Of a DNA stretch of 64,000 nucleotides, positions 1 to 64,000 are shown piece by piece. The notes beneath the pieces are model-generated. The model ran no database searches and was not told where the DNA came from. It saw only the letters and a program-made list of their open reading frames with translations. The position numbers and the translations under genes were made by a program. The stretch comes from Chaetoceros tenuissimus (lineage: Eukaryota; Bacillariophyta; Thalassiosirophyceae; Chaetocerotales; Chaetocerotaceae). How positions within the stretch are numbered: position 1 is the stretch's first letter; every line of letters starts with the position of its first letter. Location: positions 1,178,001 through 1,242,000 of the forward strand of contig BLLK01000038.1 in assembly GCA_021927905.1 (NCBI GenBank), in the 5' to 3' direction.

Positions 1-2
1 TT

Positions 3-2621
3 GAAAATACCGTGACTGGTAGTGTCAGAAAGGATTTGACCATGCTTCCAGATGTGATTGGTGTTGGTGAACTTGCTATATCAGATCATAGGTCTTCTTT
101 TCCAACCACCGACGACTTGCTGAAACTATGTTCTGAAGTTCGAGTAGCGGGGATGGTCAGTGGTAATGCAGGTGTTACATATTTTCATATGGGCGATAAT
201 GACACTGCACTGCAACCTTTGGTAGATGTTGTCAAGAGAAATCCAGTACTGCAGACATATCTTGTACCCACACATATGGAACGGACTCCAACTCTGATTC
301 AACAAGGAAAAGCTTGGATGCAAGCTGGTGGTTTTGTAGATTTTTCGTGTTGGCCTGAACGACAACGCGTTGCTATTCGGCAATATTTAGAAGATGGCGA
401 AGATGGTGAAGCTCTCATTCGTGAAAAGCTTTCTATTTCATCTGATAGCTATGGTTCAATCTCTGTTTTCGATGATAATGGTACTATTGTAGATTCCACC
501 TATGGGAAACCAAAGACTTTACTAGAGACATTCATGGCATTAGTTTATAAAGATGGAGTTTCTATTGACACTGCGTTGAGACTGTTTTGTCGAAATCCTG
601 CAAAAGTTATCCGAATGGATAAAATGCCCATAAATAAAGGAAAGATAAGCGTTGGTAGTGATGCAGACTTTTTGGTTCTCAAGTTGCCCGAAAACCCATT
701 GCCACTGAATTATCCATATAAAGCTGCGCACGGGATGAGCTGGCCAAATGCAGATGGGGTTTTGCAATATGTGATTGCTTCAGGAAAGGTTATGAAATGT
801 CCAAGAAATACATCAGCAAGGGGACAAGTAATGGCATCACAGTCTCAAATTAGTCAAAGTATGAGATCTACGACACAAACAAGAGTTAGCGAAAATAGAA
901 GAAGCACATTGCCTCCTTTGGTACAACAGACAGCTCGAGTCGTGATCAATAGAGAGCAAGCTAAGAAACAAGCAAGTAGTACTTCTCGAAGACCTGTTGT
1001 AGTAGCACAAATAGCCGATGGAAAAGATTCATTAAATGGTCCTCAGATTGCGCAAGTCAGTCAAGGAGTGGTCAATAGAGAGCAAGTGAATAGACAGAAA
1101 GAAACAAGTGGTACTTTACAAAGACCTGTTGTAGTACAAGGGCAGCAACAAGGTAGCGGAACTTCTGAAAGACCCGAAGTAATGGCACCAACAAATGGAA
1201 AAAATACATCAAATAATGGTCCTCAAGTTGCACAAGCCAGAAAAGCCGTGGCTAACAGAGAAAAAGTACAGATGCAAAAGCAAGCAAACAGTACTACACC
1301 GAGACCTGTGGTACCAGAGCAAATTGAAAATAGAAATGATACATCAAATGGTCCGAAACTTTTTCAAACTACAATCCCAATTCCTCAAGAACAAGCCCAT
1401 GTACTAATACAGCAAGTGCGAATCAATAATGTGTCGGTGGCACAAGATAAGACAACTGCAAACCTTGAAATTCCACCAGATTTACCAGGATTAGGACCAA
1501 TTTCACCGGAACTGACAAAGAAACGTGGGAGAGGTAGACCCAGAAAGGATGCTTCAATCACTACCACTTCAACATCGAAGTCAGTTTCGACCGCAAATAA
1601 ACAAGGAGATCAGCAACCTCAACCAGCAAAGAAGCGTGGGAGACCTAGAAAGGATGCTTCACTCCCACCCCAGTCTATAAAGAAGCGTGGGAGACCCAGA
1701 AAGGATCCTTCAGTTGATAGAGGATCAAAGGATGTTGTAAATACAAACGGAGAAAGTGGGCAGCAACAGCAACCAGCAGAGAAACGTGGGAGAGGTAGAC
1801 CTAGAAAGGATCCTTCAGTTGATAGAGGATCAAAGGATGTTGTAAATACAAATGAAGGAGAAGGTCAACCGGAGCAACCAGTAAAGAAACGTGGGAGAGG
1901 TAGACCTAGAAAGGATACTTCAGTTGATAGTGGATCAAAGGATGTTGTAAATACAAATGAGGGAGAAGAGCCAGAGGAGCAACCAGTAAAGAAACGCGGA
2001 AGAGGTAGACCCAGAAAGGATGCTTCAGTTGATAGTGGATCAAAGGATGTTGTACCTACAAATGAAGGAGAAGGGCCACCGGTGCAACCAGCAGAGAAAC
2101 GCGGAAGAGGAAGACCTAGAAAGGATGCTTCAGTTGATGTTGATAGTGGATCAAAGGATGTTGTACCTACAAGCGGGGGAGCAGGGCAACAAGAACAACA
2201 AGCAAAGAAACGTGGAAGAGGTAGACCCAGAAAGGATGCTTCAGATGACAGTGGATCAAATGATGTTGTACCTACAAATGGAGAAAGTGGACAGCAGCAG
2301 CAACCAGCAGAGAAACGTGGAAGAGGTAGACATAGAAAGAACGCTTCTCCAAAGGAAAATTCTTTGCCTATGTTATCTAAAAATGGAGAAACAGAACAGC
2401 AATCACAACAAGATACTTCAATCAATGTTGTAGCAGACTCATCCACCCCTTCCAATGGAGATGAACTGCAGCCTCCACGGCCAACAACAGACTCTCTGGT
2501 CACCACAGAACAAAATTCTTTGACAAATTCAAAAGGAAATAGAGAGAAAACGCCACAAGCAGAAAAGAAAGATGGGAGAGTAAGATCTGGAAAGAAATCT
2601 CCCCTTATTTATCTCTTTTAA
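3..2621 (+). CDS. Isoaspartyl dipeptidase-like amidohydrolase fused to AT-hook array (5' partial)
   Basis: The reading frame is open to the left edge, so the N-terminus lies outside the window. Counting from the codon at 12, residues 1-265 match the C-terminal part of bacterial IadA-type metallo-amidohydrolases, which cleave beta-aspartyl dipeptides. The landmarks are TGSVRKDL, AISDHRSS, GVTYFHMGD (His59), VPTHMER (His88), ISSDSYGS (Asp145) and a closing SDADFLVL strand. The two histidines and the aspartate are expected metal or catalytic positions. The family's carboxylated lysine, normally just before AISDH, is replaced here by Gly19-Glu20. Residues about 305-455 hold three copies of a roughly 50-residue repeat containing NREQ and RPVV. 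Residues 503-777 hold nine AT-hooks (core RGRPRKD), the last degenerate (RGRHRKN). One uninterrupted frame covers both halves, so I read a real fusion. A nuclear, AT-rich-DNA-binding protein is inferred from the hooks; whether the enzyme is active is open. Confidence 0.8.
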   Translation, partial: ENTVTGSVRKDLTMLPDVIGVGELAISDHRSSFPTTDDLLKLCSEVRVAGMVSGNAGVTYFHMGDNDTALQPLVDVVKRNPVLQTYLVPTHMERTPTLIQQGKAWMQAGGFVDFSCWPERQRVAIRQYLEDGEDGEALIREKLSISSDSYGSISVFDDNGTIVDSTYGKPKTLLETFMALVYKDGVSIDTALRLFCRNPAKVIRMDKMPINKGKISVGSDADFLVLKLPENPLPLNYPYKAAHGMSWPNADGVLQYVIASGKVMKCPRNTSARGQVMASQSQISQSMRSTTQTRVSENRRSTLPPLVQQTARVVINREQAKKQASSTSRRPVVVAQIADGKDSLNGPQIAQVSQGVVNREQVNRQKETSGTLQRPVVVQGQQQGSGTSERPEVMAPTNGKNTSNNGPQVAQARKAVANREKVQMQKQANSTTPRPVVPEQIENRNDTSNGPKLFQTTIPIPQEQAHVLIQQVRINNVSVAQDKTTANLEIPPDLPGLGPISPELTKKRGRGRPRKDASITTTSTSKSVSTANKQGDQQPQPAKKRGRPRKDASLPPQSIKKRGRPRKDPSVDRGSKDVVNTNGESGQQQQPAEKRGRGRPRKDPSVDRGSKDVVNTNEGEGQPEQPVKKRGRGRPRKDTSVDSGSKDVVNTNEGEEPEEQPVKKRGRGRPRKDASVDSGSKDVVPTNEGEGPPVQPAEKRGRGRPRKDASVDVDSGSKDVVPTSGGAGQQEQQAKKRGRGRPRKDASDDSGSNDVVPTNGESGQQQQPAEKRGRGRHRKNASPKENSLPMLSKNGETEQQSQQDTSINVVADSSTPSNGDELQPPRPTTDSLVTTEQNSLTNSKGNREKTPQAEKKDGRVRSGKKSPLIYLF
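931..1365 (+). repeat. Three imperfect coding repeats of about 50 residues
   Basis: Within the fusion protein, the pattern [INREQ/VNREQ/ANREK ... QRPVVV ... NGPQ(I/V)AQ] recurs three times between the amidohydrolase domain and the AT-hooks. The copies differ at both DNA and protein level, so this is an older expansion than a microsatellite. No known domain is recognised. Confidence 0.6.
1516..2350 (+). repeat. Tandem coding repeat encoding nine AT-hooks
   Basis: Units of about 80-110 bp encode K/E-K-R-G-R-G-R-P-R-K-D followed by an acidic-polar linker such as SVDSGSKDVV. Eight units keep the GRPRK core and the ninth reads GRHRK. Units three to eight also share their linker, showing recent expansion of the whole hook-plus-linker block. 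Confidence 0.9.
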
Positions 2622-2998
2622 AAAGATCTCGATTGCCTTCTATAAGTCCAAAGAAAACTGAGTAGTCATTTTAACTAAGAATGTTCCAATTTTTGCCGCA
2701 AAAAGTAGAAGTAATAAAATAGAATATTTTGAAGAAAGTGGAAAGTGTTTTTTCGCGTGATACTTTTTATAAAAATAATATAACTTGCTTCCGAGAAATG
2801 TCACTAACACGACCAAAACAAGAGCGAAGACATGTGCAAAAGGGAGTCGAGTCATGCCCCGACCCTTCCTTCTTACTCTCGTGAGTATTTGGTATTCATA
2901 CGGTAGTATGAATATGCTTATATGTATTATTGATTTTCTATTGACTATTAATCCATCATAGGCGCTACAGTATTTTTTAGGATATAAATTTCATCACT
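2622..2998. other. Intergenic, 377 bp
   Basis: A 71-codon minus-strand frame (2640-2855) encodes two hydrophobic stretches around a Tyr/Lys-rich turn. It has no recognisable family and I do not call it a gene. An AT-rich TATAAAT string lies about 20 bp before the next start codon (2999). Confidence 0.4.
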
Positions 2999-3499
2999 AT
3001 GTCGAATGTGTTTGATGATTTAAACTTATTCGCTTGCTGCGGAAGCATGGACCAGGCAGATGAAGACGATGCAGCAACCACCCTCCCGGAAAATGAAAAA
3101 GAAAATAGTACACTTATAGCTAAAAGAGAGGCCCGAAAACAAAGAATAGAAGCTGCACAGAATCGTAGAAATGCATTTATTGAAGGATCCGAACATAGGA
3201 ACTCATTACTAGATGACACCAACAAGAAAGGTCTCTCTCAACTAAATTCATTCTTTGATCAGATTGGAAAATCTTTCCAAGATTGTTTTATGGAGGAGGT
3301 AATTGTGGAATCGGATACAAATAACACTCATGCGACAATGAATAAGACCAATGATGCATTGATGGAGCGAGGAGAGAAGCTGGAAAATGTTGCTAACAAA
3401 AGTGAGGATCTTGTAAATTCTGCTGAAGACTACTCTAATATGGCTGCTAAACTTGTAGATTCGCAGAAGAAAGGAATATTCGGTCGTAGTAGGAAGTAA
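2999..3499 (+). CDS. R-SNARE motif protein lacking a membrane anchor
   Basis: This is a 166-residue soluble protein. Residues about 105-158 form an R-SNARE motif of the VAMP7/synaptobrevin kind. ALMERGEKLENV puts Arg124 at the expected ionic zero layer, with hydrophobic heptad positions before and after it (DALMERGEKL, KSEDLVNSAEDY, MAAKL). R-SNAREs join Q-SNAREs in four-helix bundles that drive vesicle fusion. Here the motif is followed only by GIFGRSRK, with no transmembrane helix, and there is no N-terminal longin domain. Instead the N-terminus is acidic, then a charged helix (residues 38-60). Cys14-Cys15 near the start (LFACCGS) could be lipid-modified. By analogy with tomosyn and amisyn, which also lack anchors, it could be an inhibitory or lipid-anchored SNARE. 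The motif assignment is good; the role is inferred. Confidence 0.75.
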   Translation: MSNVFDDLNLFACCGSMDQADEDDAATTLPENEKENSTLIAKREARKQRIEAAQNRRNAFIEGSEHRNSLLDDTNKKGLSQLNSFFDQIGKSFQDCFMEEVIVESDTNNTHATMNKTNDALMERGEKLENVANKSEDLVNSAEDYSNMAAKLVDSQKKGIFGRSRK

Positions 3500-3553
3500 A
3501 TATCAACGTATAATATTTCGATTAAATAAATACATACAGATATTTCATACTAC

Positions 3554-4774
3554 TCACATACGTAACAATAACTTGATCCTTTCAGATTCTGATGAAATAT
3601 TGCTCATACCTATTCCCATCATATTTCCAAATGCACGAAGTCGCTTCTCTTGATCCTTTAGAACCTGCATAGGAGTTTGTCCATCTTTGTTCACTGCAGA
3701 TTTGGAAGCGCCTCTTGTTAAAAGTTCTGCTGTTGCTGAAACATTTTCCATTGCAACAGCAACATGCAGTGGAGTATTATCGTTCTCATCTCTACCATCT
3801 ATCGGCATATTATGCTCCACAATCAAATAGCTTATGACATCGTCATTCCTACGGCATGCTACAGCTATATGGAGGGCATTGATACCAGTTAAGCTTGCAC
3901 CATCACTTATTAAACGATTTATTTGATCCTTCTTCAAATTATCCAATTCAGCCATGCTTTCTATGAGGCTTAACAAAGCTTCATCCTTTTCTGATTTAAT
4001 ATATACACGCGGCGTTAATGCCATCTCAATATCTTGCACATCTTCTTTCGATAGCCAGGTTTCTTTTACATCTATTTTTGTCTTGTAATCATTTAGAGAT
4101 AAGAACCATTTGTTGACAAGGGTAGGACTATCATCTTTGACAGGACGGAAACCCATTCGATAGAATTGCTTTCTCAACTTCACAGTGAAAGTGCGATTCA
4201 TTTCATATGTGTCTCTTTTATCAGTGCCCGTATTAAGATCGCTCCATGATGGCCTGTATCGACAAGAAGTCTTCGTCGATATTGTTGGATTCATGACACA
4301 GACTCCGACAGTCTTGCTGACATTCTTGAGTAATTCATGTACAAAGTTGATCCCTAAATCCATGCCTTTATACTTCTTGTCTATTTCTACAATATCTAGC
4401 AGAAACATGTCGCCCTTTGATGGTGGTATCGATGCAAGTTCGCTTCCAGGAATTTTACATTTATTTCCTCGTTTATCATACAACTCAAATGTGAATTCAT
4501 GTAGTTCATTACTGACTGCATCACCATCGCGATGAAAGTTGGGATAATTTCTTTTGATGATATATCCCTTTGCATAGCCCACTTCTTCTTCTACCTTTCC
4601 TTTCTTTGGTGCGGATTCTTCACTTGGAGAAGATAACGTTCCATCACTAGGAATACTAGTCGTGATGTGTATTTTGCCATCTACCTGCTTCACATTACTG
4701 GCTGCATAATCAGAAGAAAGATTGAAGGTGAAGGAAAACTTCTCTCCCTCAGGTGATGTCCATTCAATTGCCAT
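3554..4774 (-). CDS. Ankyrin-repeat protein with GNAT-like central region
   Basis: The 406-residue protein has its start at the ATG at 4774. Residues 1-90 are polar and lack a known domain. Residues about 120-245 contain MDLGINFVHELL followed later by LRKQFYRMGFRPV and NKWFLSLNDY, an arrangement like the A-motif helix and C-terminal FYxxxGF strand of GNAT acetyltransferases; this is a weak, pattern-level match. Residues about 290-375 hold two clear ankyrin repeats (INALHIAVACRRND, NTPLHVAVAMENVSATAELL) and a partial third (GQTPMQVLKDQ). Ankyrin repeats mediate protein contacts. No signal peptide or membrane segment is present, so it is probably cytosolic or nuclear. It is convergent with the SNARE gene, with a 54 bp gap. 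Confidence 0.7.
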   Translation of the reverse strand: MAIEWTSPEGEKFSFTFNLSSDYAASNVKQVDGKIHITTSIPSDGTLSSPSEESAPKKGKVEEEVGYAKGYIIKRNYPNFHRDGDAVSNELHEFTFELYDKRGNKCKIPGSELASIPPSKGDMFLLDIVEIDKKYKGMDLGINFVHELLKNVSKTVGVCVMNPTISTKTSCRYRPSWSDLNTGTDKRDTYEMNRTFTVKLRKQFYRMGFRPVKDDSPTLVNKWFLSLNDYKTKIDVKETWLSKEDVQDIEMALTPRVYIKSEKDEALLSLIESMAELDNLKKDQINRLISDGASLTGINALHIAVACRRNDDVISYLIVEHNMPIDGRDENDNTPLHVAVAMENVSATAELLTRGASKSAVNKDGQTPMQVLKDQEKRLRAFGNMMGIGMSNISSESERIKLLLRM

Positions 4775-4943
4775 GATTGAAAAGGTTACTTTCTTTCGCA
4801 GTTAGTTAATGGGTTGAACGTTGAATGAGAAGAGGGATGTTTTGTTTTGATCTCTCATCTCTCGCCTTGTGACAGGTAGCAATAACTCTACCGGTCACGT
4901 ATCCCAGGGGAAGGGGGAGGCGAGCATCCCGTAGTCACGGCTT

Positions 4944-5048
4944 TATAATTGATAGCTTGTTAGGAAAATAACACGCACACTACTAACTGAAACATTATCA
5001 ATTATAATATAATTGATAACTTTGTTAGGAAAATAATACGCACACTAC
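4944..5048 (+). repeat. Two direct copies of a 40 bp AT-rich sequence
   Basis: The sequence TATAATTGATA followed by TTGTTAGGAAAATAA and CGCACACTAC occurs at 4944-4983 and again at 5008-5048, about 64 bp apart, with few differences. Between them is TATCAATTATAATATAATTGATA, a near-perfect inverted repeat. It lies in the 436 bp gap between the ankyrin gene start and the next gene; the rest of that gap shows nothing recognisable. Confidence 0.7.
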
Positions 5049-5210
5049 AAACAGAATTGCAAATAACGTATCGTTACCGGTAGACTAATCTCAGCCAATG
5101 AAATGATGTGACACTTCTTCCTCATGTTCTCATGTCGCATGTATGTACGTATTTTGAGCACTTCATCATGTTGTGTTATCACTTATTCAAGTAAAAGAAA
5201 AATATTCAAG

Positions 5211-6147
5211 ATGCCTAATGGTCACGGCGGCCGAAGAAATAATGCAGGTGCTTCTACAAATAACAGGCGTCATGGTGCACCAAGACGAGGGCGTGCAAGT
5301 TTATTTGCTTTTTTTGGGCGGCGTCAAAATGCAGCAAGCAGAGCAGAATCAGAAGAAGATGAACAAATTTATCATATCTAGCAAAGAGACAACATTGTAA
5401 ATCACCAATTTTACCGGTGCATGGTTCGGAGGAATACAAAAAATTTCACAGACATATGGGAGAAGCAATCGCAGATGGCTCTCCCTTGAATGCATTTGCT
5501 ATGATGAAGGAGAAATGGAATAGTTCTGATATTTCAATTAGCAAAAAGATTTTCCCTAAGAATGAGGTTCAATTATGCAAACATTTTAAACGATGGAAGA
5601 AAAGCCGAAATGCTCAAAATGCTGAAGTTGCTTCGGGTGCGACTGTATATTTGCAGCATTACATCATGTGCCTGAACCTTCCGTTAACGCAGCGGCATCG
5701 CTCCAGAATTTTCAAGTAGTGGCATTACAGAACCCTCCAGATGAATTTCCAATGAATGAAGAGTCAGAAGGGGATATCAATGAGCAATTGGCTGTTTTGA
5801 ATGAGACGAATGAAAGAACCATTCTAAGTAGGAGAAAAAGGAAACGAAGGACTTGTAAACAGAAACTTGCAGATGGTAGAACATGTCCCATTCCAGAAAT
5901 ATGTAGAGGTCGTCAAGATAGAAAACTTTGTGTACTTGTAACCGGAGATTCCCATCAACAAGTACAGAGCAAGAGACAATATACACAACGACAGAATGAT
6001 CCAAAATGTTGGAATTGCAGACGTACGGATTGTACAAAAGGTATAAGAAAACGAGATAAGTGTACAAATCCTTCTGTTTGTCATAGATGTGAGCGATATG
6101 ATTGTGAGGAAGGTATTCAACATCCGTCAATGTGTAGAAATGTCTAA
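5211..6147 (+). pseudogene. Cysteine-rich unknown gene in three reading frames
   Basis: Three coding-like stretches follow one another in different frames. The first is 5211-5381: basic Gly/Arg/Asn-rich, starting MPNGHGGRRNN. The second is 5417-5719: charged, with MHGSEEYKKFHRHM and FKRWKKSR. The third is about 5620-6147: it ends in a cysteine-rich domain, CWNCRRTDCTKG followed by CHRCERYDCEEG, two copies of C-x2-C-x4-C with further spaced cysteines, probably a zinc-binding module. I found no convincing GT-AG introns joining them: the second-to-third switch would need an intron of about 20 bp. The simplest reading is a gene with two frameshifts, perhaps a mobile-element remnant given the basic N-terminus and zinc module. 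No family is recognised. A spliced functional gene is not excluded. Confidence 0.4.
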
Positions 6148-6485
6148 ATAATAAACACATCAATGAAATGAATTCTATTTTTAAAAAAGAAAACTTCTTT
6201 CCCTTTTTCGTCCTTTCCTTCAGCTCTTTCCTTCCTCTTTCTCCTTTTTTTCTTTTTCAAGTTGCCCAGCCGGTAGCACTGGATTTTTGCCAAGGGGGAA
6301 GATACTTTTTCAGCGATTGTTTCGGGGTTTCGGATTTACATTTGGTCGTGCTTTTGTCTACATAATATTTTGCTTAGTCGTGATGTCAACATTTTTTGAA
6401 AAATCTTCTTCTCAATTTCTTGACACAGTGACGAAAGTACGTAACAAATGCTATAAACAATCAAAATAAATTTATACCTATAGAT
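6148..6485. other. Intergenic, 338 bp
   Basis: A pyrimidine-rich stretch (about 6180-6260, long runs of T and C) is followed by nothing recognisable. The short frames here lack coding character. Confidence 0.4.
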
Positions 6486-7922
6486 CTATATCAAGCTCTT
6501 ATGCGCGCAACAAAGCATCAGCCTCAAAATAAGTTCATAGTAAAACTCTGTCATCGCATCGTACGATAAATATTCATCATAAAACTCTTTCCCTTTCTTT
6601 GCAATTTCTAATACTTTTTGTGGATTATCTCTGACCCAATCCAATGTCTCTTTTAAGTCAGATAAATCTTGTTTGATGGGGATGAAGTTTACATATGGCT
6701 TCATTTCATGTACAAACCATTCTTCGTAAGGAAAATCTTGTAGTATCACAGCAATGCCTTGCCTTAACGTCGTCGCGGTTCGAAACGCAGCACCAATACC
6801 CCCCATGATGATGTGTGTCTGATACTCTGTATAATATTGATCCTTGGGTATTTTATCCAAAGGTAGCAAATTGTGCAATCCATTTGTCGCATTTTGTTGC
6901 CATTGTTTCTCCTCTATAGACCTACTACTTCCAAGTCTCGCATCGACCAGATCTGGATGTTGCTTGGAAAAGTACACCAAATGGTTCCGTCGATGACGTC
7001 CAGAATACTCTCCTCCATACGTATTAGTATCAAGAATCATTTCGAATGCCTTTTCACTGATTTCATGCTGTGTCATGTTTGTTCCATTGTATTTCTGTAT
7101 TAGCTTTTCCACCTGCCGCCAAGGAAATGTTGACCCCCAACCAGTACCTCGCCAGACTGGAATCTTTTTACGTTCCGACCATGGAAGTGGATCTGGATGA
7201 ACAAAGTTTCTCGCCCATTTGAGTACATCTTGAGGATTATACACAGTTTTCTCCCCTTTCCAAGCAGAATTGGCAAAGGCACAATGCTGATTAGTTTCCA
7301 TCTTGTCGCCGTAGCTAATTGTTAAATTCAATGTCCCAGAGGGTAAGAAGTATTTGTTGTTTCCAGGATAGAAAAGACGATCCTTAAAAGCTGCCAAATA
7401 TTGCCTACGCCATGGCTTTAACCAATCTTTCTCATCTTTTTCTACAGTAATGTTTGGTTCTGCCGAAGGCGCCATTGAATCCGCATTTGATATGGTTATG
7501 TTGAATCCACAGTTTCGCATATACGAAACAGGCATAGTATTTTGGTAGTAGTCTACCAAGTGTAATATATGAGGAGTGAACCTTGTATTATTTGGAACTA
7601 ATGGAGTGGGATTTCGGTTTTGGTGTTTCTTGCTTGTTTGTTCGTTCATAAGATGATGTTCTGCTGTTGATATCCTGTGACCTATTTCTTCTTTCCTATG
7701 GATATGAATTGTAGGTAAATCATCATCGTCAGCATTGTTCTTCTTAGTCAGATTGGTCTTTGTGTTGCCAATATAAGTCTGAAGCTCCATTAAAGATTTC
7801 TTTTCCGTGACTGTTGATGATATTCTTTGAACCTCCAACAAATGAAATTGGAAAACAAAAACATTGAACAAAATCAAGAAGAGAAAAAAAGAGATGTTTT
7901 TCACATGCCTTCTCTTCATCAT
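6486..7922 (-). CDS. GT90/CAP10-family glycosyltransferase, copy 1
   Basis: This is a 478-residue type II membrane protein. A short basic N-terminus (MKRRHVK) is followed by one hydrophobic anchor (residues about 10-28), a polar stem to about residue 110, and a luminal catalytic domain of the CAP10/Rumi type (glycosyltransferase family 90). Visible family features are IPVWRGTGWGS (near residue 255), HLVYFSKQHPDLVDAR (near 320), a glycine/alanine-rich GGIGAAFRTATTLRQG, and the acceptor-side block QDFPYEEWFVHEMKPYVNFIP. GT90 enzymes transfer xylose or glucose to proteins or polysaccharides in the ER or Golgi; the donor and acceptor here cannot be told from sequence. Copy 2 lies 313 bp upstream in the same orientation. 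Confidence 0.88.
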   Translation of the reverse strand: MMKRRHVKNISFFLFLILFNVFVFQFHLLEVQRISSTVTEKKSLMELQTYIGNTKTNLTKKNNADDDDLPTIHIHRKEEIGHRISTAEHHLMNEQTSKKHQNRNPTPLVPNNTRFTPHILHLVDYYQNTMPVSYMRNCGFNITISNADSMAPSAEPNITVEKDEKDWLKPWRRQYLAAFKDRLFYPGNNKYFLPSGTLNLTISYGDKMETNQHCAFANSAWKGEKTVYNPQDVLKWARNFVHPDPLPWSERKKIPVWRGTGWGSTFPWRQVEKLIQKYNGTNMTQHEISEKAFEMILDTNTYGGEYSGRHRRNHLVYFSKQHPDLVDARLGSSRSIEEKQWQQNATNGLHNLLPLDKIPKDQYYTEYQTHIIMGGIGAAFRTATTLRQGIAVILQDFPYEEWFVHEMKPYVNFIPIKQDLSDLKETLDWVRDNPQKVLEIAKKGKEFYDEYLSYDAMTEFYYELILRLMLCCAHKSLI

Positions 7923-8235
7923 ATTCCTGGAATTATGCTTTCATTGAAAAATAGATCAGGCAACTTTTCATGTTCAGTTGTATTATTTTTGTGTTCATGT
8001 TAGGTTTACTTAGGCTGTCTTGAAGAGTGTGGCTGAAGTCTTTGGCGAAGAAATAACAAATAAACCAAGGTGTCGTGACAGGACTCGTGTCAAATATCGC
8101 CGAATGGATGATTTTCCCGAAGGTGAGACGTCATTGGTAATAAAAAAACTGAAATTCGAAAATGTGTAAATCAGTAGAAGTTGTGATTGATTCCAATTGC
8201 CAGTGAAAAATATTGATACCTTAAACCCTATACAC
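7923..8235. promoter_or_regulatory. Spacer and 5' region of GT90 copy 1
   Basis: The 313 bp between the two glycosyltransferases must hold the copy 1 promoter. It contains TTTGGCGAAGAA (about 8040) and GGACTCGTGTCA (about 8082). Both recur upstream of copy 2 as TTTGGCGAAGAA (about 9878) and GGACTCGCGTCA (about 9845), although the surrounding sequence is not alignable by eye. They are candidate shared promoter elements. Confidence 0.4.
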
Positions 8236-9702
8236 CTATATCAAGCTCTTATGCGCGCAACAAAGCATCAGCCTCAAAATAAGTTCATAGTAAAACTCTC
8301 CCATTGCTTCGTACGATAAATATTCATCATAAAACTCTTTCCCTTTCTTTGCAATTTCTAATACTTTTTGTGGATTATCTCTGACCCATTCCAATGTCTC
8401 TTTCAAGTCAGATAAATCTTGTTTGATGGGGATGAAGTTTACATATGGCTTCATTTCATGTACAAACCATTCTTCGTAAGGAAAATCTTGTAGAATCACA
8501 GCAATGCTTTGTCTTAGTACTCTTGCTGTCCGATATGCAGCGCCGATACCCCCCATGATGATGTGTGTCTGATACTCTGTATAATATTCACTCTCAGGGA
8601 TTATATCCAAAGGTAGCAAATTGTGCAATCCATTTGTCGCATTCTGATGCCAGTGTTTCTCCGCGAGACCTCTTAAACTATAAAGTCTTGCATCGACCAA
8701 GTCTGGATGTTGTTTGGAAAAGTACACCAAATGATTCCGTCGATAGCATCTAGAATTTCTCCCATGGTATGTACTAGTATTGAGAAACATTTCGAATGCT
8801 TTTTCACTGATTTCATGCTGTGTCAAGTTTGTTCCTTTGTATTTCTCGATAATTTTATCGATTGGCGTCCAAGGATTGGGTGACCCCCAACCAGTACCTC
8901 GCCAAACTGGAATCTTTTTACGTTCCGACCATGGAAGTGGATCTGGGAGACTAATGTTTGCTGCCCAATTTTGTACATCTTGAGGATTGTAGACAGTTTT
9001 CTCCCCTTTCCGAGCTGAATTGGCAAAGGCACAATGCTGATGAGCTTCCATCTTGTCACCATAGCTTATTGTTATTTTCAATGTCCCAGATGGCAGGAAG
9101 TATTTGTTGTTTCCAGGATAGAAAATGCGATTCTGGAAAGCTTGCAAATAGGGCCTTATCCACAGCATATGCCGTTCTTCTCCTCCTTGTTCTGCAGTAA
9201 CGTTTGGTTCTGCCGAAGGCGCCATTGAATCCGCATTTGATATGGTTATGTTGAACCCACATTCCTTTTTGTATGACATTTTATTTTGGTAGTAGTCTAC
9301 CAAGTGTAATATATGAGGAGTGAACCTTGTATTATTTGGAACTAATGGAGTGTGACTTCGCGTTTGATGTTTGTTGCTTTCAATAGTATTCTCCTTAGGA
9401 TGATATGAATATTTCGATGGCGATATCCTTGCAGATTTTTCATTATCTTTCTTTTGAGGGATAACCATTTTGTGTCCTTCATCATCATTTTTATTTCCAT
9501 CATCGTTCTTGGTAATTTCTTTGGTCGTTGTATCGTCGCCATGAAATTGAATATGGAATAATCCTTTCTCGAAGACTGTCGATGATAGTCTTTGGATCTC
9601 CAACGACTGGAAAGTAAAAGCAATGAATGTTGTCAAGAAAATAAGAGAAGGGATGATGCTCATACCCTTTCCCCTAATCATAATGATCAAGCAATACTTC
9701 AA
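8236..9702 (-). CDS. GT90/CAP10-family glycosyltransferase, copy 2
   Basis: This 488-residue protein has the same architecture as copy 1: a short N-terminus, one hydrophobic anchor (residues about 13-30), a polar stem, then a GT90 domain. IPVWRGTGWGS, HLVYFSKQHPDLVDAR, GGIGAAYRTARVLRQS and QDFPYEEWFVHEMKPYV are all kept. The last ~110 residues are nearly identical to copy 1 at DNA level, while the stem (residues 30-110) is unrelated apart from composition. The likely start is ATG at 9702; a second in-frame ATG at residue 14 would still precede the anchor. The tandem duplication suggests related but possibly different acceptors. Confidence 0.88.
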   Translation of the reverse strand: MKYCLIIMIRGKGMSIIPSLIFLTTFIAFTFQSLEIQRLSSTVFEKGLFHIQFHGDDTTTKEITKNDDGNKNDDEGHKMVIPQKKDNEKSARISPSKYSYHPKENTIESNKHQTRSHTPLVPNNTRFTPHILHLVDYYQNKMSYKKECGFNITISNADSMAPSAEPNVTAEQGGEERHMLWIRPYLQAFQNRIFYPGNNKYFLPSGTLKITISYGDKMEAHQHCAFANSARKGEKTVYNPQDVQNWAANISLPDPLPWSERKKIPVWRGTGWGSPNPWTPIDKIIEKYKGTNLTQHEISEKAFEMFLNTSTYHGRNSRCYRRNHLVYFSKQHPDLVDARLYSLRGLAEKHWHQNATNGLHNLLPLDIIPESEYYTEYQTHIIMGGIGAAYRTARVLRQSIAVILQDFPYEEWFVHEMKPYVNFIPIKQDLSDLKETLEWVRDNPQKVLEIAKKGKEFYDEYLSYEAMGEFYYELILRLMLCCAHKSLI

Positions 9703-9934
9703 TTAATATCTTACTTCTCATATTCATGTTTTTTGTAGTAGTAGGTAGTAGAGAATGTTCAGAGTTGAGAGTTCAGCAAGTGTTGTTGTTTATTATCAAT
9801 AAATGGGATCAACACATATCTTACGTATCATACGACGATTAGTGGGACTCGCGTCACTTCCTCAGGGGACTCTTTTTGGCGAAGAACTTCCAAAAGAAAA
9901 ATGCAATACAACTCGTCCAAGTTGCTAGGTTTCA
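9703..9934. promoter_or_regulatory. Divergent promoter between GT90 copy 2 and the 544-residue gene
   Basis: This is a 232 bp gap between two divergently transcribed genes. It contains GACTCGCGTCAC and TTTGGCGAAGAA, the elements shared with the copy 1 promoter. No other element is recognised. Confidence 0.4.
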
Positions 9935-11569
9935 ATGCTCTACGTACATTATAATATAAAAACATCACCAAAAATGTTTATGGATACAGCATGCTGTGGC
10001 GGCCTCGAGCAAACCGCTACATTCGAGGAAGGAGAATCTCCTATGCCGGTCAAAAAGCAATATCTAATTACACATCTTGAAACTCCGTCCTCAACAGGAG
10101 GGCTATCTACGGAAGATCCAATTGATGAAATCAAGGATTTACTCAATCTAGGACTCAATAAAAAGTCAAGCATTCAGATCTTTCCAGACACAAGTCTTCC
10201 CAGTGAACGATTGACCAAAAAGGAGAGTGCTGATGTAAATGAGTACATTTCTAGAATGGAAGCGAGCAAGATTGATCACATTCTGGAAATTTTACTGACA
10301 ACTAACGAAGAGAAACCAGGGAAAATTGCAAAAGATCGATCATACATATGGCGTAGTGCATTCAAATTCATGCAAACAAAGGTACTCAATATGAAAGAGA
10401 GTAATGATACTGCCTTCTTCCCGAGCAATTGCAACTTCAAGCAAGTTCTCGAGGAGTCATTTCGGGATAATCCTTTGTTTGCAAGTGCACTTTCTCTTAA
10501 CCCAAATGGTGAAACACTTGAACTTATTTCGTTTCAATCTCGAGACGGGCATGTTCCTGATAATCTCTATTATAGATTGATGCAAGCATTGATTGGTATC
10601 AAACACAAAATCAATGTATACTTTGATCAGGACTTGAAAATACGTGAGATCAAAATGATTGATGGAAATGGAAATGAACAGGTTGCAGATGCATCTGATT
10701 TTGAGTATTATTCATCTGGGGTTCTTTACAATTTGTTATTCTATGCTACTGCTGTCCACGTCAATTTGAGTGTATTGCAACATGTACTTGCATCGGTCCT
10801 ATGCAAATCTACTAAACATAGCAACACCATGACGGAAGTCATGAATATGCTAGTAGACAAGGATACTTCTGTCAAGTATGTAGAAGTTGCGGCGATGTTT
10901 CTCGATGCCAACATGGGACAGATGAATTTTGGTGACTCCAAACAAAAGATCTTGTCTCTATTGGGTGGAAATTCTGATGTGAATGCAATTTTAAGAGACC
11001 AGTTGTTGGAGTGGTTGAAATTCAAAGATACACAAATGTTCGTTGAGAAATTTGTATTGAAAGCCTCTTATGAGAAAAATAGTGAAGATGAAATCACTGC
11101 ATTGATTGATAAGGTCCAGATTCTCGGGCGATACAGAAAAATTTCTAATGCGATCAAGGAATTTGATAGCGAACTCATTGCAATATTGACAGAAGAGAAG
11201 GCATCAGCATTGGAGAAAACAAATGCCAAGATTAAATCTTGCATGCTCAAATTTGAGAGTGATACTTTGGAAAGTTTTTCATCCATTGTTCAGCTTTGGA
11301 ATATTTCGAAATGTACTCAAGAGGCTAGTGCAAATTTCACTCGTTTTTCCATTGTACCTGAAATTATGAGATGGAGAAACATTAATCAAAAGTATTGGGA
11401 ACCTTTGGATGTGAAAGTGATGAATGCAGTTGTCATTTCGCAAATTGCTACATTCAAATCCATCCATGATAACAATGAGACTGACAAAGAGAACGAAAAA
11501 GATACAGTTACAAATGTGAAATTGGAGAGGGTTTCAAAAGTATTTGCATACTATCGTAATCAAATGTGA
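9935..11569 (+). CDS. Conserved-looking protein of unknown function
   Basis: This is a 544-residue soluble protein with no signal peptide or confident membrane helix. Two starts are possible, the ATG at 9935 or the ATG at 9974 (MFMDTACCGG); the later one gives a Cys-Cys near the N-terminus. The middle part has an ordered-looking pattern: a run of alternating strands (residues 190-245) and then GVLYNLLFYATAVHVNLSVL, a semi-hydrophobic helix containing a histidine. The last 200 residues are mostly charged helix. I recognise no family. It may be a lineage-specific protein. Confidence 0.6.
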   Translation: MLYVHYNIKTSPKMFMDTACCGGLEQTATFEEGESPMPVKKQYLITHLETPSSTGGLSTEDPIDEIKDLLNLGLNKKSSIQIFPDTSLPSERLTKKESADVNEYISRMEASKIDHILEILLTTNEEKPGKIAKDRSYIWRSAFKFMQTKVLNMKESNDTAFFPSNCNFKQVLEESFRDNPLFASALSLNPNGETLELISFQSRDGHVPDNLYYRLMQALIGIKHKINVYFDQDLKIREIKMIDGNGNEQVADASDFEYYSSGVLYNLLFYATAVHVNLSVLQHVLASVLCKSTKHSNTMTEVMNMLVDKDTSVKYVEVAAMFLDANMGQMNFGDSKQKILSLLGGNSDVNAILRDQLLEWLKFKDTQMFVEKFVLKASYEKNSEDEITALIDKVQILGRYRKISNAIKEFDSELIAILTEEKASALEKTNAKIKSCMLKFESDTLESFSSIVQLWNISKCTQEASANFTRFSIVPEIMRWRNINQKYWEPLDVKVMNAVVISQIATFKSIHDNNETDKENEKDTVTNVKLERVSKVFAYYRNQM

Positions 11570-12092
11570 TTAGTAATTCTATCGAAAAATTTTTTATAAA
11601 TATAATTTTTGAGTAAATATATATACTTTAATTTCGAACATGCTCTACATCATTGAAGGGTATGATAGCAATGCTAGACTTTAGAGATCATCAATTTTGT
11701 CTCGGCAACTTGCTCGTCACTACTTTCGACAGACTCTTTTGCTTCTCATTCATGGTTCAATTTCAATACAACTAACCCAAATAACTAGAAATTACATGCA
11801 TCTTTGATCATCTTTTTCAGTAAGATCCTTGCTATCTAATCGAGACCTTGAATTTTCCATTTTGGAAAAAAGAAAAACATGCCTTGTCAAAAATAGCTTA
11901 CGAAATGTAGGAGACCGACTTCAAAAGACTGTGGTCGACCGTGGTCGGTTGACAATTGCAAATCCATTCATTTTTTTGTGAAAAGATACACACAATTGAA
12001 ATTTGGATCAACCGATCTACCTTATTGATGAAATAGTCACCTTAGGTACTTGTATCAATTGAACTTAGCAATCATATTTATTCCTAGATAGC
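11570..12092. other. Intergenic, 523 bp
   Basis: It contains a small GACTGTGGTCGACCGTGGTCGG element (about 11927-11948) with the half-site GTGGTCG repeated. No gene, RNA or mobile element is recognised. The 3' part must carry the promoter of the next gene. Confidence 0.4.
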
Positions 12093-13457
12093 ATGTCTGC
12101 ATCAAAGCCTTGGCTGATATCATCGTCATCAGATCTTGCAAATGATGCACGCGAGTCCGATAAATACAAAGCGCAGTACAAGTCAACACATCAGTTCCCA
12201 GGTGTTGAAGCATCCATAGAAACAAAAATGAAATGGGTACAGGCCATAGAGACAAAGTACGAAGATATCATGGATGATAGTTTCTATCAAGCTTCAGCTC
12301 CAGATCCTATTTCATACTGTAAAGACGTGCTTTTGGAACATTGTCCTGAGGAAGTGAGGGTTGACTTCTGGGCAGATTATGCAAAATTGAAGACTGCGGC
12401 AAAAGATATGACACCTGACAATGAAACAAAGTTACTAGAGCGTGTCGCATCTTATTTTCCAGATATGAAAGGAAAGACATCCTTGGAAAAGATTGAAAAT
12501 TGTCTAGGAAAAAAGGAAGAAGTTATGATTGCGTCCAAGACTATTGGGAAGAAAGACAATATAATTGATGAATTGAATAAAGTTTTAAAACAATTAGGGC
12601 TTGAAGATTATGTTCAGGGTGGACGAGGTAGTTCTGAAGAATCTGATCATTGGAGCTGGGGGTTAGATCCAATCTTGGGAAGGAATATGTACTCCAAAGA
12701 TAATGATTCGGGTTTCTTTTGGCGAATGAATCTAGAATTCCACAAGAAAGCGGAAATGACTGCAGAAGAAAAGGCAGTGGCTGACTATCAAATTGAATTG
12801 AAAAAGAAAAAAGCTGAAAGTGGGTCGACAGATACTCCAAAAGTGTTTGTATTGATGAAACGCAATAGCGAGGGCAATGACGAGGAGCAAGACGATGACG
12901 ACGACTATGACAGTGAAGATGAAGAGGAAACTCCAGTAACTTCCGAAAATTTCCAGCCAATGTGGTTGCCAAAGGTATACAATAATCACTACGATCGCAT
13001 TGCAGGGCATTTCTTTGAAGGTGAAGGAGAAACAATAGCTATTAAGCAGCGTTTGAATAAAGGGAATACAGATACAGGAAATCTTCGGATCATGATCTTT
13101 TATAAACAGCTCAAGTATGCAAAGAATTTGACTTCATATAACGAGAAACTAGCGGCAATATTTGCTTTGACTCAAATTGGAGCATATGATAACTATTGGA
13201 TGCATGATAATGAGAATCCAGATGATGTACGGGAAGTCGTAGAAGAACTTGCCTCCGTTTGGAAAAATGATTTACTGAAGGAGGATAATGAGACTCTAGG
13301 TCTGGGACTGGCGGGGGAAAATGGTGATGATAGTCCAAATGCTAGTAGGAACTTGCTTCATGAGCATTTGAAGTTACTTCGGAAGCAATACGAGTGCGAA
13401 GAAGACATTACATTCAACTGGGAGCCAGCGTCGGAAAAAAAGAGAAAGAGAAGTTGA
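12093..13457 (+). CDS. Acidic protein of unknown function with basic C-terminal tail
   Basis: The 454-residue protein is soluble, rich in Glu/Asp/Lys and predicted mostly helical. An acidic run of Glu and Asp lies near residues 264-284. The C-terminus ends KKRKRS, a plausible nuclear localisation signal. SEESDHWSWGLDPILGRNMY (residues 181-200) is the most distinctive segment. No known domain is recognised. A nuclear location is inferred from the tail only. Confidence 0.6.
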   Translation: MSASKPWLISSSSDLANDARESDKYKAQYKSTHQFPGVEASIETKMKWVQAIETKYEDIMDDSFYQASAPDPISYCKDVLLEHCPEEVRVDFWADYAKLKTAAKDMTPDNETKLLERVASYFPDMKGKTSLEKIENCLGKKEEVMIASKTIGKKDNIIDELNKVLKQLGLEDYVQGGRGSSEESDHWSWGLDPILGRNMYSKDNDSGFFWRMNLEFHKKAEMTAEEKAVADYQIELKKKKAESGSTDTPKVFVLMKRNSEGNDEEQDDDDDYDSEDEEETPVTSENFQPMWLPKVYNNHYDRIAGHFFEGEGETIAIKQRLNKGNTDTGNLRIMIFYKQLKYAKNLTSYNEKLAAIFALTQIGAYDNYWMHDNENPDDVREVVEELASVWKNDLLKEDNETLGLGLAGENGDDSPNASRNLLHEHLKLLRKQYECEEDITFNWEPASEKKRKRS

Positions 13458-14283
13458 ATTAAAATACTTCTGTAACAAAAAATTTAGTAATGATGTGGAT
13501 GAATGAGTTACTTTCTTACTATTCCTGCAGCAGTATACACGATTCTCCAGAGTAGTTTTGAAAATAATTGTAGTTTACAATTAGAATTGATTTTTTCAGC
13601 AGATGAAAAGGAGACCTAAAGATGTTTTGGTGGTTTACATCTTCAGTATGGGAAGGCTTCCGATTTCGATTAGACTACACATCGAGCATATTTCTTATTT
13701 GTTTAGAAAATACTAAACTTTGAAGTAGAACTCTTGTGGTACGCATGGTATGGCCATGAAAGAAGATTTTAATTTTCAAAAAAATGATAAAGATAGCTAG
13801 GCAATCCATAGTACGTAACATAGAAGTAACGAGTCATTTCGTACAAGAGAGAAGCCTATTGGTATTGCCAATCAATAATGTGTTGAAGATTGCTGCTGCA
13901 AGAGCGAAGCCTAATTTTATGGCCAATCAATAACGTGTTGAAGAGTACAATAAATGAAATTGCAACTGCATAAAGTTGGAGAAATGTATTATTTATTACT
14001 TTTTGATTTCATGTGATGATTCCAAGCTTCTATGAAAAAGACAAAAATGATAGAAGTTCAAGTTGGTGAGAATCAGTTGTATCAAACATGGTGGTCGAAC
14101 GTAAGGCAGCATGGAAGAGACATTTTAGAACTATGACCCATTTCTTAGAAGAGATTAAGAATTCTGAAGGAAGCTTCCTCTTCACACAAATTAAATTCCA
14201 CAACCACAAAACACAAATCTTGCATTTGTTTTTATAAATTTGTTTTGCTAACTAAACGCCAATAAGATCCAGTTAATTTCAAT
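13458..14283. other. Intergenic, 826 bp
   Basis: No gene is seen. Apart from the 47 bp direct repeat (13844-13945), the sequence is simple AT-rich DNA. A CCACAACCACAAAACACAAA string precedes the next start by about 80 bp. Confidence 0.4.
13844..13945 (+). repeat. Two direct copies of a 47 bp sequence
   Basis: CAAGAG(A/C)GAAGCCTA then a few differing bases, then GCCAATCAATAA(T/C)GTGTTGAAGA, at 13844-13890 and 13899-13945. Each copy contains a CCAATCAATAA box. It may be promoter-related or a simple local duplication. Confidence 0.65.
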
Positions 14284-14958
14284 ATGACAGACATCGCAAC
14301 ATACTCCTCCACAAACCACCAACACGGTATCGATACCAACCTTCTACATCAACATGATGTTCTAGACAACAAAATCTACTTCTGGGAAATACTACAATCC
14401 CATACTGATAGATTGAAACAATACTACAACGACGAAGAAACACGCATCAAGAACACACTGTCTCGACTCGACAATGGTTCCATCGAAAACGAAGATGCTC
14501 TTGTACTCTTAGCCATGGTGAGAGCTCAAGTAGTGTGTCTTCTCGAATACATCACTCACAACCTCGAGCTCTTTGCTACTTCCGTTCTTACATTTGATGA
14601 GCATCACAATGTAGATACCTATGAGGAAGAGATGACATACTTCCAAGATACATATGCTTTCATCGATGGAGATAGACTGCACACGATTCTCAAGTATATT
14701 GATGAGTGGTCTTTGGATATCGAGCAGGGTAACACCCAAGAGCAGAAGTTACCGTTTCTTGACGAGAGTGATCATGTCAATAAACGCCGAAATAGCAGTC
14801 GAAGTATAAGCTCCAGAAGCAGCAGGCGTTCGAGTGTAAAAAGCGAAGCCTCTGGGAAGAAGAATAGCAAAGGAATTGTAAGAGGTCTTACTCGTAGGAT
14901 ATCACTGTCGAAGCTATTTGTATCGCCTAAGCAATCATCAGCATGGAGGATACTGTAA
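14284..14958 (+). CDS. Helical protein of unknown function with Ser/Arg-rich tail
   Basis: This 224-residue protein is mostly helical from about 25 to 155. KIYFWEILQSHTDRLKQYYN followed by a long helix and EYITHNLELFATSVLTFDEH resembles the helix order of an SPX domain, the inositol-pyrophosphate sensor in phosphate regulation, but the lysine cluster of SPX is not evident, so this is a weak guess. The tail (165-224) is rich in Ser, Arg and Lys (SRSISSRSSRRSSVKSE) and could be a phosphorylation or nucleic-acid-binding region. Confidence 0.6.
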   Translation: MTDIATYSSTNHQHGIDTNLLHQHDVLDNKIYFWEILQSHTDRLKQYYNDEETRIKNTLSRLDNGSIENEDALVLLAMVRAQVVCLLEYITHNLELFATSVLTFDEHHNVDTYEEEMTYFQDTYAFIDGDRLHTILKYIDEWSLDIEQGNTQEQKLPFLDESDHVNKRRNSSRSISSRSSRRSSVKSEASGKKNSKGIVRGLTRRISLSKLFVSPKQSSAWRIL

Positions 14959-15028
14959 AAGAAGTAATTTAAAAATGATTTTTGTAATAGATGTACTACC
15001 TATACAATTTGTCCCTTTTGTTTCGAAT

Positions 15029-16810
15029 CTATGCAACCTTTGCTATGTCACAAAATGCCTTATCAAGCCACGATCCATGTACATCTAATGTAAGCTGCAT
15101 AATCTCATGAGCCATCAAAATTGCTTCAGCCAACTCTTCTGCGTAAAATGAAAAACCTCCTTTTACAAACTCCTTTTTGCATATCTCTTTGAATGCAGCT
15201 CTATATGAATCGTTATCCCCTTGATTATTGGAGGGAGCTGAATTCATTACTCCCGATTTCATAGAAGTAGGTGCTTGTTGCTTCTGAGAAACCTTTCTCG
15301 GATCAATTACAATCATTTCCCGAAAGATATTTCTCATACGATTGTCCAACAATTTGATGACAGGGTCGGTGCCTCGCATAGTTGCAGAAACTTTTTTCCC
15401 GAGAATCATTTTCATGTCAGCCAAGGCTTCTTCATTCTCCAAAATGGATGAATTCAAGACAGTTGTCAAATCAACCACGGCTTCCGTTACAGCATTTTCG
15501 TATTCTTCTTGCGATCCAACCATTTTATTCCCCATTGCATGAATCAAGTTCATACGGCAATCTTCCACAATTGGTTCCAATGGATCCTGTTTCAACTTTG
15601 CTCCCGTTCCAGGACCCGCTGAAGAAGATGCATGTAGAGCAAGAGAGGAGCCAACGACAGAAATTTGAGTGGTCAAACGTATTCCATGAATCGAGGATTC
15701 ATTCAGATAAAACACTTCTGGCATATAAAACGGTGTTGGTGGTGATGCATTGCTGTCTTTATCATTGCTATTGTCACTGGTGTTCTTGGAAAGCAACTCA
15801 GGATCGTTTCTTGGTGTGCGAAACAAAATATGATCTACCCAACCCTTTTGTACAATGACATTTAGTCTCTGTGTTTCATCCCATTCCATAATTTCATCAC
15901 TACAAGAATCTATAATTTCTTGCAACCAAGTAATAGTATGTGGAGGAACACCTGATTCACTACAGTGAAATCTAGCATTGAAATCTTGCAATAACAACTG
16001 TTTTCCCATGGAATGAATTTGAGGAGCTAGTACATGACTCAATTGGAAATCAGCAATATCTTTTAGAGTCTGTGAAATTTTTTCCGATAAAAAGTGTACA
16101 GATGCTACAACCCATTTCTTTTGCATCAGAGTGATTTCCTCCGATTCATCTGTTGTAGGGTTATAAATTGGAAGAGTCATTTTCTCATCACAATACAAAT
16201 TTGAATCCGTGTTTGAAAAACTATCTAGCCAATTTTGAGTAGATACAGCTCGATCCTGACTTTCCAAATGTGTTAGTTTTTCAGCTATATTTCTGATCAA
16301 GGCAATTGTCTCTTTATAGGAATGTAAAGAATTTTGAATCTCTGTTGTCGAAATTTGAAATGAATCATGTAAATCTTTTCGATTGGGAATCAATGCTTTG
16401 AGATTTTCATATAGTTCCAGTATTAAAGGTAGTAAAGGAGAATATCCCCCTACTTCAGCTGCTCCTTGATTTTGTTGTTCCGATGATGAATCTTGCTCTT
16501 CTTGTTCTTCTTGTTCCGTCTTTTCTTTTGCATCGACATGTATTTGAGACAAGAGTAAATCATGAAATGCTTTCTTGAGGGTATACGCTACATCCAATAC
16601 ACTAGTATTTGAATTAGGATGACTTTCAGAATCTAAAAAGCCTTGTTGTAAAATAGAATAAAAGTATAGAGTTTCTTGTCGAGGCAGACCATCAACTGTC
16701 AAGGAAGAAAAGTGAGACGAGGGAGTCATCATGATTCGATGAATCAAGTGCGGAGAGAGTTTCGAAAGCTCGTGAGTGCTCTCTGTCGTGGTACCGTTGC
16801 TACTTTCCAT
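15029..16810 (-). CDS. TCP11-like (T-complex 11) protein
   Basis: The 593-residue protein matches the TCP11/Sok1 family by pattern. An early block, PLLPLILELYENLKALIPNR, corresponds to the family's LLxELRxxLLSLLPNR. A middle block has IADFQLSHVLAPQIHSMGKQ followed by ITWLQEII, like the NFxIxxIRPHL and TAWL segments. A C-terminal helix pair surrounds NRMRNIF, ending near a hydrophobic last helix. An acidic Gln/Glu insert lies at residues 95-117. TCP11 proteins in animals and fungi act in cAMP/PKA-linked signalling. Its neighbour is a protein with two cyclic-nucleotide-binding domains, which may be coincidence. Confidence 0.6.
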   Translation of the reverse strand: MESSNGTTTESTHELSKLSPHLIHRIMMTPSSHFSSLTVDGLPRQETLYFYSILQQGFLDSESHPNSNTSVLDVAYTLKKAFHDLLLSQIHVDAKEKTEQEEQEEQDSSSEQQNQGAAEVGGYSPLLPLILELYENLKALIPNRKDLHDSFQISTTEIQNSLHSYKETIALIRNIAEKLTHLESQDRAVSTQNWLDSFSNTDSNLYCDEKMTLPIYNPTTDESEEITLMQKKWVVASVHFLSEKISQTLKDIADFQLSHVLAPQIHSMGKQLLLQDFNARFHCSESGVPPHTITWLQEIIDSCSDEIMEWDETQRLNVIVQKGWVDHILFRTPRNDPELLSKNTSDNSNDKDSNASPPTPFYMPEVFYLNESSIHGIRLTTQISVVGSSLALHASSSAGPGTGAKLKQDPLEPIVEDCRMNLIHAMGNKMVGSQEEYENAVTEAVVDLTTVLNSSILENEEALADMKMILGKKVSATMRGTDPVIKLLDNRMRNIFREMIVIDPRKVSQKQQAPTSMKSGVMNSAPSNNQGDNDSYRAAFKEICKKEFVKGGFSFYAEELAEAILMAHEIMQLTLDVHGSWLDKAFCDIAKVA

Positions 16811-16820
16811 TGTCTGTATA

Positions 16821-17220
16821 TTAAATGTGGTGTGACTATAAATTACTTTTGTAGAGCTAGTTTTTCTATTTAGATTTTGGAATTACATACAATAGAGGTT
16901 CCAGCTGCTTCGTTTTTTGTTTGTTTTGTGGTACGTACTTTCAACTTTCAATCACACAAACAACAATGACGATCGTGGAGACGTCTGTCAGTCGATGTCT
17001 ATGAGGCTTTTACTTAGCTACGTACGTTGTTGGGCTTGCTTCCTTACAAAACTTTTAACGCACTTTTAGTTCTGCATTGTTTCCTGTTTCTCTCTGTTCG
17101 CTTTAGCTTACGGTTGATTACTTTCTTGGTACAGTCTAGCTAGTATGTAAAAAGTAATATATACTGAATACACTACAAGTAAATGGGCATAACAAAGAGT
17201 TGAAAATAAGTTGGAAAAAG
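16821..17220 (+). repeat. Dispersed block, copy 1 (also at 20002-20385)
   Basis: About 390 bp align by eye along their whole length with 20002-20385 in the same orientation, with scattered substitutions and small indels. Landmarks are TGTGACTATAAATTACTTTTG, the box CAACAATGACGATCG with GAGACGTCTGTCAGTC (about 16961-16995), GGCTTTTACTTAGCTACGTACG, and a final TGAAAATAAGTT. It abuts the start of the TCP11-like gene, so it includes that gene's promoter. Confidence 0.85.
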
Positions 17221-17242
17221 TTTGTCAAGAACACGCTTCTAG

Positions 17243-17391
17243 GGACTTCATAAGCTTTTTAGTCCACGTATGATATATTTGTCGCAGATACGACCACGAC
17301 ATAAAAAGTTAATTCCGTGTTAGGTACGGACGTCATAAGCTTTTTAGTCCACGTACGATGTATTTGTCGCAGATACGACCACGACATTGAA
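17243..17391 (+). repeat. 63 bp direct repeat, two copies 85 bp apart
   Basis: The copies at 17243-17306 and 17328-17391 share GGAC(T/G)TCATAAGC, TTTTTAGTCCACGTA and TATTTGTCGCAGATACGACC, with only a few differences. Each copy contains CACGTA and GTCGCAGATACGAC, the latter a short inverted repeat. Such paired blocks upstream of a gene may be regulator sites. Confidence 0.75.
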
Positions 17392-17829
17392 ATTTAACTT
17401 CAACTGCTGTGGTCTGGAACGAAATAATACATTTCGCTTGATTTCACTAATGCTTCCATTTCCCTATCCATTCTCTAGCGTTGAATTCCTTTACCTATTC
17501 TCAGGTCAAACGCAACGGGGAACAACTGCTCTTTCTACTTTACCTACAACCCAAACATGTTCAAGATGCAGCATTGTGCCACTGCGACACTTATCTTCTT
17601 GGTGTTAAGCGACATGTACTACAGTAATGCATTCATGTATAGCTCTAATCAAAACATTCTGACAGCAATTAAATCTAAAAGAATTCTCTCTGCAACTAAG
17701 AATACGGTAAGTTCATAAACTGATGGGGTGATGGTAGATTTACAATTTCATTTTTCTCACACAGCTATGATGATTTTTATATTTTTATCATAGAGTTCCA
17801 ATTATTTGCTCAGAACCCCAAAGCTGTTC

Positions 17830-19740
17830 ATGAGTGCAATCAACACAGATAGCAATTCTTTAGAGGAACTTTTACAAAAGCAAAAAGTGGTCCAGTTGCA
17901 AGAATCGGTACTATCCGATTTCTCAGCATATCTTCCTATGGTAATGAAGACTCAAAACTATCAAAAAGGGAGTATTGTCTTCAAGAAAGGCGAGAAAGCT
18001 GATGGATTTTATTTTGTAAAAGATGGTCTTTTTCAATGCATTGATAGCGAAGGATCTGTAATTCAGGAGTTGAAAGAAGGACACTTCTTTGGAGAACTTG
18101 GTGATTTCTTTCACGAAGCAAACAAAGAAAGAGCGTTTACTGTACAATCTGCATCAGAGAATTCAAGTTTGTACTTTGTGGATATTCAAGATTATCAAAT
18201 TATGACAAAGCTAAAAGTTGGACAAGATGAGGAACTGGAGATAATTTTAAAGGAAGAGCACAGTGAATATAATGATTTCTTGCAGAAGAAGAAGGCACTC
18301 AATACCTTCAAATCCTTGAACAAAATTTTGACACCAGTCGAGCTCGAAAATATTGCCCGTACTATGGAAGCTGTATCTTTTCAGGACGGAGACAATATCG
18401 TCGAAGAAGGATTGTATGGCGAAGAAATGTATTTCGTTGCAGATGGAAAATATAGGATTCTTAATGTTGAAAGCAATTTGCCTAACCGAAAATACTTTGG
18501 TGAGCTAGGCATGCTCGTTCGTACACCAAGGGCAGAGACTATTCAGGCAGCTGGTAAAGTTACTCTATTCAAACTTGATAGGGAAAGTGTAATAGGCATT
18601 ATTGATGAGACCCGCCTTGAAAGTGCGTCACTGTCTCTTCCTGCTTCTGAATATAGCGATGCCAGTTTCTTCGATAAGGTCAAAGAAATAAATGATTATA
18701 TTTTAGTCAAAAATCGACCAAAAAAAGAACCTGTAAGTTTCCATTCAATTCTTGCCACATCTGCAACTGCAATCTATTTTCTTGGTCTTGCAGAAGTTTT
18801 TTCCCCTGGCTTTACTCCTGAAGGGATTCCAGATTTGTTCGATTTTTCGAAAATTGGACTCAGTCTTGAGGCGACACAAATTTCAACGTTACTTTTTGGA
18901 ATTGTTGGGATCACAGGAACTTTTCGACTTCCTCCTAGCACTCCTCTCATACGTCGTCACTTTTTTAATGGTAAGTTTTTGAATTGCCTATGATTATTCA
19001 AACAATGATCCTCCTACTCATCTTCTGCAAATGATGTATCTCTAGTCGCTACATTGCAGGTTTTGGCTACTTGCATGATGCAGAATTCCAACATGGTTGC
19101 TGTAAAGGAAAATCAAAGCTATGCCATCGATCTATTGACAATCAATCCTGGCTCCATTTCATTTTGGGTGGTGATGGCACTCAGTACCAACTGGACAATG
19201 AGACTGATAGCAGAGGCAATGGTTGCAAATGACAAAGCAAGGTCAACAATCCCTCTTGAGGGTAAAGCTGCTCCTATCAGCATTATGGCTGCCTTCATGG
19301 GGGCACTGCTGATTGTTCAAATTCCTGCATGTTTCTTGACATTAGATCAAACAGCTTACAATGACATTTATGTTCCATTTGCCAAATCACATTATGAGAC
19401 CTTCGTACTTTCCCAATGTTTTGTTGGCACAGGAAGTACGAGCCTATATATGCTTTTTGCTACATTGTTGTTTGAAAAGAAAATCACTCAAGTACAATGC
19501 ACTCTATTGGCACTACCAACTTTCTTTCCATTCATCTCGAATCTCAATTGGGTGCCCACAGAAGTTTTAAATGAGAACCCTGAGACATTGGCATTTGCCA
19601 ATTACAATAACCAAGTATTTCTTGAGCTTCAAGTGTTCCAGTCTCTTTTCGTTCTTTTTGTTATGGCTGCTGCATATGGGTATGCACAAAATGTTCATCT
19701 ATTGGAATCCGTCAAGACTACTCAAGCTGAAGGCAACTGA
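17830..19740 (+). CDS. Membrane protein with two cyclic-nucleotide-binding domains (one intron)
   Basis: The exons are 17830-18970 and 19046-19740; a 75 bp GTAAGT...CTAG intron in phase 1 restores one frame and gives 611 residues. The frame is open 24 bases upstream, but the first ATG is at 17830 (MSAINTDSN). Residues about 43-130 and 165-255 are cNMP-binding folds. The phosphate-binding cassettes read FFGELGDFFHEANKERAFTV and YFGELGMLVRTPRAETI; only the second keeps the canonical PRAxT arginine, so nucleotide binding is more credible there. The C-terminal half (from about 305) has five or six hydrophobic segments and resembles no channel: there is no S4 helix and no pore motif. The order, sensors first and membrane domain last, is the reverse of CNG channels. 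It is possibly a regulated transporter or membrane scaffold. Confidence 0.8.
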
Positions 19741-19782
19741 AAGGTTTAAAACATGTGACACGCTTTTATTAGAGACCACAAT

Positions 19783-19986
19783 TCAGATTGAATTCACAAT
19801 ATTGATCCAAGGAAAATAACAAACTTTGTAAAAATAATAGTTTTCTGTCAAAGAATTATCCGTTATTCCATTTTGTAGGATTATCTTGAAATCACCGCCC
19901 GTTGAACTAACAAATGGACCTCTTTGATCAAGATCAATTCCTTGATAAATCAAGGTCTGCCTATCACCATTCAATTCAGGCATCAT
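19783..19986 (-). CDS. Short frame of 67 codons downstream of the duplicated promoter block
   Basis: This is a small minus-strand frame beginning MMPELNGDRQ. It starts 15 bp from the 20002-20385 block, just as the TCP11-like gene starts about 10 bp from the other copy of that block, so a promoter could drive it. The first 45 residues look folded (ordered strands) and the end does not. It may be the truncated 5' end of a lost gene or chance. It is convergent with the 3' end of the cyclic-nucleotide-binding gene. Confidence 0.3.
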   Translation of the reverse strand: MMPELNGDRQTLIYQGIDLDQRGPFVSSTGGDFKIILQNGITDNSLTENYYFYKVCYFPWINIVNSI

Positions 19987-20001
19987 CTGTCAATTTCCTC
20001 A

Positions 20002-20385
20002 TTAAATGTTGTGTGACTATATATTACTTTTGTAGAGCCAGTTTTTCTATTTAGATTTTGGAATTACATAGAGAGGTTCCAGCTGCTTCGTTTTTCTTTT
20101 GTTTTTTGCGGTGGTGCGGTGGTACTTTCAATCACACAAACAACAATGACGGTCGTAGAGACGTCTGTCAGTCAATGTCTAAAGGCTTTTACTTGGCTAC
20201 GTACGTAGTTGGGCTTGACAAAACTTTCACAGCATACTTAGCTCAGCATTGTTTTCTTTGCTCTCTGTTCGCTTTAGTTTACCGGCGATAGCTTTCGTCG
20301 TAGTAGTCTAGTATTCATTATTCATATATACTGAGTACACTACAAAAAATTAGGCGAACAAAAAGTTGAAAATAAGTTTATAAAG
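20002..20385 (+). repeat. Dispersed block, copy 2 (also at 16821-17220)
   Basis: This is the second copy of the ~390 bp block, with the box CAACAATGACGGTCG then GAGACGTCTGTCAGTC at about 20141-20175 and the same flanking landmarks. The segment after it, to 20568, shows no gene; it is the 3' flank of the FkbM-type gene. Confidence 0.85.
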
Positions 20386-20568
20386 CAAAATGCAGTTGTA
20401 CAACAAAGAAACACTGCATGGTATCTTAGTTTAGTATACAGTTTCTTGATCTCCAATACCTGGTATCATCTGTATTTTGAGTCGGGCATAAAATTTAAAA
20501 CATCACAAACTAGTCTACACGCTTTCTGTTCGTTGAATTTGAGTGTCACATTTTAGAACGAAATAAAA

Positions 20569-21729
20569 TCAACAAGCTCCTCTAGTGGCTGCACGTGGTA
20601 TAATATTTTTGCCATTCTTGTTCGTCATGAAACAATCATACATGGCCTTATAGGTTGGATTCTCCAATAGAACACCCAAATACTTCGACTTTGGGTGAAT
20701 ATAAAGATCAGATTTTCTCACAAGCTTTGTGAAACGAATGTAGCCTTCATCATCCATCATCTTACGAAAACGATCACGACTCTCGCAAGCAAACCTATTA
20801 CAGAAATTGTTGGCGTGCTCAATTATCATCACTTCAATAAAGATTCTTTTGAAATCTATATTCTTCACAACATATGGCTCAGACCCTTCGGCATCCAATG
20901 AGAAGAATGTTACATGTCCATTCGGAAACATATCCAAAAGAACCGGGGTCAATGGACCACAAGGTACATCCACTGTCCAATTTTTAGCACTATAGGTCGT
21001 TGTCACATTCGCAGCTCCAGATACTCCTGCATTGGTCATAGGATAGTTATCAAACTTGATTGTCTTGTTCGCCATCTCTTCTTCTTCTGTACATGATGGA
21101 GCGTAGTTCATACGATGTGCTTGTGGACGATTGACGAGCAATTGCTCATATGTTTTAGGCATACCCTCTATGAGTAGATTATCCCACCCAAGACAGACAT
21201 CAAAGAAACGGGAATTCGACTGCTGAATACCATTGTATGCTCCCATCTCAACCGCTGTACCTCTTTCGATGCTAGTTGTATTCTTGAAGAATAACTCATA
21301 GATGACTTTATCTTCACCATCTCCGGATCTTTGCTTCAAGCCTAATTGAAAGAATTTTGTATAGTTGGGTGCTGGACCACATATTTCCTCTCGCAATGCA
21401 TGATTGAAATAAGTTGTAGGTAGGTGATAATTATATCTTTGTTTGTATCTTTCTAAGCGTTCTTGATAGGTCATGGAAGTCATCATGATACTACCACTAC
21501 TACTGGAAGATGTCGATGCCGGCAAAGAAGAAGAGGTCGAGTTCTCACCCGTACTACAATTCTTAGATCCCAACAGTACATCTGTACTAGCAGACTTCAT
21601 GTCTTTGTAAAGAGATCTCAAGAATTGATATTGCTCGCCTTGAAATTGGATAGCATAGAGAAGACATGATACAACTAGTGCTACTAGAAACACCTTTTTC
21701 TGTTTGTTGCATGAGGTATTCGAAGTCAT
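20569..21729 (-). CDS. Type II membrane FkbM-family methyltransferase-like protein
   Basis: The 386-residue protein has a basic N-terminus, one hydrophobic anchor (residues about 12-28) and a Ser/Thr-rich stem (50-85, many possible N-glycosylation sites). Its luminal domain carries the FkbM (Methyltransf_21) pattern: TAVEMGAYNGIQQSNSRFF for the SAM-binding glycine loop (normally VDVGAxxG, here VEMGAYNG), NLLIEGMPKTYEQL for the acidic strand after it, and VTFFSLDAEGSEPYVVKNID for the conserved LDxEGxE motif. FkbM enzymes O-methylate sugars and other small molecules; the acceptor here is unknown. Golgi glycan methylation is a reasonable inference from the anchor. Confidence 0.8.
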   Translation of the reverse strand: MTSNTSCNKQKKVFLVALVVSCLLYAIQFQGEQYQFLRSLYKDMKSASTDVLLGSKNCSTGENSTSSSLPASTSSSSSGSIMMTSMTYQERLERYKQRYNYHLPTTYFNHALREEICGPAPNYTKFFQLGLKQRSGDGEDKVIYELFFKNTTSIERGTAVEMGAYNGIQQSNSRFFDVCLGWDNLLIEGMPKTYEQLLVNRPQAHRMNYAPSCTEEEEMANKTIKFDNYPMTNAGVSGAANVTTTYSAKNWTVDVPCGPLTPVLLDMFPNGHVTFFSLDAEGSEPYVVKNIDFKRIFIEVMIIEHANNFCNRFACESRDRFRKMMDDEGYIRFTKLVRKSDLYIHPKSKYLGVLLENPTYKAMYDCFMTNKNGKNIIPRAATRGAC

Positions 21730-22095
21730 GATGTCTATGTTATTCCAAATTTATTCTCCTTCTGTACATTCAACCATTGAACATTACGTGTATAAACATT
21801 CGTCTTTTCGTTTCTCAATTTTTGGCGAGCACACAGTTTTCTTTATTAAAAAACAATGACGATCCTAATGGTCGTTTAGACGTCTGTCATTGAATGTCAA
21901 ATAGGCTTTATCTAAAATTGGCGGTTGCGACTTTTGGACACATTTCAAATATTTTTGAATGCAAGAGAGGCACACTAGCAACGACACATCTTATTCTAAA
22001 GTGCACTGCATCCTTAGTAATCATCGCACAAAGTAGATAACTCTATCTCGTATCTTCAACATAGTCATCTATCAACTTCTTCTACAATACTGACG
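21730..22095. promoter_or_regulatory. Divergent promoter with a third copy of the GACGTC box
   Basis: The 366 bp gap separates two divergent genes. At about 21851-21905 it holds AACAATGACGATC, then TAGACGTCTGTCATTGAATG and AATAGGCTTTA, matching the core of the blocks at 16961 and 20141 although the flanks differ. GACGTC resembles the CRE/bZIP sites tied to CO2/cAMP response in diatoms (established for Phaeodactylum carbonic anhydrase genes); function here is inferred. Confidence 0.5.
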
Positions 22096-23344
22096 ATGCC
22101 ATCTGGTAAAAACTGTTTCCTACTGTTGGTAGCATGTCTAGCCTATGCCAATGCATCGACATCTTCCAAAGAAGTATATTCATCACTATTGACCGCTGGT
22201 AGAAGCAGTACATTGAGATCTACAGGATCAGTAGTGAGTAACAACATTTATGCTGAAGAATTAAGTTGTTCCTCTGAGGTAGATGCTGCACAAGTAGCTC
22301 TGGAATTATCATATACGTACTCCATAGAAACTTTGTCTGGTGCATCCCTCGACAAGATTATTACCGACATTGAAGGAGAATTATTGTTGAAATTGGCAGA
22401 TACCGTTGTTTATTGCAGTGATGATTCCCATGTAGAACATATCAATCAGGATGGTTTTGATAGATCGCAATTGGGGATTGTAGGCATCAACAGTAAACCG
22501 GAAGATACTCCCTCCGAATTGTGTAAGTATTACTTGCTAAGTACTCATGGTAGCAGCTAGGTGGTCCATTCTCACTCATCTTTTCCATTGTATAGCTACA
22601 TGTGAATCATCCTTTAATGAATGCAACATTATACATGGACATGTGACACTCTTTCTCAAACATGATCATCACCCAGCTGCACTTCGACATGCAACGCGAT
22701 TGGCAATCAAGGAAACTATTAGATCTAACTTTTTATCGGACAGAATTGAAGATTTGATTGCAACCAGATACAATGGGCCACATGTAGCTCCTAAAAAGAA
22801 TCAGGAAGTGGGTGCTGTACAAACTTCAGGTAGTGATTCATCCTCCACGGCAATGAGTGCCATGAACAAAGTGGTGATTGCAACACTTGCAAGTTGTGTC
22901 GTTGGGATTGTAGCGGCATTTGTTTTGTTTAAAAAGGTGTTCAATAATAGTCAGAATTGTTTTGCTGCTTGTGATGGAACTGGAATTGATAAGAATTATA
23001 TTGAGAATGCACATTTTGCATCGCCTACTCGACCTGGGCCTTTGACTATTGAAGACTTGCCAGGTGATGATGAAGGAGAGGAGATGCAAGTTGTTCAATA
23101 TGATATTGCCAATGGATTGAGTGTCATTGAAGAAGGTGCAGATGATGATCAGAGTAGTTTTGCAAATAGCTATGCTGGAAGTTATGCAATGTCGTCCATG
23201 TCTGTGGTTACTTCCAACTCGCGTCATTTGGATCAAAGTTGTGATGCAAGTGTAGCCATGTCGGTTGCTTCGGAAAAGACTATTCCAACGAGCAATAGAT
23301 ATAGTAACAGAACACCAGCATTTGGTGAAGAGAGGAACCTTTGA
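22096..23344 (+). CDS. Type I single-pass membrane protein of unknown function (one intron)
   Basis: The exons are 22096-22522 and 22596-23344, with a 73 bp intron (GTAAGT...TATAG, phase 1), giving 391 residues. A signal peptide (residues 1-20, FLLLVACLAYANA) is followed by an ectodomain with spaced cysteines and no recognised fold, a transmembrane helix (VVIATLASCVVGIVAAFVLF, near residue 240) and a cytoplasmic tail of about 135 residues rich in Ser, Asp and Glu. The tail ends with serine clusters that could be phosphorylated. A cell-surface or endomembrane receptor-like role is possible but not shown. Confidence 0.7.
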
Positions 23345-23582
23345 CCTGGTATGCACATCATATAAAGGGGATACTGAGGACTACATTGTTTTGGATACTA
23401 TGAATATGTGCTATGATCTGTGATGCACATGACTGTGGAAGGAGAAATACTTGCAATTCCATAGAAATCTATTGTTTGTAATATAAGTTACGTTTTTAAT
23501 GAGATTTGATTTATCTTGCGTGATCCTATGCCTTGCTCAATTTAAAACACGGTAACCTAGGTACGAGTACTATCATACTTTT

Positions 23583-24228
23583 TCAATATCCAACTGTTAC
23601 AGAGCAACAAACAACAACCATATCATCATTCTTATCACCTAAACTATCAATAGCAATTCCAGAAGGGGCAACCATACCACCATCCTGAATTGTGAACTTC
23701 GTCTCTCCATATGGAAATACCTTTGCTACAGCTTCTAAATCTAATCCTGCTTGATACTTTGGTGGAATTGCAAGAATGATGTCTAATTTCAATGCATCGT
23801 ATCCTCCTGGAACCAAACGATTGATGGAAGGTATTGAGTTGAATTCAATTGCATTTCTACATGCTCTTACTGCAGCCTTTGTAGGGATTTGACCATGTGA
23901 ATCATTACCGAATCTATGACATGGAAACGTGTGTATATGTGTTAGATGATCGAGCTTTTACAAGACGGAAGTTCAACAACAGATAGCAACAAGACACTTA
24001 CCCGCATTCAACAAAAAGGACATGTTCGCAATGTGGTTTCTCGACGTTTGAACTTTCAGAAGACATATTGATGTGGCCAACAAGGTTCGATGATGCAATT
24101 GTTCTTTGAGATGACAAGCTATTAGTACGAGTTGGTTGGAATGCAGATGTTGTAGAAATTGAAAATAGAGAGCACAGAGTACAGATTGCAAATGCAGAAA
24201 GCGAGGAGAATCGGATCTTTTTATTCAT
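23583..24228 (-). CDS. Lin0512-family protein with plastid-type presequence (one intron)
   Basis: The exons, in transcription order, are 24228-24002 and 23913-23583, with an 88 bp intron (GTAAGT...CATAG, phase 2), giving 185 residues. The mature part matches the Lin0512 family (TIGR02058): HVLFVECGFGNDSHGQ spans the splice site, then KAAVRACRNAIEFNSIP, LVPGGYDALKLDIILAIPP, VAKVFPYG and a final VVCCSVTVGY. The family is small, conserved in bacteria and some eukaryotes, and biochemically undefined. The N-terminus is a signal peptide (ICTLCSLFSIST) followed by TSAFQPTRT and a Ser/Arg-rich stretch. An SAF-type motif at signal cleavage is the known plastid-import signature in diatoms, so I infer delivery to the plastid stroma. 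The family assignment relies on motif order remembered, not a search. Confidence 0.8.
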
Positions 24229-24938
24229 ACTACTTGAATCTCTCGTGAGAGTTCAGTATGGAAGCGAAAGGTGGAAATGGCAACATCATTCCAAGCACAA
24301 CGAAGCGAAAAAATGGAAATGGAAAAAGCCCGTTACAAAATATGTTCGCGGTTATGAAGCCGTTAAGAAATGGCTCAGTCGTGAGACCTGTGGGAAAAGA
24401 GTAGAAAAAAATTGAAATAAATGGAGGGTTCTTCTTTTTCTGAAAGTAAGAGCATCTCTCAATAACCCCTAACTATACAGTTTCTCTCGCATTTTTAGTC
24501 AAAATATAACAGTACCCAGTCTTTTTCCAACAGTACACATTCTTTATGGAATAAGTACGTACGGAGAATCTAAGTCTTTTTTCAACAGTGCACTTTTGTA
24601 CCAGAAAGTACGTACATTCAGACATCCAAGATCCCAAAAGAATGTTCTTTTTTCAGATGGCTGTGACGACTTCCCTTTGAACTGATTGATTCCATCAGTA
24701 TGAGCTTAGTCAAATTGCAACAGTCGGTGGTTTTTATACCACCCAATACGTACATGCGCGAACTGCAATTTTGGAATGAGACGTCAGAATATCACAAGAT
24801 ATGGTTTGGAGAACATTTATTTTGTGCCTGAAAATCCCAAAGAACATATCTTTTCATAAAAAGGAGAGCTCATCATATTGCATATCTATTGTTCAAATCT
24901 ATAGCAAAGCTTTTCAACACTCAACACTACTTTGTAAC
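24229..24938. other. Intergenic, 710 bp; second half is duplicated upstream block of the oxidase genes
   Basis: From about 24460 onward the sequence aligns with about 28800-29258 upstream of the second oxidase. Shared strings are TTGATTCCATCA, TGAGCTTAGTCAAATTGCAA, TTTATACCACC, ACGTCAGAATATC and TATGGTTTGGAGAACATTT. These two stretches are therefore the 5' end of the tandem duplication unit and hold the oxidase promoters. Confidence 0.7.
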
Positions 24939-27165
24939 ATGAAACTTCCATCTGTCACATTTTTGTTTGTCATTGGAGTTCTATGTGCTACAGAAGGCTA
25001 CGCGCATGATTCACCTTACACTCAAGAAGATAAAGTAGATCTTTCCTCAGCAGATGTTCTTGAAGATGAGCTCAACAATGGGTCTCTTTGGGCTAGAGGA
25101 TTGAAGAAAAAAGTAAGTGATGTACTTTTTGAAGCATTTATATAAATCTGCACACCATTTTAATTTTTCGATGTCCCTTCTTAGGAATGGTCCTACAAAG
25201 GAAAGAAAGGTGACGACATGACTTCTTCTAAAGGAGAGTGTGGCATAGACTACTGTGAAGCCAAACAAATCTCTCTAGGTGGAATGAAGAGCTGCTTGAA
25301 GGAACACTTTGATCATCTATCAAATCTCTACTTTCCTGATGATGGAGATGATTACAATCTTGCAAGATATACCGCTTTTAGTGTGTCGCGATACCCAGCA
25401 GCTATTGTATATGTAGAAGATGTCGAAGAAGTTCAACATGCGCTAAAGTGTGCCGTCGATAACGGATACAAAGTATCGGCAAGAGGAGGCAACCACTCTT
25501 ATCAGGGCCTCGCTACCATGGATGGATATGTCGTCATCGATATAGGCCGTACATGCAAGCCTGATGAGTTTGTGGTAGACAAGACTGATCAAGGACCTCA
25601 CATCTTGGAAGGTAGCAAATACATTGGTACAATCAAGGCTCAAGCTGGATGTACCAATGCCATCATGTTGGCTGCTGGACATGAGCATTTTGGAGAAGAC
25701 GGCGGTATGACTCTGGCTGGAGGTTGTCCATCAGTGGGCATTACCGGTTACGTTTTAGGAGGAGGAGCTGGTAATATATCTCCGTATGTAGGATATGGAG
25801 TAGATATTGTGAAGGAATTTCAATTGGTTCTACATGATGGGACAGTTGTGAAGGCATCTGAGAATGAGAATTCTGATTTGTATTGGGCAAGTCGTGGTGG
25901 GGGAGGAGGTAATGGAATGTAAGTACGAATTTGTTTGTCAATAATTGTTTACATTTCAATGTTGATCTCACAGATTTAGCCACTTGTAACTTTTAAAGTG
26001 TTACACATTTGACGTACAAGATTGTACAAGCGCCGAAGCAAAAGTATGAAGAAGACCTAGGTAGGAAATTCACACTTCTTAATCTCCGTATGGTTATCAA
26101 AGATGTTGATAAGGCTGCCAAGCGTATCATGGAATGGTTCTATGATGCGGATCCTCTCATAACTGGGAAATTTGGTGGAGGTTTTTTCTGGGGAAAAGGT
26201 CCAGGTTCCTATGGCGAATCCATTTTTGTCATTTTTGTTTTTGCATATCTAGGGAGCTGGAGAGAAGCTGTGGAAGACTTAAAAGTGACTGGACTCCTCG
26301 ATGATGACATTTTTACTATTGTATCATATCCAGAACAAAGCCATGGGAATGTCATTCTCAGTGAAGATTATGAGGTGCTATGTACTAGTGATCAGACTTG
26401 CCCACAATTTGAGAATGGTAAACTCAGTAGTGCATATGAATTCAACTCCTATGCTGAGGTCGAGCTTTAACTACATGTGCGTTGGTGGCTTATTCAACGG
26501 TTATTTAGGTAGATATTCTAATACCAGCGGAAATTTCTGTAAGGACCTTGGTATTCCTGATGACCAATGTGAAGATGATGTTCAGGAAGCCAAAACTTTG
26601 CAATAAAGTTGTAATCGATGCAATGATGGAAAAGGCTGGAGACCCTTCAAGTTTCATGAACTCTCATGGTCCTAGTCTCGAACTTATAGATCTAATGCGT
26701 AAGAATTTCCCAGGTGCAGAGAATGCAACAGTATCAGAGCTTTTGAAGGATTCCTCTGAAATGCTTCCTGGTCAAGGTGGAGGGGGCATGTGGCCAAGAC
26801 TAGATGACAAACTTTTTGCCAAAATACTTGCCAAAATACTCCAAAATCACCCTAAACATGTAATGCACTTACAACATGCCGCTGCTCTCAAAGTCCACCC
26901 AGATGCAACCGCCTATCCATGGAGAGATTCGGCATTCATGTTACATTATAACTCTTACGAAGAAGCGAAGACCTTCTTGGAACTTCTAGTCAAAGAAGGA
27001 GTCCCAGCGCAAGGATACTATAACTACTTGAACCCTCAAGGAATGAAGAAATGGAGATCATACTTTTTCGATGATAAGTGGAAAGAACTTACAAAGATCA
27101 GAGCCAAGTATGATCCCAAGGATGTATTTGGAAAGCCATTGACAATCGAGTCTCTTGGTGAATAA
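24939..27165 (+). pseudogene. Berberine-bridge-type FAD oxidase, copy 1, two frameshifts
   Basis: The exons are 24939-25112, 25185-25918 and 25999-27165; introns of 72 and 80 bp match those of copy 2. A signal peptide (MKLPSVTFLFVIG) is followed by the PCMH FAD-binding domain. SARGGNHSYQG carries the histidine for 8-alpha linkage of FAD, and LAGGCPSVGITG carries the cysteine for the second, 6-S linkage. The C-terminal BBE domain has YYNYLNPQG and KYDPKDVFGKP. BBE-type oxidases oxidise alcohols, sugars or alkaloid-like substrates. Compared with copy 2, exon 3 has a one-base insertion near 26466, which puts TAA at 26468-26470, and a net 17 bp loss near 26585. The two do not restore the frame, so the second half (substrate-binding part and BBE domain) cannot be made from this frame. 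A truncated product remains possible. Confidence 0.8.
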
Positions 27166-27524
27166 AAGTAAGTATCGATAAACTCTCCATCTTCTCATTA
27201 ATGAATGAACTTCCCCTTGGAGTAATGCTTATTGTATAGTGCTTGTTCGAGTAGACAAACGCGTGTGGAGTAAGAGAAAGACATAGGAATTGAGAATCAG
27301 TGTGTATTACCTCAAGGCGTGTCAATTAACATAATAATTACATCTTTATGATTTTACCTTTTTCTGAAATTCGTACATATTCATTGATTCTCTTTCATCA
27401 GATAGTCATCCCTTACATCCTTTTTCGCATACAGTAATTAAAATGTGCGAGACTAGTCCATTATGTGTAATTCATTCTTCTTCTACATCAACAATTTTCA
27501 TTTCTTTCATTGAGATTCAAAGAA
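27166..27524. other. 3' flank of oxidase copy 1
   Basis: This stretch matches the 3' flank of copy 2 (31547-31880), with shared GCTTGTTCGAG(T/C)AGACAAA and TTGAGAATCAGTGTGTATTACCTC. No gene is seen. Confidence 0.6.
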
Positions 27525-28045
27525 CTTCCTCTTTTGTGTTTGAAGATTCGCCTCCTACTCCACTCTCCTTTCCTCTCTCAAACATATCCAACATGCTTTT
27601 CGCATTCTCCAAAGTAGATGCATTATACAACACCTAGTATTTTCATTTACTAATCTCACCAGTCAATTCAATATAGAAAGCATCACAATGAAACAACTCT
27701 AGATATGTTGGGATTATCTACCTTCCCATCAAAAGTATGAACAATCGCAATCAACACAGTACAGATATCATTCAACGATCCCCATACCAACACTGCAAAG
27801 TACTTTGCCCAATAAAATGAGATCGCAATACCAAGAACATTGTCCACTAAGATGAATTTACTTGCCGATACGTATTTTTTACCAAGTCGCGGCTCGATCG
27901 TCAAGCTGGTACAATCTCACAAGTCAAGAGATGTCTTTTGTCCTTTCAGTCTAATGAATGAAATGTATATGCGAGCTCGGAAACTAAAGTCGTATTTTCA
28001 ATGTCTAGATCGGAAATAGAATCAACTGCAAATACCATATATTGC
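27525..28045 (-). pseudogene. Degenerate copy of the small multi-pass membrane protein gene
   Basis: The minus strand matches the gene at 31881-32634 along most of its length. The best block encodes KFILVDNVLGIAISFYWAKY, nearly identical to the other copy. Frame is lost in the 5' half, where only DNA-level similarity remains (CAAGTCAAGAGATGT, TATATTGCAA), and the 5' end is missing. After VDNPN the frame runs off because an 18 bp stretch present in the other copy is absent. Conversely, this copy keeps about 20 bp lost from the other, showing the two decayed separately. Confidence 0.75.
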
Positions 28046-28056
28046 AATAACAGACG

Positions 28057-28748
28057 TTACTCAATGCAATTATCTGAAACGAAATTATTACTTTGCAGTT
28101 CGTCCAAAGTACGATCTTTCGTTACTCCAAGTCCATTAACATTAACCTCCTCACAACCAACCTTGATCACTTGCATACCAAGATAAATTCCTTTCTCTTT
28201 GCATTCTAGCCAAATCCCCTGTAAATAAGTCCCCCGCAAATGTATCTCCAAACGAAAAGTGCAAAATATCCCCATCCAATACAAGCTACTCACAATTCTT
28301 TCCCTCTATAGCCAAAGCACTAAACACAGGTGTCGCACCATCCCCATCGTATTGACTTCCATCACTGCCTTCACTGCAACAGAAACTATATGCATTCTTG
28401 GTAAAAGTTCCACATTGACCCCCCTTGGAATCCTTTACCAGCAACTGCCAATGCACGCACAGTATCTGGAATATCTTCACGATTGATCCATTCTATACTC
28501 TTGAATGCTGCACCAGGAGCATTTGCATTTGGTGATTCAAGTGTCATCAAGCTATGAACCAACTCCGATCCATTGTAACTTCTTCCACCGTAATTTCTAT
28601 TCGATAAATAGACTCGAGAAATCCATCCACCAGCAGAATGTCCAATCAATGCAATCCTACCCTTGCCTTTACGATCTGTGTGTGGAAATGAAAATTGGAT
28701 GCGATCTTTTTGCTGAGGTTGTTGCCTCTGCACTTGAAAGGGCCTCAT
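28057..28748 (-). pseudogene. Fragment of an alpha/beta-hydrolase (lipase-like) gene
   Basis: On the minus strand, three frames in succession encode parts of a lipase-like hydrolase. The first reads RIALIGHSAGGWISRVYLSN (GHSAG nucleophile elbow) and then LVHSLMTLESPNANAPG. The second has KNAYSFCCSEGS and YDGDGATPVFSAL, where the catalytic aspartate is expected. The third has IWLECKEKGIYLG. The N-terminal half is absent: the first frame begins only about 30 residues before GHSAG, right at the edge of the duplicated oxidase upstream block. So it is a truncated, frameshifted remnant at the duplication junction. Confidence 0.75.
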
Positions 28749-29258
28749 TGACGTGTCAAGATTTTACCTTTAACCACTGTTTACCTGCTTTACCCGACCT
28801 CTTTTTTCTGAAAAAAGACAGTCCAACGCTCGCAGTTCCTAGTCAAAATACAACAGTGCAACAATACACTTGAAATACTACCGATATCAACTCTTATTCC
28901 ACAGCATCCAATACACCCATTTTCATACCAGAAAGTACTATAGTTGGACATCTACCCAGTTGTTTTCAGGTGGCTGCGACGGCAACAACTTCCTTTTCCA
29001 ACTGATTGATTCCATCACAATGAGCTTAGTCAAATTGCAACAGTCGAGATTTTATACCACCGACTACGTACAGCGCGAACTCCAACTCTGGAATAAGACG
29101 TCAGAATATCGCTGGTTGCAGTGAAAAGATATGGTTTGGAGAACATTTTGTGCCTGAAAATCCCAAAGAACATATCTTTTCATAAAAAAGAGAATCCATT
29201 ATATTGCACCATATCTATTCAAATCAATCCCAAAGCTTCTCTATGCAACCTTGGTAAG
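28749..29258. other. Junction and duplicated 5' block of oxidase copy 2
   Basis: From about 28800 the sequence aligns with 24460-24938 (upstream of oxidase copy 1). The remaining part contains no gene. Confidence 0.65.
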
Positions 29259-31546
29259 ATGAAATTTCCATCTATCGCATTATTGTTATCCATTGGAGTC
29301 CTGTGCAGTGCCACAAGAGGATATGCCAAAGAAGATTCACTTAATACTAGAGAAGATCATGTAGATTTCTCATCAGCAGATGTTCTCGAGGATGAGCTCA
29401 ACAATGGGTCTCTTCGGGCTAGAGGGTTGAAGAAGAAAGTAAGTGGCATATCTATAAATTGCTTCTTTTGTATATTTATCTATTTTGTATATATTTCACT
29501 TTGAAATTCTTACAAAACCATTCTCGATGATGTTAGGAATGGTCCTACAAAGGAAAGAAAAGCGAAGACATGACTTCTTCTTCTAAAGGAGAGTGTGGCG
29601 TAGACTATTGTGAAGCCAAACAAATCTCTCTTGGTGGAATGAAGAGCTGCTTGAAGGAGCACTTCAATCATCTATCAAATCTCTACTTTCCCGATGATGG
29701 AGATGACTACGACCTTGCTAGACATACAGCATATAGTATCTCACGATACCCAGCAGCTGTTGTATACGTAGAAGATGTCGAAGAAGTACAACATGCGCTA
29801 AAGTGTGCCGTCGATAACGGATATAAAGTATCGGCAAGAGGAGGTAACCACTCATATCAGGGGCTCGCTACCATGGACGGATATGTCGTCATCGATATGG
29901 GCCGTACATGCAAACCTGATGAGTTTGTGGTGGACAAGACTGACCAAGGACCTCACATCTTGGAAGGTAGCAAATACATTGGTACAATCAAGGCTCAAGC
30001 TGGATGTACCAATGCCATCATGTTGGCTGCTGGCCATGAACATTTTGGTGAAGATGCTGGAATGACTCTGATTGGATCTGTCCATCTGTGGGCATTACTG
30101 GTTTCATCTTGGGAGGAGGAGCTGGTGACATATCTCCGTATGTCGGTTATGGAGTAGATATTGTGAAGGAGTTTGAGTTGGTTTTGTATGATGGTACTGC
30201 TGTGAAAGCTTCTGAGGATGAGAATCCCGATTTGTATTGGGCAAGTCGTGGTGGGGGAGGAGGCAATGGAATGTGAGTAAAAATATCTGTCTTTTGCGAT
30301 TAGACTCTATTTTTATGTTTCTGAGAAGCAAGTGATTAACATTTGTATTTGCGAGAATAGTGTTACTCACCTAACGTACAAGATTGTGCAAGCACCGAAG
30401 CAAAAGTATGAGGAAGACAAGGGTAGGAAATTCACACTTCTTCAACTCACAATGGGTACTAAAGATGTTGAAAAGGCTGCCAAGCGTATTCAGGAGTGGT
30501 TTTATGATGCAGATCCTCTCATCACAGGTAAATTTGGTGGAGGTTTTACCTGGGAAAATGTTTCACATCCGTCCTATGGCGAAATTGTTGTTGTATATGG
30601 TGATTTTGTATATCTAGGGAGCTGGAGAGAAGCTGTGGAAGACTTACAAGCCACTGGACTTCTTGATGATGAAATCTTTTATGTTATATCAGATCCTAGA
30701 GCAGGTCATGGGATTGTCATTCTCAGTGAAGACTACGAGGTTCTTTGTACTTCTGATATGCCATGTCCACAATTTGACAATAGTAGGGTCAGTAGTGCGT
30801 ATGAGTTCAATACCTATGCTGAGGTTGAGCTAAATCACATATGTGCTGGTCCATTATTCAATACTTGGTCACATGATGCGTCTAATACAAGCGGGGACTT
30901 TTGCAAGGACCTTGGTATTCCTGATGACAAATGCCAAGATGATGTTCGGGGAGGCATTTCTTATCGGAAACCAAAGCTTTGCAATAAAGTGGTAATCGAT
31001 GCAATGATGGAAAAGGCTGGAGATCCTTCAAGCTTCATGAACTCTCATGGTCCTAGTCTTGAATTTTTAGATGCAGTTCGTGAAAGCAACAGTTTGCCAT
31101 TTACAGAGAACTCAACAGCATCAGAAATTCTTCAATTCATTCACGAATTAAGAACCTGGAAATCAAATGCAGGAGCAAGCATGTGGCCAAGACTAAATGA
31201 CAAACTTTTCGCGAAAATCCTCAAGGAACACCCTGAAAGTTCAAATCACTTGCAACATGGCGCTGCGCTTAAAGTTCATCCAGATGCAACCGCCTACCCA
31301 TGGAGAAATGCTGCTTTCCAGGTAGAATATAGCTCTGACGAAGACGCAAAGACCTTCTTGGAACTTCTAGTCAAAGAAGGAGTCCCAGCACAAGGATACT
31401 ATGCCTACTTGAACCCTCCAGGAATGAAGAAATGGAGATCATACTTCTTCGATGATAAATGGAAAGAGCTAGCAAAGATTAGAGCTAAGTATGATCCGAA
31501 GGATGTATTTGGAAAACCATTGACTATCGAGTCTCTTGGTGAATAA
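29259..31546 (+). pseudogene. Berberine-bridge-type FAD oxidase, copy 2, one frameshift
   Basis: The exons are 29259-29438, 29537-30272 and 30361-31546, with introns of 98 and 88 bp. The architecture is as copy 1: signal peptide (MKFPSIALLLSIG), PCMH domain with SARGGNHSYQG, and BBE domain ending KYDPKDVFGKPLTIESLGE. Exon 3 is fully open and about 400 residues long. In exon 2 a single base is missing near 30075-30080 relative to copy 1. It falls in the codons for the Gly-x-Cys-Pro motif that carries the second covalent FAD bond, and shifts the frame (product would end at 30157). The correct frame resumes at 30088 (GITGFILGGGAGD). One base would separate this gene from function, so it is either a young pseudogene, an allele, or an assembly error. 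Confidence 0.8.
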
Positions 31547-31880
31547 AAGTAACTATGAACTCTCGAGCCTCATCCGAAAGAGTGCAATTCCTCCTGGGTA
31601 ATTCGTGCTTGTTCGAGCAGACAAATATGTATGGAGAAAGACATGGGAATTGAGAATCAGTGTGTATTACCTCAAGTCGAGTCAATTTACATAATAATTA
31701 CATGTTTAACAAATTATATCTGCAATCTGTATTAAGGTTTGTTTTTCGATTCCATTATATAGACCAAATGGTATACGAGAGATATTTGTTTACGTGTAAT
31801 TCACTCATGTTCCACTTCAAATGTTGTGATTTCTCTCTTTCATTATTATACATTTACCTTCCGTCATCCCATTATCTCAT
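31547..31880. other. 3' flank of oxidase copy 2, 334 bp
   Basis: It aligns with the flank of copy 1 (27166-27524). No gene is seen. Confidence 0.55.
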
Positions 31881-32634
31881 TCAAAGAACTTCCTCTTTTG
31901 TATTTGAAGAATCGCTTCCTTCTCCACTCTCCTTTCCTCCATCAAATACATCCAACATGCTTTTCGCATTCTCCAACGTAGATGCATTGTACAACACCCA
32001 GTATTTACTCATTTCACCAGTCAACTTTAACAGAGAAAGCATCACCATGAAACAACTCGTATTGAACACACCAGCCATATTGGGATCATCTACCTTTCAC
32101 AATCAACCCAGTACAAATACCAACAAACGATCCCCATACCAACACTGTAAAGTACCTTGCCCAATAAAACGAAATCGGAATCTCAAGTACATTATCCACC
32201 AAGATGAATTTACTCGTCAAGTCGTACAATTTACCAACTCGTGGCTCGACTTCTTGCAACTTCTTGAACTTTGTTTTACCGTGGATCAATGCAAACAGCG
32301 ATAGTAGAATCCCATAACTAAGACAAAGTCCTCCAGCGGTTGCAATCTCCCAAGTCAAGAGATGTTTGTTTTCTTCCAAGTCACATGAATACAATGTATA
32401 TGCAAGCTCGGAAGCCGAAGTTGTATTTTGAATGTCTTGTAAGTTGAGATCGGAAATGGAAGGAGCAGCACATCGCATATATTGCAACAGAAGAAGTACA
32501 ATTAGTAGAGTATAGTCGATGCCTTGAGTGATGACTCCTTTTGCACGGGAGTCGACTAGATTTGCTAGACCATCATTCAGTTTGTCTTTTGCATTATCTT
32601 TCGTTGCTCCGATTCCAGATACAATTGCATCCAT
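31881..32634 (-). CDS. Small multi-pass membrane protein, probably frameshifted near its C-terminus
   Basis: The frame from ATG 32634 gives 182 residues and stops at 32086. It has an amphipathic N-terminus (MDAIVSGIGATKD) and three hydrophobic segments: DYTLLIVLLLLQYM, a region around SYGILLSLFALIHG, and RYFTVLVWGSFVGICTG. Coding character continues past the stop in another frame, 32078-31881 (MAGVFNTSCFMVMLSLLKL and YNASTLENAKSMLDV), in the same relative place as in the copy at 27525-28045. That copy has about 20 bp here that are missing, which explains the shift. So the ancestral protein was about 255 residues. Family and function are unknown. Confidence 0.6.
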
Positions 32635-33032
32635 GATTTGCGTTCTTCAGAAGTAAGTTAAAATATGAGATGTGAGAAATCTTTTCTTATGCTGGCTAAG
32701 GTGGTAGTTCAATTGAGTGATTGAACAAATTACTTGATTGTAATAGACTTGATTTTCATTTCAGTCGTTGGAAAAAATCATGTTGAGTTTATGAGAACCC
32801 CTCAGAAAATAACGGTCATTGACATCCAATAAATGTCATTCAACTACAAGAACAAGTCAGATGTTTGTTATTTTAGCTTTTCGTATATTTCATTTTTCAT
32901 TTCGTTTTGAATAGACAGAAAGGGTTGTTCTATTTATATGAATGATGTTGCTCCGGATTTCTCATGAAAAGCACAGTATATATTTCATACAAAAATGTCT
33001 CTAAATTTTAAAAATCTACTGAAATCGTCTAC
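32635..33032. other. Intergenic, 398 bp
   Basis: This is the 5' region of the small membrane protein gene. It contains AACGGTCATTGACATCCAATAAATG (about 32810-32834), loosely like the TGACG/TGTC boxes elsewhere. No gene is seen. Confidence 0.4.
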
Positions 33033-34644
33033 CTAAATAAATTCTTCGCAAGTTACAGGACAGTTGGCCAACACTACAAAGTTGCCACATCTATCTCCTT
33101 TAATATCCTCATTGCTATGATTAGCCCATGCGCAAGTTCTTGATGTGCCATTCACGAGGAAGCTTGCAGTGTTATCAACAGGAGTACAGACTGGTTCTTC
33201 TGTCACTGGATCCGGACAAGTCACTGGACATACATCTGCAATCAGCTTATTATCGAGTGTTCTTTTGGAGCATCTAGCATCTCTATCCCAGGAGACCCAT
33301 TGGCAATGCTTCATTGCACCACTTTGCAAGGTGAACTTTGTATCAGAATCGCGACAAACACCATCTTCATTTGGAGAAGGTGCTTTTGTTGGTGCCATTG
33401 TTGGGGACTTTGTCGGACTGGAAGTAATTCCAACAGTAGGGCTTGAAGTTGGAGACTTTGTCGGACTGGAAGTAATTCCAACAGTAGGGCTTGAAGTTGG
33501 AGACTTTGTCGGGCTAGAAGTAATTCCAACAGTGGGACTTGAAGTTGGAGACTTTGTCGGGCTAGAAGTAATTCCAACAGTAGGGCTTGAAGTTGGAGAC
33601 TTTGTCGGACTTGCAGTCGGCTTTGAAGTAACAGGTGCTGAAACAGGAGCTCCGCAAATGCCATATGGAGAAATCAAAGTTCCATTGTTAATTCCTCTAG
33701 GTAAATCATAGACATTGTCGATAATCTCTGTTGTAATACAAGTTGTATCTGCTTTAGGTACTGCATTTGCATTCATTTGCTGGATAAGACCAGAATCAGA
33801 TCCTTGGTGTAGTATTCCAGATCGAAATGTAACTTTACTGTCGACATCTCCGTCGCCACCATCAAGTAGGGACTGAAGGAAATCTTCATCCCATCCTGAG
33901 ATGTAATCAGCATGCATGGTTTGGTTGCCGTCTGAAAATCTCCACTTTGCAGTAGGAGTGTTGAACCATCTAATGAAAAAGTCCAGACGTGGAATTCTCA
34001 CTGGGTGGCTTGGAGGACATGGGGCATTTTCTCCCTCACCCTCAGGAAAATCAACGTGACTCATATGATCAGGAGAGTCAAGATGGATTCCATCCCAGCA
34101 TGATTGAAAGCTGATATTAATTTCCATTTCTGATGCACCAGGTGTAATGCCTTCATCAAAAACTTCAGCACCAGGAGTAATCATACGAAACCCAGGAGGA
34201 AAAGCTCTAGTTTGGCCTGGAATCCAATTGTAGTAGACAGTTGTCATTTCTGTTTCAAAGATAATTTCATATCATGAAAATGAGTGATTAAGGTTCGTAG
34301 TCAGAGCATGTAAAAAGCAAGATTGTAAAATATTACTTACCTGATTCTTGTAGAGTCTTCTTTCCATCTGCAGCGACGTGATATACAGCTGGATGCCAGT
34401 AAAGTGATTGATTCTCCATGATATTTCCTGAGGATAGATTAGGGTCTGAGTTACGTAGATCATCAAAGGTCACTTTTGGATAAAGAAGAGGAGGACCATA
34501 GAAGGTGTGGACATGATCACTTAGTGAGTTTGGATTGATGATCGGATCAGTTCGAACATGACCAACTGGAAGGAAGTCGTTACGAAAGAAGTCGGCTTGG
34601 ACGACCGCTGCTGCAAGTGCGAGGATGAGAGCTGAGAATTTCAT
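33033..34644 (-). CDS. Secreted DUF1996-domain protein with SPT stalk and cysteine-rich repeats (one intron)
   Basis: The exons, in transcription order, are 34644-34341 and 34249-33033, with a 91 bp intron (GTAAGT...CAG, phase 1), giving 506 residues. A signal peptide (MKFSALILALAAAVVQA) precedes a DUF1996 domain (to about residue 305) with VGHVRTDPIINPNSLSDHVH, VYYNWIPGQTRAFPPGFRM and the MSHVDFP block. A Ser-Pro-Thr stalk follows (about 315-390). Two cysteine-rich repeats end the protein: CQWVSWDRDARC with VCPVTC, and CAWANHSNEDIKGDRC with NCPVTC. Such six-cysteine repeats are frequent in stramenopile secreted proteins and resemble ShK-type folds. DUF1996 is common in fungi and of unknown activity. 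Location outside the cell or in the wall is inferred. Confidence 0.85.
33406..33597 (-). repeat. Four 48 bp coding repeats in the SPT stalk
   Basis: Four exact-length units of 48 bp encode TVGITSSPTKSPTSSP in turn, with only a few third-position changes between units, followed by a partial fifth. Copy number is likely to vary between strains, as in adhesin and wall-protein stalks. Confidence 0.9.
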
Positions 34645-35545
34645 TGTATAGTATGGTGTTCTGTTGTTGAGATTTCTTCAAAATGATTTTATAAAGGATA
34701 GAATAGATCCACTTCGTATGCGATCGTGTGAAGGAATCGATCGTATGAAAAAATAAAACGGCCGAAGCAAGCCGAAGAAGCATAAAAAGATTTTTGTAGT
34801 TTTCTTTCATACCTACGTATGAACGTATTGCTAATTTCTAACGGATCTGTGACTCTTCTTGTGTGACTATGACCCGTTTTCTTAAAGAGGTCATTGTGGT
34901 CATTGTATGTAAAGCGATGAATCACTTAAAATAAGATCCTTTTCGAGAATACTTGCTTGGACTTGTGCATCTCTTGTCTCTGAGTGTGCTCTTAGAGGCG
35001 ACTATCGATCGTTCTCTTGCCGATGTTTTCTTCTTGAGCCCTTACCAGTGCTAAGTGAGAGCTTTCACTAATGCTCATCTTCCACAGGTTTTCTGACAAA
35101 ATCCGAGGATCGCCCTTATTGCATATGTCAGTATTGATTGTTGTTCAGTCTTCCTATTTCAATTACTCATCAAAACATTTTCTCTGGTATTCAAAACCGT
35201 TTCAATTTGATGCTGCCTTGTTTGATCATTTTCATTTTTTCTATAGTTCTTGTTTTGTGTAGCTAATGGTTTTCGTCTTCTTTTTTCTCATAAATCTCAT
35301 CCTATTTTGAAACCTTGTGTCTTGAGGTCTTGCTGTGTTCCAATCATGATTAACAGTTCGTATTTTAATCCATAGAAAAGATATTCAATATATTTCTATT
35401 ACATATACATTAACTTCTGTGCACCTGAACCGAACAGTGAATATTCTCTCTTTCACTTCTTACATTAACATCGAGGACTACCTTGCTAAATCATCAATTT
35501 CGGTCAAAACAGCACATTATAGTCATTCATGCCATCCATCCATAC
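34645..35545. other. Intergenic, 901 bp
   Basis: I see only short frames without coding character, T-rich tracts and no repeat or RNA gene. It holds the promoter of the DUF1996 gene and the 3' flank of the next one. Confidence 0.4.
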
Positions 35546-36985
35546 CTATGTAATGGATCGCAAAATTCCTGTGACAGATCCATCCTCATCATCGTGGTCT
35601 TGAATCTCAAAGTTCAGTACCCTTCTGAGATTTGTACGACCAAAGCTATCTTTTCTAGCCCTCTGAGGCATGGTATATTCTGGATCATCACTAGAAGTCA
35701 GGCTGTTCGCGTCTCCAAACTCACTTTGGCTCAAAGCAAGCAACGAAGCTCTCGACCGATCTGGAGTATTGACTGGGAAGCCTTCCATGTCTTGAGAATT
35801 GTCAGAAGAGTATCTAAGTGAATCATTGGAAGCACCTCCTCTCAACAATCTAGGAAGATTGGAGTAAGACCCCTTATCACTGACCCATTCATCATCTGCG
35901 AGATTGTCTAGTCGATCAAAGCCCTCTTCGGTCTGATGATACAAGTGCTGTTCACCATTCGGTCCTCTCGTCCTGGTAAGATTCGTAATTGGAAACGCAG
36001 ATGGATCGTTGATGCTCATGGTAACTTCAAATCTTCCCTCTGATTGTCCCAATGAACTTACAACAGATACATCGCTATCTGAACGTACACAAATCTCTTC
36101 TATATCCTCAGGAGAAGTTGGAATTTGAGATGTTTGTACATCGACGTAATGAATCTTGATCTTTTTACGATCCTGAGATGAAAAGTCTGGGAAACCACCT
36201 ATTTCAAGAAACTCCACTCCGTGTAGTTCATCTTCTGCAACTCTAGCATCATAGAAATCTCCCGTGTTCCTCCTTCTTCGTCTGTTGAGCAAGTATCCAG
36301 CAATGCTCAAGACCGCAGCAATAGGTAGCAATACAGACATTAGAAGCATCGTCTTGTCCTTCGGGTCAATAGGAACATCTGGTGAAGGTGGTTGAGTCGG
36401 TGCAAGAGTATAACCCTCTTCTGCCCATGTCAAAGACATGCTGTTGATATCAAACGGAGGCCACTCATTCACGCTATTTCTTCCCCGTGCCAAATTACTC
36501 ATGCCTGGAAGAGGCTTTCTATTTGTACGAAATTGAAATTCATTGATGAACATTTGAATCTCTTTTCGTAGATCTTTTTCTGCTGCAGGTGTACTCGAGA
36601 AGCCAACACGCAAACGCTCAATCTCTAACGTAGCCGAGTTGTAAGAGACACCTCTCAGTTTCTGCTCAGATCTTGTGATTTCACCTACAGAATCAAATGC
36701 CATCGTGCGATAGCAGGGAAATACATCTTCTTTGTGAATATACTCGTCAATTTTGCGTTGAAGGCCACTCATGAATTCGTCAATCAATCCCTCGTCACTT
36801 GAGGAAGGCGGAGGTGTGAGTTGAAGCTTGATACCTCCGAGATTTACAATAGGGACAGGGGCATCAGGATCTAATGGACAACCTTCTGGAGAGTCGTTCG
36901 ACTCAGAATCTACTTCTGCCGCATAAGTCAAAGGGCTCAGAAGAAGCAAGGAAAGCAGCGTTTTCTTGAAAGATCGTCTGTTCAT
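35546..36985 (-). CDS. Type I single-pass membrane protein of unknown function
   Basis: The 479-residue protein has a signal peptide (residues 1-22, LLSLLLLSPLTYA), an ectodomain of about 200 residues with only two obvious cysteines (CPLD, PCYR), a Pro-rich juxtamembrane segment (LAPTQPPSPDVPIDP), a transmembrane helix (LLMSVLLPIAAVLSIAGYLL) and an RRRRR stop-transfer. The cytoplasmic tail of about 235 residues contains HGVEFLEIGG, RSDSDVSVVSSL and NDSLRYSSDNSQDMEG. Those tail motifs recur in the protein at 47387-48070. No family is recognised. The LTR retrotransposon sits about 250 bp upstream of its start. Confidence 0.75.
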   Translation of the reverse strand: MNRRSFKKTLLSLLLLSPLTYAAEVDSESNDSPEGCPLDPDAPVPIVNLGGIKLQLTPPPSSSDEGLIDEFMSGLQRKIDEYIHKEDVFPCYRTMAFDSVGEITRSEQKLRGVSYNSATLEIERLRVGFSSTPAAEKDLRKEIQMFINEFQFRTNRKPLPGMSNLARGRNSVNEWPPFDINSMSLTWAEEGYTLAPTQPPSPDVPIDPKDKTMLLMSVLLPIAAVLSIAGYLLNRRRRRNTGDFYDARVAEDELHGVEFLEIGGFPDFSSQDRKKIKIHYVDVQTSQIPTSPEDIEEICVRSDSDVSVVSSLGQSEGRFEVTMSINDPSAFPITNLTRTRGPNGEQHLYHQTEEGFDRLDNLADDEWVSDKGSYSNLPRLLRGGASNDSLRYSSDNSQDMEGFPVNTPDRSRASLLALSQSEFGDANSLTSSDDPEYTMPQRARKDSFGRTNLRRVLNFEIQDHDDEDGSVTGILRSIT

Positions 36986-37237
36986 GGATGCGTTCTAGAT
37001 GTATTCAATTTTGTGTTGACACGACTCAGTACTGAGATGATGCAAAGATACAAGCCTCGCTTTCTTTTCAAATAATCAAATAGTAGAAGATAAGGTAGAA
37101 GGTAGTCGATGGTGCCAAGGAATTGATTGCTTGAATTGCTGGCAGTCTTCTAGTGTAGTCTGCACAACGAGTCTCCGATTTGTGCACTGTTCTGATGGAC
37201 AGGAGATGCTCATGCTTGGCAGTATGGCGGCGTAGGC
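36986..37237. promoter_or_regulatory. Promoter interval between the membrane protein gene and the retrotransposon
   Basis: A 252 bp interval remains between the start codon at 36985 and the 5' LTR. The element must have landed in or just beyond this gene's upstream region. No specific element is recognised. Confidence 0.4.
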
Positions 37238-37379
37238 TGAGAAAATCCCACTGTTAGGTTGGTAGATTTTGAGAACCCGAACACTACTTGAGTATCTTTT
37301 CCACATCAACTGCAAACACTTTACATATTCACACAATAAGATAATTACTATTTTGATACGTAACAACTATATCTTTTCA
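37238..37379 (+). repeat. 5' LTR, 142 bp
   Basis: It begins TGAGAAAATCCC and ends ATCTTTTCA. It is identical over its full length to the 3' LTR. Confidence 0.93.
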
Positions 37380-37782
37380 GTTTATCAAGTCCCAATAGCT
37401 CTAACCAAGAAAGAAATTTAAGTAAGTAAATATTCGTTTGACAAGTGACAGTTTGGTGTGATTTACACCTTGCATGCTGCTTCGGCCTCTGCAATAAAGG
37501 TACACAAACTGATGAAATATAAAACGAGGTCCGAATATGAAATCGGATAATGGAAAGTACTTGTGTTATACAACATAGTACACCTCGGCTCACGGATGGA
37601 AAGAACCTCTCTATTTAAACCTTATGTTTATGGAGAGCCCAACCAATATTTTAGAACTCAGTCTGATCAACTGGAGTTATGGTTGGGAGCTCAGCAGAAG
37701 CCTATGGAGCAAGTAACCGTGTGAGCATTCCTATGGAATGAAATAAAGATATTTTGCTAATCAAATTTTCCAAATAAATAGA
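37380..37782 (+). other. Retrotransposon 5' leader
   Basis: A 403 bp untranslated leader lies between the LTR and the Gag start codon. It is expected to carry the primer-binding site and packaging signal. The bases right after the LTR (GTTTATCAAGTCCC) do not match a tRNA 3' end that I can recall. Confidence 0.6.
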
Positions 37783-39459
37783 ATGGACGATATTCCAACT
37801 TTCACTGCATTTGTGCAGAATATTCTAGGCGTAGCTGTTGCAAGAGCTCGCACAGAATTGATTGCTTATATTCCAACATTTAGACGATTGATGACAATCT
37901 CAGAAGAAGACATTGATAGATTCATTTCACAAGTCCATTCTTCCAACTCTGGTCGCACTGCTCCTCAGCGTATCGTGTATGGGCCTGCTTTGGCTGCTAA
38001 TCTTAAGGCATTGTCTTTCACCCTTAAAGATAGAGCAAGCTGTAATGCTCTCTATGATGCTGCAGGTCTTGCTGCCTTGGATCAAGCCCAGTTAGCTCTC
38101 ATGCAGACTTATCGTGACCAAGCACTACAAGATAAAGATAATGACGATGCCGCAACTCTACCAGATATCAATGTGCCAAAATTTACTACAGACAATTATG
38201 ATGATTTTATGGCAAAATTCCTAACTGTCGTCTCACGTACAAAAGGTGTACATGGTGTATCTATCGATTACATTATTCGTCAAGCTGATGGAAACTTCAA
38301 TGATATCCATCCAACTCGAAAGTTGAAGTTGAGAGCATGTTTGGCAAGAAGAGGTCCGAAATTCCAAGAAGATTCCAAGACTTTCTTTGGACTGTACCTC
38401 CAGTACATTGGAACAACAGGGCATGGCGCAAACCTTGTGAAACAGTTTCAACCTCGTCATCAAGGCTTTAATTTACACTTTGCTTTTGTTAACCACTTTG
38501 CAAATGCTACACATCTCCAAAACAAGGCAGCTCAAGCGGCAACAGACTTGACTAAACTTAATTACTCTGGAGATAAGGTGCGCTTCAAGATGGAAGATTA
38601 TTATAATCGTATGACACAGTGTTTTAACGACCTAGCAAATGGAGGTGCCCAGTATGCTATGAATGATCACCAGAAGATCCAGGCTTTCTGTCAAGGATTG
38701 AAGAATGCTACTGTGGTTAGATACCATGTGGATGCAAAGCAGGCATGGGATGCCATTCAAGGACCAAAAGATTTCGACACTTATTACAATTTGTTCTCGT
38801 CTAAACTTCAGCAATATCGTACTTTGATGGGAGATGGATCTCATACTGATAATAGACGAATTAATAATGTTGATACAGGAGGCAGAGGCAGAGGACGTGG
38901 TGGACAATTTGGAAGAGGAGGTGGTAGAGGTCGTGGTCGTGGACGTGGTAGAGGTAGAGGCTCTTACCAGAATAACAATCCTTACCACAATCCTCCAGGT
39001 CTTCCTAACTTTACTGCAGAGGCTAGGAACTACCCTCGAGAGATGTTTTCCAAAATGTCCAAGATGCAAAAGGCTGCTGTACAACAAGCGAAAATCGATA
39101 ATGGATGGAAAGATGGCCGTACACCACCTGATGGCTTCACTGTGAATGGTGATGGTTATGCCATTCCTTCTCCAAGCATTATTGCTGTGATTCAGTCTCA
39201 AATGAATAGTAGACAGTTCCAGCAGGTACAGACCCCTGGTGCTGGTACACCACTTCCACCACCACCACCGCCTCCACCAGCTGCTCCTGCACCAGCTCCT
39301 CCTATCCCTGGAACCATCACTACCAATAATGCAGGTCAAGCTTTTGGCTCGTCTGCATCAAGGGGAGGTAATGGTGATGCTTCTAGTGTTATTTCCACTG
39401 TCAATGGTCGATCATATCAAGGCCATGTGTATGATGCGAATGGTAATAGAATCTCCTGA
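37783..39459 (+). CDS. Retrotransposon Gag with RGG box
   Basis: This is a 558-residue nucleocapsid/capsid-like protein. The N-terminal 350 residues are helical. Residues about 365-395 are a Gly/Arg-rich RGG-type tract (GGRGRGRGGQFGRGGGRGRG) where many copia Gags carry a CCHC zinc knuckle; no zinc knuckle is present. A proline run follows (near 487-505). The frame ends in TGA and is immediately followed, in the same frame, by ATG of the pol region, so readthrough or reinitiation would be needed to make pol. Confidence 0.85.
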   Translation: MDDIPTFTAFVQNILGVAVARARTELIAYIPTFRRLMTISEEDIDRFISQVHSSNSGRTAPQRIVYGPALAANLKALSFTLKDRASCNALYDAAGLAALDQAQLALMQTYRDQALQDKDNDDAATLPDINVPKFTTDNYDDFMAKFLTVVSRTKGVHGVSIDYIIRQADGNFNDIHPTRKLKLRACLARRGPKFQEDSKTFFGLYLQYIGTTGHGANLVKQFQPRHQGFNLHFAFVNHFANATHLQNKAAQAATDLTKLNYSGDKVRFKMEDYYNRMTQCFNDLANGGAQYAMNDHQKIQAFCQGLKNATVVRYHVDAKQAWDAIQGPKDFDTYYNLFSSKLQQYRTLMGDGSHTDNRRINNVDTGGRGRGRGGQFGRGGGRGRGRGRGRGRGSYQNNNPYHNPPGLPNFTAEARNYPREMFSKMSKMQKAAVQQAKIDNGWKDGRTPPDGFTVNGDGYAIPSPSIIAVIQSQMNSRQFQQVQTPGAGTPLPPPPPPPPAAPAPAPPIPGTITTNNAGQAFGSSASRGGNGDASSVISTVNGRSYQGHVYDANGNRIS

Positions 39460-40830
39460 ATGTTATGCCAGTTGTTATTGATGGCTGGCCTATTTCTCTT
39501 GTCCCGTAGACTGTTTCGGGGACTATTGCTTCGTTCCACTTGTACTCCAACTTATGCCATTAGAGCGTTCATTACAACTACCATCTATGCAACTAGATCA
39601 TCCTTCAATATTGAATCCTTTGTGCATCCTACTTTGACTGCAAATGAACATCAGCGTGGTACGAGACTTGGTATCGACTCATGGGCAGATACGAATTGTG
39701 CTGGAAAACATGCCTATGTTGAGGAGTTTGTTGTTGGCAAGTTTGTTACTGCTGGTGGATTCAGCGCTTCACTTGGAACCATTCCAGATTTACCCATTGC
39801 AAATGTACTCTACGCTTACGACGCTGATGATAGCAAGACATACATCATCGAATGCAATAACTCCATATACCTAGGTGATAGGATGGATGACTCTTTGATG
39901 AATCCGATACAGGCGGAAGAGTCTGATGTAAGGGTTGATACGAGACCTAAGCGATATTACTCTGATCCGCATGCACAAACCATAAGTTTTCCCTGTGGTA
40001 CTGTAATTCCTGTAGAATATGATGGGGCATTGCCGTTCATTCCTATTCGTCGCCCTACTGCGGATGAAATTCATATCTGTCCAAGACTTATAATGTCAGC
40101 TAAGTTCCCTTGGGATCCTAGTATTCCTGGTGGTAACTTCTCTCAGCCAAGAACTGTATTCTCTACTTCATCCAGTATCATTGATTCAGTGCAAGATGAT
40201 CCAATCGGATCTTCTCTCATGTCGCTGCATCTGCTATCTGCTGTGCAATCAACTTCTGTACTTCATCCACATGAGGATACCTTTAAGTCACTACAAGCGA
40301 TGAATTCGTATAAGAGCAAAGAAAGCATCAGTCCTGAGGAGCTGGCACGGTTGTTGAAGATCGGGTTGAAAACTGCCCAAAGGACTTTACAGGCAACTAC
40401 TTCGAAATTCATTAGAACTACTGGTGCTCTCTCCCGGCGTTTCAAGACTGACAAGGCTCAGCTCCGATATAAACAATTGTCTAGAATTTTCGGGAAGTTT
40501 TATTGTGACTATCTCAAGGTCAATGCTACTTCGATTTGTGGATACAAAGGAGGAGTCATCTATACTAATGGACTTGGTTTCTATAAGTTTCTTCCATGTG
40601 AAAATGAGACTTCTGAAACTACTGGTAGGACTCTTAGGTACTTCTTGCACGTTATAGGTCTGCCGTATAGCTTGCACTCTGATAACCATGGTAACTTCAA
40701 GGATGGACTCTTCAAGAGATTGATGAGGAAATTCGGAGTTTACCAGACCTTCACTGAGCCACACTCGCCATGGCAGAACAGGGCTGAGCCAGCCAGATAC
40801 GCCTATACACCTCTGGTGTTTTTGCTATGA
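39460..40830 (+). pseudogene. Retrotransposon pol, protease and integrase part (frameshifted)
   Basis: The frame is continuous with Gag apart from the TGA. DSWADTNCAGKHAYVEEF (near residue 72) is the aspartic protease active site region, in the DSxADT form seen in CoDi-like elements. The integrase follows: SLHSDNHGNFKDG gives the second acidic residue and FTEPHSPWQNRAEPA the glutamate block. Just after this, a run of five T (near 40823-40827) shifts the frame, and it ends at 40830. The segment between NRAEPA and the next conserved block looks shorter than in related elements, so a small deletion is also likely. Confidence 0.8.
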
Positions 40831-40852
40831 GTACACTGCTGATCTCTTATCA

Positions 40853-43645
40853 TTGCTTGCAACTGGGCGGTTCGATCTCCAGGGGAGAACGCCGTACAAA
40901 ATGATTATGCACTACACTCCGGATATCTCAGAATATGTTTCATTTGGTTGGTTTCAGTGGTGTTACTACTTTGATGAGGACTCCAAGAGCAAGAAGATCT
41001 GTCGTTGGTTGGGTCCTGCTCATGAAGTAGGACAGTCTTTCTGTCACTGGGTACTTCTAAGCAACAGAAATTTTATAGCTCGATCATCTGTCATTCCTAT
41101 ACCGGATCATGAGCTAGAGTCTGATGAATTGAAGCGTCGTACCAAGATCTTCATGGACTGTATACATGAGAAAATTGGAAATACCAAGGTACCGATTTAT
41201 AATAATATCTACCCTCAGCGTGTTTACTATGATGCTTTTGATGACCCTGTTGAGGATGATCAGAGTCAATTACCGTATGGCGAAGAACTGCATGAAGCTA
41301 AGCTTGAAGATGTCAATGATAGATATCTGGAGGCACTTGACAATTACATTAATGCTGAAGTCATCATGCCTGACAAGGATGGTACTGCCGTACTTACTAA
41401 GGTGAAAGGTCGTAAGCGTGATGCTGCAGGTAATCCAGTAGGAGAGGCGAATGAAAATCCTATTCTTGATACCAGAGTATATGAACTAGAATTTCCGGAT
41501 GGCAGGATTGAGGAATATGCAGTCAATATGATTGCAGAGAATCTATTTGAGCAAGCTGACGAGGACGGCTGGGACAGTGGTATCATTGAAGAATTTCCTG
41601 ACATTCGCAAGGATGATTCTGTAGCTGTACCCAAAGAGCAAGGCACATACTTTAACAGTGCTGGAGTTGAGAGGAACGTTGTAACCACCAAAGGATGGGA
41701 AGTTCAAGTCAAATGGAGAGACAAGTCTACAAGCTGGATCTCACTTAAAGACGCAAAGGAAGGCGATCCACTGGGTCTAGCTGAATTGGCTGTAGCATTG
41801 AAAGTACAAGATGAGCCTGCTTTTAAGTGGTGGACCAATCATGCCTTGAGGCAACGAGCCCGACTGATCTCAAGATTGAAGTCAAATGTCATTAGAAAAG
41901 GCAAGACTAAGTTTGGGATACAGGTTCCTGGCTCATGGGAGGAAGCTGTCAAGATTGATGATGCAAATAACAATACACTTTGGCAGGATGCTATCAATAA
42001 AGAAATGGTCAATGCTAAATGTGCTTTCAAGTTATTGGCTTGAGGAGATAAACCGCCGCCTGGATACAATGAGATACTATGTCATTTGGTGTTCGACGTC
42101 AAGCTGGATATGACTCGAAAAGCAAGATATGTTGCTGGAGGACACTTGACTAATGTTCCCGCAAACATGACCTATTCTAGTGTTGTTTCAAGAGATACAG
42201 TTCGAATTGGGTTCCTAGTGGCTGCTCTTAATGATCTTGATATATTAGCTGGTGACATCCAAAATGCTTTTCTTTCTGCTCCCACTGAGGAGAAAATATT
42301 CTTCTATGCAGGGGATGAATGGGGTGCTGATAAGGACCGTGTAGTCGTTGTAGTCCGTGCTCTATATGGTCTCAAATCTAGTGCTTTACAATTTCATAAT
42401 CATCTTGCTGCAACACTTGGTAACAAACTCGGCTTCAAGTCCTGTCTTGCTGATCCTGATCTATGGTACAAAGCATGCATCGATTCCGATGGAAATGAAT
42501 ATTACTCATACATCCTTGTATATGTTGATGATCTATTGATTATTGATAAGAATCCGAAGCGATTTATGGAGCAGATCCAAGGTGATTTCACTGTCAAGAA
42601 AGAGAGCATTGGTCCTCCTGACAGATACTTAGGAGCTGACATTAGAAAAGTTGAGGATGATGTTGCCAAACCATTTTGGACTATGAGTTCTAATTCCTAT
42701 CTCGACAAGGCCATTAAGAATCTTAAGGCTAAGCTCAAGGAGAGTGGTTTGGAATACAACAAGAAACTTTCTGATCCGAATTACAGTCCAAAGCAACCAT
42801 TTACTACTGCATCTTATCAACCTGAACTTGATACTTCTGAAGAATGTACTGATGATCAAGTTACTCTATTTCAGAATCTGATCAGGATTTTGCGATGGGC
42901 AGTAGAACTTGGTAGGATCGATATTGGATACGAGGTATCAGTTTTGTCTAGATATTTAGTTTCACCAAGGACTGGACATCTCTTACAAGCTATTCATGTA
43001 TTCAAGTTTCTTGACATTCATAAGGACAATGAATTAGCTTTTAGACCGAATTTACCAAATCTAAGTTTCAATTATGAGGAAATCAATGAGCAGACAACAT
43101 ACATGAAGAAGGCTTACCCTGATGCTGTTGAAGATTTACCTCCAAACGCACCTGTTCCAAGAGGGAAACCGTTGTCCATGTATGTGTTTGTGGATAGTGA
43201 TCACGCTGGTGATAAGGTAACTAGGAGATCTCAGACTGGTATTTTACTATACTTGAATTCTGCTCCGATCATTTGGTATTCCAAGAGGCAGGCGACTGTT
43301 GAATCATCTACTTTTGGATCTGAATTTGTTGCACTTCGCGTTGCTTCTGAATTGATTATTTCTATGAGATATAAGCTTCGTATGATGGGAGTTCCAATTG
43401 AGGGTCCGACTCATGTCTTTTGTGATAATGAGGCTGTTTACAAGAATTCTTCGATTGCTCATTCAACTTTGAAGAAGAAACATAATTCCATTTGTTTTCA
43501 TCGAGTACGAGAATGTGTCGCTGCTGGTATCCAAGTTATACACAAGGTTGATAGTGCTGACAATTTATCTGACATTCTAACGAAATCATTGTCTGCTCAT
43601 ATTAGGAAGAAATTGAGATCCTTTATCATGTACATCAGGAACTAA
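40853..43645 (+). pseudogene. Retrotransposon pol, integrase C-terminus, reverse transcriptase and RNase H (one in-frame TGA)
   Basis: The frame enters as YEYTADLLSLLATGRFDLQG (just upstream of 40853) and runs to 42043, where TGA interrupts; the same frame then stays open to 43645. RT landmarks: VFDVKLDMTRKARYVAGGH, GDIQNAFLSAP, ALYGLKSSALQFH and the catalytic YVDD at 42531-42542. RNase H landmarks: FVDSDHAGD, TVESSTFGSEFVAL and CDNEAVYKNSS. All are typical of copia pol. Catalytic residues are intact; only the TGA and the upstream frameshift separate it from a continuous polyprotein. Confidence 0.88.
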
Positions 43646-43693
43646 CATTGTGATGCGAATTATTGAAATTGAAATTTAAACATTCGAGGAGAG

Positions 43694-43835
43694 TGAGAAA
43701 ATCCCACTGTTAGGTTGGTAGATTTTGAGAACCCGAACACTACTTGAGTATCTTTTCCACATCAACTGCAAACACTTTACATATTCACACAATAAGATAA
43801 TTACTATTTTGATACGTAACAACTATATCTTTTCA
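43694..43835 (+). repeat. 3' LTR, 142 bp
   Basis: It is identical to the 5' LTR. The polypurine tract GAGGAGAG ends at 43693, directly before its TG. Confidence 0.93.
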
Positions 43836-44509
43836 AGGCAATGAAAAGCCGAAAAGAACATGCTATTTGATCCGCCAAGAATGAAATTTTCAGTCTTGTA
43901 AACACATCTTGGATCAATCTAGTACAAAAATGTCCGTTCATGTACAGTTCGTGCTCTAGTCTTGTGGATTGCACTGTGTCAAAAATTAAATTGAAAAAAG
44001 TCAAAAGTATTTGCAGGATAATCGTATTTTGTAAATTCTCAGTAGATAATGATTTCTATCTCTTATAGAAATACATAGGCACTGAAAATATAGTAGTCGT
44101 TGTTTATGTCGATATACAAGTACATTCATATAACTTCAACTAGGTAGCATAGATTCACTCAATTTAAATTGTTGGGAATAAAAAGAATAATTGAAAATTA
44201 ATCTATGCAATGACCCCAGAAGGTCATGGCTGTATTGTAAATTGCAATTTTCAAATTTATTGAATATTTTAATTAAAAACTTGGTTCTGTATGTGCTCAA
44301 TAAATTGCGCAAACTACAAATAATGTTTCATTCAATCGCAGAATCCATAGTTGGTGAACCTACAACTCAATGAAAAAAATGATAATTTGGGGATACCAGG
44401 TGAAGTACTACCTATGAATGCTAATGATTGCTTCACTATACATTGAAATCTTTGCATTCCAGTGATGAAATACTTTTTATCTTGAAATCTTTTGTTATAT
44501 TTTCTACGT
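43836..44509. other. Intergenic, 674 bp
   Basis: After the AGGC flank, the DNA is AT-rich with no gene, RNA or repeat recognised. Confidence 0.4.
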
Positions 44510-45376
44510 CTAATTCTTTTTCTTCTTTTTCTTCTTACCATGCAATAACACCCCAATAAAAGAATGTAGCAAAGTCAGATTAAAGAGAGAATTTCCAAAT
44601 AACGCCTTCATACCCGAACATTCGTATCCTTGCCCATAAACAATATAAAGTGTCACAAGAATGCAAACAAAGGAGAATGCAAATTGTACAATCTGAAACA
44701 ATGTCACCAAACTCTTCCACTTCGGTACTGTTCTTGTGATGGTTCTTTGTAGAAAATACGTATACATGACCACATGAACTGCTGTATTCCACATCAACCC
44801 TATAAAATGTAAACTCTGCTTGTATTCAATCCATGCCCATGCCATGATTAGTACAGCTGCATGATGATAGACGTGTAATAGAAAGTGAGGAGGAGACTTT
44901 CCTCGAGCTAATTGTAGCACTGTATCAAGTAGTTCGTAGTACTTTGATAAATAATAAATGTAACTCCAGTAGTAAAGAGCTCCGCTGGCAGGTTCATCTG
45001 AAACAACTTCACATAGTAGAAAAGGAGGCCATGACAATCCACCCTCTCTTCGAATTCTTTGAATACATTCATAGATGCATCCAATGAGCATGATGGCACT
45101 GCTCACTACTAGATTTATGTTGTGAACGAATTGCATTTGTTTCAGATCGCTACCAAACCATGGCTTCCATTGCAAATTTGTCATTTCATGTTCAGAAGAT
45201 TTGTCAGTTTCTATTGCTTTCTTCGTTGGAAGGAATTTCTTGGATAGAAGTGTAGCCCCTATGACACCAGTAACATAGAGAAAGGAAGCAGTTGCTACTG
45301 TATGGAAAGATGATAGAGGTGGCTCGTCAGCCCAATAAAAAGATGACGGAGATAAAATTGGTAGATATGAAATCAT
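44510..45376 (-). CDS. ELO-family fatty acid elongase (3-ketoacyl-CoA synthase)
   Basis: The 288-residue multi-pass ER membrane protein condenses malonyl-CoA with a fatty acyl-CoA, the first step of chain elongation. Family boxes are all present: SKYYELLDTVLQ (KxxExxDT), FLLHVYHHAAV (HxxHH catalytic box, near residue 168), and NTAVHVVMYTYF (NxxxHxxMYxYY). The LHVYHH form is more usual in elongases of polyunsaturated chains, so that substrate class is a guess. About seven hydrophobic helices fit the family. The C-terminus KKKKKKKN satisfies the KKxx ER-retrieval rule. Confidence 0.93.
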   Translation of the reverse strand: MISYLPILSPSSFYWADEPPLSSFHTVATASFLYVTGVIGATLLSKKFLPTKKAIETDKSSEHEMTNLQWKPWFGSDLKQMQFVHNINLVVSSAIMLIGCIYECIQRIRREGGLSWPPFLLCEVVSDEPASGALYYWSYIYYLSKYYELLDTVLQLARGKSPPHFLLHVYHHAAVLIMAWAWIEYKQSLHFIGLMWNTAVHVVMYTYFLQRTITRTVPKWKSLVTLFQIVQFAFSFVCILVTLYIVYGQGYECSGMKALFGNSLFNLTLLHSFIGVLLHGKKKKKKKN

Positions 45377-45813
45377 GTTGCTGCAAATTTCTGAGAAAAC
45401 TTTCTTTTTCGCGACTAGAATAGACTATAGATTATTGTAGTAATTAAACCCTTTTCATATAGTAGTTTTTCAGCTATTTTCTTTCAAGTGTATCTCACGG
45501 TAAAATACCACAATGTAAATATAAGCAATTCATCAGTTCGTTCACTAAGGCAGCACTATCGATAAGAAGTATCTTTTGGAAAGTGTAAATGTGGAAAATA
45601 CTTACGTCATATGTCGTACGTCGGTCCGCCATCCGTCAAAACAATTACGTACTACAAATGTTTGGTCCTTAAAGTTTGAAGTATCTTTCATTTTTTCTTA
45701 GAAGAACTACCATACCTATCTAGCATAGTGTATCAACATCCTGCAGTACGTGCATCAGTCACAAATTTATATTCAAGCCAAGCGCACCTATCACTGCCTC
45801 ATTCATATTGATA
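45377..45813. promoter_or_regulatory. Divergent promoter between elongase and patatin genes
   Basis: A 437 bp gap lies between two lipid-related genes read in opposite directions. It contains TACGTCATATGTCGTACGTCGG (about 45602-45623), two TACGTC boxes around a palindromic CATATG; these resemble bZIP sites. Shared regulation is inferred, not shown. Confidence 0.45.
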
Positions 45814-47190
45814 ATGCCATCTTCTTTTAATAACAAGAGGAAACGATTTGCTTCCACCAAAGGATGGGTACAAGGTCTGATGAAAATGGAATCAAATCAT
45901 CAAGAATTACTAGCAAAATATGAAAGTAAAGTCATGAATGCTGCTATGAATGGTAATGAAATGGAAGAAGGTGAACCTATCAATTTATTCATCATTGATG
46001 GCGGTGGAATGCGGGGATATGCAACTCTGCCAATCATCTCAGCAATTCAAGAATCCTTTCTTCCTCCAGGTCGGGATTTCATTGATCAATTCGATCTTAT
46101 CGGTGGAACATCTGTAGGTGGGATATGTAGTTTGCTATTTTCACATCATAAAGGGGAAGGAGAGACTACAAGTGATATGCTCTTGATGGGTAGAGATGTT
46201 ATTGATGATTTGCGAGAAAAGGTGTTTGGAAATATATCCCTTGCAAATTTATGTTTTTGTAGGCACACACTAATTGACAAAGATAATGAAATTATCAGTG
46301 TACTGAAAGATGCTTATAACGTACCATTGAAATCGCGGTCGCTACCAGCTATGGCAGTGATTGCTTCAGTAAAGAAAAATGACGAGGGAGATTATTTCGA
46401 TGACAACGATACTCCTTCCTCTGGTCAAGATGATGATAATTTGAAAACAATTCAAAATAGAGAATTTGAGCCATTCATAGCTCGTACGTTTGAATATCCA
46501 GAACAGAATCAAGATAAAGAGCCACTTGCTAAAAGTAGCAGCAATATGATGTTGTATGAGGGTTGTGCAGCTACAAGTGCTGTACCAGTATTAGTGGATC
46601 GAGTTCGAATTGAAGTTGATGATCAACATCGTATCTTTGCAGATGGAATGATGTTCCAGAATTGTCCTATGTCGCTCTGCATTGATGAGGCTCAAAGATT
46701 ATATCCAAATCGTCCCATTGGTGTAATTGTGTCTTTAGGTTTCACAAATGATGAAGATGAGCTGATTCAAAAAACGATTGAAAGTACACGTTTACGTCAT
46801 CCTAACTTGCACTTTCAACGTATTGTACCATCGCATATTACAGAGGACTTTTCTGCAGCTGAAACAGGCTTAAAAGCAATTGCGAAAATGGAGGCAAGGG
46901 TTTTGGATTGGATGATCAATGATGCAGATATGAAAGATGAGACAAGAGTGACGATGGAAAAGTTATGCTCTACCGCACCTAGAGGCTACGGACAAAAACC
47001 AACTTTGAGGTCGTCGGTCAGATTTGACTCTTTGACAATTAACAAAATTTTTATGAGAAGAAGTGTCATTCGAGATAAAGCTATCCAAAATCAGCAAAGA
47101 TTGAGAAAAAGCTCGGCACTCTCGTCATCTGGTAAACGATCATTTGGATTGTCATTTTTAAGAGAAGTGGACGAGGAATTTGATTGTTGA
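45814..47190 (+). CDS. Patatin-like phospholipase
   Basis: The 458-residue protein starts at ATG 45814 (MPSSFNNKRKR). The patatin fold is plain: the oxyanion loop DGGGMRGY (near residue 66), the nucleophile elbow GGTSVGG with the catalytic serine (near 106), and the dyad aspartate in IFADGMMFQNCP. These enzymes release fatty acids from glycerolipids using a Ser-Asp dyad. An acidic insert sits at about 190-210, and the tail is basic and Ser-rich. There is no signal peptide, so it is probably cytosolic or lipid-droplet associated. It is divergent from the elongase gene. Confidence 0.9.
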   Translation: MPSSFNNKRKRFASTKGWVQGLMKMESNHQELLAKYESKVMNAAMNGNEMEEGEPINLFIIDGGGMRGYATLPIISAIQESFLPPGRDFIDQFDLIGGTSVGGICSLLFSHHKGEGETTSDMLLMGRDVIDDLREKVFGNISLANLCFCRHTLIDKDNEIISVLKDAYNVPLKSRSLPAMAVIASVKKNDEGDYFDDNDTPSSGQDDDNLKTIQNREFEPFIARTFEYPEQNQDKEPLAKSSSNMMLYEGCAATSAVPVLVDRVRIEVDDQHRIFADGMMFQNCPMSLCIDEAQRLYPNRPIGVIVSLGFTNDEDELIQKTIESTRLRHPNLHFQRIVPSHITEDFSAAETGLKAIAKMEARVLDWMINDADMKDETRVTMEKLCSTAPRGYGQKPTLRSSVRFDSLTINKIFMRRSVIRDKAIQNQQRLRKSSALSSSGKRSFGLSFLREVDEEFDC

Positions 47191-47386
47191 AGAATTGATA
47201 TTATGATATGTATTTACATGTGGAACAAAATCATGAAAGGCAATACAACTGAGAAACATTTACATTGGGTCCTTTTCTAAACTTAACTTTATGTTTACAA
47301 CCATTTTACATGTTTCTATCAAAAGTATATCAATCTTTGCAGATTCCATTCCCACTACAATCCTCCGCAGTCCAATAAATAAATCC

Positions 47387-48070
47387 TTAGTACAGAATAC
47401 GAAGCATCTCAGCCAAAGATAGACCAAGAATTGAAGAAGTATCACTATCAGAATCATCCTCGTCCTTTCCGTAGGAAAATACTTGATATTTGGGAGAAAA
47501 GAGCTCCCCATCAAAGTGTTGATACTGAGGCACATTTAAACGATGAACAGACCTATCTCCTTGACTATTACCACGAGTAGTACAAGCCGAAAGACTAAAG
47601 TCAAACTCCCCTCCATCTTCCAAATCCCCCTCGTCATCCATTTGTAATATCCCAAGTCTATTGGACAATCTGCGCAATTGAGCATTCTCGTACAAATCTT
47701 GAGAAGATCCATCCGACGAGGAATAACGAAGTGAATCTGATGCATTAGAATTGGAGACTTGTCGTTCTAAAACTGGCAACGGAGTCAAGGTTTTCACAAC
47801 CGCAAATTCATCATTATGGCAAATAGAGGATACATCACTCTGAGTATCCATGATAATCTCCAAGTCGAGAGGTGTATCATGTCCATCTTGCAACGAGTGC
47901 AGTTCCAATAGCTCTTTCTTGATATTTGTACCATTGGAGATTTCACAATGGGTAGCTGACCAACGTAAGAATTCAAGTCCATCGTATTCATCCCGAGTGA
48001 CTTGCTTTTCCTTCTTGTTCTTGTTACGACGACGTAGTTTGAATTTGAGTTTGAACTTGAAGCACTTCAT
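47387..48070 (-). CDS. Soluble relative of the cytoplasmic tail of the 36 kb membrane protein
   Basis: This is a 227-residue protein. A very basic start (MKCFKFKLKFKLRRRNKNKK) precedes DEYDGLEFLRW, like DELHGVEFLEI in the larger protein right after its arginine cluster. Then SDVSSICHND parallels SDVSVVSSLG, and NASDSLRYSSSDGSSQDLYE parallels NDSLRYSSDNSQDMEG. The order of motifs is the same, so the two are homologous, and this one lacks the signal peptide, ectodomain and membrane helix. Acidic stretches fill the last 90 residues. The function is unknown; membrane association through the basic N-terminus is possible. Confidence 0.65.
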   Translation of the reverse strand: MKCFKFKLKFKLRRRNKNKKEKQVTRDEYDGLEFLRWSATHCEISNGTNIKKELLELHSLQDGHDTPLDLEIIMDTQSDVSSICHNDEFAVVKTLTPLPVLERQVSNSNASDSLRYSSSDGSSQDLYENAQLRRLSNRLGILQMDDEGDLEDGGEFDFSLSACTTRGNSQGDRSVHRLNVPQYQHFDGELFSPKYQVFSYGKDEDDSDSDTSSILGLSLAEMLRILY

Positions 48071-49103
48071 GTCTGTGAACGGGATATGATGAATGTTCTT
48101 TTCTATAGTTGCTGACTTTGTGAATTCTTTTTATGGCAAACTACAACATGAAAGTTCCGCTGATCAAGAGCATGATGGAGACACTGTGGAATTGGAGGAA
48201 AAGGATGGAAAAAGTCTCATATTTTAGTTGGACTCTCTTCTTTTTCACAGGATCGCAATTTAATTGTATCTTTCTCATGTTTGCTGCTATCTGACGAAAC
48301 TTTTCAGTTCCCGTTCCAGCAAAACTGGATACATTGCTACAAAGTCATTTCATGTGAGTCCTAACCTTATTATTTCGATGAAAGAAGGAGATTCAGATAG
48401 TGTAGATGGCGGACTCTCGACTTATGTTTTGCATCAAAATGTGGTCACTGTGTGGTCGATAGTCCCGATCAATTCCCAAGTTTACTTTCTAGCTCTATTC
48501 TGACCTAGGGGTAACAATGAAGCTAGGAGGGGTAGTAATATTGTTGAAATTCCCTCTGATCACCAGTTCGATGTAGCTAAGGAGTATTTTGGTAGCGATC
48601 AGATCAAAAGCAATTCTGCATAAGATTCATCTCCATTAATAAATATAAAATTAATTTTTTCTCAAATATTGTAATCTAAGGAATTCATCATGGCTTCATA
48701 CTTTAAAGAAGTACTACATCAAAAAAATGAAAAATATAATGTCTAAGCCAAAATAGCGCAATGACATATCGCCGGCCAAACTGCTTTCCGTTGAAGAAGT
48801 TGCGTATTGCACAGCACAAGAGAAAACAACCATCGAAGTTAAGATAGTTGTATCTAATTCACTTCCTAAGGTAAGCTAATTGTACCTCTACACCCTATTT
48901 GACGTATTCATTACATCATGATTATTATCTTTCTTGAGGGGTCGAAAGATTGAACGAAATTGAAGGACGGTTGCACAAATGACGTACATACACAGATTTG
49001 TTCCAAAGATATGTTTTTTCCTTCTTACATACATACATACCCTAACCGATCCTTCTTTCCTCTTTTTCATATCTAAACTAGAAGCAGAAATTGACCATCA
49101 ACC
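48071..49103. other. Intergenic, 1,033 bp
   Basis: I see no gene, only short frames without coding character and a TACATACATACATACCC run (about 49027-49041) before the V-ATPase gene. Confidence 0.4.
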
Positions 49104-50663
49104 ATGTCTGGACGTGGACCTATGCTTTCACCTTCCCCTGTGGCACTTGCCTTCCCTCATATCCAATGGGACCCATTAGGCTCGCTTCGTCTTACGGCAC
49201 AGGAAACTGCACTTCTTCGTATGGCAGAAACGAACCCAATTGAATATACCCTTGCAGACTCAAGAGATGCTACCATGTATGCACGTGTACTTCTCAAACT
49301 ACTAGCAGAAGCTGCTGCTGCAGGTGCAGGATTCGGAAAGGTTTCCACCATTGTCAAGGCTTGTGATGAAGAAACTGCTCTTGCTGCTTTGGACGAAGAT
49401 CCGCTTGGAGTTGTTTCCCATTATGCAATCACTAAACTACACAAAATTATCACTACCCTCATGGGTGGATCTGGAGTTACCGTAGGAACAGTGTTCTATG
49501 CAAAGGATGGACATTTAATTGATCAGTGGAAGGCACTTCTTCGTATCCTCAATAAGGGAGGACGTGGAGATGCATTTGCACAGTCGGGATCGGCACTTTG
49601 TCTTTCTCTTATCTTGGTTACTGCATGTCCATCTATGAACTCGGGATCAAAAGAAGATAACTCCAAAACTCGTTCAGCATCATATGCTTCGGCTGTTGAG
49701 CCACTCGAGGCGTTGACTGCATGGATTGTTTCACAGCTCAAGTCGGCGACTGGAAGTAACATTGGAATCGTAGTTCCAGCCATGACTGCTTTGATGGCAG
49801 CTACTGAGACTCGTCACCTTTTCAGTGCTTCTGGAGGAATTAAATATCTTGCTCGTCAGCTTCGTGCAAGTTCTAAAAAGGCTCCAGTTGTAGAGGGAAC
49901 TCAAGCAGCAGGAAATGCTACCGTTCAACAATTGTATGAACTCACCTTTTGTCTTTGGTGTATGACTTACGAACTGAATGGATCTCCACAAATTCGTGTT
50001 GATTTTGCAAAGGATGGTGCTGCTGTCGATGCACTCTGTATCATGGTTTCTACTGCTCCTCGTGAGAAGGTTGTCCGTGTTACTCTTTCTGCTCTTGTGA
50101 ATTTGGCAACTTGTACATCAGATGAAGCTCCAGAGCCTGCTGGTATGACCAAGGTTGATGGTGGTGTTTTCTTGACTGATATGCTTGCTTGCAAACTACT
50201 TAAAGCAATTAACTTCCTTGAGGCACGTCAATTCACTGATCCTGATATTATCGATGACATCAAGGCACTTCACAAACTTTTGGCTGATAACTACAAGGAG
50301 ATGACTCGTTGGGAGGTATACAAGAATGAAGTTGAATCTGGACATTTGCAATGGGGATCAACACACACAGAAGCATTTTTCAAGGAGAATGCTCGTATGA
50401 TTGAAGGAAAGGATAGTGACTTCAAGCTATTGAAGGTTTTGATTGCTCTTCTTTCAAGCAAGGATGATGAAATCGCAGCTATTGCATGTCACGATATTGG
50501 TGAATTTGTACGTTTCTATCCAAATGGAAGAGCTATCGCAAAGAGATTAGGTGCAAAGGAACTTGTTATGCCTTTGATTGAACACGAAAATGTTGATCTT
50601 CAGCGTCATGCTCTTCAATGTGTATCCAAGATGATGGTAGCAAACTGGGAGTATGTCAAGTAA
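49104..50663 (+). CDS. V-type ATPase subunit H
   Basis: This 519-residue protein matches eukaryotic V1 subunit H (Vma13, ATP6V1H) in length and order. An armadillo-type helical N-terminal domain has FYAKDGHLIDQWKALLRIL, AFAQSGSALCLSLIL, QQLYELTFCLWCMTYEL and VVRVTLSALVNL. The C-terminal domain has HLQWGSTHTEAFFKENARMI, DDEIAAIACHDIGEFVRFYP and a final LQRHALQCVSKMM. The subunit is needed for activity of the assembled proton pump and blocks ATP hydrolysis by free V1. In diatoms V-ATPase acidifies vacuoles and silica deposition vesicles (known for the complex). Uniform C/T-ending codons suggest strong expression. Confidence 0.95.
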   Translation: MSGRGPMLSPSPVALAFPHIQWDPLGSLRLTAQETALLRMAETNPIEYTLADSRDATMYARVLLKLLAEAAAAGAGFGKVSTIVKACDEETALAALDEDPLGVVSHYAITKLHKIITTLMGGSGVTVGTVFYAKDGHLIDQWKALLRILNKGGRGDAFAQSGSALCLSLILVTACPSMNSGSKEDNSKTRSASYASAVEPLEALTAWIVSQLKSATGSNIGIVVPAMTALMAATETRHLFSASGGIKYLARQLRASSKKAPVVEGTQAAGNATVQQLYELTFCLWCMTYELNGSPQIRVDFAKDGAAVDALCIMVSTAPREKVVRVTLSALVNLATCTSDEAPEPAGMTKVDGGVFLTDMLACKLLKAINFLEARQFTDPDIIDDIKALHKLLADNYKEMTRWEVYKNEVESGHLQWGSTHTEAFFKENARMIEGKDSDFKLLKVLIALLSSKDDEIAAIACHDIGEFVRFYPNGRAIAKRLGAKELVMPLIEHENVDLQRHALQCVSKMMVANWEYVK

Positions 50664-51766
50664 TTTTTCAGTTATTTTTCAGAATTTTTTCCTGCAACAG
50701 GATGTCAATTTTGTTTCTCCCAAGTCAATTTCTTAGATTGTCGTCTACTATAATAAATAAATATCTTTACAATCAATGATGTATGTATTGGTCAGGTAGG
50801 ATGAGTTAGAGCTATAGTTCACAACCATACCGAGTACCATTTCATTTTCAACTGGTTTGCATCGATGCTCGTCGTAGGTACTGTTCTCTAACACCCCGTA
50901 TGTACATTCCCCTTGTACGAGAGTGTAGAAATACGACTCTCATGTGGGATTGAATGAAACGACTAATATTTTATTAGTTTTTGATTAATCTTCACTGTAA
51001 TCAATTTCCTTTATTGTAAAGAAACAAAGGGTCCCTGGAGTATTTTTTTACATTGAATAATTAACGCTGCAAGAAATCCGTCTCTAAGGAAGGATGCCTC
51101 GAGATGCAGATGAAACGATGTATTTTTAAATATTGTCTCTATGTCTCGGAGAAATTTCCTAACGCTGAACAAGACTACAGAAGTCACTAAATTCGCTAAG
51201 CGCACAAAAAACACAAGCTAGAATTTTTTATTCCACTATTAGACTCCTTTAGTCCATTAACATAAAACCTCTCATTTCCATCGCCAAATACACCGTTTTC
51301 CTCATGCATTCATAAATTCATCATCGCTACTTCCTCATAATTCATAGAAACATCGATAGGTGCAGGAGAGCAACCAGTTCAAAGGCATATAGTGCGTGCT
51401 ACACTACTAGTGATTCAACTGCCCTCTACACGAACCAAAGAAATTTCTTAGTGGAAAATAGCATCAGCCGAGATTACACATAAAACACATCCTTCTTGTG
51501 CAGTTGCGATACTCTGATCAAAGACATTCATCACTATAATCAGCAACGATAGTTAGTTCCACAATTTCGGTCTCTTGAAATAGAAAAAGCTTAATTTCAT
51601 ATTCATAGAGATTGATCAGACTGGATCTTCTTTCTTGCTTTGAGTCATTCATAAAGAAACGAGATTTTCATTCATTCATAATCAAAGAGTAAGGTATTCT
51701 GACATCTGATCGATCAGAACCCACACACAAATTTATAATACGGATCAGAAGTATCTATTCATAAAA
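50664..51766. other. Intergenic, 1.1 kb
   Basis: No gene is seen. GATCTGATCGATCAGAACCC-like palindromic text (about 51704-51722, CTGATCGATCAG) lies about 45 bp before the next start and could be a regulator site. The rest is AT-rich. Confidence 0.4.
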
Positions 51767-54700
51767 ATGTCAGGATATAACTATCAGGACCAGAGCAAAA
51801 GAACGCCATCACCGGATGATGCCTTTGATACAACCGCCGCATTTCCATCGGCTGCAAATACTACAGTTAGAGGTGGTAGCCGGTACAACAATTCGTGGGG
51901 AACTGAGACTTCTGCGGTCTCCCGTTTTGGCGGTTTTCAGGGAGGGAATGTTTCCTCAGTCCATGGTAACATGTGCAACAGCAATGTTACTACTGACTTG
52001 GACATGGATTCTAACTATCATCTACCATCTGGTTTTCAGAGCATGACACTCGGTGATAACAATAACTATCATCATACTGGTGGAAAGTCGAGCTTGGCAC
52101 AGGCTAATGATGGCGGAATGCCTTCAATTGCAAAAATACCTCGATCCAGTCAGACCTTTTCATCCACTGCATCTTCCTTTTCACTTTCACCTACTGGCAG
52201 TTCAAGAAAATCATCATTAGCAAGTGCAGCTGCTGGTTCATTCAATCCAGTTCAGCCAACCTTGTCACACCCACCACCTGGATTCAATTCTTCTACTAGA
52301 AGTAGCTTGAGAGAAGTAGCAATCCGTATGATCAGGGTGATAGATACAGTGAAGCAGACAATTCATCTTTCCTTTCTCGCAACACATACAACTCCAATTC
52401 AACTTTTTCACCACGTGCTTGGAATAGCTCTCGTTGTGATGATTCGCAGTACAGTTATGTTAGCCATTCAACAGTGAACACTGGAAATGGATCTTCTCTG
52501 TACAGATATTCTCAGAATAATCGATTCCAGAACCCAAAAAATGACGGTAGTCAAACTGGGACGCATAGATATACTGAACTGCAAAAGATGCTGGATACTA
52601 CTTTGGCTGCATCCGACAATGGTAAAAAGTCTTTGCAACTCAATAGTGCTTCAAAGGCATCCATGTTTGAACTTCCGCCTAGAATTGCTACTCCACCTGA
52701 GTTGCAAGAGGATGATACTCCGAAAGATAAAAATTCTGAGGCAAGTAGTTTTGCTCTTCCTCCTCGTCTCCCTTCTACTACCACTTCAGCAGAAACAGAA
52801 CAGGAGGAAGAAGCTTCTCGATGTAGCAAATCTTCAAATTCCATGTACAAGACAAAACCAAAGAGTAAAGAGTGGAGAATGAAAATGATGCAAATCCTGA
52901 AGGAAACTCCAGTTGGTCAGTTGGATCCATCTGACGTTCCACTTTATCTCCTCATGACTGTAAGTTTATTTTCCTTTGATTTCCAACAACATTGTTTGCA
53001 TGCCGTAGCTCACTTTTACCCTCTCATTCATTATTCGTGTAGGAATGGTCTAGAACAAAATCTAATGAAAGTGCTGAAAAAACAAAAGAGGTACTAGATA
53101 GATTGGAGGCTGAGATTGATGCAGGCAACACCAAGTTTGAACTGAATGTAAAGGCTTATACTACAACTATCGACGCTTGGGCGAGAACTAAAGAAGGTGA
53201 AAAGGCTGCTGTTCGAGCACAAGAAATTTTCAATCATATGCTCAAGCTTATTGAATCAAGAAAATATCCAGGTCTCAAGATTAATAATGGGGTATTCAAT
53301 GCAACGATTAATTGTCTTGCTCAAAAGACGGATAGAAAGGTACCTTCTAAATGCGAGAAATATCTCCGTGATATGCTTGAGATTTCTACCACTAATTCTG
53401 AAGTTAGACCAGATAGTTACACCTGGAATACTGTGATGCATGCATATGTACAGAATTGGGTAAATATCCACTCTTCCGACGTTGATTCTGCTACAATTGT
53501 GAAAAAGTTGTTGGAAGATATGGCGAAGGAATATAAAGCTGGGCGTTCTCTTGCCAGACCAGAGACTATTTCATATAATATCGTTATCAATGCCCTAGCA
53601 AAATCGAAAAAGGTTGGGGCCGCTTCGGATGCTGCGGTCCTTCTTGCAGAGATGCATGACAAATTTGATAATGGTGACGAAGCTGTTAAGCCAAATGTTG
53701 TGACTTATTGTGCTGTCGTAAGTGAACTTTGTCTCTGAGCGTTGACCTTTCTATTCTTGCACCTCCACTAACCATACTTTTCTTTCGTAAGATTAATGCG
53801 TATGCGAAAACCAACTCCTCTGAAGCTGCAAAAGAAGGGGATCGGCTTTTGACACAAATGATGAAGTACTACAATAATGATCCTGTTGGAAATAGAGACT
53901 TGAGACCAAATACACATGTTTTCAACACTGTCATGAACTGCTGGTCTAAGTCCAAGGATCCTGAGGCAGGGACAAAGGCAGAGGAAATGTTCGCAGTCAT
54001 GGAACAGTTGCATCAGCAAAATTTTGCTGATGTCAAACCAGATGCGTTTACTTATACAGTTCTAATTGACGCATGGGCTAAAACTGGTAGAAGAGGAATT
54101 GCAGACAAAGCAGAAAAGTTACTCGAAAAAATGAAGGCCGAGTATGATGGAGGTGGAGGCGATAAAGACCTCAAGCCAAATACATATACCTATAATGCAG
54201 TTTTAAATGCAATGGCAAAATCTGGAGAGAGCGACGCTGCAGATAGAGCTGAGAAAGTTCTTAAAGATATGGTTGAAGAAAGTAAGAAAAAAGGTGGTGA
54301 CATCAAACCAGCGACAATCCATTTTAATGCAATGTTAGATGCTGTAGCAAAGTTTAAAGGAGGGAGAGCTGCAGCTGATCGTGCAGAAGGAATTCTTCAA
54401 TGGATGCTCACTTTAATGAACGAGGGTCATGACGAGGTCAGACCAGATACAATCACTTATAATGCAGTCTTGGATGCTTGGGCCCGTAGTGGAGGGCATG
54501 TAGATGCAGCTGTTAGAGCTGGGCAGATTTTGGAGTTTATGGATACTCTGAAACACAAAGGAGTTCAAGCAGATAGTTATACATACAATACTGTAATTAA
54601 TTGCTGGGCCAAGAGTGGGGCTAAAAATGGTGCTGTGCAGGCTGAAAAAGTTCTTTCCAACATGAAGAAAAAATATCAAGAAACGAAAGAAAGATCTCTT

Positions 54701-55276
54701 AAGCCAAACACTAGAACATACACAAGTCTCATTGATTGCTGGGCGAAGAGTGGAGATCCAGAAAGTGCTGTGAAAGCAAAGGAAATCCTCGATGAAATGA
54801 AAGAAAATTACAATAAAACTCGAGACAACACTGCGAAACCAAATACCCATTCATACAATGCCGTTATGAATGCATGTGCTTTTGTAACTGCGCCTGAAAG
54901 AAAGACAGAGGCTCTAAACATTGCATTCAATGTTTTTGAGCAACTTCGCATGCAGGGAAATGTCAGTCCAGATGCGTACACCTACACAATCATGCTTTCA
55001 GTTGTGTCCAATCTCATTCCTTGTCATGATAGACAAACTAGATACAAGTACGCCGAGGATCTCTTTACCAAATGTAAAAAATCAGGAAACGTAAACGACT
55101 TTGTCCTTCGAAAATTAAATCATGTTGTAACAAAGGAAGAATTTCTTCCACTAGTAGACTATCGTGTCAATTCTAGTGCTGAAAATCTACCTCCAGATTG
55201 GACGAGAAATGCTTTGGGAGGAAATAAAGGGAAAAGAGGAGGAGGTGCAAGAAGAAGAGGAAAGGGTAGACAGTAG
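51767..55276 (+). CDS. Large pentatricopeptide-repeat (PPR) protein, two introns, one apparent frameshift
   Basis: The exons are 51767-52959, 53043-53717 and 53792-55276; introns of 83 and 74 bp (GTAAGT...AG) are both phase 0. The product is about 1,117 residues. The first ~300 residues are low-complexity Ser/Asn/Gly/Pro. The rest is about a dozen PPR motifs such as PDAFTYTVLIDAWAKTGRRG, PNTYTYNAVLNAMAKSGESD and PDTITYNAVLDAWARSGGHV, several with 40-43 residues through an added acidic-basic loop. The tail is basic (GKRGGGARRRGKGRQ). PPR proteins bind organellar RNA. Near 52312-52318 the frame changes by one base inside the low-complexity part: the earlier frame ends at 52477, while the later frame (SNPYDQGDRYSEADN) opens at 52306. 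This is a real indel, a sequencing error, or less likely recoding. Confidence 0.82.
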
Positions 55277-55347
55277 AGGCCCTATTCATACAATTCATAA
55301 TACATTTGATTTCATTCATAATACTAAGGTTATAAATCTCATTATTT

Positions 55348-55710
55348 TCATCTGAGATGTCTATGTTTTGTTTTGAATTTCTCAAAGGGTGCATTTCTAA
55401 ATTTAGACATGTCATCCATATTCCCCCAATTAAATTGCATATATTGAAGTCGTCTATCTAGACTGAGGGTAAGCTCGTCACTAGTCAAAGGAGAGTGTAT
55501 GATCTCTAGACTGTCTCCATGTTTAGAGAAATCATTATCCCAAGGCCGACGAAGACATTTCAATCTGGCATTAGAGCGACCATTGCGGTAAATTTCTTCG
55601 TAAACTTCAAAGCAATATTTGCATATCATGTCCATCTCTGCAAGCTTGATTAAAGATATTCTTTCCATACTAACTTTATCTTGTAGAATACCAAGGTCTT
55701 TATCAAGACT
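55348..55710 (-). pseudogene. In-frame extension of the LRR gene beyond a TAG stop
   Basis: Directly after the TAG the frame continues for 120 codons: LDKDLGILQDKVSMERISL continues the coiled coil, then CKYCFEVYEEIYRNGRSNAR and LTLSLDRRLQYMQFNWGNMD. It ends at a TGA. Either the TAG is a recent nonsense mutation truncating the protein, or readthrough makes a longer form, or an unrecognised splice removes the stop. Only 71 bp then separate it from the end of the PPR gene. Confidence 0.5.
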
Positions 55711-58245
55711 CTAAATTTGCATATCCATCTCATTTTTGACTGCGACGATGTCTTCTTCACTTTTAACACCCTGTAATGCCTTGATCCTATCTGAAGCGTT
55801 TGCTCTTGCAATTACCAATTCTTTTCTCTTTCTTTTGAGCTGAGATTTGGCCAAGCGAAGTCTATGATTTGTCTCGGCTTGTAATGATCTAGCCCCCGAT
55901 CTAGACTGTTTCCATTTAACAAACTTTGTCAAGACTTTTTCAAAGTACTTCTCCAACAACTTAGATTCAAACTTTTCTCGTTCTGACTCTTCTTCTGATA
56001 GTATAACTTTGCGCAATACCAAAATCCTGTTTTGTTTTCCAAGTGATTTCTTGACAATTTTTGCAACTGGACCTTGCGGTGAGACATATTGAAAAGCAAG
56101 AAGATATTTAGTTTCATCCAATCCACCTTTCTGAGGTACCAGGGTGAAATGTATTTGAACGAAGTGTAATGCCTTATCGACAAATTGTGTAATGCTAAAA
56201 AGTCAGTATTCACGAAATGAAAAACTGTGGACAAAAAGTTATTACTTACCTCCTTTTTTCATGCTTTGTACCAACCTCGCTATTGATGCGTGACGCAATT
56301 CCATATACTTGACGATTGTCCCCGCACCTTCGCAACATAAGGAAAGAGGAGGTGACTCCAAAGGGTTCATGTCTAAATTTAAATGGCGCAGCCTTTCCAT
56401 ATCACGGAGACTTTGTGGTAGAACCACCAACTCATTCCCTTCAAGATGAAGGACCTCAAGGGAAGCACAAAGAGATGGCGTGAAGAAATCGTCCTCTAGC
56501 TGAACAATTCTGTTGTGGCTCAAATTCATCTTTTCAAGCTTCATGATGCCAAAGTCAATTGATAAGTCTCCTGAGATATCATTATGGGAAATATTCAGCT
56601 CTCGCAACTGCTCCAAATCACTGAGTGTATTGTTGACACTACGAATTTTATTATTAGAAACGGATAGTACCTCCAACCAACGGCATTGTCGAAGTGGTTC
56701 TAGAGAAGATATACGGTTGGAGTCAAGAAAGAGATTCCGCAGCTTCCGACAATTCAACTTGGGTATCTCTTGCAACATATTGCAACTCACATCTAAAATA
56801 CTGAGTTCATTCATATTGCCAATTTCTTTAGGAAGTTCTTCCAACCGATTGTTCTTGAGCTCTAGTTGCTTTAAACGTGCCAATCTTTCAAGTGAAAATG
56901 GGATAGAGGATAAGTTACATGAATTAAAAGCAAGTTTCTGTAACCTATGCAGAGCTTTTGGCCAAGCAAATTTGTCCACATAAAGGTTGAAGCTCAAATC
57001 GATTCTTTCTAGAGATGAACTTATTTCGAAATTTTGTTGATCCAGCAAAGTAAAGTTTCGGAGGCATAGTTCTTTTGCCTCCAAAGCCTCATCAACTGCT
57101 TCATTGAAATTTATTTCATCTTCTAGATGTTTAGATTTAGGAACATCGCCATTCTTTTTGGTAAGAGCCGACTCTCTCAATTGCCAGAGAACTGTCGGTG
57201 TATCTCGAGTTGTCAAACTTTCATCCAAATTGTTACCTCGAAGATTAAGACTTTGCAATTTTTGCATGAAACCAACATCATCCGGAATACTTGTTATAGA
57301 GTTTCCTTCGAGATTAAGAAATGATATAGTTTTAGAAAGCTTCAACAAAGACAAAGGGAATGCTTTGAACTTGTTTTCAGATAGATCTACACTTTCTAGA
57401 CGACATGATTGAAACTCATTCTTTATTTCGCACAGGGAGTTCTTGCTAAGATTCAATTTTTTGAGTTTTGGTAACTTCAAAACTTCTTTGATGGATGTCA
57501 ACTCATTATTGGACAGGTTGACATCTTCTAGTTCCACCATACATTCTACAGGTATCTCTCTTAAATTGTTGCCTGACAGGGATAGACAAAGTAGTTGAGA
57601 CTTGATAGATTTCTGTAAATTGTATACTGTAGATTTTTCACCGTTTGAATTCTTCGGCATGGATTTCAGAGCAACACCTCTCTCTCTATTGAAAAATACA
57701 TTTTCTCCCGTATAGGGGTCCTTCACTTCTTGAAAGTCTTTGAGATCCCCTGTAACGAATTTGTTTGTGATTGAAGATTGGAACCTTTGAAACAAGTTAT
57801 CATCGAGAAGGAGTTGAGCAAGTGCAGGTAATTCCAAGACCTCGATGGAAACCTCAACTAAATTGTTTTCACTCAAATCAATCAACCTCAATTTTCTTAG
57901 TAGCTTTACTTGTAAAGGAAAGGACGAAAGCTGATTATTTCGAAGCAATAGAGTTTCCAATTCACTGCAACTGAAGACTGCATCAACGAAATGTAATTGA
58001 TTATTACAGAGGTCAAGCCATTTTATCATAGAAAATGCTTTGAAGCTAGTTGGCAACTCTTTCAGTCGAGATGAATTTAAACTCAAACTCTCTTGAGTGA
58101 GGTATCTACTGGCATAGACGAAATCTGATTTACTTTTGATTGAATTCAACAAATCGATTAGATTACTGTTGTTCTTCTTTTTTAGAAAGGTTGACAGAAC
58201 AGAGGACAATGCAGAGGACTCGCCAACCTTGGTTGATCTGTCCAT
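55711..58245 (-). CDS. Leucine-rich-repeat protein, LRRC40-like, with C-terminal coiled coil (one intron)
   Basis: The exons, in transcription order, are 58245-56250 and 56126-55711; a 123 bp intron (phase 1) keeps one frame and gives 803 residues. The start MDRSTKVGESSALSSVL resembles LRRC40. About sixteen SDS22/Shoc2-type LRRs follow (ELKNNRLEELPKEIGNMNEL, LDVSCNMLQEIPKL), with the closing block PLSLCCEGAGTIVKYM. Near residue 175, KDPYTGENVFFNRERG looks like a WW-domain remnant lacking its tryptophans. Exon 2 is a basic coiled coil. It stops at TAG (55711-55713), but the same frame then stays open to 55348 with coding-like sequence. Intracellular scaffold is the likely role. Confidence 0.82.
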
Positions 58246-58537
58246 GAAAATTATGATAAGTAATGAATAAAATCAGATGGACATCGGGGTCTACTTTGTA
58301 TGATTTCTACAAAAGCTTTCGTCCAAACAGCATCAAGATTGTGAAGTAAGAAAATTTGAATACTTGACTGAATCGCCACTGCAGATGAGTTTCAAATTCG
58401 AAAAGATTTATTCAAAAAATGTGGGAAGTTCATTTGATTTTAGTAAAAAATACATATTTTGTTATAGTACACGTTAACATTTGCGTAATGTATTTGTATT
58501 GAATGTAATACCCCAACATAAATAAAATGTGAATGTT

Positions 58538-60537
58538 TTACTCTTCCAAACTCTTTACGAAGCGGCCCTTTACACGAGGTCTACTATCTGCCAACTTCTT
58601 TCTACAGTCGTATTTGATACGCTTTCTCCAAATACGATTCTTTCTCTTGGAGTGAAATTTGGCAATACGCTCTCTTCGAGCCTCAGGAAGATAAATTCCA
58701 ATTCTTCCTCCCTTATTAAGAAGCTCCATAGGGCACGATGTATGCGATATTGTTCCGTTCATCGACTGTTGTAATATTTGAGAAGAAAGAGAAGCTGCTG
58801 CAGCAGCCGCAGCAGCGCTGCCTTGTGGCATATGTAGTGTATCTTCCTTTGATGATTGACTACCTCCAACTACAGAGAGATGATGTTTTGCTTTGACACC
58901 AGATTTTGGTGAATGAATTGATGCAGATACTCTACCAACTCCACGGGAATTTCTAGAAGCTGTAGATTTGCTTCTTGAAGTAACAACAGGAGCTGAAGAC
59001 ACAGGATTTGGAATCGAAGACATGGTAACTGATGCTTTCGCAACAGCTGGTTGAGAGTAAGTCTGAAGAGGGACAGGCTGTTGTGGAGCCTGTATCTGGG
59101 CAGGAGATGCTTCCACAAATCCTCCAGAGTTTAACAGTTGAATTTCATCGGTCTCATTCATGTCAAATGACTTCCTTCTTAGTTTGCGAAGTGCTGTTTC
59201 CTCATGAATACCTCCATCAGAGAAACTGATTGGATCAAAGATGATGGAATCACCTCTTGGACGACCACCAGTCAATGCTTCGATATTAAGATCATTTGAG
59301 GTCTCATTTGACAACCCAAATGAAAACAGTTCAAAGGACAAGCCTCTACCTCTGTACATTGGAATGTCTGAGGGAGTGGCACTGGCATCGGAAGCTTTCC
59401 GTGACGCCGCTGGGTTGATATTCACGGTATTTGAAGAAGAAGTGATAGGTGGTAAATCTGCATTTGGTTCGTTATAATCGCCAACTGCAATACTCAGGTC
59501 AAAGTCAAAACCTTCAGCTGTAAAGAAAGAGCAAATTGACATAATATGTTAATAATACGATCAAATGCTGACAAGGCATTCCACTAAAGAAGAAAGAAAT
59601 ACTTACGATCGAGATCAATTGAGAATATTCGTCTTCTCGATGGAAGAGAAACTGGCTCTGGCTGAATATCTGCTTGTATTGGCAGAGTTGCAGTTGCCAT
59701 TGGTTCCTCTTTTATTGTTGCAAGTGTGTTATCAGGCAATGGTGCAGAAATTGGTGCTTGAAGTGGTTGAGCCGGAGCAGATGAATTTCTTCTCACAGTA
59801 CGTTTTCTCGTCGCCATATTTGTCGCAATTGGTTCAATTTTTACTTTTGCTTTTGATACATTCTGAGCTGCATTAGTTACAGGCACAGAACTCTGAGTTG
59901 CCTTAAGTGCAGGCGAAGACAAAATAGGATTAGGAACAGCCATAGGTCCAACATTACTACTTGCTTTCGTTCTCAATCTCGTACTTGCTCTTGTCGCCAC
60001 TGCTTCTACAGGTTTTCTCACACTCGAATTCACCGTCGTTGCACTACTTCCCTTTTGCGCTTCTACCTTTTGTCGTTTTCGGCTAGACATGCATGCATTC
60101 TCTTCTTGCGAACCATTTGCACATGTATTTTGACCTTGATTTCCTTGACCCGAAGACTCCTCTTCTTGCTTTACCGCATTCTTCACGATTGCAACAGCCA
60201 ACATCTGCTTTTCCCGTCGATCTTTCTGATTCACTTCACTCTTCATCAACTTCTCCTCTTCGTGTAACAACACATCGCCAACGTCTATGTGTGGGTCTGA
60301 GTCATCTGAAGTTTCTCCGGAAATATGTTTTTGGCTTTTTGAAAGTCTCGTAGATCGCCGCGTACCCATTGGCGAGGAATCATGCTTCTTCTCTACTCCA
60401 CCTGAATCCAAAATGATACCAACAGCAGAGCCTTCGGAACATGTATCAGTGCTCGGTTCCGTAGTCAAAGTGTTCATGGTAGATTCTGAATCAGTGTAGA
60501 TGCTAGTAGTAGTAGAAGGATGCTCACAGACAGCCAT
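58538..60537 (-). CDS. CCT-domain nuclear protein (one intron)
   Basis: The exons, in transcription order, are 60537-59607 and 59517-58538, with an 89 bp intron (phase 1), giving about 636 residues from MAVCEHPS. The C-terminus carries a CCT domain (CONSTANS, CO-like, TOC1): REARRERIAKFHSKRKNRIW-type opening, then KRIKYDCRKKLADSRPRVKG and GRFVK, the core of the motif. Plant CCT proteins are transcription regulators, often in light or clock control; diatoms have an expanded set. The rest is low complexity, with SRKRQKVEA and TRRSTRLSKSQ basic patches, KIEPI and IKEEP sumoylation-like sites, an alanine run (near residue 550), and a conserved-looking RGRGLSFELFSFG. No B-box zinc finger or response-regulator domain is visible. 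Confidence 0.85.
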
Positions 60538-61151
60538 TTTTCCAAAGGGAAGAAGAGGGAAAGCCACAAGATAAAGATGAAAAAGCTAAATGAAAAAGTT
60601 TGAAAAACTCTGGTCTCCAATCAACAACTCGATGTAATTACAAGGGAAAGTAGTAAGGTTCGTTGTTGAATAATCAAAAAAAGAAAAGTGATCTTGGAGT
60701 CAACTGATTGCCTGCCTGGCAAATTAGAGAAAATTAGATAATTTACTTAAGCACTACTGGCGGAAAAGGCTTATTTTGACAGCAGATTGAGACAATGTAA
60801 GGCAAGACTGGACCATGTCAATTTTGTGTAGTAAGCGGTAAACTTTTTTTTGAAAAACTGACTGACTTTGACTGGTGCTGGAGGTATCATAACCTAAGTA
60901 TGTTTTTATATTTCATATCATAGGTTTCTGAGATGAGAATCTTCCAACATTTCTTTTTTGGAAAGACTTTGACTGGCTGTCGTTGATTGCAACAAAGAAA
61001 AGGTTGACAGAAGACAGCAGAAATGCAACACTTTCATTCATCAATTCATGCACTTACCATATCCATTGGTTGACATCACATAGACTTTTTCATAGACTGA
61101 TATCCATTGAAAACAACCTTACCTTTTTAGAATTAATCACAAGTCGCAAAG
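60538..61151. promoter_or_regulatory. Divergent promoter between CCT-domain and IMP3 genes
   Basis: The 614 bp contain repeated TTGACTGG/GACTGG text (60866-60975: GACTGACTTTGACTGGTGC and TTTGACTGGCTG). No gene is recognised. Confidence 0.4.
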
Positions 61152-61697
61152 ATGAGAGAGCTAAAGCATCACGAGAAAAAGCTGCTACGTAAAGTATCCC
61201 TCTATTCATGGAAAGGAGAAGAAAACATCAAAGTGGCCAAAATCATGAGACGTTATCATATTCAAAAGAGAGAAGATTACGTGGCCTATAATAAAATTTG
61301 CGGAAGCATTCAAAATCTGTCTGCAAAAATCAAGACATTGAAACCAGATGATCCTTTTAGAATTGCCATGACTGATCAACTTTTGGATAAAATGTTCAAT
61401 ATGGGATTAATTACCACCAAGAAATCATTGCAAAAGGCAGAGGAAATCACCACATCTGCTATATGTAGAAGGAGGTTACCGGTTGTAATGGTAAGGATGA
61501 AGATGGCACAAACTATAAGGGCTGCTTGCACATTTGTCGAGCAAGGACAAGTTCGTGTAGGGCCAAACGTAGTCACAGATCCAGCTTTTCTTGTTACTAG
61601 AAATATGGAAGATTTCGTAACATGGGTCGACAGTTCCAAGGTTCGCAAAACAGTTCAAAGGTACAATGATAAGTTGGATGACTTCGAGCTACTGTAA
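61152..61697 (+). CDS. IMP3: U3 small nucleolar ribonucleoprotein IMP3
   Basis: The 181-residue protein matches IMP3 over its whole length: MRELKHHEKKLLRKV at the start, YHIQKREDYVAYNKICGSIQ, a basic ICRRRLPVVMVRMKMAQ, and the S4 RNA-binding core AACTFVEQGQVRVGPNVVTD, ending with VTRNMEDFVTWVD. IMP3 binds the U3 snoRNA-pre-rRNA hybrid with MPP10 and IMP4 in the small-subunit processome of the nucleolus. The start codon follows the family start. No intron. Confidence 0.97.
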   Translation: MRELKHHEKKLLRKVSLYSWKGEENIKVAKIMRRYHIQKREDYVAYNKICGSIQNLSAKIKTLKPDDPFRIAMTDQLLDKMFNMGLITTKKSLQKAEEITTSAICRRRLPVVMVRMKMAQTIRAACTFVEQGQVRVGPNVVTDPAFLVTRNMEDFVTWVDSSKVRKTVQRYNDKLDDFELL

Positions 61698-61800
61698 TTT
61701 CATAGGGTGATGTAATGATATGGTGATGTAATGATATAAAAGAAGATGCTACATGGATTAGAAGAGTTGGATTATGATAATATTCTTGATAGATTTAGAG

Positions 61801-63221
61801 TTAAAGACTATCATACCATTCGTACAAAGGAGGTAGAATTGCACTACGTTCTTTCGGCTGAAGATGACTTTGTAGTTTGTTCAATAATGACTTAACGCAA
61901 GAAGAATATTTACTTGGAACCTCTTTGTCGACATAGGTTTGTAGTGCAGCCAACGTCGAACTCTTTACGGCCAAATAGTGGTCACCATCTTGGTTTAGTT
62001 CTTTTCTTTTCAAAAAAGCTTTGCTTGAAATTTCGAAATCTTTTGAAAGAAAATATGCATTTGCTGCATCAGTGAGAAACTCGATTTGCTGGTCTCTACG
62101 AGAAGGATAAAGATCCATAGCCCGTGATGCGGCACCGTTATGAATGAAACATCAAGAAAGCCACTTTTATAAAGGAGCTCCTCTAACATTTCTTCATTTT
62201 TTACTTGAAGTAAGATCTTTTCTGCTTCTTCACAATTCCCAGGACAACCCATAATTCCAATTGAAGATATCGTCACCAGTTAGATATTCTTGTACTGATT
62301 CTAAAAAGACATTTGCTTTATCAAATTCTTGCTTCAAAATTAATGCTGATGCCATGCATTGTCGTCCAGGGACTGTATCTCTATCATAATTTCCTGATCT
62401 TTCAAAAAAATTCAATGGCATCTTCTTTGAAACCCTCCTGTGTTCTGACCATTGATTTGGCAGCTATCTCGTGAGATGAAGTACTATTAGGAACATCTCT
62501 CAAAGCAAGTTGTGCTTGCTCCACTTGCCCCATTTGAATATGATACAAGGCAAGATTGACCTTAGCTTCAGGAATCTCTAGAGACGATAATACTTCAAAG
62601 GTTTTTTCATTTTCACCCTCGGAGAAAACAATTGTGTTTCAAAAGGTGCTCTTTTTGAAAAGAATCCTTGTCAATATTCATAGCTTTCAATTCTTTGCAC
62701 GCCGCATACCCACCTTCGAGTCGAAAACAAATTGCTGCTTTCAAGTTCGTAACAAAAAGACTATCCTGGTTCTCCTTCTCGTATTCCTCAATATTGCTTA
62801 AAGCAAAATCAAAGCAGCCTTGTTCATAGTAACAAAGAGCAAGATACACGTACAAAGCTTTATTGGTATCATCTTCGCCGAGGAGATCTTTATAGATGGA
62901 AGTTGCTTCTTCAAATTTACCACTTTTGAACAAGTAAGAAGCATGAGATAATTTGTTTTGAATAAGAGTTGATTCAGGCTCTGCTAATAGATTCTCTTCT
63001 CCAAAAAGATGGAGATTCAACCTTTGCTTTAATCCCAAATCTTGACCTTTATATTCATGCAACAAATTTCTTGCTTCATCAAAGTGATTCAAGTGATAGT
63101 AGCAACAGGCGAGATACAGTTGGAATTCCCCAGTCCTGTTTGACTTTAGTAGATCCACTTTACATATTTTGGCTGAAATCTTCCGTATCCAAAATGGAAA
63201 TGGAGAGAGAGAGAGGTTCAT
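61801..63221 (-). pseudogene. IFT56/TTC26 intraflagellar transport gene, multiply frameshifted
   Basis: On the minus strand, TPR-like sequence in at least four successive frames follows IFT56 from an internal point to the end. Matching landmarks: YLACCYYHLNHFDEA; LYVYLALCYYEQGCFDFAL; LKAAICFRLEGGYAACKELK; then, after a shift near 62613, IPEAKVNLALYHIQMGQVEQ; after another at a run of seven T (62402-62408), DTVPGRQCMASALILKQEFD; after a deletion near 62245, GNCEEAEKILLQVKNEEM; after one near 62130, RAMDLYPSRRDQ and DAANAYFLSKDFEISSKAF. About 110 N-terminal residues are missing. IFT56 is an IFT-B component that loads a subset of cargo into flagella. With this many lesions it cannot encode the full protein. 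Confidence 0.85.
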
Positions 63222-63249
63222 ACATTCAATGAATATGTCAACCCAGTCC

Positions 63250-63999
63250 TAATGCACTGTGGAATACAACTGCATGCAATGCAACACACAGGTTACATGC
63301 AAGGCACCCTAGTAAAGTTTCTGCAGAATCTCTTCATGTGGTCTGGAATAACTTCTGCTCTTTCATTGATCGTAATATTGGCAAAAGTGAAGTTGGAGTC
63401 CTTGTTGCTTGGAACAGCAAAGGATGTGATTTGGATTGGATGTACAAGGTTGCTCAAGCACCTAGATCCATTTTATCCTTTCCATCTAAGCTAAAGTTCT
63501 TTTTAGATCCACTACGTATTATGAAATATTATAAAGGATGTAGACTGCATCCAAGCAGACCTAGTTGTTCATGGATGTTACATTGTTGTGACATCTTTAA
63601 AGGAAGAAAATCCACACTGGAAATTGTATACAAAAAGAAATAATGGAAGAAGAAGAATGCAGATTCATCTTGGAATAGCATTGGTCAGATGCGGGATTGA
63701 ACTTTACTGGAAAAATCCATCGGATCCAAATTGAAGACCTAAGTGGGTTAACAAAAATACTCTCCCTTGCAATTGTAAGCACTGCTTTTTCTGCAGACTT
63801 GGGCACACTACATGTATTTTCCATGATAGGTCAAAACTTAATTATGAATCTAAAAATGGAAAAAAGAAATGAGTCCCAGTTCATTGTACATAATGTGAGG
63901 CTATCAACAAGTATAGTTCCTACTCTAAACAATGCATGAAAGATCTACAACCTCCATTATCCAAACTGCCATTTGAAGAAAGGAGAAAACATTGTAAGT
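63250..63999 (+). mobile_element. Decayed transposon-type gene with exonuclease-like segment (right edge)
   Basis: A frame from about 63311 to 63643 includes VWNNFCSFIDRNIG, VLVAWNSKGCDLDWMYKVAQ, LKFFLDPLRIMKYYKGCRLH and then a diverged tail. The AWN-x-x-x-CDL core with FxDP resembles RNase-T-like exonuclease segments found beside transposase domains in stramenopile and dinoflagellate elements (from memory). A cysteine-rich stretch (about 63760-63830: TACTTTTTCTGCAGACTTGGGC region) reads as possible zinc finger text in another frame. No terminal repeat is visible and the window ends here. A fragment or pseudogene is most likely. Confidence 0.45.
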
Positions 64000-64000
64000 C

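Follow-up and report, generated by a model that had tools for sequence, protein, structure and literature searches.

One open reading frame joins an isoaspartyl dipeptidase (IadA)-type domain to nine AT-hooks in the diatom Chaetoceros tenuissimus

The stretch analyzed here, referred to as the window, comprises 64,000 nucleotides of one contig (C27:1178001-1242000) from a C. tenuissimus assembly that totals 41.03 Mb over 68 contigs. Its left edge cuts an open frame on the forward strand, window positions 3-2621, of which 872 codons and the stop lie inside. Extending this frame into the adjacent assembly DNA gave a complete open reading frame at C27:1177406-1180621 that starts with ATG, encodes 1071 residues, contains no internal stop and requires no intron. 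The window part corresponds to residues 199-1071, and the rest of the gene lies to the left. In window positions, the features are as follows.

3-800, + strand: C-terminal two thirds (residues 199-465) of the IadA-type domain, from TIGR01975, PDB matches and a structure model; the domain begins left of the window, at residue 59 (C27:1177580)
66-71, + strand: Gly221-Glu222, site of the metal-bridging glutamate, aligned with the GE of PDB 7cdh and 5xgw and the K of 1onw
186-188, + strand: His261, zinc ligand equivalent to His205 of CpsIadA; H in 80/80 of the best 80 of 559 homologues
273-275, + strand: His290, zinc ligand equivalent to CpsIadA His234; H in 80/80 of the same best 80 of 559
444-446, + strand: Asp347, zinc ligand equivalent to CpsIadA Asp293; D in 80/80 of the same best 80 of 559
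801-1517, + strand: linker, basic and rich in Q, N, S and T (residues 466-704), from codon score and composition
1518-2345, + strand: array of nine AT-hooks (residues 705-980), from PF02178, the cores, the tandem repeat and pN/pS
2346-2621, + strand: low-complexity tail and stop codon

Two further features were noted elsewhere in the window. At 2996-3499 (+) a small R-SNARE-like protein is encoded (Synaptobrevin, PF00957, E value of 5e-7), which ends soon past the motif and has no membrane segment obvious by eye. At 37747-43642 (+) there are four adjacent long frames, the last of which matched a reverse transcriptase (RVT_2, E value of 2.5e-14); two other frames scanned within this region gave no Pfam match, and the region is probably a Copia-type element.

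An earlier note made from the DNA letters had proposed that one frame joins a metallo-amidohydrolase core to tandem AT-hooks, and this was borne out by the 1071 codons without a stop. That note had named a stop or an intron splitting the two halves as grounds for abandoning the idea; no stop was found and no intron is needed. Codon usage was scored with a model trained on 19 long frames from the window, comparing the six frames in overlapping 80-codon steps, and the frame of the gene ranked first in 25 of 25 steps, those in the linker included. The 235 linker codons spanning residues 466-700 would remain open by chance with a probability of about 1e-7 given the base composition, and the remaining five frames of the linker contain 7 to 18 stops. 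Within the linker are three degenerate NRE[QK] units, and it had no further match anywhere else in the genome. Internal in-frame ATGs are found at residues 463, 476, 486, 593 and 623, so translation might also begin internally.

The same fusion is present on a second haplotype contig (C52), where positions 50026-53031 correspond to C27:1177406-1180411. It can be followed there through codon 1002, all nine hooks included, at which point the contig ends inside the gene. Six codons between 7 and 112 differ between the haplotypes, four of them altering the residue, and codons 113-1002 are identical, whereas the topoisomerase region upstream shows 97% identity. Gene conversion or a collapse in the assembly may account for this complete identity, and since the second contig also ends inside the gene, the copy on it supports the fusion but is not a fully independent witness. 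We conclude that the fusion of the IadA-type domain and the nine AT-hooks is very likely real. The architecture is new and its parts are known; a literature search over titles and abstract openings, with few subscription papers covered, did not find a combination of IadA and AT-hooks described.

On the second haplotype contig the gene adjoins a divergent type II topoisomerase gene. On C27 only, a Helitron of about 7.6 kb (approximately C27:1169678-1177300), containing DUF6570, Helitron_like_N and a PIF1 helicase, lies between the topoisomerase II gene and the fusion gene and ends about 105 bases upstream of its ATG. Near-identical copies of the element's helicase end occur on contigs C32, C33 and C3, with shorter copies on C34 and C16. 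A look at inverted repeats in this Helitron stretch yielded nothing further. The insertion may alter the expression of the C27 allele.

Residues 59-426 matched the NCBIfam family TIGR01975 (beta-aspartyl-peptidase) with an E value of 1.3e-88, the second-best family reaching 1.7e-12. The score of 297.8 bits (300.9 in another search) lies below the equivalog cut-off of 331.25, which was exceeded (384 to 611 bits) by all eight bacterial homologues tested among the best 80 of 559; we therefore refer to an IadA-type domain and not to a certified equivalog. Nine distinct isoaspartyl dipeptidase sequences in the PDB, from Fervidobacterium, Colwellia, E. coli and Leucothrix, matched with E values of 3.5e-61 to 1.9e-68. 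The part inside the window (window 3-827, residues 199-473) was modeled with AlphaFold from an alignment of 40 bacterial frames, with a mean pLDDT of 80.9, and in structure comparison IadA took ranks 1 to 14 (Z of 21 to 23), the next family scoring 13.6. CRMPs were among the neighbors below IadA. The earlier note had singled out residues 1-265 of the window frame for a check by HHpred; they belong to the IadA domain but form just its C-terminal two thirds.

For comparison with bacteria we used the best 80 of 559 relatives, retrieved from genome contigs with a four-row alignment as the query. An earlier scan of contigs with the diatom domain alone had given 60 pattern matches and no relative, and two scans of IMG/VR viral contigs also gave no relative. 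Identity to the diatom domain was at most 41% among these best 80 of 559 loci (tblastn). The string RGRP occurred in none of the 80 IadA frames, for which starts were chosen mechanically, so that some N termini may be short.

All metal and substrate residues of the family are kept in the diatom domain: HxH, E77, T106, Y137, H203, H232, R235 and D289 in domain numbering. The HxH (H126, H128), E135, T164 and Y195 are encoded left of the window, and the motifs FHMGD, PTHMER and SSDSYGS, in which the earlier note had recognized catalytic residues, are present in the frame. Following His290 is the substrate-site residue Arg293, an R in 79 of the best 80 of 559 homologues. The earlier note had regarded Gly-Glu at the metal-bridging position as an unusual replacement of lysine and had proposed aligning it against IadA structures. 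When this alignment was run, the GE matched those of 7cdh and 5xgw, with K in 1onw, and the oddity disappeared: glutamate occupies the site in 63 of the best 80 of 559 homologues and lysine in 17. According to the available parts of two papers, Gly-Glu at this site defines the Type I IadAs (PMC5517026, PMC7774594), Glu166 of CpsIadA coordinates both zinc ions, with E166A or E166K abolishing activity (PMC5517026), and the site is shared by FiBAP (PMC7774594). By sequence, Gly221-Glu222 is thus a Type I IadA site, and since the active site is to all appearance an ordinary one of that type, activity seems likelier than the earlier note had thought.

The available text of PMC5517026 places the carbamylated lysine in Enterobacteriales alone among its 39 sequences. 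The 17 lysine (Type II) rows from the best 80 of 559 came from 12 Bacillota, three Enterobacterales, one Oceanospirillales (four Pseudomonadota together) and one unplaced source, and a quick tree contained one branch of exactly this composition (17 rows, support of 90). Type II therefore extends more widely than the sample of that paper.

The diatom domain keeps 32 of 32 columns that are invariant across the best 80 of 559 homologues and 49 of the 52 columns conserved at 95% or more (94%). In a leave-one-out control the lowest bacterial row also kept 94%, the median being 100%. At columns conserved in Type I, 57 of 64 are kept and seven are changed. In a quick tree the diatom had the longest end branch (1.73). 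With these columns altered, the substrate could have changed. The domain is likely active as an enzyme, judged from its residues, yet divergent. Recent horizontal transfer was considered and rejected: with a branch of this length, and with the diatom inside no starred set of the quick tree, no donor is named.

The C-terminal array contains nine cores between residues 709 and 978, eight RGRPRK and one RGRHRK, so that the nine hooks counted in the earlier note stand as eight GRP and one GRH. The array matched Pfam PF02178 (AT-hook) with an E value of 3e-12, and the exact core pattern, present eight times in the window, averaged 0.00 occurrences over 100 shuffles. Most of the array is a tandem repeat with a unit of about 105 bases, which six units follow. 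In comparisons among these six, the core RGRPRKD had a pS of 0.325 and a pN of 0.020 (ratio 0.063), compared with 0.222 and 0.173 (ratio 0.78) for the spacer and 0.291 and 0.100 (ratio 0.34) for the five residues preceding the core. For all nine cores, a pS of 0.369 and a pN of 0.051 give a ratio of about 0.14, which the ninth copy raises. The contrast in pN between core and spacer was reached by 14 of 20,000 permutations of the column labels and, among 35 circular shifts, by one, the true register. As the units are related by duplication, these events are not independent and the contrast is an indication of constraint, not a formal test; the hooks look to be under constraint.

In the whole genome the exact RGRPRK-type pattern had 43 matches, compared with 12 for a control pattern. 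Eight are in the present gene, eight on the second haplotype contig and nine at one place on contig C54, the others occurring in ones and twos. The C54 array belongs to a frame of 1428 codons (C54:299231-303514) that has nine cores and matches Tudor and, below cut-off, PHD, and it lies downstream of an adjacent bromodomain frame. Long exact hook arrays are thus rare in this genome, and the second one looks like a chromatin protein from its predicted domains, a context that counts in favor of DNA tethering of the present protein. AT-hooks on a basic, disordered tail sometimes serve merely as a nuclear signal, which counts against tethering. A frame of 552 codons in C23:49501-52213 (frame 354-2012) was also observed to carry four AT-hook-like cores near its C terminus.

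Other genes of isoaspartate metabolism were sought in the genome by a search that reads exon by exon and may miss genes split by introns. Within that limit neither a second IadA nor an Asparaginase_2 gene (PF01112) was found; the Asparaginase_2 search was positive in E. coli and four more of 14 controls. A role in cyanophycin breakdown was rejected, as cyanophycinase (TIGR02069) was not found in the genome by the same kind of search, with the same possible loss of intron-split genes. The isoaspartate methyltransferase family PCMT (PF01135) gave four matches above the cut-off, which counts for the explanation we prefer.

That explanation, which we hold to be about evenly balanced between true and false on the evidence of sequence, is that the gene product is a nuclear, DNA-tethered metallo-dipeptidase of the IadA type. 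Two zinc ions bridged by Glu222 would activate water, and isoaspartyl dipeptides, perhaps also other short peptides, would be cleaved. The hooks would hold AT-rich DNA by its minor groove and assist nuclear entry. If the protein were an octamer like its bacterial relatives, each particle would have 72 flexibly tethered hooks with which it could cling to or bridge AT-rich chromatin, where isoaspartyl dipeptides from degraded, aged chromatin proteins would be finished off. FiBAP is reported to cleave a wider range of peptides and to relieve stress from heat aggregates. The known activity of IadA on dipeptides and peptides implies that the diatom enzyme would clear peptides arising from turnover and would not repair isoaspartate in place in an intact histone. 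The restriction of this chemistry to small peptides leaves tethering to DNA with no obvious benefit and counts against it. As the sole copy found, the protein may serve the whole cell too. The most elaborate form of the proposal, in which the sole isoaspartyl dipeptidase has turned into an octameric chromatin protein with 72 hooks that couples the clearance of aged peptides to chromatin, is put forward tentatively and we consider it somewhat unlikely; the physical connection it would make between the chemistry of protein aging and the genome was likewise not found described in the literature search.

Among the alternatives, the one that survives best, although we judge it unlikely, is that the protein is an ordinary, general IadA whose C-terminal repeat expansion is at most a nuclear signal, with any tethering to DNA lacking a specific role. 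With no other isoaspartyl dipeptidase found, it possibly does this job for the whole cell; its extension is mostly of low complexity, and tandem repeats like this one, with its unit of about 105 bases, expand easily. An incidental expansion fits poorly with hook cores that are conserved as protein despite silent changes, unlike the spacers between them.

Next in probability, and likewise unlikely, comes the recruitment of the IadA fold as an oligomeric scaffold that bridges AT-rich DNA, with catalysis incidental or lost. Proteins of the amidohydrolase fold do act as scaffolds in animals, namely the CRMPs, and CRMPs followed IadA among the structural neighbors of the modeled part of the diatom domain. 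Nine hooks per chain, combined with the octameric state given for relatives in the available text of PMC5517026, would suit bridging, and the very long branch and the score beneath the equivalog cut-off also point this way. In a pure scaffold, however, one would expect some active-site residues to be gone, and the intact set, comprising the metal ligands, E135, T164, Y195, R293 and every one of the 32 columns invariant in the best 80 of 559, counts against it. Very improbable is the last alternative, that two transcription units or a mis-assembly underlie the locus and the enzyme and AT-hook protein are separate polypeptides, for which the internal in-frame ATGs and the reliance of the window on a single assembly could be cited, against 1071 codons with neither stop nor frame shift, a same-frame coding signal and open linker that chance would hardly produce, and a fusion seen on two contigs that differ in their upstream DNA.

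If the DNA-tethered dipeptidase we favor is indeed nuclear and active, isoaspartate clearance would be tied physically to DNA; isoaspartate in histones has been studied as a form of chromatin aging, according to the available part of PMC11826994. The protein would then also illustrate clearly how a metabolic enzyme of bacterial type can become a multi-hook DNA-binding particle. Should the architecture alone hold, it would still be a gene fusion with separately testable parts.

The closest known systems are bacterial enzymes. CpsIadA of Colwellia psychrerythraea (Type I; PDB 5xgw and 5xgx), an octamer according to the available text of PMC5517026, resembles the diatom domain in fold (Z of 23.1 for the model of the window part), in the Gly-Glu site and in the metal and substrate residues, with 37% identity in the aligned part; it differs in being a bacterial protein of 395 residues with neither AT-hooks nor a long tail. 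FiBAP of Fervidobacterium islandicum (PDB 7cdh and 7cf6) shares the Type I Gly-Glu and 39% identity in the aligned part but has no DNA-binding extension, and a broad peptide activity is reported for it; it is described in PMC7774594. EcIadA of Escherichia coli (Type II; PDB 1onw) is alike in family and catalytic residues, with 41% identity in the aligned part, and carries a carbamylated lysine where the diatom protein has Glu222. The other half of the protein has its counterpart in multi-AT-hook chromatin proteins (PF02178) of the HMGA type and in the Tudor/PHD-like frame on C54, which share the tandem GRP hooks and basic flanks. In those proteins the hooks sit on architectural proteins or chromatin readers, whereas in the diatom protein they are attached to a metabolic hydrolase.
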